The notes under the pieces were generated by a model. That model made no database searches. It saw only the letters and a list, made by a program, of their open reading frames with translations, and had not been told where the DNA came from. From positions 1-35,032 of the IMG/VR virus record IMGVR_UViG_3300025759_000301: a DNA stretch of 35,032 bases; one strand, 5' to 3'. Shown in pieces: positions 1-35,032 of this stretch (position 1 is its first letter; every line of letters begins with the position of its first letter). Made by a program: the position numbers and the translations under genes. This DNA is from a virus.

Positions 1-45
1 TGTTTTGTCACCTATGCGACGTGTCTCAGCGACTGTCTGCGACAT
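1..45 (-). CDS. Metallophosphoesterase, 5' fragment (left copy)
   Basis: This is the amino-terminal start of the gene found complete at the right end of the window. The ATG at 43-45 begins MSQTVAETRR and the frame runs off the left edge. A longer form would begin at the TTG at 73-75. It overlaps the stop of the small membrane protein upstream, as in the right-hand copy. Confidence 0.8.
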   Translation of the reverse strand, partial: MSQTVAETRRIGDKT

Positions 46-217
46 CCACAACGGCTTGTGAGATAATGTAGGCAATCGCCACTGCGGCCATCGGCCACGT
101 CAGTTCGACTGCTCCGGTTGTAGCCGCAGCGCCCACGGCAGCGGTGACGGCCAGTTTCCGCGAGGCCGCTTTACCAGCAACCCCCTTAACCAGCGATTTA
201 ATCGTCCCAATATTCAT
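26..217 (-). CDS. Small two-helix membrane protein, holin candidate
   Basis: A 63-residue protein with a basic amphipathic N-terminus (residues 1-20, several Lys/Arg) followed by two small-residue-rich hydrophobic stretches at about 21-37 and 41-57 and a short polar tail. Size and topology fit a class II holin or another small phage membrane protein, but no specific family is recognised. It overlaps the preceding coiled-coil gene by 4 bases (ATGA) and its stop overlaps the metallophosphoesterase start, so it belongs to the tail end of the late unit. The endolysin is far away at the other end of that unit, so a lysis role is inferred only. The copy at the right end differs at two residues (Gly15 to Asn and Ile52 to Phe). 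Confidence 0.75.
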   Translation of the reverse strand: MNIGTIKSLVKGVAGKAASRKLAVTAAVGAAATTGAVELTWPMAAVAIAYIISQAVVDVADSR

Positions 218-426
218 GCCTCTACAAGCTCCTCTACGGCCTCCGCAGTTACAGCGCCATTCTCACTCGATTCCTCGTCCAACACGCTCTGTAGGGCCGT
301 TATAGCGCCGTTCTGACGCTGTATGAGTGCGGTTAGTTCGGTTACGCGATTCTGGGCTACCTGTAGCTCCTCAAACGCCTTCTGCTGCTCTTCTTGGATC
401 TGCTCTTTACGTTCTAATACTGTCAT
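214..426 (-). CDS. Small coiled-coil protein
   Basis: A 70-residue, Glu/Gln-rich protein. Residues 5-50 have heptad-like spacing (LERKEQIQEEQQKAFEELQV, then further Leu/Val positions), predicting one long coiled coil. There is no signal peptide or membrane segment. It lies between two small membrane proteins and overlaps the next gene by an ATGA. A role in holding a membrane partner or as an accessory lysis component is possible, but nothing in the sequence proves it. Confidence 0.7.
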   Translation of the reverse strand: MTVLERKEQIQEEQQKAFEELQVAQNRVTELTALIQRQNGAITALQSVLDEESSENGAVTAEAVEELVEA

Positions 427-428
427 TG

Positions 429-686
429 CTAACCTCGCTGGTTATGGTGTTGTAGTAAGCCCTCCATCCGCGCTTGGGCGCGTAGGAGTTCGTTGAGTAA
501 CTCGTTGGTATGATCTAATTTCTGCGCTACGGCTCGCATCTCTGCTGCGGCATCTGATCCGTTGCCGTTGCCATTTTTTCCGGCCAACTTTGTCAGCACA
601 TATGCCGTGATCGCACCACCGCCCAATCCACCACCACCTGTCGTCAACAACATCGTTACAGGATCACTGCCCGGTTCCATTGCCAA
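429..686 (-). CDS. Single-pass membrane protein with coiled-coil tail
   Basis: An 85-residue protein. A short N-terminus is followed by a glycine-rich hydrophobic helix at about residues 10-35, an Asn/Gly linker (KNGNGNGSD), and an amphipathic C-terminal helix from about 45 to 80. One membrane helix with a helical tail resembles some small phage holins and pinholins, and equally many unassigned late-gene membrane proteins. It is spaced 2 bases from the coiled-coil gene downstream and abuts the basic protein gene upstream. Confidence 0.7.
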   Translation of the reverse strand: MAMEPGSDPVTMLLTTGGGGLGGGAITAYVLTKLAGKNGNGNGSDAAAEMRAVAQKLDHTNELLNELLRAQARMEGLLQHHNQRG

Positions 687-974
687 TTACCATTTAGTTT
701 TGTGTGACCAATATCTTGCCGATAATTTTGACGGCCTTGAATCTTGCGCGTTATGGCGAGCGTAATAGCTCTTTCTACGCGCCTTTTCCTTAGCTGTTTT
801 GGGGTTTTTACCTGCGCCTTTTACGCCCTGTTGCCCAAAACGTATCGTCTTGACCTGCCCACCCGATTTAGCTACTACGACGTGTGATTTAGTCGGATGG
901 TTGGGTGTTCTCTTAGGTTTATTGTAACCAGATACACCTACTCGCGCTAGTCTGGGATCTTTCTTTGCTGGCAT
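687..974 (-). CDS. Conserved basic late protein
   Basis: A 95-residue, strongly basic protein (Lys/Arg throughout, few acids). It begins MPAKKDPRLARVGVSGYNKP and has a central VKTIRFGQQGVKGAG-type stretch and a C-terminal KARRKSYYARH stretch. I recognise this pattern from small unassigned proteins of marine tailed phages, where function is unknown; nucleic-acid binding is a reasonable guess from charge. Its ATG overlaps the stop of the preceding 39-residue gene (TAATG), indicating translational coupling. Confidence 0.85.
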   Translation of the reverse strand: MPAKKDPRLARVGVSGYNKPKRTPNHPTKSHVVVAKSGGQVKTIRFGQQGVKGAGKNPKTAKEKARRKSYYARHNAQDSRPSKLSARYWSHKTKW

Positions 975-1093
975 TAGCGCCCCCTGCGCGATTTAGCCTT
1001 GGGCTTGGCCTTGGCTTTCTTCTTCCGGGCCTTTGCTGCTGCCTTCATTCCAGCTGCTGTATATGGGTATTTCTTGCCGCCTACGTTTGGCAT
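974..1093 (-). CDS. Very small lysine-rich protein (39 aa)
   Basis: This short gene reads MPNVGGKKYPYTAAGMKAAA and then a run of Lys/Ala/Arg ending in RRGR. It fills the gap between its neighbours exactly: its ATG comes one base after the stop of the upstream membrane-protein gene and its TAA overlaps the ATG of the next gene. An AGGAAAGG-like ribosome site precedes it. The VGGKKYPYT start is a pattern I associate with small proteins of marine phages. Function is unknown; the charge suggests DNA or RNA binding. Confidence 0.85.
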   Translation of the reverse strand: MPNVGGKKYPYTAAGMKAAAKARKKKAKAKPKAKSRRGR

Positions 1094-1094
1094 G

Positions 1095-1538
1095 TTACTG
1101 GCCTTTCCTTTTAGGGTTATCTGCGTTGCTTGTAATTACATCGTCACCGCGCTTGACCGTCACATTACCGCCCTCTACGTCAACACTCATGGGTGGCTCC
1201 GCTTTGTCGAGACGGTCGAGTTTCTCGATCAGCTTGTTGATGACCGCGAACTCCGGTTTCTCTTCTTTGGGCGCTGCTCCAGATATGTTACTAAGCATAG
1301 AGATCAACGCTGTTAGTGATGATCCCAACAGCCCCATCACAGCTGCTATTTTCGCCTCTTCCAGATACAGGCTGGCTACTACGCCGATCACCACAATGGA
1401 TGTGATGTAGGGTAGCCCGTGCTTGCCGATACTTTTCCCAGCTACATCTTTGGCGGTCGATTGCGCTTCTAACCGCTGTAGCTCTGCGCGTATCTCTGCT
1501 TTGTAATAATCGAGACTGCGCTTCTCTTCGTCCGTCAT
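1095..1538 (-). CDS. Membrane protein with two central helices
   Basis: A 147-residue protein: charged amphipathic helix (1-40), two hydrophobic segments (about 43-59 and 63-83), a second charged helical part around 95-110, and a polar C-terminus. It overlaps the upstream 73-residue membrane protein by 4 bases. The topology could suit a holin or a membrane-anchored accessory protein. No named family is recognised. Confidence 0.8.
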   Translation of the reverse strand: MTDEEKRSLDYYKAEIRAELQRLEAQSTAKDVAGKSIGKHGLPYITSIVVIGVVASLYLEEAKIAAVMGLLGSSLTALISMLSNISGAAPKEEKPEFAVINKLIEKLDRLDKAEPPMSVDVEGGNVTVKRGDDVITSNADNPKRKGQ

Positions 1539-1756
1539 TGACCCTCGCCAAAATAAAATCCCAACACTGTCCCGTAGATACCGATCAGCACTGTTGCGTC
1601 GATCTGGTTAGTCACCACCGTCTCGTAGACAACCAACCCCGTCAACGATATGCCGATAAGCTGGCGTATCGCCTGTTTGCTCACCCAACTTGCGCGACCG
1701 TTACTGCCGCTTTTATGCTGCGTAGGAGTAGACCCCTGCGGCATCACCTCGCTCAT
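1535..1756 (-). CDS. Small membrane protein, holin-like
   Basis: A 73-residue protein with a polar N-terminus of about 28 residues, then two hydrophobic stretches (about 30-50 and 53-70) separated by a short polar turn, ending GFYFGEGQ. Small proteins of this layout with a terminal GxxxGFYFG-type helix are frequent in marine phages. A holin role is plausible but unproven. It overlaps both neighbours by 1-4 bases. Confidence 0.78.
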   Translation of the reverse strand: MSEVMPQGSTPTQHKSGSNGRASWVSKQAIRQLIGISLTGLVVYETVVTNQIDATVLIGIYGTVLGFYFGEGQ

Positions 1757-2106
1757 TAGGCTGCGCTACTCCACGGAGCGGACATCTCTCTGGGTGCGCT
1801 TGCACGCGCCTGTAGCTGTGCCTCTAAGCCCGCTTGCTGCTCTTGCCCCCATGCAGTGAACTGATCCACTGCGTGTTGTGGAAGACCCGTTAGCGCATCG
1901 AAAGCGGTAAAATCAGCGGCTGTTACATCGCTGAGATCAATGGACACCCACGGATCTGTAGAAGCCACCTCTCCTGTGTCCGTGTCAGTGGCTTTTGCGA
2001 TACATACTACGGCACTTATGCAATCAGTCTGCACGCTGCCGTCACCGAGCGTTTCGGTACCGACGCGAATGCGGTCTGTGATAGTGAGGTCGTGTTGGAT
2101 CGCCAT
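1756..2106 (-). CDS. Small fibre-associated protein, unknown
   Basis: A 116-residue, acidic, mostly beta-predicted protein with no membrane segment. The N-terminal half carries alternating polar and hydrophobic strands, and the DVTAADFTAFDALTG and AVDQFTAWGQEQQA stretches look like a short helical end. It lies directly after the tail-fibre gene. Small proteins in this place are often fibre chaperones or assembly factors, but there is no diagnostic motif. Confidence 0.75.
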   Translation of the reverse strand: MAIQHDLTITDRIRVGTETLGDGSVQTDCISAVVCIAKATDTDTGEVASTDPWVSIDLSDVTAADFTAFDALTGLPQHAVDQFTAWGQEQQAGLEAQLQARASAPREMSAPWSSAA

Positions 2107-2118
2107 TGTCTATTCTCC

Positions 2119-4347
2119 TTATGCCGCTTCTAATGCGGCTACTTTGGTTTCAAGGGTTTCGATTTTTGTGATTGCTTCTTGTAGTGCGGCTGTTAGTAAC
2201 GGTACCAGCTTGCTCTGGTCGATGCCTTGATACTCTGGGTTGCCCTCATCGTCCACAGCATCTTTCTCGCCAGTAATAGCTTCTGGCACAATGTCAGACA
2301 CCTCATGCGCCACAAACCCGTCGACTGTTTGATCAGCGTTTGATATGAAATTAAAACGTGAGGGTTTGAGCGATTTGATGCGCGTGATGCCGTCTGTGAT
2401 TTCTGTAATATTTTCTTTGATGCGATAGTCTGAAGAGGTGTTGTAAGCAGTAGCCGACCCTGTATATGTAATAGAGCCGACTTCGGTAGATCCGTTAATA
2501 TCAAAACGAATAAAACGAGTGCCTGCAGTAGCACCCGCAGATTGAAGCGTGGCAACATTGTTTCCTGCAGCGGCTTGAGCAGTAATGATGCCAAAGGCAG
2601 ACGTAGCGCCCACAAGCAGATTGCCGCTCGTATCAACCGAAAGACGGGTGGCACTATTTTTCAAATCATAAATATAAAACGCCCCATTACCACCTAATCC
2701 ACCAGAATTAGAACTTCGACCCACTTGCCACGCATCGTCGCCAGCAACATTCCCGCCAAAGTTAATATATTGATATTGAGCGGCTCCAGTATCTCGGCCA
2801 ATTTGAATTACGCCGCCACCCGAAGTCGTCTCAACGTGTAACTTTGACTCTGGCGATTCCGTGCCTATGCCGACGCGATTATTGGAATTGGTAAGCGTCA
2901 TAACTGTTAAATTGCCACCATCAATAAATTGCAAATGGTCAGCAGATCCACCGTAGGAAATTTTGAAAACGTTGCTGTTATTGCCTAATCGGATTGCCGT
3001 TGCATTGCCACTGCCTGTATTTGTAACTCCTCGTTTCAATTCTAACAGAACGTCTGACGCACCCGTATACGGCGTAGCACCTTCGGCTATTAAATTCAGC
3101 AGACCTGTTGGCGAGTCTGTGCCGATGCCGACGTTGCCGTTCCCTAAAAACGTAGTTTTTATTACTCCACCAGTACCTCGGATATATAACGGATCGGCCT
3201 GTATAGACAACTGGACAGTTGCAGATTGCGCGTCATTTAGCGCGGAAAGTCTCAGATCGCCGCTACCGCCAACTACGCTAAAGTTCTCGTTTGCAGCTGG
3301 TTTTACGGTCAATGGGCCATGTGGCGAGGTTGTATTGATGCCGACGCGATCTGCTGACGCATCAACGAAGAGGGTGTCGGTGTCTACAGCGAAGTCACCG
3401 TTATCTATTTTCATCGCCAGAGAACCGTCACTATACCAAAAATGGTCTCCGCTGCCGAAATAATACGACTCGTCTGACCCTAATGATGAGCCGTTATAGA
3501 TTCCACTGTAATTAGCGTCAGAATAAAATTTAACTTTTGCGGTGTTGCTTCCTATTTCCGCTCCACCGTTGCCAGAGATTAAGCCGCTGAACGTTGCCGT
3601 GCTGCCGCTGATCGTACCGCCAGTGACGTTGCCGCTGATATTTCCCGTGACATCGCCTGTTAGGTTGCCTGTGACGTTACCTGTCACGTTCCCTGTCAAT
3701 GCACCACTTACGCCACCTGTAGCTGTAATGAGGCCAGTTACGCCTAATGTGCCGCCCATAAGCGCATTACGGCTTAGATGCAGGTCACGGGGGCGTGTAG
3801 CACCACTCGCGCCAATGTCGTAAGTCGCATCCGTGAATATGAGGTTGCTGGTGATGGTGCTGTTGACCGTGAGAGTGTCGGCACTAGAGTCACCAATGGT
3901 AGTATTACCGTTGAGCGTTATGCCACCCGTTAGCGTCAGTGTGCCGCCGATGGTGACGTTGTTAGTGACCGTTACATCATCGACAAACAAGTTCGCCCAA
4001 CGCACGCCCGTTGTTCCCAGATCGTCCGTCGAGTCTGTGTCAGATACGATATTACCGCCCGACGTTATGCCAGCAGAAGCCGTTACAGCGCCCGTAGACT
4101 CAAACGTGCCAGAGAGGGCCAGATTGTTGATGCGGTTGCTGCCCGTTGCGTCAGCGAGGTTGCGCGAGGCGTCTATGACCAGCGCCTTCGATGCAGTAGC
4201 TTGCCCTGCCGTCACGCCCAAGTTCGTTGCGTCCAGCCCACCGTTGATGGCGCTGCTGGTCAGCAAGTTATCGAACTCGTTGTTCAGCTGGGCGGCTGTA
4301 AGGATCGCGCCGCTGGCAAATGTATGTACTCTTGATACGGTTCCCAT
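2119..4347 (-). CDS. Tail fibre with C-terminal S74 self-cleaving chaperone
   Basis: A 742-residue receptor-binding fibre. The N-terminus (MGTVSRVHTFASGAILTAAQ) resembles virion-anchoring ends of phage fibres. Residues near 220-250 hold GNVTGN-type repeats, and the middle consists of repeated strand-rich units with recurring VGIGTDSPTG-like turns. The last 105 residues are an intramolecular chaperone of the Peptidase_S74 / endosialidase family, which folds the trimer and then cuts itself off. The SSDYRIKENI motif carries the expected catalytic Ser (about 639) and Lys (about 644), and the domain ends in a leucine-zipper-like coiled coil. Cleavage is predicted just before that Ser, giving a mature fibre of about 638 residues. 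Its ATG overlaps the stop of the preceding internal-protein gene by one base. Confidence 0.93.
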   Translation of the reverse strand: MGTVSRVHTFASGAILTAAQLNNEFDNLLTSSAINGGLDATNLGVTAGQATASKALVIDASRNLADATGSNRINNLALSGTFESTGAVTASAGITSGGNIVSDTDSTDDLGTTGVRWANLFVDDVTVTNNVTIGGTLTLTGGITLNGNTTIGDSSADTLTVNSTITSNLIFTDATYDIGASGATRPRDLHLSRNALMGGTLGVTGLITATGGVSGALTGNVTGNVTGNLTGDVTGNISGNVTGGTISGSTATFSGLISGNGGAEIGSNTAKVKFYSDANYSGIYNGSSLGSDESYYFGSGDHFWYSDGSLAMKIDNGDFAVDTDTLFVDASADRVGINTTSPHGPLTVKPAANENFSVVGGSGDLRLSALNDAQSATVQLSIQADPLYIRGTGGVIKTTFLGNGNVGIGTDSPTGLLNLIAEGATPYTGASDVLLELKRGVTNTGSGNATAIRLGNNSNVFKISYGGSADHLQFIDGGNLTVMTLTNSNNRVGIGTESPESKLHVETTSGGGVIQIGRDTGAAQYQYINFGGNVAGDDAWQVGRSSNSGGLGGNGAFYIYDLKNSATRLSVDTSGNLLVGATSAFGIITAQAAAGNNVATLQSAGATAGTRFIRFDINGSTEVGSITYTGSATAYNTSSDYRIKENITEITDGITRIKSLKPSRFNFISNADQTVDGFVAHEVSDIVPEAITGEKDAVDDEGNPEYQGIDQSKLVPLLTAALQEAITKIETLETKVAALEAA

Positions 4348-6920
4348 TAGTTGCCCCTGTTACCCTGTGTGCGTCCTAATCTGGACAATAAAGTCTCACG
4401 TTCTTGTGCTCGTTCGCCACCGCTTTGCGCTCTTTCTGTCATTGCTCCAGCTTGCAGCAATGCACTCAGCGTTGACTGCTGCTCTCTTGACATAGTTTCT
4501 TGCACAATATTCTGTAGCTTTTCTAGTGCTGTAACTGTCTCGGTTACATCTCTTGGAGTTACATCACGCTCTGATTTACCAGTTCTTTCGGCGGCTAACT
4601 TTCTCAATCCCTTATACCTGTCGGCAACACTCTGCCTTGCTTTTCCAGCCGCTTGACCAACTCGTGAGCTACCTGCTAAAACTGCGTCCAACGCCCCCGT
4701 AGCCTTATCTTTTAACAACCTAACGCCATCTGGAGAATATAGGTAACTCAATGCCATGCCGCCAAAACGAGGGCTAAACTGCGCCAATGATATAGGTGTC
4801 AATAACCCGCCCATTAAGTTGTAACCAAGCAACCCTCGTCCAAGCTGGCTTATCTCTGATCGAACAACAAGGCCGTCACCAAATAGTGGACGCATACTGT
4901 AACCCAACACCTTGGGTATAAGATATGGGTTATTCGTTTCATCTGCGAGCCTCTGCAAGTTGGCAAAAGAAAGCTCACTCTCATTGTCACCAAACGCCTT
5001 GAGGACAGACCGTAACACCTGCTGCGGATCCCCCGACTGTCTGATAACCTCAAAATCTGTATCGCCAAACTTGCGCTGTGGATCTTTTATGCCCAACGTC
5101 TGCCCAATCAACCTCATGCGGTTGGTGTAGTCTTCGTATTGGGCCATTGCTTGTTGGTAAAAATTAGCATTGGGGCTGGAGGTTCTTCCAAGCACTTGTT
5201 CTGCTTGCGGCGTTTCGTATGACTTAATGATGGTTTCATAGATCATGTCGCGCAGTTGCTGTAGGGCAGCTTGAGCAGTTTTGGTTACGCCCGCATCTTT
5301 AGCATCATCTACTGCTCTTTTAGACAGATCTAAATCGTATACTTTTTTGCCGTCATTGTTTAAGATGTTTTCAAATGCTTCCCTTATGGCCCCCGGATTC
5401 TCCATCAACCTTACTATTTCGCCGCCCTCATCTAATATAACTTCGTACTTAGTGGGGGCATCAGTCTGCGGTGCTGTGATAATTTGTCCATCTGCGCGAA
5501 TATTTGTAACTGCTGGATCTTCTTGGGCTACTTGTTTTATGCGTACTCCATACCTACTTAAATCGCCACCCTTATTAAATCTTTGTATTATTTGAGATTT
5601 AAGGCCGGGCATATCGACATCTATTTCGTCCATCTTGAGGGCTGTTCTGGCTTCTTTAGACGCCCCTTGCATTTTCTCTTGATACTTCTTTGTTGCCTTA
5701 GTTAGCTCGTCTAAAACGTCTTCACCAACCGCTCTGCCGGGTTCCGGCTTTTTGTTTACAACATCCAACATTACTTGGCGAAAACTTTGGTCACTCAGCT
5801 TACTGTAGTCAATAACTTTCTGTATTACATTCTGACCCAAACCTGTGGTAAACCCAAACCACGCAGAAATCAGCCCATCAAACACACTGCCAGCTTTTAC
5901 AGGTTCAGCCCTGCCGCCCGACACGGCTTTAATGCCTTCAGTGCTTACCTCTTCTACCTTTTCTATACCTCTTCTCAGCGCGTCGTAAGCCTGCTCGCGT
6001 GTAACTCCCTTGACCGTATCAGTTACACCGCCCATCACCTCTCTAAACCTATCAACAAACCCCGGAGCAAACTCAGTTGCACCTTCAACGGCGTCAGTTA
6101 CATCGTCTATGGCTGCCTTGGCTTTGCTACCTTCATACTTTACCCTTAACGGCTCTACGACGAATCTATTGCCAGCTTTCATGCCAACGCCCAACCCAAA
6201 CTTGCCAGCCTTCAAACCGGCCTTGGCTGTGCCTTTTGTAACTGCTTTCGCTGCTCTGTAACCAGCCTTTGGCACAACCAATGTCGGGTCTAATGCTTGC
6301 GCCGTAGCACCAACGCGCTCGGCTGCTTTTGCTACACTGGCAGCTGCTCCACCAGCATCAGTTCCACCAACTGCTCTTGCTGCTCGGCCTACGCCCCGTG
6401 CGCCCAGTGACGCACCTTTAGCAGCTACGGATGTGCCACCAGCCAACATGCCCAAGATGTCGAGGGGGCGCTCTTGTATCCCGCGCCCGGTAAACTCAAA
6501 CTCATCGCCCACCTTATCGAAGCCAGCCGACTCAGCTATACCTCGACCTAATTTCTCGGCTACACGCTTATTTTCTGGGCTAATATCTGTTCCAAGTGCC
6601 AACTCAGCCGCACCTGCTGCACCTCGACCCAGCGCCTCTGCTGTATCCAGCGGGTTCATTACTGCTGTAGCTAAGTCTTCAGCAATAGCCCCTGCACTGG
6701 ACGGCAGGTTGCCCAGCGTCTTGAGGATGTTGAACCCCTCTTCTGGGTCGTAGGCAAACGTAGCTCTGTCATCCTCTTCAGATACACGCACATCCAGTTC
6801 ATTGCCATACTTTTCGGCAAACTCCAACCCTAACGATTCGCTATTGCGGTTGGCAAACTCTGGCTTGGCTTTCTTTACTGCTTCACCAAGCTCGATGTAT
6901 GTATTAAACCTATATGCCAT
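4347..6920 (-). CDS. Large internal virion (ejection) protein
   Basis: An 857-residue protein in the place of podovirus ejection proteins, between the tail genes and the fibre. Residues 1-70 are charged. Residues about 95-270 are an unusually Ala/Gly-rich tract with alternating hydrophobic helices (AAKGASLGARGVGRAARAVG and similar), such as could insert in or cross a membrane. The rest is long amphipathic helix. No enzymatic motif was found. By position it should be a T7 gp15/gp16- or P22 gp16-like protein that leaves the particle during DNA delivery. Sequence-level homology cannot be judged here. Confidence 0.8.
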   Translation of the reverse strand: MAYRFNTYIELGEAVKKAKPEFANRNSESLGLEFAEKYGNELDVRVSEEDDRATFAYDPEEGFNILKTLGNLPSSAGAIAEDLATAVMNPLDTAEALGRGAAGAAELALGTDISPENKRVAEKLGRGIAESAGFDKVGDEFEFTGRGIQERPLDILGMLAGGTSVAAKGASLGARGVGRAARAVGGTDAGGAAASVAKAAERVGATAQALDPTLVVPKAGYRAAKAVTKGTAKAGLKAGKFGLGVGMKAGNRFVVEPLRVKYEGSKAKAAIDDVTDAVEGATEFAPGFVDRFREVMGGVTDTVKGVTREQAYDALRRGIEKVEEVSTEGIKAVSGGRAEPVKAGSVFDGLISAWFGFTTGLGQNVIQKVIDYSKLSDQSFRQVMLDVVNKKPEPGRAVGEDVLDELTKATKKYQEKMQGASKEARTALKMDEIDVDMPGLKSQIIQRFNKGGDLSRYGVRIKQVAQEDPAVTNIRADGQIITAPQTDAPTKYEVILDEGGEIVRLMENPGAIREAFENILNNDGKKVYDLDLSKRAVDDAKDAGVTKTAQAALQQLRDMIYETIIKSYETPQAEQVLGRTSSPNANFYQQAMAQYEDYTNRMRLIGQTLGIKDPQRKFGDTDFEVIRQSGDPQQVLRSVLKAFGDNESELSFANLQRLADETNNPYLIPKVLGYSMRPLFGDGLVVRSEISQLGRGLLGYNLMGGLLTPISLAQFSPRFGGMALSYLYSPDGVRLLKDKATGALDAVLAGSSRVGQAAGKARQSVADRYKGLRKLAAERTGKSERDVTPRDVTETVTALEKLQNIVQETMSREQQSTLSALLQAGAMTERAQSGGERAQERETLLSRLGRTQGNRGN

Positions 6921-9145
6921 TACTGTCTACTTATCCTGTCGAGAGGATTGTCAGATAAGACACTTCCAAGCCTGTCGGCATCACTTTCTGATTGGCCTTG
7001 ATCGGTTTCGTATAAATCATTTCGGATATAGCCAACATTAAAGCCGCCTCCCTCCAAAAGACGAAGATCCCTTTCTAATGATCCAACTAAAGTGCTTCTA
7101 AACACTTTTGCTATATCCAACGATGTCTTCATCTCATCTTTTTGCGTAAAAAGCTGTTTGTCAATTCTTTCGATGTCTTGATTACTCAACGTGCCGCCAT
7201 ACGAAGAAGCTATTGCTTGAATCAAGCTCTGCCTTCTTGCTTCAGCTTCTGCTGCATCCCCACCAAACAGTAACTGAGGAACATTGTCGAGGCTATACCG
7301 ACCTTTTTCAAGGAATGTAAAATCAGCATCCTCAAGAAAATCAGTTAGCTCATCTGCCTTAGCGACAGCTTGTATGCGAGAAGAAAGTTCTAATATCTGA
7401 GGTGCTTTTAACTGCTGTCCTACTGGCTGTTTATTGTTTTCAGCCTCGAAAATCTCTCTGCGAAGCTGTAACTCATCTTCTTGGACTTTAGCCATCCTGT
7501 TTTTGTAATTTTCCGTATTCCTACTTGTAGTCTCTGCTAGCTCGAATCTCCTCTCAGCTAACTCAGCCGCCCGCTTATCCAAGCCAGCCTTACGCTCACG
7601 TTCAGCCTCTTCGACCCGGCGAGACAGTTCGCCCTTGACCGCTGCTCCACCGCCCTGTAACGCCTTGCCAAGCGTATCCAGCGACATAAAGCCACCTGTG
7701 TCTGCTTGCGCCCGTTCTACCGTAGGACGCGCTCTGCCGCCCGTTATGGCCGATATAAGGTTAGCCCGTGCTACACGCTGGTCTGTAGTGCGATCTGCTC
7801 GACGCTGTGCGCGATTCTGGGCTGCGTTGGAGATCAAGCCGCCAAGTAACTGTGCGCCCGATGCGGCCAGTTCGGGGTTGTCTGTAATAGCTTTTCCAAT
7901 TCGGGACAGTAGCCCAACCTCTACGCCTTCACTGACTGGAGATATTTCGCCCTTTTCTACTCTTTCAGTAGACAGCTGTGCGCGAGGGTCTATTGATCGG
8001 CGCTGGGTCGTATCCATACCAGCAACTAAATCCCGTACATTAGGTTCAGTTTCTGAACTTTCTATTGGCAATTCTTGCTTATTCGGAGCAATCGTAGTAA
8101 AATCTATTGGCTCCCCTGTTCCAGAAACTCTTGCTAATAGTTGAGGTAAAGTTTCCTTTTCATCAATCTGTAAGTTATTGGGACTATCAACTCGAACAGC
8201 ATCGGAAGGCGCACCCGCACCACCCGCATTTCTTTTTCGGGCTTCTCGCAATAAACTTGTAGCTGTGTCTTCTTGAAAGCTTGTAATTGGCAAAGAGCCG
8301 TATTCATCTATTGCGCCCTGCTGAATATCGCGTGAAACATCTCGTGGAACGTCCCGTGCTTTTTCGCCAATCTCCAACTGATCCATCATCATGCGCTCAA
8401 GCAACTGGTCGTCCGACATCCCTGTTGCTGTCTCGCGCAAAAGACCGCCAACATTTGCGTCTATCAAGCGTTGTTTGCGAAAGTCTCTCATGCCAGACGG
8501 CGATTCTTTTGGCGCTGCCGCCATAGACATTTCGCGCTCACGGGCCATTGTTTCAGCATTTGCGGCACCGCGCTCTATGTCTGCGAGAGTAGGTGCTGGC
8601 TTTCTGATGCCAGAACCAAACGCTTGCAATGCCTCATCGCCGCCTTCTTGACGGGTAATTGCCAGTGCAAGCTCTGTGGGATTTATGTTTTCTAATGGCG
8701 TATCAAGATTCGCGTTGACCAACTTTGGGATATTTGTTTTTGCAGCCTTATTACCAGATGGATCATCTGATTCTGGCGTATATTTATTTAAAAACTCTCC
8801 CAAATTCAAACCGCGATTTGTATCTACCCTAACTTGTTGTTGTAAGGCAGAAATACCCGCTTCTGGTGAACTAAATTGAGCAAATCCACCTTCATCAACC
8901 CCTGTTACAGCATCCTCTCCATAATACCGCTGCGCTGTTTCAACATCACCTGTTCTAAGATTGCCCGGATTGTTGTTGCGAACATTGCGAACAGTGTCTG
9001 GCGCAGGGCTTTGTATTTGTTCGGATTCAAAAGTGGGAGCAGGGGCTTGAGCCATTGCTGTTAATTGCTCTGGCGTTATCAATCCTTGGCGCAATAGCCT
9101 TAATAGCTCGTCTTCTTCGCGGTTGCCCGTGCTAAACATATTCAT
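6920..9145 (-). CDS. Internal virion protein with peptidoglycan-hydrolase-like domain
   Basis: A 741-residue protein. Residues about 50-175 contain VRNNNPGNLR, followed by GFAQFSSPEAGISALQQQV and FLNKYTPESDDPSGNKA. This pattern is shared by a group of phage virion domains of lysozyme/transglycosylase type, thought to open the cell wall during entry. The remainder is long charged coiled-coil helix (about 480-600) with a conserved-looking C-terminal helical part. The combination of hydrolase domain and long helical body fits an ejection protein that makes a path through the periplasm. Residue-level catalysis is not demonstrated. It shares a base with the next gene downstream. Confidence 0.82.
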   Translation of the reverse strand: MNMFSTGNREEDELLRLLRQGLITPEQLTAMAQAPAPTFESEQIQSPAPDTVRNVRNNNPGNLRTGDVETAQRYYGEDAVTGVDEGGFAQFSSPEAGISALQQQVRVDTNRGLNLGEFLNKYTPESDDPSGNKAAKTNIPKLVNANLDTPLENINPTELALAITRQEGGDEALQAFGSGIRKPAPTLADIERGAANAETMAREREMSMAAAPKESPSGMRDFRKQRLIDANVGGLLRETATGMSDDQLLERMMMDQLEIGEKARDVPRDVSRDIQQGAIDEYGSLPITSFQEDTATSLLREARKRNAGGAGAPSDAVRVDSPNNLQIDEKETLPQLLARVSGTGEPIDFTTIAPNKQELPIESSETEPNVRDLVAGMDTTQRRSIDPRAQLSTERVEKGEISPVSEGVEVGLLSRIGKAITDNPELAASGAQLLGGLISNAAQNRAQRRADRTTDQRVARANLISAITGGRARPTVERAQADTGGFMSLDTLGKALQGGGAAVKGELSRRVEEAERERKAGLDKRAAELAERRFELAETTSRNTENYKNRMAKVQEDELQLRREIFEAENNKQPVGQQLKAPQILELSSRIQAVAKADELTDFLEDADFTFLEKGRYSLDNVPQLLFGGDAAEAEARRQSLIQAIASSYGGTLSNQDIERIDKQLFTQKDEMKTSLDIAKVFRSTLVGSLERDLRLLEGGGFNVGYIRNDLYETDQGQSESDADRLGSVLSDNPLDRISRQ

Positions 9146-9157
9146 CGTATGTACCTA

Positions 9158-9493
9158 TTAGTAGTTAGCAGGTGTGTATAAATTCTTTGGATCATATGAC
9201 CCCGGCATCTGTCCACCACCGCCCTGTTGCCCACCAAAGCCGCTCAACCCCTTGCCTATCAGACTCGTCAGCAGTTGCTGCGTCAGTGGATCGGACATAA
9301 CCTGCTGTGCCATACCCGGCCCCTGCATACCGCCTTGCGTGGGTTGGGCGTTTGCGCCGAAGCTCTGTAGTAGCTTGGCTTGTGCTGCCTCTCTATCCAT
9401 GCGCTCTTGCTGACGCTTGGCTGCACGGTTTGCCAAGATGCCTTGGCCGATGCTAAGACCTGCTGATGCTATGTATGGTGCTAATCCAATCAT
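9158..9493 (-). CDS. Small Gly/Gln-rich virion protein
   Basis: A 111-residue protein: a hydrophobic N-terminal helix with small residues (MIGLAPYIASAGLSIGQGIL), an Arg/Gln/Glu helix (about 22-42), then a flexible Gln/Gly/Met-rich C-terminal half ending NLYTPANY. It sits in the ejection-protein block. The layout resembles short internal core proteins such as T7 gp14. This assignment rests on position and composition only. Confidence 0.72.
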   Translation of the reverse strand: MIGLAPYIASAGLSIGQGILANRAAKRQQERMDREAAQAKLLQSFGANAQPTQGGMQGPGMAQQVMSDPLTQQLLTSLIGKGLSGFGGQQGGGGQMPGSYDPKNLYTPANY

Positions 9494-9494
9494 G

Positions 9495-12400
9495 TTAATT
9501 CCTTCTTTCCTTAGCGGGCCTTACGCTTCTTTCGCCATCTGGCCCCTCATAAGTTTCACCGCCACGGCTGTCTACCACAACAGTGCTTCCATCAGCTAAA
9601 GTAAGCGTAACTGTACCGCCCTCACCTTGCACTCTATCTATTACACCAGACCCGTATCGTTCTTCTATGTCTGCAACATTTATAGTGGTATCAGTTAGGT
9701 CACTGAAAATGCTCTGTGCTAACGCTGGATCTGTTATGTTGTTTAATAAATATTGTGATAGGTTGGCTAAAGAAGTTGTGCCAAGATCAGAATCAACTGC
9801 GGCAATAGCAGCAGCTATTCTGTCCATATCGGCTTGCTGCCCGGCCAATGTTGGCGCAGTTACTGGTCTTCCTTCAGCATCAACACCCGATAGCTGTCCA
9901 AGTAAACCAGCAGTGCGTAGGCGGCTTTCCAGCGTCTCTGTGCCAGCGCCCGTGTCACCCTCTTCGCGGAAGAGGCCCGTAGCGCCAGCTCTGCTCAGTG
10001 CGCGGTTCAGCGCCTCGTTCTGGAGACTGCTTTCAATGGCTTGCCGCTGAATGGTGTCTACCGTGCCTATACCCTTTCTTTCTGTATCAAACCTGCCAGT
10101 TACACCCGCCTCAGATATGCGACGAGCCAAATCCCTATCGCGTTCGTCTGCGGTCATACTGCCTTCAAAACGACCTGTTACACCAGCCCTTGCCAAATCC
10201 ATACGCAACGCTTGCTCTTGCGCTGCTAATGTATCACTAAAACCTGTAGGTGATGTTTCATCTCTAAACTGGCCCGTCAAACCTGCTCTTGTTACATCAC
10301 GACCTAATCGGCTTGTGGCTATATCTTGCGCCCCAATATCTTCTCTCAAATCTTGTGCGCGTCTTTCTATTTCCATTTGCTGGCGCAGTCGCTGCGCTGC
10401 CAGTGTATCCCTATAACCCGTAGGCGATGTGATGTCTCTAAATTGACCTGTCACATCAGCGCGTGTAACATCGCGTCCTAATGCCGTATCTAAGAGTCGA
10501 TCTGCTGCAAGGCGCTCTTCTAACGATTGACCGCGCTGTGCTATATCTATAGATGACCGTGCTTGATCAAAAGCCAACGCATCGCGTAGATCGCCCTGTC
10601 TACGCTGTGCAGCAGCAGCCTCTAATGCCAATCGGTTGCGTTCGTTGCCTTCAGCTAAACGTGACAGCGTAGCTGCCGTATCGCCGCCCCCACGCAGCAC
10701 TCCATACCGAGAAAGCTGCTCTATCAGCCCTTTTTCAGCCTCTTGCTGGCGTAGTTGCTGGTCAGCGATCTGCGATGCAAGAATCGGGTCATCAGCAGCA
10801 TCAATACGGCCTAAATATGCTTGCTCTAAACGATCTTGTAATGTTCCAGATAATTGTTTGTCTGCTTGTCTGCGTAACTTTTCTGCGCCTCTGTTGTAGC
10901 GCGACCCACGGGCAGCGAATGTCTCAAGACCTTCATCTTGATCATCTCCTATTTCATCTAACCCTACGGCATTGGGATTAAACTGAGACGCGCCAGCAAA
11001 TGTTCGCAAACCAGTATTAGGGTCAACAGTAAACGACAAGTCAGCGTCTTCTGCTGTATATGTCGTTAAGTCACTGCCCTGCCTTGCAGCCATATCCGAT
11101 TGTTCGCGTAATTGCTTTTCAAGGTCTTGGTCAACATCAAACCTTTCAAGAATTTCGGGTGGTTCAAATAGGGTTTTACCTGTGCTTACATTACGGTAAT
11201 CATCTGCGGTTCTTATTTGTCTTACAGGCTGTCTACTCCTTAAAGTTTCGGCAAGCCTGTTGTTGAATTGTAAATTCATACGATCTTCTATCGCTTGCTG
11301 GGCTGCTCTTTCTTGTGCTTCAGCAGCTTCCCTTGCTTGACGTTCTTGGGCCAGTCTTTCATCACGCGCTGTTAATTCTCCACTAAGTATACGAGCATAA
11401 TCGTCAGCAGTGACTTTATCAGCGTCTATCGCTTCCCGTATGGCCTGTGTTTCGCCCCGTAGAATATTTTGATAATCGTCTGCTGTCATGCGGTCTTGAT
11501 TAATCGCGCTGGTTATACGATCTTCCGCACCACTGAGCAACCTATTGTAATCGTCTGCCGTAACTATGGAATCTCGAATACCCTGTGTCTCACCCCGTAG
11601 AATATTCCGGTAGTCATCTGCGGTCATTCTACCTTGATTTACCGCCTCGACAATACGATCACTTTGACCGCTAAGTAGCCTGTTATAATCGTCCGCTGTA
11701 ACTATGGCATCTCGGATACCTTGAGTTTCGCCGCGCAAGATATTTTGGTAATCATCGGCGGTCATCCGATCTGCATTAATCGCGCTTGTTATGCGATCTT
11801 CCGCTCCACTAAGCAACCTGTTATAGTCATCCGCTGTGACTATTGAATCTCTTATTCCTTGCGTTTCACCTCGCAACATGCTCTGATAGTCATCTGCGGT
11901 CATTCTGCCTTGATTTATTGCATCTACAATGCGATCACCTTGACCGCTAAGTAGCCTATTGTAATCGTCCGCTGTAACTATGGAATCTCGGATACCCTGT
12001 GTCTCACCGCGCAGAATATTCCGATAGTCATCTGCGGTCATTGTTGGCCGAGGAGTCTCAACCTGTGGAGTACTTGTCCCACTTGCATAAGGATCAAATA
12101 CCGTAGGTGTGTCTCTTGGCGTTACAACTGGAACTTCTGTAGACCTACCAGTAGGAGTAACTGTATCGTCAAAAGTATTATTGGGGGTACTTGTTCCGCT
12201 TGCGTAAGGATCGAACACCGTAGGTCGAGGAGTCTCAACCTTTGGAGTACTTGTTCCGCTTGCATAGGGATCAAAAGGAGCAGATCGAGTTTCGGTTCTC
12301 GGAGTACTTGTCCCACTTGCATAAGGATCAAACACCGTAGGTATGTCCCTTGGTGTTGCAATTGAAACTTCTGTAGATCTACCAGTAGGTGTTACAGTAT

Positions 12401-12971
12401 CATTAAATGGTTGGTTTGCTGGACGATTGCCACTGCCCGTCATGCTGAAATAATCACTCGCGCTCATTTGCGGCTGAACGCCCGTGATTCCGCTATTCAT
12501 CTGAGACGCTTGCCTATACTGCTCTGGGGTCATATTGCCCTGCGGCAACACCCGTGTTTGACTTGGCGCAGGTGTAGTTACGCCACCGCTTGAGAGCGCG
12601 AAATAATCATTTGCTGACATGGGCGGCGGCGGTGGAGGCGGCGGCGGTTGATTAAATGGGACAGGGCCTCCGCTGGCCGTCTTGCCCTGCGTCTGCTCTT
12701 GGAACGCACCAGAGGCGTTCGTGTTTATGCCCGTTGGCGTAATTGTATCATTGAAGCCGCCACCCGTTGAGCCACCTGCTATGGCTGACACCAACGGATC
12801 TTGCGGAGGCTGGTTGGCTGGTTTGTTTCCAAACGGGTTGGTGTAGCGCTGTGGCGCTGACCGCTGTGATGACCGTGCCGCTGCGGCGGCGGCATAGGGG
12901 TCTGTGTATCGGGTCGTGCGTCGTCTATTCCTTGATGTACTGCCCCCCGCAAATTCTCTACTAAATGCCAT
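9495..12971 (-). CDS. Giant repeat-built virion protein
   Basis: An 1158-residue protein made largely of repeats, with no recognised enzyme domain. In order: a low-complexity N-terminus with a nine-proline run and MSA(N/S)DYF elements; four copies of FDPYASGTSTP; four and a half units of about 46 residues built on MTADDY-x-LRGETQGIRD and VTADDYNRLLSG (about residues 310-530); a charged coiled coil; and a C-terminal part with at least five (R/E)AGVTGRF-like elements and two RDxTSPTGxxDTLAAQ elements. It overlaps the tail-tube gene by one base and precedes the ejection proteins, so it is probably a structural, perhaps internal or tail-linked, protein. The repeats look like evenly spaced docking sites. 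The whole is predicted to be extended and partly disordered. Confidence 0.85.
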   Translation of the reverse strand: MAFSREFAGGSTSRNRRRTTRYTDPYAAAAAARSSQRSAPQRYTNPFGNKPANQPPQDPLVSAIAGGSTGGGFNDTITPTGINTNASGAFQEQTQGKTASGGPVPFNQPPPPPPPPPMSANDYFALSSGGVTTPAPSQTRVLPQGNMTPEQYRQASQMNSGITGVQPQMSASDYFSMTGSGNRPANQPFNDTVTPTGRSTEVSIATPRDIPTVFDPYASGTSTPRTETRSAPFDPYASGTSTPKVETPRPTVFDPYASGTSTPNNTFDDTVTPTGRSTEVPVVTPRDTPTVFDPYASGTSTPQVETPRPTMTADDYRNILRGETQGIRDSIVTADDYNRLLSGQGDRIVDAINQGRMTADDYQSMLRGETQGIRDSIVTADDYNRLLSGAEDRITSAINADRMTADDYQNILRGETQGIRDAIVTADDYNRLLSGQSDRIVEAVNQGRMTADDYRNILRGETQGIRDSIVTADDYNRLLSGAEDRITSAINQDRMTADDYQNILRGETQAIREAIDADKVTADDYARILSGELTARDERLAQERQAREAAEAQERAAQQAIEDRMNLQFNNRLAETLRSRQPVRQIRTADDYRNVSTGKTLFEPPEILERFDVDQDLEKQLREQSDMAARQGSDLTTYTAEDADLSFTVDPNTGLRTFAGASQFNPNAVGLDEIGDDQDEGLETFAARGSRYNRGAEKLRRQADKQLSGTLQDRLEQAYLGRIDAADDPILASQIADQQLRQQEAEKGLIEQLSRYGVLRGGGDTAATLSRLAEGNERNRLALEAAAAQRRQGDLRDALAFDQARSSIDIAQRGQSLEERLAADRLLDTALGRDVTRADVTGQFRDITSPTGYRDTLAAQRLRQQMEIERRAQDLREDIGAQDIATSRLGRDVTRAGLTGQFRDETSPTGFSDTLAAQEQALRMDLARAGVTGRFEGSMTADERDRDLARRISEAGVTGRFDTERKGIGTVDTIQRQAIESSLQNEALNRALSRAGATGLFREEGDTGAGTETLESRLRTAGLLGQLSGVDAEGRPVTAPTLAGQQADMDRIAAAIAAVDSDLGTTSLANLSQYLLNNITDPALAQSIFSDLTDTTINVADIEERYGSGVIDRVQGEGGTVTLTLADGSTVVVDSRGGETYEGPDGERSVRPAKERRN
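11385..12045 (-). repeat. 138-bp in-frame tandem repeats
   Basis: Within the giant virion protein gene a unit of about 138 bases (46 codons) occurs four times and then continues as degenerate half units. The units alternate between two flavours, with tails GQxDRIV(D/E)A(I/V)NQGR and GAEDRITSAIN(A/Q)DR. This points to duplication of a double unit (about 276 bases). Synonymous differences between units show that the array is not recent. Confidence 0.85.
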
Positions 12972-14470
12972 TACTCAATTCCCGTCGTGCGTTTGCGCGT
13001 CAACCCAATCGGCCTGTATTGCAAATTTGTGCGGCGAATGGTAAATGTTTCGTCGTTGTTAAAATTGGAAAATCGCAACATGGTGCGTGGATCATACCCA
13101 AACAGATCGCTGTCTGTAGTTAGTGCGCTTACATCGCTTTGTAGCACAGAAGTGTCCAGTGTAAACGTCACATCCAGCGTAGCACCCAGATTACCCATCG
13201 TGATCGTTTCGACGTTAGAAACGATGCTAGCGGCCTTCTGCGTGATGCTGAGATCAAAGTCACCGGTATTATCAAACAGCGTCCGGTTATACAGCCAACG
13301 GCACTGAACACTGTCACCAAGGGGCGCAATGTTTGCAGTCTCAAAGAAACCTTGTATAGCTGTCCCGTCGTCGTTGTCACCCGTCTCATGCTTCATGACG
13401 TAGCCAGCGAAATCACCTGCGTGAGGAATCTCGTCTATGATGGCAGCGGCATTGCGTGTAAAGTTGTTATAGGGGCCAAACCAGCAGTTAAGGCGGTTGC
13501 TGTAAATAACCACGCTGTTCATAGTGGTCTGAGATGCACCATAGGGCAGAAAGAACCAGATCTGCTCTTCAGCTGGGTAATACAGCGCAAAGGCATATTT
13601 CAATCGTGCTGTATTGAGATTTGACCAGTAGCGATCATCCAACGCGAAGCTGATTTTTTCTACCGCTGGCCCTCCCGTCCATTGGTAGATACCATCTTCG
13701 CGAAGGAAGATCTGACGCTCGCCCGGTATTGTAACTATCGTGCGCCCTGCTACTGTGCCGCGCTGTGTGCGCTGTTGCTGTTGGAATGGTATCGTTGAGT
13801 TACCCGTAGCCGTCAGCGTGTGTATACCATATTCGGTATGTATCGCCAACGTGTTCTGGAATGGCTGTAACCCAGTTACATCATAGCCCATACTATAAAA
13901 GCTATGTGCCTGCCAATGCTCTATGTCACCAGCTTCAGACCTCCAGACCCTATCAGATAAACCATCAGTGTTGCCCATCCATAGACGGTTTTCCCAGAAA
14001 GCAACGTGCTTGGGCTTAGTAAACCGCGCATCATCATCAAGTGTTGCTGCGTTATTAGAAGCACCCGTCCACTTAATCGCGTCCGTATCTTGCCCATTGA
14101 CAGCCACCAGCGTATTGCCAGCCAACACCCATTGCCAAGTGTAATCATTCCCTGCTGTGATGGTCGTGCTGCCCGTGCGATCCGTAGCCGTGCCGCCTGT
14201 TACGTCAAAGAATTTGTCACCGCAAAAAGCAAAGGTCTTTTCTGTTCCCTGTAGTGCAACCTGCCCCAAGCCCGTTACTGTCGCGCCGCTGTTCATTGCG
14301 GAGCTATTGTATTTCTCGAACCCCTTACGCTTAGACACTTCACCTGCCAAACCCACCGTGCAGTTTGCCATATCATACAGGCCGGACGGGCCAATATCTT
14401 CGGCTGGCAGACTGTAATTGACGCCCTCTCTCCAAGGGCCGAGGCGCAGTGACTGTGCAGCTATTGGCAT
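12971..14470 (-). CDS. Tail tube / nozzle protein, propeller-like
   Basis: A 499-residue, strand-rich protein. The start LGPWREGVNYSLPAEDIGPS with the following LYDMANCTVGLAGEVSKRKGF is typical of phage proteins that bind the portal-adaptor complex and form the tail nozzle (P22 gp10-like stabilisation protein; T7 gp12-like). Repeated short strand blocks through the protein suggest a beta-propeller. The length is close to that of P22 gp10 (about 470 residues) and far shorter than T7 gp12. It follows the adaptor gene with a one-base overlap, as in podoviruses. Confidence 0.82.
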   Translation of the reverse strand: MPIAAQSLRLGPWREGVNYSLPAEDIGPSGLYDMANCTVGLAGEVSKRKGFEKYNSSAMNSGATVTGLGQVALQGTEKTFAFCGDKFFDVTGGTATDRTGSTTITAGNDYTWQWVLAGNTLVAVNGQDTDAIKWTGASNNAATLDDDARFTKPKHVAFWENRLWMGNTDGLSDRVWRSEAGDIEHWQAHSFYSMGYDVTGLQPFQNTLAIHTEYGIHTLTATGNSTIPFQQQQRTQRGTVAGRTIVTIPGERQIFLREDGIYQWTGGPAVEKISFALDDRYWSNLNTARLKYAFALYYPAEEQIWFFLPYGASQTTMNSVVIYSNRLNCWFGPYNNFTRNAAAIIDEIPHAGDFAGYVMKHETGDNDDGTAIQGFFETANIAPLGDSVQCRWLYNRTLFDNTGDFDLSITQKAASIVSNVETITMGNLGATLDVTFTLDTSVLQSDVSALTTDSDLFGYDPRTMLRFSNFNNDETFTIRRTNLQYRPIGLTRKRTTGIE

Positions 14471-15168
14471 TAGGACAACGACCCCTCTGTCGGAGAGTAA
14501 CTAAACTGACCCGCTACTTGGTCGTCGCTCCTCCGCATACGGTATTTGCGGTTGCCCTGTATGGCTGCATTCTGGCGAGAGGCCACGCTAATAACGCGCT
14601 CCATCTCATTGCGATCTATCGCAGCGCCCTGTTCATCGCCCTTCTCTTGCTTGTAGAGCGACGTGATGCCATGTATGAGTGCTGGCTGTATAACGAGGGG
14701 GTAATACGGATCGAGGCTGTTGTTGTCTTCAGCCTCTGTAAAGTCTGGTATTTCGCGGTAGTAGCGATACCCGATAGTATCAGCACTGTCGGGCGTAGGA
14801 TAGAGCGACACCTGCACTGAACCACTTGCATCAATGCCATTGATGGCAACCCAGCGAGGATCGCCATCAATGCTGGCATCCGGGTCAGCTGCATCAATGT
14901 CTTGGGTAGACTTGATGATAATGACGTGGTTTTCCGTGACGTTGCGAAACGACAACGGTGTCAGCACGTCTGAGGCGAGCGAGTAGGTCTGCGTGTCGGC
15001 TACGGTAGTAAACGTAGAGGACGTAAACAGCCAGTTCCATTGTTCTCGACTTTGTATGTCGCGGCCCACCATATTGAGGTAGTCACGCGCACTGTCTTTG
15101 AAAGTCGAGCTTGTGGTGTTTAGACCTACTCTTCGTAAGGCAATCTGTAGGACTTCAATGTTGGTCAT
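14470..15168 (-). CDS. Head-tail adaptor (gp4/gp11-like)
   Basis: A 232-residue, mainly helical protein. The N-terminus VLQIALRRVGLNTTSSTFKD, the ARDYLNMVGRDIQSREQWNW helix and the later RYYREIPDFTEAEDNNSLDPYYPLVIQPALIHGI part match the pattern of adaptor proteins of P22 gp4 / T7 gp11 type. These form the ring under the portal and close the head after packaging. Its place just before the tail-nozzle gene supports this. The start overlaps the preceding gene's stop by 4 bases. Confidence 0.82.
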   Translation of the reverse strand: MTNIEVLQIALRRVGLNTTSSTFKDSARDYLNMVGRDIQSREQWNWLFTSSTFTTVADTQTYSLASDVLTPLSFRNVTENHVIIIKSTQDIDAADPDASIDGDPRWVAINGIDASGSVQVSLYPTPDSADTIGYRYYREIPDFTEAEDNNSLDPYYPLVIQPALIHGITSLYKQEKGDEQGAAIDRNEMERVISVASRQNAAIQGNRKYRMRRSDDQVAGQFSYSPTEGSLS

Positions 15169-15437
15169 CCTAAAACGGCAGCCCTCATATCAACCCACGC
15201 GCCGTCTTCATACCCTTGAAATTTATTGTCGGTGCTGTTGTAGACCAGCATTCCGTTGACCGCTGTAAGCGCATCACGCTCTACAGTAGTCAGTGATGGG
15301 ACAGTAAACGATCCACCAAACGTAACGGTGTCTGCTTCTAATGTTTCAAACTTGCCACTATTTGTTTCAAGAGCGCCAAATAGTGCAGCATCACCAAAGA
15401 ATGTAGCAGCGTTTATCTGCCCTACGGTTTCCGACAT
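15165..15437 (-). CDS. Small virion protein, unknown
   Basis: A 90-residue protein with a Thr/Ala-rich N-terminus and a C-terminal MLVYNSTDNKFQGYEDGAWV stretch, a strand-rich motif also seen at the ends of many phage structural and fibre proteins. It lies between the head genes and the adaptor. A minor head or neck component is likely; the motif alone does not specify which. Confidence 0.75.
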   Translation of the reverse strand: MSETVGQINAATFFGDAALFGALETNSGKFETLEADTVTFGGSFTVPSLTTVERDALTAVNGMLVYNSTDNKFQGYEDGAWVDMRAAVLG

Positions 15438-15845
15438 TTACATCTCAGCACCCGCCGTTATCTGATCCAGATCGTATTCAGAGAGGTTGTCTCCGTTGTT
15501 TTCTAGCCAGCGGTCTGTCCAAATGCGAACAGCTTCCGGGCCACGATCCGTGATGCGCGATGGCGGGTCGGGTATGAAACTAGGTTCGTGTGTTACCTCA
15601 CCTACAGCCCTAACATGATTCCGCACTTGGCTGTTGGTGACTTTGGATCGGCGCTGACGGGTGTGCGTCTTGTCCAGATCGAGCGCCTTGCGAATTGCTT
15701 CTTTCGTATCGTCGCTGCCCTTCAAAATCAGTTGGGCAATCTGATCTGGCGTCACGCTAGCCGTTTCTTCTTTTACGGGTGTAGTCGATGATGCCGCTTC
15801 TGCTACTTCTGCTGACAGGGTATGCTGCTGCATACGTTTTGCCAT
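15438..15845 (-). CDS. Unassigned head-region protein
   Basis: A 135-residue protein. The N-terminal 50 residues are Ala/Thr/Glu-rich and probably flexible. A basic patch (KTHTRQRRSKVTNSQVRNHV, about 60-80) precedes an acidic helical C-terminus. No family is recognised. The gene begins after a 108-base gap with an AGAGGAT ribosome site and abuts the next gene. Confidence 0.75.
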   Translation of the reverse strand: MAKRMQQHTLSAEVAEAASSTTPVKEETASVTPDQIAQLILKGSDDTKEAIRKALDLDKTHTRQRRSKVTNSQVRNHVRAVGEVTHEPSFIPDPPSRITDRGPEAVRIWTDRWLENNGDNLSEYDLDQITAGAEM

Positions 15846-15953
15846 GGTTATCCTCTTTAAATGTTAGATAGTGGTGAGGTAACAGGCTAAAGGTGTGCCA
15901 ACCTTTTGACCTGCCAACCCCACCACCATCTTAGGTTAATTCCTGTGGCGCTA

Positions 15954-16412
15954 CTAGTAGCAGCCCACCAAGTAAACAGCACAGGTAACAGGCGAGCCAG
16001 AATCAGCTTCCAGCGCAAACCCAAACACCTGCTCCTCTTCACCGTCAGCCATCGTGTCGGCCAAACCGTCCGTTGCTGAATCAGCAACAACAGCTTCACC
16101 AGCAGCAACAGATCCGTCACTGAAGACATCTACTACGCCAGCGATCTGCACAAAGCAGTACGGCGTTTCAGAAATGTCTACCGTGCCAAGTGCTACGCCG
16201 ACGCCACGGAGAGCAAGCTGCGAACCGTCACGGTCAGCAGTCACTTCCGTGCCATCAACGCTAGCCGGAGTTACCACATAGCCAACAGCAAGGTCAACGT
16301 CAACGACCTTGACCCACTTATACTTCTTGCCATCGGGGCTATCAAAAATGTTACCAACGCCATGATCATCCGTAGCGGAAGTGGTCGTTGGCGAAGCGTG
16401 TAAAATTGCCAT
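15954..16412 (-). CDS. Capsid decoration / stabilisation protein
   Basis: A 152-residue, acidic, strand-rich protein directly downstream of the major capsid gene. It has repeated Gly/Val/Ala-rich strands (VGYVVTPASVDG, GVGVALGTVDIS, EQVFGFALEADSG). Size, composition and position match head-decoration proteins that bind the outer capsid surface. The name rests on context rather than on a diagnostic motif. Confidence 0.75.
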   Translation of the reverse strand: MAILHASPTTTSATDDHGVGNIFDSPDGKKYKWVKVVDVDLAVGYVVTPASVDGTEVTADRDGSQLALRGVGVALGTVDISETPYCFVQIAGVVDVFSDGSVAAGEAVVADSATDGLADTMADGEEEQVFGFALEADSGSPVTCAVYLVGCY

Positions 16413-16426
16413 TGTTTAACCCTCCC

Positions 16427-17416
16427 TTAAGCCGTGACGTTGTAAATGACGCCTTGGCGGCGGCGGTTGTTGGTCGTGATCTGAAGACCGACTACGATAA
16501 ACGCAACCTTTGCCATCTGATTTGACGGCTCCTTGAAGGGCGTCTTGGCGAAGTTCATGCCAGACTGCATGTGCATCTTCAAGTAGTTGGTGTTCAGAAA
16601 GTACATTTTACCCGAAGCGCAATCGCGGTCATACTGCACCGGAATGCCACGGAACGAAGGCAGACGGCCATCAACGCCCGGAGCGTCATTGGCGCTCAAA
16701 CGCTGGTAACCCGTGCCTTCAAAGATTTCTTCAAACGAAGCGTAGATGTCGTTCGTCGTGAAGATATTGGTAGGCTGCTCATTGCCCTCAGAAACGTCGT
16801 TCCACGTCGAAGCCATGCGGAGCATACCTTCGTAGAAGTTCGTTCCAGTGATGGTCTTGAACGACGTATCCGACGTAGCATTGTTGGACTTGTTCTGCCA
16901 CCAGCTATTGCCGCTAACAGTGATACCACCCAACGTCGTAGGCGTAGAGGCCGGATCATCCGCAATGATGTCTTGGAAACCCAAAGGTGCTTTGCCCGTC
17001 TGGGCGCTGTAGAGCGAGGAGTTGATCTGGTCGCGCAAGGTCAGCATAGACTGACGAGTCTTGGCTTCCAGCAGTTTCATGGCTGAATCGCTCTTGCGAT
17101 TTTCCATTTCCTCGGTGTAGTTGATCGTAATAGGTACTGCTGCATAACGGAACGGATAAAACGCTGCCGTGATGCCGTCTACGGCGTCCGTATTTAGGAC
17201 ATCGTAACCGCTAAAGTACTGGGCGCTGTTGCCCGAATACATGAGGTCACACTGAATTTCCTTGCCGCCGTTTTCGGTGACAAGCGCACCGCCGCTTCTG
17301 AACATATCTAACGTGGGATAAGCGTCGAAGAAGTTGTCGGTCAACTCCTTGCGCTTGGCTCGCATCGTTAGCGTCCATGCGGCGTCCCAAGTTTCGGTCG
17401 TACTGGTCGCTGCCAT
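16427..17416 (-). CDS. Major capsid protein
   Basis: A 329-residue protein in the order portal, scaffold, capsid, decoration. The N-terminal helix (WTLTMRAKRKELTDNFFDAY), the central strand-rich part with NYTEEMENRKSDSAMKLLEA forming a long spine-like helix, and the C-terminal VAFIVVGLQITTNNRRRQGV strand fit an HK97-fold capsid subunit. The length is typical for a small podovirus head. A strong AGAGGATAA-type ribosome site precedes the ATG. No protease gene accompanies it, so maturation probably depends on the scaffold alone. Confidence 0.88.
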   Translation of the reverse strand: MAATSTTETWDAAWTLTMRAKRKELTDNFFDAYPTLDMFRSGGALVTENGGKEIQCDLMYSGNSAQYFSGYDVLNTDAVDGITAAFYPFRYAAVPITINYTEEMENRKSDSAMKLLEAKTRQSMLTLRDQINSSLYSAQTGKAPLGFQDIIADDPASTPTTLGGITVSGNSWWQNKSNNATSDTSFKTITGTNFYEGMLRMASTWNDVSEGNEQPTNIFTTNDIYASFEEIFEGTGYQRLSANDAPGVDGRLPSFRGIPVQYDRDCASGKMYFLNTNYLKMHMQSGMNFAKTPFKEPSNQMAKVAFIVVGLQITTNNRRRQGVIYNVTA

Positions 17417-17429
17417 GGTGAATTATCCT

Positions 17430-18299
17430 CTAATCAAACCCTAAGTTGGCTAAACCCGACAACACCTCGTTATCGGATATAGGGCCAGTATCCTCACTAG
17501 CATCAACCTCTGGCGTAGACCGCACAGCACGTTTACTCGACCTACGCGCCTGTGTATCGCTCTCGCGCAGCTGGGCTGCTTTCTGAGCGGTAATACCTGC
17601 GTGTAGCTCGTAGGCTTCTTTCACCGTATAGGGTTGCCCCGTGTTCGGATTATTCATCTTCACCGTAGCAACAATCTGTTCGGTGTAGCCATCCAAGTCA
17701 CTGCCATACTCATTCCGCGCTTCCTCCACCTGCGTTCCGATGTAACTGGTTTGCTGGTGTTGGACATACTGGTTTGCATACGACAGCTGCCGCTGTAGCT
17801 GCGCGACTTGGTTTTGCATCTCTTGCATCTGAGCGCCGACCCTGTGCTGAATAATCTGCTCGACGGCATCAATGCCACGGGCGTCTTCTTCAGACAGGTT
17901 TTGCCGCATCTCCTGTATGGGATCAATCTGCGGTTGTTGCGGCACGGCCATTTGCTGTAGGCGGTCTGCCCACTGGCCCTGCTGCTCTTGTAACTGACGA
18001 CGCTGTTCAGCAAGGTCTTGCTGCGTGCGCGTAAACTGCGCCTGTAGGTTTTTTGCTAACGGGACTAAGCCCCTGTATTGTTCTGGGACAGCTTCGATAT
18101 CGCCTCTCAGCCAATCGTGCTGTTCCGGGTTGAAATCCGACGTTTCGCTGTCAGAGTGTCCAGTGCTATCAGACCGTGCCGGAGCAGACGTGTCATCCGT
18201 GAACAACTCGACCGTGTTGGCCGACTGTTCCGTAGATGAATCTGCTACGGGTGACGAGTCGTCTGCGCTGGAGTCTAGATCCAGAATCGCTTCGGACAT
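17430..18299 (-). CDS. Scaffolding protein
   Basis: A 289-residue, Gln/Glu-rich protein. A Ser/Asp-rich N-terminus (1-55) is followed by a long coiled coil (about 90-185, with QQDLAEQRRQLQEQQGQWAD and QMQEMQNQVAQLQRQL) and a basic stretch near 250-262 (RRSSKRAVRS) that could touch the capsid subunit. Position directly before the capsid gene, low hydrophobicity and coiled-coil content are all as expected for a scaffold that helps assemble the procapsid and then leaves. Confidence 0.85.
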   Translation of the reverse strand: MSEAILDLDSSADDSSPVADSSTEQSANTVELFTDDTSAPARSDSTGHSDSETSDFNPEQHDWLRGDIEAVPEQYRGLVPLAKNLQAQFTRTQQDLAEQRRQLQEQQGQWADRLQQMAVPQQPQIDPIQEMRQNLSEEDARGIDAVEQIIQHRVGAQMQEMQNQVAQLQRQLSYANQYVQHQQTSYIGTQVEEARNEYGSDLDGYTEQIVATVKMNNPNTGQPYTVKEAYELHAGITAQKAAQLRESDTQARRSSKRAVRSTPEVDASEDTGPISDNEVLSGLANLGFD

Positions 18300-18301
18300 A
18301 C

Positions 18302-18706
18302 CTACTTGTTCTCCTCGTTATAAGCCTGTTCCGCAGCAGCGACGGCCTCTTCGGGCGTGTTCCCAAACGAGGCTGGGTCGGTATTGCGCGGAGCAGGGTT
18401 AGTTACATCAGAGCTAATGTGATTCCGTGAGCCACCGACACTATCGGCGCTTTCGGTCACGTTGTATTTCTTCAACAGTTCTTGTTTATGGCTGTATGAC
18501 TCAACAACTTGTCCAAATCCAGCGTGGAACTTGCCATACATGCCAGAGTGCGAATTATGGATAAAATTGCTGGTTACAAAAATCATCCGCGCCGTGCCAT
18601 CGCATTCTGTGCAGGGCAAAATGCGTTGTATCTGGGCATGGGTGGCTGACGGCACATCTATTTGCCGATGGCCGCACTCTTTGCATTCGTAATCGTGAAA
18701 AACCAT
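18302..18706 (-). CDS. FmdB-like zinc-ribbon protein
   Basis: A 134-residue protein. The N-terminus HDYECKECGHRQ and the later LPCTECDGTARMIF form a Cys-x2-Cys / Cys-x2-Cys zinc ribbon (residues about 8-37) of the FmdB type. An aromatic-rich middle (FHAGFGQVVESYSHKQELLK) and a flexible tail follow. Proteins of this kind occur between portal and scaffold genes in some marine phages; their role is unknown. It is 2-3 bases from both neighbours, so it is expressed with the head genes. Confidence 0.82.
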   Translation of the reverse strand: MVFHDYECKECGHRQIDVPSATHAQIQRILPCTECDGTARMIFVTSNFIHNSHSGMYGKFHAGFGQVVESYSHKQELLKKYNVTESADSVGGSRNHISSDVTNPAPRNTDPASFGNTPEEAVAAAEQAYNEENK

Positions 18707-18709
18707 GGC

Positions 18710-20734
18710 CTATCCCTGCCCCGGTGCGTTTTGTAACTGTTGGCTGACCTCTTGCGCTTGGCTCCGCACTAACGAAATAATGCTGCCCTCGCTTTCAGAG
18801 CGGTCTGACCCAGCTGGAGCTGATGGTGCTTGTCCTTGGGCCATCTGCTGCAAGAACTGCTGGTGCTGACCAACGTGATTTTGCACAACCTGCAACACTT
18901 GCTGCTGCTGTTGCGGTAGAAGCTGCTGAAACTGCGGCAACTGCTGTATCTGGCCGTGTATTTGTATGTGTAACTGGTGATTTTCATTCGGCGTAACGCC
19001 CGGATCACCGCCATTTATTAAATAGGCCACGTTTTCGAGGTTAGCCGCCTTGATCGTATCGCCATCTTCTTGGTTGCCAAGATATTTTTCGGGGTCTTGC
19101 ACTCTAAAAGTGGACAACAGCCCCTTAATAGCTTCGATGCGGTTAATTTCTGGCAGATTGATCGTGTAGTTGAACAGCTGTAACGCATCTTGGCGCTCTA
19201 ACTGCTCGGTCAGTGGCTGCATCGACCCTGCGTTGATCTCAATCTTGTATCGAACGCGCAATAGGTCTGCCGTGACCGCCTCGTAGACCGGATCTTCAGT
19301 GTCTCGCGCTACGTTGACCAAAAACTGCTCTGGCGTGTAACGGTCATCGGCCATCATACGCAGTGTGTTACGCACAATAGAGCGATAGGCGTTAGCTACC
19401 GACTGCTGCATCCATTCGCGGTTGATCTGGCTAAACGATGCCTGTAAGCTGGCCTGTGTGGCAGTAACCTTAGGCCCACCTCCCATCGCCAGCTGACTGA
19501 CGTTGAGGCTTTGCTCTTCGTAGCTACGCGCATCGGACTCAATGCCAAGCTGATCGGGCGGTGGGTTGCCGAAATTCATCTCGCGCATGGATGTGTTGGG
19601 ATCTTCAACCCAGATGATCTCACCATCGCGGCCCGACTCTAGCGTATCGCCTATGTCTTGGTTAGCTTCGCGCTCTCTACGAGAGGCAAGCACAATGCGC
19701 TGAAAACGCTTGAGCAAGTCTGCCCTGCGTGATACCGACTCTACAATCAGACTCTGCGTATCTTCGACGTAGGCCATGGGCGGCTCGCCGTAGAAACTCT
19801 TTTCCGTCTGATCAAACTTAATGGCATGATACGGGAAACCGCCGTCTACCAGATACCCACCAGCAGGTTGGAACTCACCCGTCATCATTGGTTCGCCCGT
19901 AAATGGATCTGGCTGCGTCACAGGCTCCATCGCAAGCATGGGGTGGTCCACTTCTTCGATGGGTTCAGTAACGCCGTCAGCGAACGTAATGCGCTTCTTA
20001 TGTAAACGGTCATGCACCTCATACAGGCAGACCATTTGCCCTCGCACCTTAGCCGATGTAACTGCATCATGCTCGTCCGAATACTCAGCGTCTTGCGTTT
20101 CATAGAGAAACGTGTCTTGCGAGCCGTCGTCCGACATTGGTTGTATCTGACGGCGGTTTACAAAGCGTGAGTCTTCGCGCACAAACTCCAACGGCACAAT
20201 CATCTTCTCGATGATATACCGCGCAGAAGACATCTTGTGCGGAGGCGTTAGTGGATCGAGGTAGATATTAAATGGCGATACACGATGTACGTACGGGAAG
20301 TCGTTTTCGGCTTCGTCGTTGATCGTGTAGGGCGCAACAATGTCCTTGTCACCGGGTGGGTTGTAGCCAAACTTGAGCCAGCCCACACTACAAAAGAGTG
20401 CATCAAATATGGCCTGTTGCACCTCGCGCTTGGCGTCCATCTGCTCTAACGCTGCGTTGGCTACACGCTCTAATATTTCAGCAGCAAACTCACGCCCCGG
20501 CTCCTCAACCTTGAAGAAAACGTGCGGGTAGTTAAACGAGACGCTGGCAATGATTTGACGGGCAAGCGGATACATGCGTGAGATCTTAACGATCTTATCA
20601 TCGTCCAGACCCGGCACGTCAAAATCAAGCTCATACGTCTTGAGTAACCGCCTCCACGTTTTATGGCGCTGCCGCATGTATTTGCGGCTATTTTCTATAG
20701 CGCCTTGCCAGAATTCTATCTCGCGTTGCTTCAA
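18710..20734 (-). CDS. Portal protein
   Basis: A 674-residue protein. N-terminal helices (REIEFWQGAIENSRKYMRQR) are followed by a mixed core with VGWLKFGYNPPG and FNIYLDPLTPP, a long stem-like region (about 340-460), and a Gln-rich C-terminal barrel-like tail. Portals form the twelve-fold ring through which the terminase packs DNA. The gene follows TerL and precedes the scaffold, the usual place. It starts with TTG at 20732-20734, directly after the stop of the glycine-rich gene; no in-frame ATG lies nearby. Confidence 0.88.
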   Translation of the reverse strand: MKQREIEFWQGAIENSRKYMRQRHKTWRRLLKTYELDFDVPGLDDDKIVKISRMYPLARQIIASVSFNYPHVFFKVEEPGREFAAEILERVANAALEQMDAKREVQQAIFDALFCSVGWLKFGYNPPGDKDIVAPYTINDEAENDFPYVHRVSPFNIYLDPLTPPHKMSSARYIIEKMIVPLEFVREDSRFVNRRQIQPMSDDGSQDTFLYETQDAEYSDEHDAVTSAKVRGQMVCLYEVHDRLHKKRITFADGVTEPIEEVDHPMLAMEPVTQPDPFTGEPMMTGEFQPAGGYLVDGGFPYHAIKFDQTEKSFYGEPPMAYVEDTQSLIVESVSRRADLLKRFQRIVLASRREREANQDIGDTLESGRDGEIIWVEDPNTSMREMNFGNPPPDQLGIESDARSYEEQSLNVSQLAMGGGPKVTATQASLQASFSQINREWMQQSVANAYRSIVRNTLRMMADDRYTPEQFLVNVARDTEDPVYEAVTADLLRVRYKIEINAGSMQPLTEQLERQDALQLFNYTINLPEINRIEAIKGLLSTFRVQDPEKYLGNQEDGDTIKAANLENVAYLINGGDPGVTPNENHQLHIQIHGQIQQLPQFQQLLPQQQQQVLQVVQNHVGQHQQFLQQMAQGQAPSAPAGSDRSESEGSIISLVRSQAQEVSQQLQNAPGQG

Positions 20735-20735
20735 C

Positions 20736-20942
20736 CTACTTGCCTTTGCCGCTCTTCTTCATGTTGTCTGAACCAGCCGCCTTGGGTTTGACTGCGCTGC
20801 CTTTGACAGACTTGTTCGGCTTGGTCGTAGTCGGTGTGCCGTTGAAACCCTTCATCGTCCCTGCTCCTAAGTTTGGGCCAGTACGCATCTGCGCCCCGAC
20901 CACTGTGTTAGGCCGTGGCATACCGCCCATTGCGTCTGCCAT
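20736..20942 (-). CDS. Small Gly/Lys-rich protein
   Basis: A 68-residue low-complexity protein: N-terminal MADAMGGMPRPNTVVGAQMR, Gly/Thr/Pro-rich middle and a Lys-rich end (MKKSGKGK). Its first 35 bases overlap the end of TerL in another frame, and its stop lies one base before the portal start. It is probably disordered. Function unknown. Confidence 0.7.
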   Translation of the reverse strand: MADAMGGMPRPNTVVGAQMRTGPNLGAGTMKGFNGTPTTTKPNKSVKGSAVKPKAAGSDNMKKSGKGK

Positions 20943-22287
20943 AGCCCATGTCCAACATATCTAACGCTTCTTGTCCTGTGCCTTCGTAAGGCATTTCATC
21001 AGCCTGTTTGTGAGGCCGATAAACGTGCATCATCGCGTAGCGTAGCTCGTCTGCTGCATGGTCTTCTGCCGTAGTGTCCAGATCCTCTGGATTCTTGCTG
21101 CTGCGCGGCAGGGCTGGCATCGTGCGACAAAGCGCATCGTTCCAACCGTTAAACACATACAACTGCTCTTTTATCAGCGCGTCGTTGACTACACGCCATC
21201 CCGTTACACGGTCATTGTTGGCTCGCGTCAAAAAGATGCCGTTTTCGGCAAACACATCGGCTGGCGAGTGGTTGATCACCTCACTCAAGCGCCGTTTGAC
21301 AAACATCGACGGGTCGCAATACGTTGCCTGTGGATAACGACCTCCCGTAAACGGACAACTTTCGATCATCTCCACGATGTTGGCTGCGTGTTGCGATGCC
21401 GTGGCGTTGGCCCGGTAATACTCGCTGATGCGATACACGTTGCCGTCGTAATCAACCGTATATAAGCCAAAGCTTGTTGGAGCAGCCTCACCGTAGTCCA
21501 TCGCGCCAAAAAGCGGCCAATGCGTGGGTATTTCAAAACTGTTGACGAGTATGCGCGGCTCGTTCCAGTTAGTAAAATATTGGCCGACGAAGGAGTCCCA
21601 ATCGCCTTCCAACCACGCTTTGACCAGTTGCTCGTCACCAACGCCTTCAAGCCGTTTAATGTAACCCGGATCGCGCTGGAGTAAAATCTTATTGTCAGTT
21701 ACAAGACTACGGATATACATCCGCGTCATGCCATCGTCACCCGTAATAACGGTAGATTCTTCCGACGAGTCAATGAAGTAACTCTTGACGTTGTTGTGAT
21801 TCGGCCCACCGGGGTTGCCAGAGGCTCGTATACGTTTGGTCGGCACTTCCGCTGCGCCCGTTCGCAAACAGGCTTTTAGCTTGTGATACGCTTTCATGTC
21901 CGTCCAAGACGTTAGCTCGTCCCAGCCGATCCATGTATACTGCTGGCCTTGGAAATGGTCGGCATCGGCCTCGTTTTCCAAGTGACGCAGCTTCAGCGTA
22001 GCGCCGTTTTTAAAATTCCACTGGTGTGTGCCAACCTTGTATTCGGCATCTGGATACGCATCTCGAAAAATTTGGCGAGAGCGATCAATAATTTCGTCCA
22101 ACTCTGGGTAGGTACGCCTAACCAACACACCCTTCCAGTGTTCACCGTAGGTGTCTACGTCCGCTAAGAAATCACCCAGTAAAAACTCAGACTTACCACC
22201 ACCGCGAGCGCCGCCAAAAAACAGCTCGTTGACAAACGAAGCGCGTATGGCCTTTTCTTGCGGCCCCGGTTGCGGTTTCCACGTCAT
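20908..22287 (-). CDS. terL: Terminase large subunit (TerL)
   Basis: A 459-residue DNA-packaging motor with ATPase and nuclease parts. The Walker A motif GGARGGGKS is at residues 25-33, the Walker B YTWIGWDE at 117-124, and a coupling-like RIRASGNPGG stretch near 153. The C-terminal nuclease begins with GAMDYGEAAPTSFGLY (Asp264 a likely metal ligand), with further acidic positions such as YCDPSM. Length and motif order are normal for TerL. It cuts concatemers and drives DNA into the prohead with TerS and the portal. The start is a 4-base ATGA overlap with a small upstream frame. Confidence 0.95.
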   Translation of the reverse strand: MTWKPQPGPQEKAIRASFVNELFFGGARGGGKSEFLLGDFLADVDTYGEHWKGVLVRRTYPELDEIIDRSRQIFRDAYPDAEYKVGTHQWNFKNGATLKLRHLENEADADHFQGQQYTWIGWDELTSWTDMKAYHKLKACLRTGAAEVPTKRIRASGNPGGPNHNNVKSYFIDSSEESTVITGDDGMTRMYIRSLVTDNKILLQRDPGYIKRLEGVGDEQLVKAWLEGDWDSFVGQYFTNWNEPRILVNSFEIPTHWPLFGAMDYGEAAPTSFGLYTVDYDGNVYRISEYYRANATASQHAANIVEMIESCPFTGGRYPQATYCDPSMFVKRRLSEVINHSPADVFAENGIFLTRANNDRVTGWRVVNDALIKEQLYVFNGWNDALCRTMPALPRSSKNPEDLDTTAEDHAADELRYAMMHVYRPHKQADEMPYEGTGQEALDMLDMGYGRRNGRYATA

Positions 22288-22493
22288 TGTTTGTTATACT
22301 TGCCCCGGCAAGGGTGAAAGCTTTTGCGATTGGTTTCGCGGTGCAATGTAGCCCATGACGAAACAATCATAGGATGCCGCGAATCCGTACGACTTGGCAA
22401 ACTGGTTCGACCATTTTTAATGTAACTGCCCTTACTGTTAATATATTGCCGATGATGCGTTGGCCCTGCATCGGGCAAGCGTCTTACTTTCAT
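22284..22493 (-). CDS. Possible small protein between TerS and TerL
   Basis: An open frame of 69 codons starts in an ATGA overlap with the end of TerS and stops in an ATGA overlap with the start of TerL, filling the 200-base gap exactly. The product is basic and Ser/Arg/His-rich with no recognisable domain. The double overlap is the usual sign of coupled phage genes, but the second follows automatically from the TerL start codon context. It could therefore be a chance frame across a short non-coding gap. Confidence 0.45.
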   Translation of the reverse strand: MKVRRLPDAGPTHHRQYINSKGSYIKNGRTSLPSRTDSRHPMIVSSWATLHRETNRKSFHPCRGKYNKQ

Positions 22494-22945
22494 CCGGCAG
22501 CCTCATCTACACTGTATTGCGCTTCTACCATCTGCTCATTCTGTTTGAGCCATTCCTCATAGGACTCAGCGCGCGGAGGAAGATTGGCCCCTTTTACTTC
22601 TATGGTGTGATCCACTTGTATCCGATGATCACCCACTTCTTCGCGTATTTCACGCAATACCCTTAATTTTAACGCAACGCGTTTTTCTGGTATGCTGTGA
22701 TACAGCTTTTCAAGTGACAACACGCGATTTTTGCGCCAAGCCAACGGTATATCATCAAAGTCAGCCCGGTCACGTTCCAGCTCTTTTTGCAGTGCTTTTT
22801 TAAATTCCTCGTTTTTGCGCCAGCGAAACACCGTTGTTTTATCTACACCCAACGTCTTGGCAATCTTATCATTTGCCAATTTGGGATTCCAACGGTCTAA
22901 TAATACAAGTTGCACTGCTTGCTGTTGTAACTCAGATAGAGCCAT
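22490..22945 (-). CDS. terS: Terminase small subunit (TerS)
   Basis: A 151-residue protein. Residues 1-55 form a helix-turn-helix (NDKIAKTLGVDKTTVFRWRK) as in many TerS proteins that recognise the packaging site. The middle is a charged helix (KKALQKELERDRADFDDIPL, then LYHSIPEKRVALKLRVLREI) suited to ring assembly, and an acidic C-terminus could contact TerL. Gene order TerS-TerL supports the assignment. The ATG overlaps the stop of the basic protein gene upstream (TAAATG arrangement). Confidence 0.87.
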   Translation of the reverse strand: MALSELQQQAVQLVLLDRWNPKLANDKIAKTLGVDKTTVFRWRKNEEFKKALQKELERDRADFDDIPLAWRKNRVLSLEKLYHSIPEKRVALKLRVLREIREEVGDHRIQVDHTIEVKGANLPPRAESYEEWLKQNEQMVEAQYSVDEAAG

Positions 22946-23116
22946 TTACTTCTTTTTCTTTTTTGCTTTTCGCGCTACAGCGGCGTTGTCTACCATGTTT
23001 GGATACGGACGGCCAGCCCTTTTTGCGCGTGCTTTGGCAGCAGCCTTTTGCTTGGTCGTTAGCGTCTTCGACTTCTTGCGTGGGTTCTTCTTGTCCCAAA
23101 ACGCCTTCTTTGCCAT
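22946..23116 (-). CDS. Small lysine-rich protein (56 aa)
   Basis: The gene reads MAKKAFWDKKNPRKKSKTLT and later AGRPYPNMVDNAAVARK, ending in six residues of Lys/Ala. It fills the space between endolysin and TerS: its ATG overlaps the endolysin stop (TAATG) and its TAA touches the TerS start. The RAGRPYPN(M/L)VDN signature recurs in small proteins of marine phages, without known function. It is very basic, so a nucleic-acid role is plausible. Confidence 0.88.
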   Translation of the reverse strand: MAKKAFWDKKNPRKKSKTLTTKQKAAAKARAKRAGRPYPNMVDNAAVARKAKKKKK

Positions 23117-23541
23117 TAATAACTCCAGATGGACGGACGTGGCACATGAAACCCGTCACCGGGTCGGATGTAGTCCAAGTGGAGAAAACGCCCATCGCCC
23201 TTTTGCTGAATGCCAATGCCTGTAAAACCGGCCCGCAGCGCCGATGACAGCACTTGGTAAGCAAACGCCCTATCACAGGCGATATCGACCGCTTTTCCTG
23301 TAGTGTGCGCCCCACCGGGGCCACCTTTAGCAATCTTAGCCGCTTCGATGCTATGCTTAGGACTGCGATAGCCGGATGTAATTACAAGGGGCGAACCCAG
23401 CGACCAACGTAGTTGCTGTAGCGCATCCATCATGTCTTCGCATAGCACCAACTCGCCCGTTTCCTTGCAGCGAAGCTCATCTGGGCTAAAATTGGGCCAG
23501 CGGTCTTTAGGCCATTCTTGCGTTGAATAATCTATAACCAT
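23116..23541 (-). CDS. Endolysin, M15 peptidase family
   Basis: A 141-residue zinc peptidase that should cut the peptide part of peptidoglycan. The family motifs are present: SGYRSPKHS (residues 56-64), GGAHTTGKAVDIA with His79 and Asp86 as zinc ligands, and RFLHLDYI with His121. No signal peptide is present, so a holin is needed for release. I chose the ATG at 23539-23541. A longer frame would begin with TTG at 23557-23559 but would run through the -10 element of the promoter. It is the first gene of the late unit and overlaps the next gene (TAATG). Confidence 0.9.
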   Translation of the reverse strand: MVIDYSTQEWPKDRWPNFSPDELRCKETGELVLCEDMMDALQQLRWSLGSPLVITSGYRSPKHSIEAAKIAKGGPGGAHTTGKAVDIACDRAFAYQVLSSALRAGFTGIGIQQKGDGRFLHLDYIRPGDGFHVPRPSIWSY

Positions 23542-23547
23542 AAGCCC

Positions 23548-23576
23548 AATATCACACAATCATAAAAATATGTCAA
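23548..23576 (-). promoter_or_regulatory. Late minus-strand promoter
   Basis: On the minus strand a perfect TTGACA (23571-23576), a 17-base spacer and GATATT (23548-23553) with a TGn extension. Transcription should begin about 7 bases on, near 23541, which is the A of the endolysin ATG. It is placed to drive the whole late unit and predicts a leaderless or nearly leaderless first gene. Confidence 0.65.
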
Positions 23577-23584
23577 GCGATCTC

Positions 23585-23707
23585 CATACTTTTCATGTGC
23601 AAAGTTTGAATAGTATGGAAAGTATGGCCCATACTTGTCACTGATGAATAGTATGTAAATGATGTTTATAAACAGTAACTTAAGTAGTTAAGCACTCCAT
23701 ACTATTC
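23585..23707. promoter_or_regulatory. AGTATG box cluster (putative operator/activator sites)
   Basis: Six copies of AGTATG or its complement CATACT lie in 123 bases: 23585-23590 (rev), 23612-23617, 23621-23626, 23630-23635 (rev), 23650-23655 and 23698-23703 (rev). Three belong to the longer word GAATAGTATG (23608-23617, 23646-23655, and reversed 23698-23707). They start about 44 bases upstream of the predicted late start site. A binding cluster for a late activator or repressor is the simplest reading. Confidence 0.6.
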
Positions 23708-23737
23708 ACTTCAGTGTACACCACCCCCCAAATTAAC

Positions 23738-23764
23738 TGCAATAAGTGCAATAAGTGCCAAAAG
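23738..23764. repeat. Three 9-bp iterons
   Basis: TGCAATAAG occurs at 23738-23746 and 23747-23755, with a degenerate third TGCCAAAAG at 23756-23764. They are followed by an AT-rich stretch (23790-23850). Iterons beside AT-rich DNA in the divergent intergenic region could mark a replication start or a regulator site. Confidence 0.5.
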
Positions 23765-23852
23765 TATTGGCTAGTGCAAGATGCATTGGTTTACATAATA
23801 ATATTTATTTATGAGAATGACACGTTTTTTTTAGAATTCCGCGTTTTTATCC

Positions 23853-23882
23853 TTGACGGCAGGGAGGTAACTTTAGTATTAT
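23853..23882 (+). promoter_or_regulatory. Plus-strand promoter into non-coding region
   Basis: TTGACG (23853-23858), an 18-base spacer and TATTAT (23877-23882), five of six matches at each element. Transcription would start near 23889 and run about 1.2 kb before the next gene, through DNA with no convincing reading frame. Confidence 0.5.
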
Positions 23883-23888
23883 ATACAC

Positions 23889-24947
23889 ACACAGCATCGG
23901 GACATTAAAGCGCGACCGGGGTGCTGTGTAGAAGTGGCCGACCGGGTGAGGCAATCGTACATACGGCCAAGGTTAAAGCGAAAGCGGCAATTCCTGTTAC
24001 GGCTCCTTGCACGGGGTAAAAAGCGCCACTCACTCCACAGTCGCTGTGCAAAGCGATGGATGCCAGTTGCGGGCGCGGCTCCGATGTATTAGCCAGAAAA
24101 TCCCAACAGCATAGAGTGGCAGGGTAAGACCAAGGCTTGGTCAAGCTCTGCCAACTACAAACGCTCACCGATGTATTAGTTACCAACCAACCAGCAGTAC
24201 CAGCAGTACACAGCCAGCCAACCAGTACGTACGTACACCAGCAGCCAGCACCCATTACTACCACCACCCACCACCCACCTACCACCCACTGCCACCAAGC
24301 CAGCCAGCGCCATGTGGCTGGTCGAGTTGTCAATTTCTGAAAAATTGGTGGCTGCAACGGCCATACATGGGTGAGTATATGCGGGTTCGGTTCGTTTTTA
24401 GGCGGGGCCGGGTCGGTTCGCATAAATCTGGTTATGTAAACCAACCAGCGCCAGCACGCCCGCCCGCCAGCCGTAACCCGTTGCCCTGTAACCAGTTACG
24501 CCAGCCCGGCCAAGTGTAGCCAGCTACGGCCCCCCACAGCCAGCAGGGGCCAGACCACAGGCCAGCCTATGGGGCAGCCTGCTACCAGCGGCCCCCTGCC
24601 CCCTGTGAAAATCTGATTAGGCATGGCAGCCGTGCACCTGTTCCGGTATCCCCCGGCCCCATAACAGCTACCATGCACAGCCCCCTACATGCCCGCAGCC
24701 TGTGGCCCGCTGTCCGTGCCCATGTTCGAGCAGCTCCCCCCGCTGCCCTGCGGGCCTTCTGTAGATACCTGCCCAAATATATACTCTTTTTTAGCAAGCA
24801 AATAACATGCCTAAAAAAGTAGTGCACAAGTGTATAGTGAATCGCTCAGAATCGCCAAACGCCGTGTAACTGGACTGGATACACCTTTACGGCTCCAAAC
24901 GCGTTAGAAGGCCATTTTAGGACGTTTTAAGCTATGTCTCAAAAGGT
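23889..24947. other. Gene-free C-rich region, possible origin or non-coding RNA
   Basis: No convincing gene is visible. Frames found here are products of CCA/CCAGC-type low complexity and would encode Trp- or Pro/His-rich nonsense. Contents: near-repeats CGACCGGGGTG/CGACCGGGTG (23910-23950); the 12-mer CCGATGTATTAG at 24081-24092 and again at 24168-24179; the inverted repeat GACCAAGGCTTGGTC at 24128-24142; a G-poor tract of ACC/CCAGC words (about 24180-24310); and a very GC-rich stretch (24440-24760). The strand asymmetry and the divergent position suit a replication origin or structured transcript, but neither is shown. Confidence 0.55.
24786..24819. terminator. Inverted repeat with T/A runs
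   Basis: CTTTTTTAG (24786-24794) and its exact complement CTAAAAAAG (24811-24819) flank 16 bases. The arms are A/T-rich, so it may act as a weak two-way terminator or as a protein site. It would close a transcript from the promoter at 23853. Confidence 0.4.
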
Positions 24948-24963
24948 GTGCACATCTGTGCAC
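24948..24963. promoter_or_regulatory. Tandem GTGCAC palindromes
   Basis: Two GTGCAC palindromes start at 24948 and 24958, exactly 10 bases (one helical turn) apart, within TGTGCACATCTGTGCACC. A third GTGCAC is at 24822-24827. They lie about 50 bases upstream of the promoter of the AAA+ ATPase gene and may bind a dimeric regulator. Confidence 0.45.
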
Positions 24964-25013
24964 CTAACGCCCACGCGCCCGCATTTATAGCCATATTTAT
25001 ATGTATTAATTGC

Positions 25014-25042
25014 TTGCATCTTGCTATATATCTATATATATT
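25014..25042 (+). promoter_or_regulatory. Early promoter for the AAA+ operon
   Basis: TTGCAT (25014-25019), a 17-base spacer and TATATT (25037-25042). The predicted start is near 25049, giving a leader of about 58 bases. The same TATATT with a 17-base spacer recurs at the two other early promoters in this window. Confidence 0.6.
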
Positions 25043-25106
25043 ATCTATGTCGAGCGCACGAGGCGCCCGCATTCACTTTTCACTTTTTACGATGGAGTTA
25101 CATATT

Positions 25107-26444
25107 ATGAGCCGCAATTCTTGGTCGAGCCTATGCCAGCACGACGGGTGTACCGAACAAGCAACGAAAGAGGGTAAGGCCGACGGCGTCGGCGCGGGTA
25201 ACGAGGGGTACTATTGCAATAGGCACTATATGCAAAAATACCGTGACCACAAACGCGCCCTTGCTGAGGGAGTACCCGCCGACGAGGAAACGACGACGAC
25301 GACGACGGACGCCGCCGAAACGGCGCACGAGGCGCCCGAACAGACGCCCGAACAGGCGCCCGCAACGTCGGATCCGACGCCCGCGACGCCGCCCACCAAC
25401 GACGCCACAATAGGCGCCGTAGATACAATTCTTAGCGGCGCGGGTTACGATACTTATACCGACGTCGTAACTCAGCGCAATGACTGGATAGCTAACGCCG
25501 CCGCCGCCGCCGCCGAAAATAACGGCGCGACGTTCAGCAACCCAAAAATTGACACGCCCAACGACGACGGCATAGTTGAGCGCCTAAAAGAAATCAGCGA
25601 CGACAACCCGCCGCACGAGGTTTTCTATTCGCTTTTCAAATGGTTGTCACTTGGCGAAAACGTTGCGCTCATTGGCCCGGCGGGTAGCGGCAAAACAAGC
25701 GCCGTACGCGCCGCCGCTGATCTGTTAGGTCTTGACTATTACAGTGTCGGCGCTTGCCAGACGCCGTATGAGCTAACCGGATTTATTTCCGCAAGTGGAG
25801 ATCGGGTGGAGACTTCTTTCTCACGATTCTGTCAGAACGGCGGCGTGTTTTTGTTCGATGAGGTAGATGGTAGCTCACCCAAAGCATTAACGGTATTACA
25901 TGAGGCGCTCGACAACCGACGCCTAACGCTACCCGGCGGCGAGTCGATAGAATTACACCCCTCGTGTTTAATCGTCGCGTCGGCAAACACGTGGGGGCGG
26001 GGCGCTGACCGTACGTATGTCGGACGTAACGCGCTTGACGGCGCGACGCTCGACCGATTTGTACAATTAGCTATGAACTACGACGAGGTATTCGAGTCAG
26101 CCATTTTAGGCGTCGAGCCCGACGCCGAAACGGTAAACGAGCGTGAACGGCGCATTAAAAAGGTTATGCGCCGTCGGTCTAATGTATCAGACGATACCCG
26201 CCGCGCTGACCGTACTGAGTTTATCGGCAATATGCGCCGTATCCGTCGCGCTGTCGAGGAGTTAAACATTAACCATGTCGTTGGTATGCGGGCGGGGCGT
26301 CGCATAGTCAAGCTGATCGAGGGTGGGTATCGAGTAACGTCTGACGACATAAAACTAATCTGCGGCGCGGGTATCGACGACGGAACATGGCGCCGTATAG
26401 GTGAGCATATCGTAACTGGTAGCGAAAATAACGAGGTGCAATAA
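25107..26444 (+). CDS. MoxR/CobS-like AAA+ ATPase with N-terminal zinc finger
   Basis: A 445-residue protein from the ATG at 25107, which has GGAG 10 bases upstream; a longer frame to 24948 would cross the promoter. Residues 10-40 hold Cys10, Cys15, Cys37 and His40, a likely zinc finger. A Thr/Glu/Pro/Ala linker follows (60-100). The ATPase core has Walker A GPAGSGKT (190-197), Walker B GVFLFDEVDG with Asp251/Glu252, sensor 1 SANT (Asn294) and an arginine finger LDRF (318). This is the MoxR/CobS type, which remodels a partner protein often encoded next door. The following gene fits that role and overlaps by one base. Base composition is unlike the rest of the window (GCG/GCC and CGACG words), suggesting transfer. 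Confidence 0.88.
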   Translation: MSRNSWSSLCQHDGCTEQATKEGKADGVGAGNEGYYCNRHYMQKYRDHKRALAEGVPADEETTTTTTDAAETAHEAPEQTPEQAPATSDPTPATPPTNDATIGAVDTILSGAGYDTYTDVVTQRNDWIANAAAAAAENNGATFSNPKIDTPNDDGIVERLKEISDDNPPHEVFYSLFKWLSLGENVALIGPAGSGKTSAVRAAADLLGLDYYSVGACQTPYELTGFISASGDRVETSFSRFCQNGGVFLFDEVDGSSPKALTVLHEALDNRRLTLPGGESIELHPSCLIVASANTWGRGADRTYVGRNALDGATLDRFVQLAMNYDEVFESAILGVEPDAETVNERERRIKKVMRRRSNVSDDTRRADRTEFIGNMRRIRRAVEELNINHVVGMRAGRRIVKLIEGGYRVTSDDIKLICGAGIDDGTWRRIGEHIVTGSENNEVQ

Positions 26445-27253
26445 TGGCGCGTAAAATAATACAGGCGTCGTACGGTTACGACGAGTTACTCGACTATATC
26501 GAAACGGCGCCCCGTAACTGGGAACAAGACTCGTCGGTCAGTAATACGGCGTCGGAGTCTTGGGATCTGGGCGCGGGTTACGATGGCGCTTTACAGCTTG
26601 CTCGTTTTGGTTGGTCGGCGGGGCGTGAGCAGTTACTCGACGCGACGGGCGCCGCAAATAAATCTTGGAGTAACTGCGGCGTCGAGCTAGTGCACGACGT
26701 CGTCGGCGCGGCGCCGGACGTCGGCGCGTATCTGATGGGCGATCCGTACAATATGCTAGCTCTTGACGACGAGGCGCCCGCGCCCGTTGTCAGTATAGCT
26801 GTTCCGGTTGCTATGTCGTGCAATGTTAACGCCCGCTCGTTTGTTAATGCGGGCGCGGGTATCTTGTCGGCGTGTCAAGCACTAGAGGCGGCGGGCTATA
26901 GTGTAGAAATACGGGCGTATATGGGCGCCGTCCGTCGTCAAAAAAGCGCGCTATTAAATGAGGTAACTATAAAGCGGGCGGGCGGCGTTATCGACTACGA
27001 TGCCGTCGCGTTTGCACTAACCCACCCGGCCATGTGTCGTCGGTTACAGTTTGCATGGTGTGAAACGCTACCCGCCGACGTCGAGCCGGATTATTATGGA
27101 TATGGTCAAGCGCCCGACTTTGAACAGTTATTAGATGAGGCCAATATTAGCGCTGATATAATACTACCAACGGTCGACCATGTCCCGACGCCCGCCGACG
27201 GACTACGGCGGGTAGTCGAGGCGTCCAATGGACTGCTTGACGATATAGCATAG
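26444..27253 (+). CDS. Partner of the AAA+ ATPase (DUF7192-like)
   Basis: A 269-residue protein. Residues 35-70 (ESWDLGAGYDGALQLARFGW) and the later strands APAPVVSIAVPVAMSCNVNA, with NAGAGILSACQALEAAGYSV and VEIRAYMG, match my memory of phage proteins of the DUF7192 family, found beside MoxR/CobS-like ATPases. The core resembles a Rossmann-like domain, and the pair recalls MoxR with a von Willebrand A partner, but no MIDAS motif is seen. It overlaps the ATPase gene (ATAATGG) and has the same unusual composition. Its stop codon TAG begins the first hammerhead ribozyme. Confidence 0.75.
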   Translation: MARKIIQASYGYDELLDYIETAPRNWEQDSSVSNTASESWDLGAGYDGALQLARFGWSAGREQLLDATGAANKSWSNCGVELVHDVVGAAPDVGAYLMGDPYNMLALDDEAPAPVVSIAVPVAMSCNVNARSFVNAGAGILSACQALEAAGYSVEIRAYMGAVRRQKSALLNEVTIKRAGGVIDYDAVAFALTHPAMCRRLQFAWCETLPADVEPDYYGYGQAPDFEQLLDEANISADIILPTVDHVPTPADGLRRVVEASNGLLDDIA

Positions 27254-27329
27254 TCGAAACGCCGCCGTAGCGCCCCGTTGGGGTGTTGCGGGGCGTCCGG
27301 TTGGGGTAGCCACCCGCCGCTGACGAGAC
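27253..27329 (+). ncRNA. Type II hammerhead ribozyme 1
   Basis: All core elements are present in circular order for a type II fold. Stem II is GTC (27253-27255) with GAC (27327-27329), including the usual G-C closing pair. The core is GAA (27256-27258) plus A27259 and CTGACGA (27320-27326). Stem III is ACGCC (27259-27263) with GGCGT (27292-27296), extended by CCGTAGCGCCCC/GGGGTGTTGCGG with one bulged G and a three-base loop. The cleavage triplet is GTC, so cutting is expected after C27297. Stem I is CGGT (27298-27301) with GCCG (27316-27319), topped by TGG/CCA. The G of the upstream TAG stop forms part of stem II. Confidence 0.88.
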
Positions 27330-27338
27330 CGGCTGACG

Positions 27339-27355
27339 GGGCGCATACGGCGCCC
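27339..27355 (+). other. Hairpin after ribozyme 1
   Basis: GGGCGC (27339-27344), loop ATACG, GCGCCC (27350-27355). It lies between the ribozyme and the AGGGG ribosome site of the next gene and would sit near the 5' end of the cleaved downstream RNA, perhaps protecting it. Confidence 0.5.
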
Positions 27356-27384
27356 GATTCACATTATCAATAGGGGTATATGCT

Positions 27385-27573
27385 ATGAGTAACGAAACGA
27401 CGAGCGATAGCACAACGGGCGGCGCCGTGGTCACATTAACCGACGCCGATATAGTTACAATCTGCAATGCATTAGGGCATCATATAGCCGATAGAAACGA
27501 GTTAAACGCAATGATCGGCAAGCTATGCCACGGGCGCCGTATCCGTATACCGTCTGATCTAGGCATGGACTAA
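27385..27573 (+). CDS. Small protein of 62 aa, unknown
   Basis: It starts with ATG at 27385 after AGGGG with normal spacing. The first 15 residues are Ser/Thr-rich; the rest (LTDADIVTICNALGHHIADR, then a short basic end HGRRIRIPSDLG) looks like one or two helices. It shares the GC-rich codon style of the ATPase pair and is the first gene downstream of ribozyme 1. No family is recognised. Confidence 0.65.
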   Translation: MSNETTSDSTTGGAVVTLTDADIVTICNALGHHIADRNELNAMIGKLCHGRRIRIPSDLGMD

Positions 27574-27601
27574 CGCCCGCTGTAACCCGCCCCAACCAGT
27601 T

Positions 27602-27639
27602 ACAAACGCCCCGTCTGAGTTTATCGGCGGGGCGTTTGT
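27602..27639 (+). terminator. Strong hairpin, likely terminator
   Basis: ACAAACGCCCCG (27602-27613) pairs with CGGGGCGTTTGT (27628-27639), 12 perfect pairs with a 14-base loop. The T-rich tail is weak. It ends the GC-rich operon segment and can fold from either strand. Confidence 0.6.
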
Positions 27640-27720
27640 GTGTTCGCCTATGCGCCCGCCCGCGCCGCCTCGCTTGTAACTGGCTACAATGCGCCCTTGT
27701 AACTGGCGTGTAACTGGCTC

Positions 27721-27841
27721 GATTGCGTTTGATTGGCTTTGATTGGCTTTGATTGCACTCAACTTGATTACACCCAGTTGATTAGATTAGCCTTTGATTA
27801 GCCTTTGATTGGGGTTGATTAGATTAGATTAGATTAGATTA
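27721..27841 (+). repeat. TTGATT-type iterons and GATTA tandem repeat
   Basis: About nine TTGATT(G/A) units occur between 27721 and 27820, including TTGATTGCACTC at 27749-27760, followed by five perfect GATTA copies (27817-27841). The array ends 9 bases before the -35 element of the next promoter. Together with the terminator it makes up the 27574-27921 gene-free stretch. Confidence 0.8.
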
Positions 27842-27850
27842 AACTTTTCC

Positions 27851-27879
27851 TTGACACCCTTTTGATTAGCTATTATATT
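27851..27879 (+). promoter_or_regulatory. Consensus promoter
   Basis: Perfect TTGACA (27851-27856), 17-base spacer and TATATT (27874-27879). Start near 27886, about 36 bases before the ATG of the next gene. It drives the 27922-29114 genes. Confidence 0.75.
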
Positions 27880-27921
27880 AGCAATACGGCAATGATGCCG
27901 CACCAAACCACGGGGGTTATT

Positions 27922-28188
27922 ATGATAGGATTAGGAACTATATCGGCAACGCAGGGGGCTGTTGCTAACTACGAGCAGGACGAGATGGCTCACTATCTCA
28001 TCCGACACATGCACGGCGATTGGGGGGACGTTCCACCCGAAGACGACAGGGCCAACGATGAGGCGCTGAAAAATGGTAGCCGTCTGGTATCGTCCTACGA
28101 TGGCGGCAAGTTATGGATCATCACAGAGGCAGAGGACGCGACGGGCAGACGCCACGCGACCACGTTACTTTTACCGGAGGAATACTAA
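27922..28188 (+). CDS. Small mobile-element protein, unknown role
   Basis: An 88-residue protein from the ATG at 27922, preceded by CGGGGG; an earlier in-frame ATG lies inside the promoter. The pattern HGDWGDVPPEDDRANDEALK, then RLVSSYDGGKLWIITEAEDA and an LLLPEEY end, is one I know from a widespread family of small proteins on plasmids and phages. Its function is not established. Its TAA overlaps the next ATG (TAATG). Confidence 0.8.
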   Translation: MIGLGTISATQGAVANYEQDEMAHYLIRHMHGDWGDVPPEDDRANDEALKNGSRLVSSYDGGKLWIITEAEDATGRRHATTLLLPEEY

Positions 28189-28562
28189 TGCGAAACCTAA
28201 AAAATCAGTTGATTGAGAATGTTGATGAATTCGTTGAACAGCACGGCGATTTGTCTGGATTTGTATTACTGGCGATGGGGAAATGTAATGATGGGGGCAA
28301 TGGCAAATGTCTGGGCATGGTTGACGGCACAGGCGCACAGATACATATGTTACTGTGTCAGTTACTCGACAACGACCCGACTATATTTTCGGGGTTGATG
28401 TTTGAGTTACTGAAACGCAAGTGCCGCGATAGTGATATGTTTGACCAACTTGTTGATCATATGCCGGAATGGGATGTGGATGAGGATTCGACTCAGCGCC
28501 TTTATACGCTTGATGATATTGTAAACACACTAAAAAATATGGGAGATGAAAACGATGGATAA
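28188..28562 (+). CDS. Acidic helical protein, unknown
   Basis: A 124-residue protein with a strong GGAGG ribosome site before the ATG at 28188. It is acidic and predicted helical; GFVLLAMGKCNDGGNGKCLG is a loop with two cysteines. No domain is recognised. It lies in the small-gene operon between the two ribozymes and overlaps the next gene. Confidence 0.72.
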   Translation: MRNLKNQLIENVDEFVEQHGDLSGFVLLAMGKCNDGGNGKCLGMVDGTGAQIHMLLCQLLDNDPTIFSGLMFELLKRKCRDSDMFDQLVDHMPEWDVDEDSTQRLYTLDDIVNTLKNMGDENDG

Positions 28563-28770
28563 TAATAACGTGGTTACAAACTCAGTTACAGCCCGCGAGT
28601 TTCCAGTTGAAGCGTTTTACGGTTCGATTATGATGCGCGACAATGGGGTATATATGTTAGATGATGACGGAAACGTGCGGCAGTTTATCGCACTGGCTGA
28701 CGCTATGGCCTACAGGGCATGGCTGTGGCCCGATGTATATAAGATTGATAGGGAGGTAGCCGCCGCATAG
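28555..28770 (+). CDS. Small protein upstream of ribozyme 2
   Basis: A 71-residue protein. I choose ATG 28555, which has GGGAG at a good distance, over ATG 28546. It has an Asn-rich start, then FYGSIMMRDNGVYMLDDDGN and an aromatic helix (MAYRAWLWPDVYKI). Function unknown. Its last codons are GCC GCA TAG, and the stop begins the second ribozyme, as with the DUF7192-like gene. Confidence 0.72.
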   Translation: MDNNNVVTNSVTAREFPVEAFYGSIMMRDNGVYMLDDDGNVRQFIALADAMAYRAWLWPDVYKIDREVAAA

Positions 28771-28825
28771 TCGAAACGCCCTACGGGGCGTCTGCGTTGG
28801 ATTGACCACCGCGCACTGACGAGAC
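28770..28825 (+). ncRNA. Type II hammerhead ribozyme 2
   Basis: A compact second copy. Stem II is GTC (28770-28772) with GAC (28823-28825). The core is GAA (28773-28775), A28776 and CTGACGA (28816-28822). Stem III is ACGCCC (28776-28781) with GGGCGT (28786-28791), closed by a TACG tetraloop. The cleavage triplet is GTC with cutting expected after C28792. Stem I is TGCGT (28793-28797) with GCGCA (28811-28815), topped by TGG/CCA (28798-28800, 28806-28808). Compared with ribozyme 1, stems I and III differ in sequence but keep pairing, which is covariation support. Confidence 0.9.
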
Positions 28826-28859
28826 AGGTCACACACTCAAAACGAGAGGGGAATATGTA

Positions 28860-29114
28860 ATGGAAGTCGAGTTTATCAATAAAGAGCAGGATTGGGCTAA
28901 CGAGACTACCCGCTACTGGTTTATAGTATTGGATAGATGCCCGCCGCATGATAGTTACTGCATTGCTGATTGCAACGGAGAAACCACCTTATTGGATCGT
29001 GACGGGTTTCCTCTGCACCGCGAGGATGACCCCATGATGCAGGGCAATTCTTCGGATCGGGAAATATACAACGCATTGATTAACGAATTATCGCTTTATA
29101 CGTTCGACGACTAA
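28860..29114 (+). CDS. Small protein downstream of ribozyme 2
   Basis: An 84-residue acidic protein starting at ATG 28860 with AGAGGGG upstream. It has paired Cys (CPPHDSYCIADC) and an acidic helical end. No family is recognised. It is the last gene before the terminator at 29138. Confidence 0.7.
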   Translation: MEVEFINKEQDWANETTRYWFIVLDRCPPHDSYCIADCNGETTLLDRDGFPLHREDDPMMQGNSSDREIYNALINELSLYTFDD

Positions 29115-29137
29115 AACAGCCCGACAGTTACAAGCGA

Positions 29138-29177
29138 CCCCTCGGCCAGTTACTCTGGTTCGGGGGGTTTCTTTTTT
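29138..29177 (+). terminator. Intrinsic terminator of the early small-gene operon
   Basis: CCCCTCGGCCAG-type left arm (29138-29149) pairs with CTGGTTCGGGGGG (29155-29167), with one bulged C and G-U pairs. TTTCTTTTTT follows (29168-29177). The hairpin overlaps the last codons of the convergent minus-strand gene. Confidence 0.8.
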
Positions 29178-29503
29178 CTCCATCCACGTTCTGAATATCT
29201 CTTCTTGTTACGCATTCCATCTATTTCTATCTGTGCGTCTGATTTCGCCTTTTCTGCCATCGCATGATAGGCATCGTCATCCAAATCCAAATACCTGTGG
29301 AATGGGGTTTTCATATTGATTATGAATCTCCATAGTTCATCAGAACTTTCACGCCTAACGCCGTAAACTTTTTCGCCCGTTCGATTAGTCCCCAGTGCCT
29401 CGCGCACCAATGTCCGGCGATATTCATGCAGGGCCTGTTTGATTACAGAGGCCGCCAGTAACTTGTATGGTGTTACCATATCTACATTTTGATTACTCTG
29501 CAT
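29150..29503 (-). CDS. Partner of the XRE regulator, unknown
   Basis: A 117-residue, mainly helical basic protein. The stretch KLLAASVIKQALHEYRRTLV and the later FHRYLDLDDDAYHAMAEK recall a common type of small phage protein of unknown function that begins with an AVxDYRxAL-like helix. It overlaps the regulator gene by 11 bases and ends within the convergent terminator. Its role next to a regulator could be a second control protein. Confidence 0.7.
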   Translation of the reverse strand: MQSNQNVDMVTPYKLLAASVIKQALHEYRRTLVREALGTNRTGEKVYGVRRESSDELWRFIINMKTPFHRYLDLDDDAYHAMAEKAKSDAQIEIDGMRNKKRYSERGWRKKKPPEPE

Positions 29504-29699
29504 GGGTTACACAGTCCTCCGGGTTCAGTTTTAGATTGGAGCATATTCTCCCCAATGTTGTTGATGAGAATGGCGCACCATTCATCAGCCGATTGAAATG
29601 GAAGTATCCCATACCCATCTGCTCCGATGCACTGCGTTGACTCAAGCCCATTTCCTTCAAGCGGGCCTCAATCCGCATTTTATTCAGTGTTACAGTCAT
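29493..29699 (-). CDS. XRE-type helix-turn-helix regulator
   Basis: A 68-residue DNA-binding protein in the Cro/CI size class. Residues 10-55 (ARLKEMGLSQRSASEQMGMG, then YFHFNRLMNGAPFSSTTLGR) form the helix-turn-helix. The gene is read away from the SSB operon across a 222-base region full of TTGATTGC boxes, with AGGAG before the ATG. It is likely the early switch for both directions. With no integrase found, lysogeny is not implied. Confidence 0.8.
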   Translation of the reverse strand: MTVTLNKMRIEARLKEMGLSQRSASEQMGMGYFHFNRLMNGAPFSSTTLGRICSNLKLNPEDCVTHAE

Positions 29700-29903
29700 C
29701 TTGATTGCACTCCTATTTGATTGCTTTTAGTACATTGCTCGCGCCTTTTCCTCAAAAATTATGAAGGCATTGCGCAGTTGTGTTTTTGATTGCATTCACA
29801 CTAATATAGCAATAAACCGTAATGATTGCCACTTTTTACGCAAATAATCCTTGCACATTGGCATATATGTAGATATATTTGATTGCATGTTGTTTTGATT
29901 ACC
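29700..29903. promoter_or_regulatory. Operator region with TTGATTGC boxes
   Basis: Perfect TTGATTGC at 29701-29708, 29717-29724, 29786-29793 and 29879-29886, plus near copies at 29822 and 29894. The 12-mer TTGATTGCACTC at 29701-29712 is identical to 27749-27760. The box at 29879 covers the start site of the SSB promoter, and the first two lie over the leader of the regulator gene. Confidence 0.65.
29851..29879 (+). promoter_or_regulatory. Promoter of the SSB-RusA operon
   Basis: TTGCAC (29851-29856), 17-base spacer, TATATT (29874-29879). Start near 29886, 36 bases before the SSB ATG. The arrangement is the same as at 27851. Confidence 0.65.
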
Positions 29904-29921
29904 CTAAATCGCGGAGGACAC

Positions 29922-30650
29922 ATGAACAGTAACACTATTAAGTTTGGCGATAACGCACCTACCAGCGTTACGTTCAAATATGGCAATGTGACGCAGTGTG
30001 AGTCGCAGCGGGGCGGTGATCCGTATTATCGCTTTGATTGCGAGGAAGGTCGCATTAACGCATCGAAACCATTGGCCGAAGCCATCGCCGCCAACTGGCC
30101 CGGAAGTGGTGGGCGCGTTCGCATCACCAAACGCAACGCCCGGACATATGAAGTGCAGAAGGAGCAAGATGGATCTGATTACCCGCTGGAGATGCGCCAG
30201 TGGGATGACGCCTCAAACGGATTCGTCAACATAGAGATGACGTTGGGCGTCAACGGTTCAACCCCTGCCGCGCAACCCTCACAGCCACAGCAACGGACGC
30301 CCCAAGCGGCTCCGGCTGATGGGGAGGATAAGTGGACTTCGATTGTAAGCATGATGGCCGCTGCTGTCCACGCTGCTGAGAGTATTTGCCCCGACAGTTA
30401 CACGGCGGCAGAGCGGGAGAAAGTCGCTGTGTCTATGTATATGTCAGCGGAGCGTCAGCGGGTAGATATGAGTAGCTCACCCGTGAGTGTAGAGATAGAT
30501 ACCCCCCCTGCGGGCGAAGGCATTGGTTACATGGTGATAGAGAAGATGTCAACGGGTGACATTGAAGCGCCACCACCAGAGCCACCTGCGGAAGTGCAGA
30601 CCGTCAGCGTAAATAACCCACCAGAAGATACCGACGATCTGCCGTTCTAA
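29922..30650 (+). CDS. SSB-like single-strand DNA-binding protein
   Basis: A 242-residue protein from the ATG at 29922, preceded by GGAGGAC; the longer frame to 29883 lacks such a site. The N-terminal 100 residues are strand-rich with aromatic and basic positions (FKYGNVTQCESQRGGDPYYR), as in an OB-type fold. A Gln/Pro/Ala linker and a helical part follow. The C-terminus is acidic and ends DTDDLPF, the classic SSB tail (DDIPF-like) that recruits replication and repair proteins. The tail and position with RusA support the call; the core cannot be assigned to a family with certainty. Confidence 0.78.
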   Translation: MNSNTIKFGDNAPTSVTFKYGNVTQCESQRGGDPYYRFDCEEGRINASKPLAEAIAANWPGSGGRVRITKRNARTYEVQKEQDGSDYPLEMRQWDDASNGFVNIEMTLGVNGSTPAAQPSQPQQRTPQAAPADGEDKWTSIVSMMAAAVHAAESICPDSYTAAEREKVAVSMYMSAERQRVDMSSSPVSVEIDTPPAGEGIGYMVIEKMSTGDIEAPPPEPPAEVQTVSVNNPPEDTDDLPF

Positions 30651-30695
30651 AATGAATCTGGGCATGGTGAAAAATCGCTTGTATTGCCTTGTAGA

Positions 30696-30733
30696 CCCGC
30701 AGAGATACTGCGGGCGGGGAATTGCAATGCAAT
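30696..30733 (+). promoter_or_regulatory. Hairpin and palindrome before rusA
   Basis: CCCGCAG (30696-30702) pairs with CTGCGGG (30708-30714) around AGATA. ATTGCAATGCAAT (30721-30733) is a 13-base inverted repeat with 6-base arms. These lie in the 127-base gap between SSB and RusA genes and may tune expression or bind a regulator. Confidence 0.5.
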
Positions 30734-30777
30734 ACGCACAGTGTAGTGTTTTACTGTTATTCTGGGGAGTCTAACAG

Positions 30778-31146
30778 TTGAGCACATCACCATGCCCAGA
30801 CTTTTCTTTCTGTGTTAATGGCAACCCAATACCAAAGGGCCGTCCCCGGCTGGGCTATCGTAGGCGTGTATTCACCCCGCAACGCACACTGGACTATGAA
30901 GAATTAGTTGCCCGTGAGGCCGTGTCGCAGGGCGTAAAGCGCGTCAGTGATACACTCAGAGTTGAGATTGATTTCTATCGGTCAACGCGACGCAGAGTAG
31001 ATTTAGATAACCTAATTAAAAGCATCTTAGATGCACTGAACTTCATTGCATACGATGATGATGTGCAGATCGTTCAGTTGGAAGCGAGAAAGGATTATGA
31101 TAAGAAGCACCCGCGAGCGGAAGTTCGCATCTATAAAATACAGTAG
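30778..31146 (+). CDS. rusA: RusA-family Holliday junction resolvase
   Basis: A 122-residue nuclease that cuts four-way DNA junctions, needed to resolve branches before packaging. Family features are present: the GNPIPKGRPRLGYR N-terminus, the acidic pair Asp75 and Asp77 in RRVDLDNLIKSILDAL, Lys81, and the acidic YDDDVQI at about 92-98. The normal length is about 120 residues. It starts with TTG at 30778 with GGGGAG upstream; no in-frame ATG is available. Confidence 0.92.
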   Translation: MSTSPCPDFSFCVNGNPIPKGRPRLGYRRRVFTPQRTLDYEELVAREAVSQGVKRVSDTLRVEIDFYRSTRRRVDLDNLIKSILDALNFIAYDDDVQIVQLEARKDYDKKHPRAEVRIYKIQ

Positions 31147-31184
31147 CTAAAAAATATCCATCCGTAACTGGTTTACGGTAGAGC

Positions 31185-31370
31185 TTGAGGAAGAGGCAAC
31201 GCTGGGAAGGTTGCATACCGTTTTTCGAGGAAGGCGCGTATCGTGAGGACGAATACGCCACCGCCCTATCTAAAGACGGCGTTGGGGCTTGGGCATCGTG
31301 GCAGGGCACTCGCAAGCTGCTATCTAACGCTATCACAGATCGACAGAAACCCGACGACTCACTGAGCTAA
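31185..31370 (+). pseudogene. Small gene, possibly frameshifted
   Basis: From 31185 (TTG) a 61-codon frame ends at 31370. Its C-terminal part (FFEEGAYREDEYATALSKDG) looks like a real protein, but its first residues are poor and have no ribosome site. In the neighbouring frame upstream, from about 31150, codons read SIRNWFTVELEEEATLG and then run to a stop at 31249. Joining the two by a one-base shift near the T run at 31220-31224 gives one sensible protein of about 70 residues. Either a sequence error, a decayed gene or programmed shift is possible. Confidence 0.45.
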
Positions 31371-31379
31371 GAGCATGGG

Positions 31380-31408
31380 ACAACAGGCTACACCTATAGC
31401 CTTGTTGT
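31380..31408 (+). terminator. Hairpin, possible attenuator
   Basis: ACAACA-GGCTA pairs with TAGCC-T-TGTTGT (11 pairs, one bulge, 6-base loop), followed by TTTCCCC. The T tail is short, so partial termination or RNA protection is as likely as full termination. Confidence 0.4.
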
Positions 31409-31445
31409 TTCCCCTCGGATCTACTGAGCTATAGACAGGCGCACT

Positions 31446-31640
31446 ATGGGACGTATGGCAGAGATTAGAGCGTTGCAGCATGAAGAGATACCAGAGTCAA
31501 GAGAGGCGCTAAAAACAGCATCTCTTAAATACCACTACATTGACCTCATGGACGGGAGGACACAGCGGGCAATATGGGGTCGATTCCTATTCTTTGATCG
31601 TAAAGGCAACTTACTTCCAGATGAAGAAATGCTATCCTAA
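31446..31640 (+). CDS. Small protein of 64 aa, unknown
   Basis: It starts at ATG 31446 (AGGCG upstream) or at ATG 31455. A basic and acidic helix is followed by AIWGRFLFFDRKGNLLPDEE, a short strand-turn-strand end. No family is recognised. It precedes the nuclease-like gene by 13 bases. Confidence 0.65.
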   Translation: MGRMAEIRALQHEEIPESREALKTASLKYHYIDLMDGRTQRAIWGRFLFFDRKGNLLPDEEMLS

Positions 31641-31653
31641 ACAAGGAGGATTT

Positions 31654-32133
31654 ATGTTAAACTCAGACACACCATTAGGCATTGGTTACATAAAAAACCA
31701 GCACAAGGTAGCCGAGTTGATTGAGCGTAAATATGGCGTAGAGATGATTGATTGCGGCAAGACGGCTGTTGTGGATTACATGGCTTGCAGAGACAAGAAG
31801 ACCGTGGCGTTGATTGAGGTTAGGTGTCGCAACATAACACGCAAAGCATTAAGCCATAAATACAACGACGAGATTATAGTCACACACAGGAAGATATCAG
31901 AGACAGTTGAGTTGAGCCGCATACAGTCCGTTCCTTCGTTTATCGCTTTTAAGCTGTTGGATCGAACCTTGCTTATACAGATTGCAGATGCACGGGGGGA
32001 AATGGTTGTGCCATACAGAGTAGACAGGACGGTCACCCCAAACAACTGCAACAAGACAGGTATCGCAGAAAGAGACAATGGATTCATAGACGTAACCAAC
32101 GCAAAGGAGTTACACTTTGACGGCGACATTTAG
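31654..32133 (+). CDS. PD-(D/E)XK-like nuclease candidate
   Basis: A 159-residue protein from ATG 31654 with AAGGAGG just upstream. Residues 10-65 (KVAELIERKYGVEMIDCGKT, then VVDYMACRDKKTVALIEVRC) follow the pattern of the PD-(D/E)XK fold: helix, Asp before the strand, then a Glu-Val-Arg in the place of the usual Glu-x-Lys. The next positions (HKYNDEIIVTHRKI) fit the following helix. Phage enzymes of this fold resolve or trim DNA. Activity is not certain since Arg replaces Lys. Confidence 0.6.
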   Translation: MLNSDTPLGIGYIKNQHKVAELIERKYGVEMIDCGKTAVVDYMACRDKKTVALIEVRCRNITRKALSHKYNDEIIVTHRKISETVELSRIQSVPSFIAFKLLDRTLLIQIADARGEMVVPYRVDRTVTPNNCNKTGIAERDNGFIDVTNAKELHFDGDI

Positions 32134-32356
32134 TTATGTCTTTGACGATAGGGATTATCCGGGCATACAGCTGACGATTGAAGCAGAGATTATACCGGGC
32201 GTAAGAGAGACACTAAACCACCCACCTGTCGATTCTGATGTTATAATTGGGACGATTGAGGGTGATTTCAGAGTGTATTACGAGGAGGATTACTTTACTG
32301 AGGTAGAGTGGCAGCGCATACTGGATGCAGCCGAAACTAAACTGATAGGAGGATAA
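32117..32356 (+). CDS. Small acidic protein, unknown
   Basis: A 79-residue protein starting with TTG at 32117; AAGGAG lies about 8 bases before it, and the gene overlaps the previous one by 17 bases. It is strand-rich at first (FSYVFDDRDYPGIQLTIEAE) and helical at the end (VEWQRILDAAETKLIG). No family is recognised. Confidence 0.68.
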   Translation: MTATFSYVFDDRDYPGIQLTIEAEIIPGVRETLNHPPVDSDVIIGTIEGDFRVYYEEDYFTEVEWQRILDAAETKLIGG

Positions 32357-32362
32357 CAACCC

Positions 32363-32758
32363 ATGGATAAGATGGACAGGCATGAAACAGCCCGTATGCT
32401 GTTGGAAGCAGCAAGGCGCATAACAGTTACAAAGGAGATAGAGCCACTGATACGGCAGGTTGAGAATGTGCTGGCCGTGGAGGTCATACAGGAGACAACA
32501 GCAGAAGCTATTGAGCAGATCCTTAGAGATAGATGGATGGACTTGTATGAAGGCGCAGGTAAGCCAGAGCTGCCAAGGCCCATAGAGAGTTACCTGCCAA
32601 CTATTCCCACATTGGATAGGATACGAGATACACCCAATCAAACCACCTTAGAACCGTTGGATATGCCAGATTATCAAGCGCGAAGACGTGCATGGCACAT
32701 AAAAAGGCAGCGTGATGGCGTTATAACCAGAGGGTGGGAGAAAAATGAACGAAAGTAA
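32363..32758 (+). CDS. Helical protein, unknown
   Basis: A 131-residue protein; AGGAGG stands before ATG 32363. The first 70 residues are amphipathic helix, and a basic C-terminus follows (QARRRAWHIKRQRDG). It overlaps the next gene by 14 bases. No domain is recognised. Confidence 0.7.
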   Translation: MDKMDRHETARMLLEAARRITVTKEIEPLIRQVENVLAVEVIQETTAEAIEQILRDRWMDLYEGAGKPELPRPIESYLPTIPTLDRIRDTPNQTTLEPLDMPDYQARRRAWHIKRQRDGVITRGWEKNERK

Positions 32759-33089
32759 GAGTATATTACACAAGAATTCTTTTTATGAGGAGTGGCGCTG
32801 CTTAGTTCCCGGTTGCACTCACTCATCTACATATGTTGGTGTTTCCCATTTGCACAAGGACCTGCTGGACGACAGGATGGAGTGGCATGGTTCAGAGATA
32901 CATAAAACACACCTTGTGCGAATCTTTCTCAACAAAGCAGATATGCAAACCTCAATGGAAGTTGAGAACCTGCCCCACCTACACTTGAAGGAGATAGATA
33001 GTCAGCTTTCCGACTTGCAAGAATACGCAAAGAAACTTGCTGACGATGCCGAGTATAGGTTGCGTATGAAAGAGGTGCATGGTGATTAG
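32745..33089 (+). CDS. Small protein with a Cys-x4-Cys element, unknown
   Basis: A 114-residue protein; GGGAGA precedes ATG 32745. The early part WRCLVPGCTHSSTYVGVSHL with following His residues resembles a degenerate zinc-finger-like site. The C-terminal half is a long coiled-coil-like helix (LHLKEIDSQLSDLQEYAKKL). It overlaps the next gene by 11 bases. Confidence 0.68.
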   Translation: MNESKSILHKNSFYEEWRCLVPGCTHSSTYVGVSHLHKDLLDDRMEWHGSEIHKTHLVRIFLNKADMQTSMEVENLPHLHLKEIDSQLSDLQEYAKKLADDAEYRLRMKEVHGD

Positions 33090-33477
33090 AAAAAAGAAAG
33101 GTCATAAAAACACCAAATCTAAAAGAGTATTAGGTAAATCTGATGCTCAACGATTTCACGCCAACAAAAGGGGTGGTCAGCGATACGGTGGAATGTCAGA
33201 CGATGTGCAGAGAGAGATTGTCCGAAGAATAGTTGGGCGAAAAGGAGCTATCCAACTTGGCAAGCAATCTGCCCGCGTTAAATTGTATGATGTAAGATAT
33301 GGGCTAACTATTTACAGAGTGGTATTTGACTTGAAACGCAAGACGCTGGTTACATTCTTGCCGCCGGGAGAAATACCGTTTGACGACAGGACAAAGTTTA
33401 ATCCTCATTGGGAGTCAGAATACAATGCAAAGTTTCCAGATCAAACCCCACCCCATCCCCAACCCAGATGTAATTGA
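33079..33477 (+). CDS. Basic protein, unknown
   Basis: A 132-residue protein. The first 35 residues are Lys/Arg-rich (IRKKKGHKNTKSKRVLGKSD). A core with RYGLTIYRVVFDLKRKTLVT looks like two or three strands after a helix, and a Pro-rich end follows. A nucleic-acid role is possible. It overlaps the next frame by 53 bases. Confidence 0.68.
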   Translation: MVIRKKKGHKNTKSKRVLGKSDAQRFHANKRGGQRYGGMSDDVQREIVRRIVGRKGAIQLGKQSARVKLYDVRYGLTIYRVVFDLKRKTLVTFLPPGEIPFDDRTKFNPHWESEYNAKFPDQTPPHPQPRCN

Positions 33478-33715
33478 GGAGAAAAAGATTACCGCTCCAT
33501 TTTACTCTAAGATTCTTAGATTTGACTTGGATTCAGATGGGCGTCCCTGCGTGTGGTTTTCTGAGCGCGTAAAAAATGAAGAGGTTGATTACAGTATATC
33601 TCTATACAGAGATGGGGATCAGTATAATGCCTTACTGCATACCAGACATATAGGAAGCTGTTACTATAAGGGTAATATGATTCACGCCTTTGTGGGAAAA
33701 ACGAGGCATATATAA
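33425..33715 (+). CDS. Last early-operon protein, unknown
   Basis: A 96-residue protein; I take ATG 33425 with GGGAG upstream, inside the end of the previous gene. Strand-rich (YSKILRFDLDSDGRPCVWFS, then VDYSISLYRDGDQYNALLHT). No family recognised. The operon ends here, 108 bases before the terminator. Confidence 0.66.
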   Translation: MQSFQIKPHPIPNPDVIEEKKITAPFYSKILRFDLDSDGRPCVWFSERVKNEEVDYSISLYRDGDQYNALLHTRHIGSCYYKGNMIHAFVGKTRHI

Positions 33716-33823
33716 GGCTTGCTTTTAGATTGAAGTGGGCATATCTTTATCCTTGTAACCAAAAATAAAAAAGCGATTTGGTGGTCATCTCGCTTGTCTG
33801 CCGTGACAATATTTTTGGGTTTG

Positions 33824-33876
33824 AAACGCGTCGGGAAATTAGAGTTCCAGCTCTAATAGATTCTCGGCGCGTTTTT
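33824..33876. terminator. Bidirectional terminator between early and late units
   Basis: AAACGCGTCG (33824-33833) pairs with CGGCGCGTTT (33865-33874), ten pairs with one G-U, and an inner ATTAGAG/CTCTAAT hairpin (33838-33844, 33851-33857). Read on plus, the run TTTTT (33872-33876) completes an intrinsic terminator for the early operon. Read on minus it lies directly behind the metallophosphoesterase stop, and CAAACCCAAAAAT follows. Confidence 0.8.
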
Positions 33877-34806
33877 CTATGCGGCTCTTCTCGGCTGCAC
33901 AATGACCTCTTTACCATGCTGCTTACCGCGCTGCACAGATAGATCAACCCACCAACCGCCCTTGGGTCTGGGACTTTTGCCCGTCTGCACCCACCACGAA
34001 TCGCCCTTGTATTCGTCTTTGTAACTGGGCAGCTGGAGATGCCATTGCGTGTCTTGGTAGATGCGCCCGTTGCCAGTGCAGCGTTCGCGCTGTAGCTCGA
34101 CCATCCACGATTCGTGAATATGCCCAGAAATCACAATATCAGCGTCTGGAAGATAGGTGGCCCTGCGGTTAGTGCCAATGACCCCCTTTGTAACTGGCCC
34201 CCCACCGCCTGTGCCATGCGAATAGGCCACGCAAATGCTGTCAATGACACGCCTGTTGTCACCGCGCTTGCCCTTGCAGGTGCGATAGGGCCGGAATATG
34301 ATCCACCCAGCATACGGCATGATCTGTATGTCGCTGCCTGTCTGCGCGTTGAGTTGCTGCACAGTAGCGCCCAGCAGGTCAAACTCAGCATGGGATATGA
34401 TTGATGTTTCATGATTCCCCCTGCACCATCCAGCAATGAGATGGGCATAGGGCGAGAGGAACTCAACGGTATCCTCTACGAGGGCGTTGAGGTAGTCTGA
34501 GCGTTTGTATTCGGGGCGCAGGGAGGACTTTGAGCCACGCCTGTCATTGCGTCCTCCCATTGCATCCCACCAATCACCCAGCATGTAAACAGGCGCGGCC
34601 CGTTTCAGTGCTTCGTCGAGGTGACGCTTGAGCATCTTGCGGTCACAGTCGGCTGAGTCGAAATGCTGATCGGACATAAATAGCACCGACCCAGCCCAGT
34701 GATTAACGCCAATGTCCCACTCTGTGCAGAGTGTTTTGTCACCTATGCGACGTGTCTCAGCGACTGTCTGCGACATCCACAACGGCTTGTGAGAAAATGT
34801 AGGCAA
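33877..34806 (-). CDS. Calcineurin-like metallophosphoesterase
   Basis: A 309-residue enzyme of the two-metal phosphoesterase fold. With the TTG start at 34804-34806 the motifs are DQH (46-48), GD (77-78), GNHE (130-133), SHG with His197 and GHIH (228-231): a complete set. The ATG at 34774-34776 gives a version 10 residues shorter with all motifs kept; neither has a strong ribosome site. Phage members act as nucleotide, DNA or nuclease-like phosphodiesterases; the substrate cannot be read from the sequence. It is the last gene of the late unit, overlapping the small membrane-protein gene. Confidence 0.9.
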   Translation of the reverse strand: MPTFSHKPLWMSQTVAETRRIGDKTLCTEWDIGVNHWAGSVLFMSDQHFDSADCDRKMLKRHLDEALKRAAPVYMLGDWWDAMGGRNDRRGSKSSLRPEYKRSDYLNALVEDTVEFLSPYAHLIAGWCRGNHETSIISHAEFDLLGATVQQLNAQTGSDIQIMPYAGWIIFRPYRTCKGKRGDNRRVIDSICVAYSHGTGGGGPVTKGVIGTNRRATYLPDADIVISGHIHESWMVELQRERCTGNGRIYQDTQWHLQLPSYKDEYKGDSWWVQTGKSPRPKGGWWVDLSVQRGKQHGKEVIVQPRRAA

Positions 34807-34948
34807 TCGCCACTGCGGCCATCGGCCACGTCAGCTCGACTGCTCCGGTTGTAGCCGCAGCGCCCACGGCAGCGGTGACGGCCAGTTTCCGCGAGGCCGC
34901 TTTATTAGCAACCCCCTTAACCAGCGATTTAATCGTCCCAATATTCAT
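34757..34948 (-). CDS. Small two-helix membrane protein (right copy)
   Basis: The second copy of the holin-like gene at 26-217, here with Asn15 and Phe52. It is the same gene on the circular map and should be counted once. It connects the left-end late genes to the metallophosphoesterase. Confidence 0.8.
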   Translation of the reverse strand: MNIGTIKSLVKGVANKAASRKLAVTAAVGAAATTGAVELTWPMAAVAIAYIFSQAVVDVADSR

Positions 34949-35032
34949 GCCTCTACAAGCTCCTCTACGGCCTCCGCAGTTACAGCGCCATTCTCACTCG
35001 ATTCCTCGTCCAACACGCTCTGTAGGGCCGTT
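34945..35032 (-). CDS. Coiled-coil protein, 3' part (right copy)
   Basis: The C-terminal portion of the gene complete at 214-426. Its start lies past the right edge. Same gene on the circular map. Confidence 0.7.
   Translation of the reverse strand, partial: TALQSVLDEESSENGAVTAEAVEELVEA

What the first reader, a model, noticed from the sequence alone, without database searches (positions are those of the whole stretch)
27253..27329. Complete type II hammerhead ribozyme starting at a stop codon
Seen: every invariant hammerhead position is present (CTGACGA, GAAA, GTC before the cut site, G-C closing pair of stem II). Stem III has 17 pairs around one bulged G, and stem I has an internal bulge for tertiary contact. 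The open helix is stem II, which defines type II. Known: hammerheads of this consensus self-cleave. Inference: RNA is cut after 27297, separating the AAA+/DUF7192-like message from the following gene.
Basis: partly seen in the sequence, partly recalled or inferred. Interest (0 to 1): 0.92.

Follow-up and report, generated by a model that had tools for sequence, protein, structure and literature searches.

The report
Phage self-cutting RNA at stop codon
This phage carries two self-cutting RNA elements of a known kind (type II hammerhead ribozymes), each starting on the stop codon of one gene just before the next, and a survey of related viral sequences shows that this placement is the rule, which suggests that they split phage messages into separate gene units.

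Summary
The element at 27253-27335 has every invariant hammerhead position, a 17-pair stem III with one bulged G, and an open stem II whose first base is the G of the UAG stop codon. Rfam Hammerhead_II scores it 29.9 bits. That is below the curated cut-off of 37, but no other family matches.

Stem I's loop pairs with the 3' tail in a 5-bp pseudoknot (27307-27311/27331-27335), the standard tertiary contact of type II hammerheads. A second hammerhead (28770-28831, 39.4 bits, above cut-off) lies on the UAG of another gene. An 85%-identical relative keeps the first ribozyme at the same place but lacks the second together with its downstream gene.

Among 135 stem-checked matches in viral contigs, 114 (84%) have a stop codon of a >=40-codon ORF 0-12 nt upstream, against 5% at random positions. 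The stop's last base covaries with its stem II partner. In bacterial genomes the figure is 19/37, against 4/92 for decoys lacking stems.

Likely role: co-transcriptional cleavage at gene junctions, freeing each operon's last small gene. Cleavage was not tested. The family, pseudoknot and phage gene-flanking arrays are known (Perreault 2011). The stop-codon rule appears undescribed in the papers I could read and gives a test of an open question.

The parts
27253..27335 (+). Type II hammerhead ribozyme #1, including the pseudoknot tail; predicted cut between C27297 and C27298
   Evidence: Rfam RF02276 29.9 bits; pair-by-pair check
27251..27253 (+). UAG stop of the DUF7192 gene; its G is position 11.3 of stem II (pairs with C27329)
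27259..27296 (+). Stem III, 17 pairs with bulged G27264; would be the 3'-terminal hairpin of the upstream product
27298..27319 (+). Stem I and loop I; loop UAGCC 27307-27311 is the 5' strand of the pseudoknot
27331..27335 (+). Pseudoknot 3' strand GGCUG
28770..28831 (+). Type II hammerhead ribozyme #2; stem II 28770-28772/28823-28825, stem III 28776-28791, cut after C28792, stem I 28793-28815, core 28816-28822, pseudoknot 28803-28807/28827-28831
   Evidence: Rfam RF02276 39.4 bits, above the gathering score
28768..28770 (+). UAG stop of ORF 28546-28770; its G is position 11.3 of ribozyme #2
24948..26444 (+). AAA+ (AAA_5, phrog_249) gene upstream of ribozyme #1
26444..27253 (+). DUF7192 (PF23822, phrog_1909) gene ending on ribozyme #1
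27385..27573 (+). 62-aa ORF downstream of ribozyme #1, kept in relative L122; likely last gene of its operon
27606..27645 (+). Probable intrinsic terminator (ACGCCCCG...CGGGGCGT then U-rich) ending the operon with ribozyme #1
   Evidence: read directly; the loop is longer than the scan allows, so it is not; shares CAGTTACAARCGMCCC with the other terminator
27851..27879 (+). Strong sigma-70-like promoter of the next operon (11 of 12 matches)
28546..28770 (+). 74-aa ORF ending on ribozyme #2
28860..29114 (+). 84-aa ORF downstream of ribozyme #2, last before the terminator; absent from L122 together with the ribozyme
29125..29176 (+). Probable intrinsic terminator of the operon with ribozyme #2

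Best explanation
Both elements are type II hammerhead ribozymes of a tailed phage. When the operon is transcribed, the RNA folds stem III, stem I, a 3-bp open stem II and the loop I/tail pseudoknot, and cuts itself after C27297 (and after C28792 in the second copy). The upstream product ends at the stop codon plus a stem III hairpin with a 2',3'-cyclic phosphate; the downstream product starts with a 5'-hydroxyl and the stem I hairpin, followed closely by the next gene's ribosome-binding site. In this phage each ribozyme separates the last small gene of an operon from the genes before it. I think the use is to give the two parts separate, structurally capped mRNA ends, so that decay and translation of one gene no longer depend on its neighbour. 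Shown: anatomy, family, placement, conservation of copy #1. Inferred: cleavage, end protection and insulation.
For: Rfam model matches for both copies. All core positions and stems present, with 5-bp pseudoknots of different sequence in the two copies: UAGCC/GGCUG and UGACC/GGUCA. In 75 long-stem-I relatives 62 can form the pseudoknot, against 19.6 +/- 3.3 (maximum 30 of 500) with tails swapped. The orthologue of #1 in L122 (window region 85% identical) lies at the same junction, with the G27272-U27284 pair of stem III changed to G-C. Placement: 114/135 relatives have a stop codon 0-12 nt upstream (random positions 5%), and the next start codon is a median 27 nt after stem II. Position 11.3 covaries with 10.3: G-C 88, A-U 34. 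Related prophage arrays of hammerheads self-cleave in vitro and, for A. tumefaciens, in E. coli (PMC3088659).
Against: Copy #1 scores below Rfam's gathering cut-off, and its long stem III is atypical. Its minimum-energy fold pairs the stop codon with the tail (-46.2 against -40.0 kcal/mol for the active fold before counting the pseudoknot), so part of the RNA could misfold. In L122 the pseudoknot has one mismatch (my reading). No cleavage data. A DUF7192-bearing phage that is more distant (MW202803) has no hammerhead there, so the ribozyme is not tied to that gene.
Confidence: 0.8

Rival explanations
1. Cleavage is gated by translation: a ribosome paused on the UAG covers the next dozen nucleotides (stem II, GAAA, first pairs of stem III), so the ribozyme folds and cuts only when the stop codon is free. 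The ribozyme would then read out the translation of the upstream gene.
For: The stop codon forms part of stem II and sits 0-12 nt upstream in 114/135 viral copies, more tightly than uniform placement in the intergenic space predicts (77 against 56.4 +/- 3.8 with gap <=3; in 11 long spacers 4 with gap <=3 against 0.2 expected).
Against: Tight packing plus a wish for a short 3' end explains much of the same pattern. No preferred reading phase of the gap: 0, 1, 2 and 3 nt are all common. No expression data.
Confidence: 0.15
2. Copy #1 is a decayed, slow or inactive hammerhead.
For: Below the gathering score; competing fold of lower computed energy.
Against: Every core base and all three stems intact; pseudoknot present; the relative L122 keeps core and stems, with only one mismatch in stem III (A at the position of G27267) and one in the pseudoknot.
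Confidence: 0.1
3. The two copies together release an RNA (about 1.5 kb) that could circularise, as in retrozymes or viroid-like RNAs.
For: Two direct-oriented hammerheads 1.5 kb apart.
Against: A probable terminator and a strong promoter lie between them, so they are probably on different transcripts; L122 has only one of them.
Confidence: 0.03
4. Chance resemblance.
For: Short motif.
Against: E 6.5e-6 for the family in this record, second copy, orthologue, pseudoknots, stop-codon placement shared with relatives and absent from decoys.
Confidence: 0.02

Closest known systems
Hammerhead ribozyme type II (Rfam RF02276; Perreault et al. 2011, PMC3088659)
   Same: Core, closed stems I and III, short open stem II, pseudoknot between loop I and the tail after stem II, occurrence in phage and prophage regions, several copies flanking small genes of varying identity
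   Different: Copy #1 has an unusually long stem III (17 pairs with a bulge). The exact docking on the upstream stop codon is not mentioned in that paper's main text (0 occurrences of 'stop codon')
HHphage of haloviruses HF1/HF2 (PMC3088659)
   Same: Hammerhead in a viral operon just upstream of a start codon (13 nt), with the mRNA 5' end mapped within 3 nt of the cut site
   Different: Variant core with insertions; its analogue HHmeta needs high Mg2+. Here the core is canonical and the phage looks bacterial (sigma-70-like promoter, P22-like portal)
RiboJ-type engineered insulators (from general knowledge)
   Same: Hammerhead in front of a ribosome-binding site that fixes the 5' end of the message
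   Different: Engineered, from a plant satellite RNA hammerhead, placed after a promoter and not between two genes

Membership tests
Hammerhead ribozyme type II (RF02276) | Invariant core CUGANGA, GAAA, UH at the cut site | tested here: met
   CUGACGA 27320-27326, GAAA 27256-27259, GUC 27295-27297
Hammerhead ribozyme type II (RF02276) | Stems I and III closed by loops, stem II open (type II permutation) | tested here: met
   and the alignment
Hammerhead ribozyme type II (RF02276) | Score at or above the curated gathering threshold of 37 bits (a curation cut-off, not a structural feature) | tested here: inconclusive
   Copy #1 does not reach it (29.9 bits, E 0.0028 in 3.5 kb); copy #2 does (39.4 bits). 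The low score of #1 probably reflects the long stem III insertion; no core feature fails
Hammerhead ribozyme type II (RF02276) | Loop I / 3'-tail pseudoknot of 4 or more pairs (a majority of members, PMC3088659) | tested here: met
   5 pairs in each copy; family-wide test by tail swapping
Hammerhead ribozyme type II (RF02276) | Mg2+-dependent self-cleavage leaving 2',3'-cyclic phosphate and 5'-OH | not testable with these tools
   Needs in vitro transcription or RNA-end mapping

The most novel reading that the evidence does not exclude
Phage type II hammerheads are a translation-coupled device: the ribozyme is built onto the stop codon so that a terminating ribosome controls when the polycistronic message is cut, which would make the general, unexplained class of prokaryotic hammerheads sensors of upstream translation.
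Probability: 0.15. Interest if true: 0.8.

Novelty: new member of a known kind. Interest (0 to 1): 0.5.

Why it matters
[quoted passage not shown] The rule found here (the ribozyme sits on the upstream stop codon and ends just before the next gene's ribosome-binding site, in 84% of the sampled viral copies) points to gene-junction processing of phage messages and gives simple tests: move the stop codon, kill the core, measure neighbouring genes.

Tried and rejected
Search for close relatives of the AAA+/DUF7192 to 84-aa ORF region in GenBank phages by DNA: none. Orthologues of the 84-aa ORF beyond L123: none. Hammerhead after DUF7192 in the more distant phage MW202803: none. Pseudomonas phage PaP3, named in Perreault 2011 as carrying a variant-core hammerhead: not recovered by Rfam at E<=1, so it gave no annotated control. 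A particular gene family attached to the ribozymes: rejected; flanking genes are small and diverse, with anti-restriction (phrog_7245) recurring 2-3 times. A conserved switch fold between the UAG and the tail: rejected, because the minimum-energy pairing seen in #1 is not formed by L122.

Full report
OBSERVATION. At 27251-27337 the strand reads UAGUCGAAACGCCGCC...GGGGCGUCCGGUUGGGGUAGCCACCCGCCGCUGACGAGACCGGCUGAC. Mapping it onto the hammerhead scheme and checking each pair gives stem II 27253-27255/27327-27329, GAA 27256-27258, stem III with 17 pairs around bulged G27264, GUC 27295-27297, stem I 27298-27319, and CUGACGA 27320-27326. Rfam Hammerhead_II (RF02276) matches at 29.9 bits, below its gathering score of 37, with E 0.0028 in a 3.5-kb search, 0.028 over the window against all families and 6.5e-6 for this family alone. 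No other family matches there.

(a) The loop of stem I (UAGCC 27307-27311) is complementary to the tail just after stem II (GGCUG 27331-27335). This is the pseudoknot that Perreault et al. 2011 (PMC3088659) found in most type II hammerheads and showed to be needed for fast cleavage. It is a better candidate for the tertiary contact than the stem I bulge. (b) A second type II hammerhead at 28770-28831 scores 39.4 bits, above the cut-off. It has the same start (UAG UCGAAACGCC), a different pseudoknot (UGACC/GGUCA), and also begins on the UAG of a gene (ORF 28546-28770).

SETTING. The window is a tailed-phage record (35,032 bases) with terminase, portal, head and tail-fibre genes on the minus strand. 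On the plus strand an AAA+ gene and a DUF7192 gene run into ribozyme #1, then a 62-aa ORF, then a GC-rich hairpin with a U-rich tail (read directly). A strong sigma-70-like promoter at 27851-27879 starts the next set of small ORFs, which run into ribozyme #2, then an 84-aa ORF and another terminator-like hairpin. Both terminator regions share CAGTTACAARCGMCCC. So in each operon the ribozyme separates the last small ORF from the genes before it; this reading of operon limits is inference.

CONSERVATION. One related contig (L122; 85-95% identical in blocks) keeps ribozyme #1 at the same junction with the core intact. One stem III pair (27272-27284) changes from G-U to G-C; another (27267-27289) becomes A-C. 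The tail changes from CGGCUG to AGGCCA, which costs one pseudoknot pair. The same relative lacks ribozyme #2 together with the 84-aa ORF; other small genes stand in their place. Ribozyme and downstream gene thus come and go as a unit in this one comparison.

FAMILY-WIDE TEST. After requiring stems I and III, 135 ribozymes remain, counting the window's two and the one in L122. Of these, 114 (84%) have the stop codon of an ORF of >=40 codons 0-12 nt before stem II, against 5.1% for random positions on the same strands. The median upstream gap is 3 nt and the median distance from stem II to the next plausible start is 27 nt, just enough for the pseudoknot tail and a ribosome-binding site. Placement is tighter on the stop side than uniform placement in the available space predicts: 77 with gap <=3 against 56.4 +/- 3.8 expected; in 11 long spacers, 9 within 12 nt and 4 within 3 nt against 0.2 expected for <=3. 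When the stop is flush with the motif (30 cases) its last base is stem II position 11.3, and it pairs with 10.3 in 29 of them: UAG with C 20 and with U 2, UAA with U 7.

INDEPENDENT CHECK. The same pattern in bacterial and archaeal genomes returned many chance matches, which serve as decoys. With both stems present, 19 of 37 lie 0-12 nt after a stop codon; without stems, 4 of 92. The pseudoknot can form in 62 of 75 viral copies with a long stem I region, against 19.6 +/- 3.3 when tails are swapped between sequences; copies with a short stem I region lack it (3 of 60) and have a longer stem II by eye.

LIMITS. The contig sample is capped and not corrected for shared ancestry, ORFs were called mechanically, the start-codon search needed a purine-rich motif, and the uniform-placement model reserves a fixed 22 nt for tail and ribosome-binding site. 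The main contrast (84% against 5%) is too large to come from these choices, but the finer comparison (77 against 56) does depend on them.

MECHANISM. Type II topology cuts between the two closed hairpins. The upstream message would therefore end with its stop codon, a few stem II and core nucleotides and the stem III hairpin; the downstream message would begin with a 5'-hydroxyl, the stem I hairpin and the pseudoknot strands, and then the ribosome-binding site. From general knowledge of bacterial mRNA decay, a 3' hairpin slows 3' exonucleases and a 5'-hydroxyl with a 5' hairpin is a poor substrate for 5'-end-dependent decay. I therefore favour junction processing that uncouples the fate of neighbouring genes. 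That phage transcripts are cut into operon- or gene-length pieces was proposed by Perreault et al., with cleavage of natural arrays shown in vitro and, for one, in E. coli. Translational gating by the terminating ribosome is an attractive but unproved extension.

KNOWN OR NEW. The ribozyme class, pseudoknot, phage association and gene-flanking arrays are known. A 2017 review still lists the role as open (PMC6155905). Neither paper's main text contains 'stop codon', and my literature searches found no report of the stop-codon docking; the library lacks most subscription journals and preprints, so this is weak evidence of novelty. Verdict: a confirmed new member of a known kind, with a family-wide placement rule worth testing.

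Noticed in passing
window 27728-27869: Cluster of TTGATTRG repeats (7 of the 10 in the window, all on the + strand; 2.2 expected in the whole window) just upstream of and overlapping the strong promoter at 27851; looks like operator or origin iterons; a similar TTGATT-rich stretch is present in L122.
   Followed up: partly
window 27597-27612 and 29125-29140: Both terminator-like regions start with the same CAGTTACAARCGMCCC sequence (none expected by chance), suggesting shared or exchanged 3' ends between the two operons.
   Followed up: no
window 28760-29117 compared with L122:6300-6895 and L123:100-610: Accessory-gene hotspot: the ribozyme #2 and 84-aa ORF segment is replaced by other small genes in L122, and L123 (otherwise 100% identical nearby) carries extra small genes before the same terminator.
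   Followed up: partly
window 11444-12042: Imperfect 138/276-bp tandem repeats inside the large minus-strand gene 9495-12971, a repetitive virion-region protein.
   Followed up: no
L073:4465-6698, L130, L119, L025: Records with three or four hammerheads spaced a few hundred to about 1,600 bases apart, most of them after a short ORF: arrays in which small genes would be cut out singly or in small groups.
   Followed up: no
60 of 135 viral copies: A second structural subclass without the pseudoknot: short stem I loop (GUNAnGC-like) and a longer stem II, tail often CAA/UCA; seems to use another tertiary contact.
   Followed up: partly
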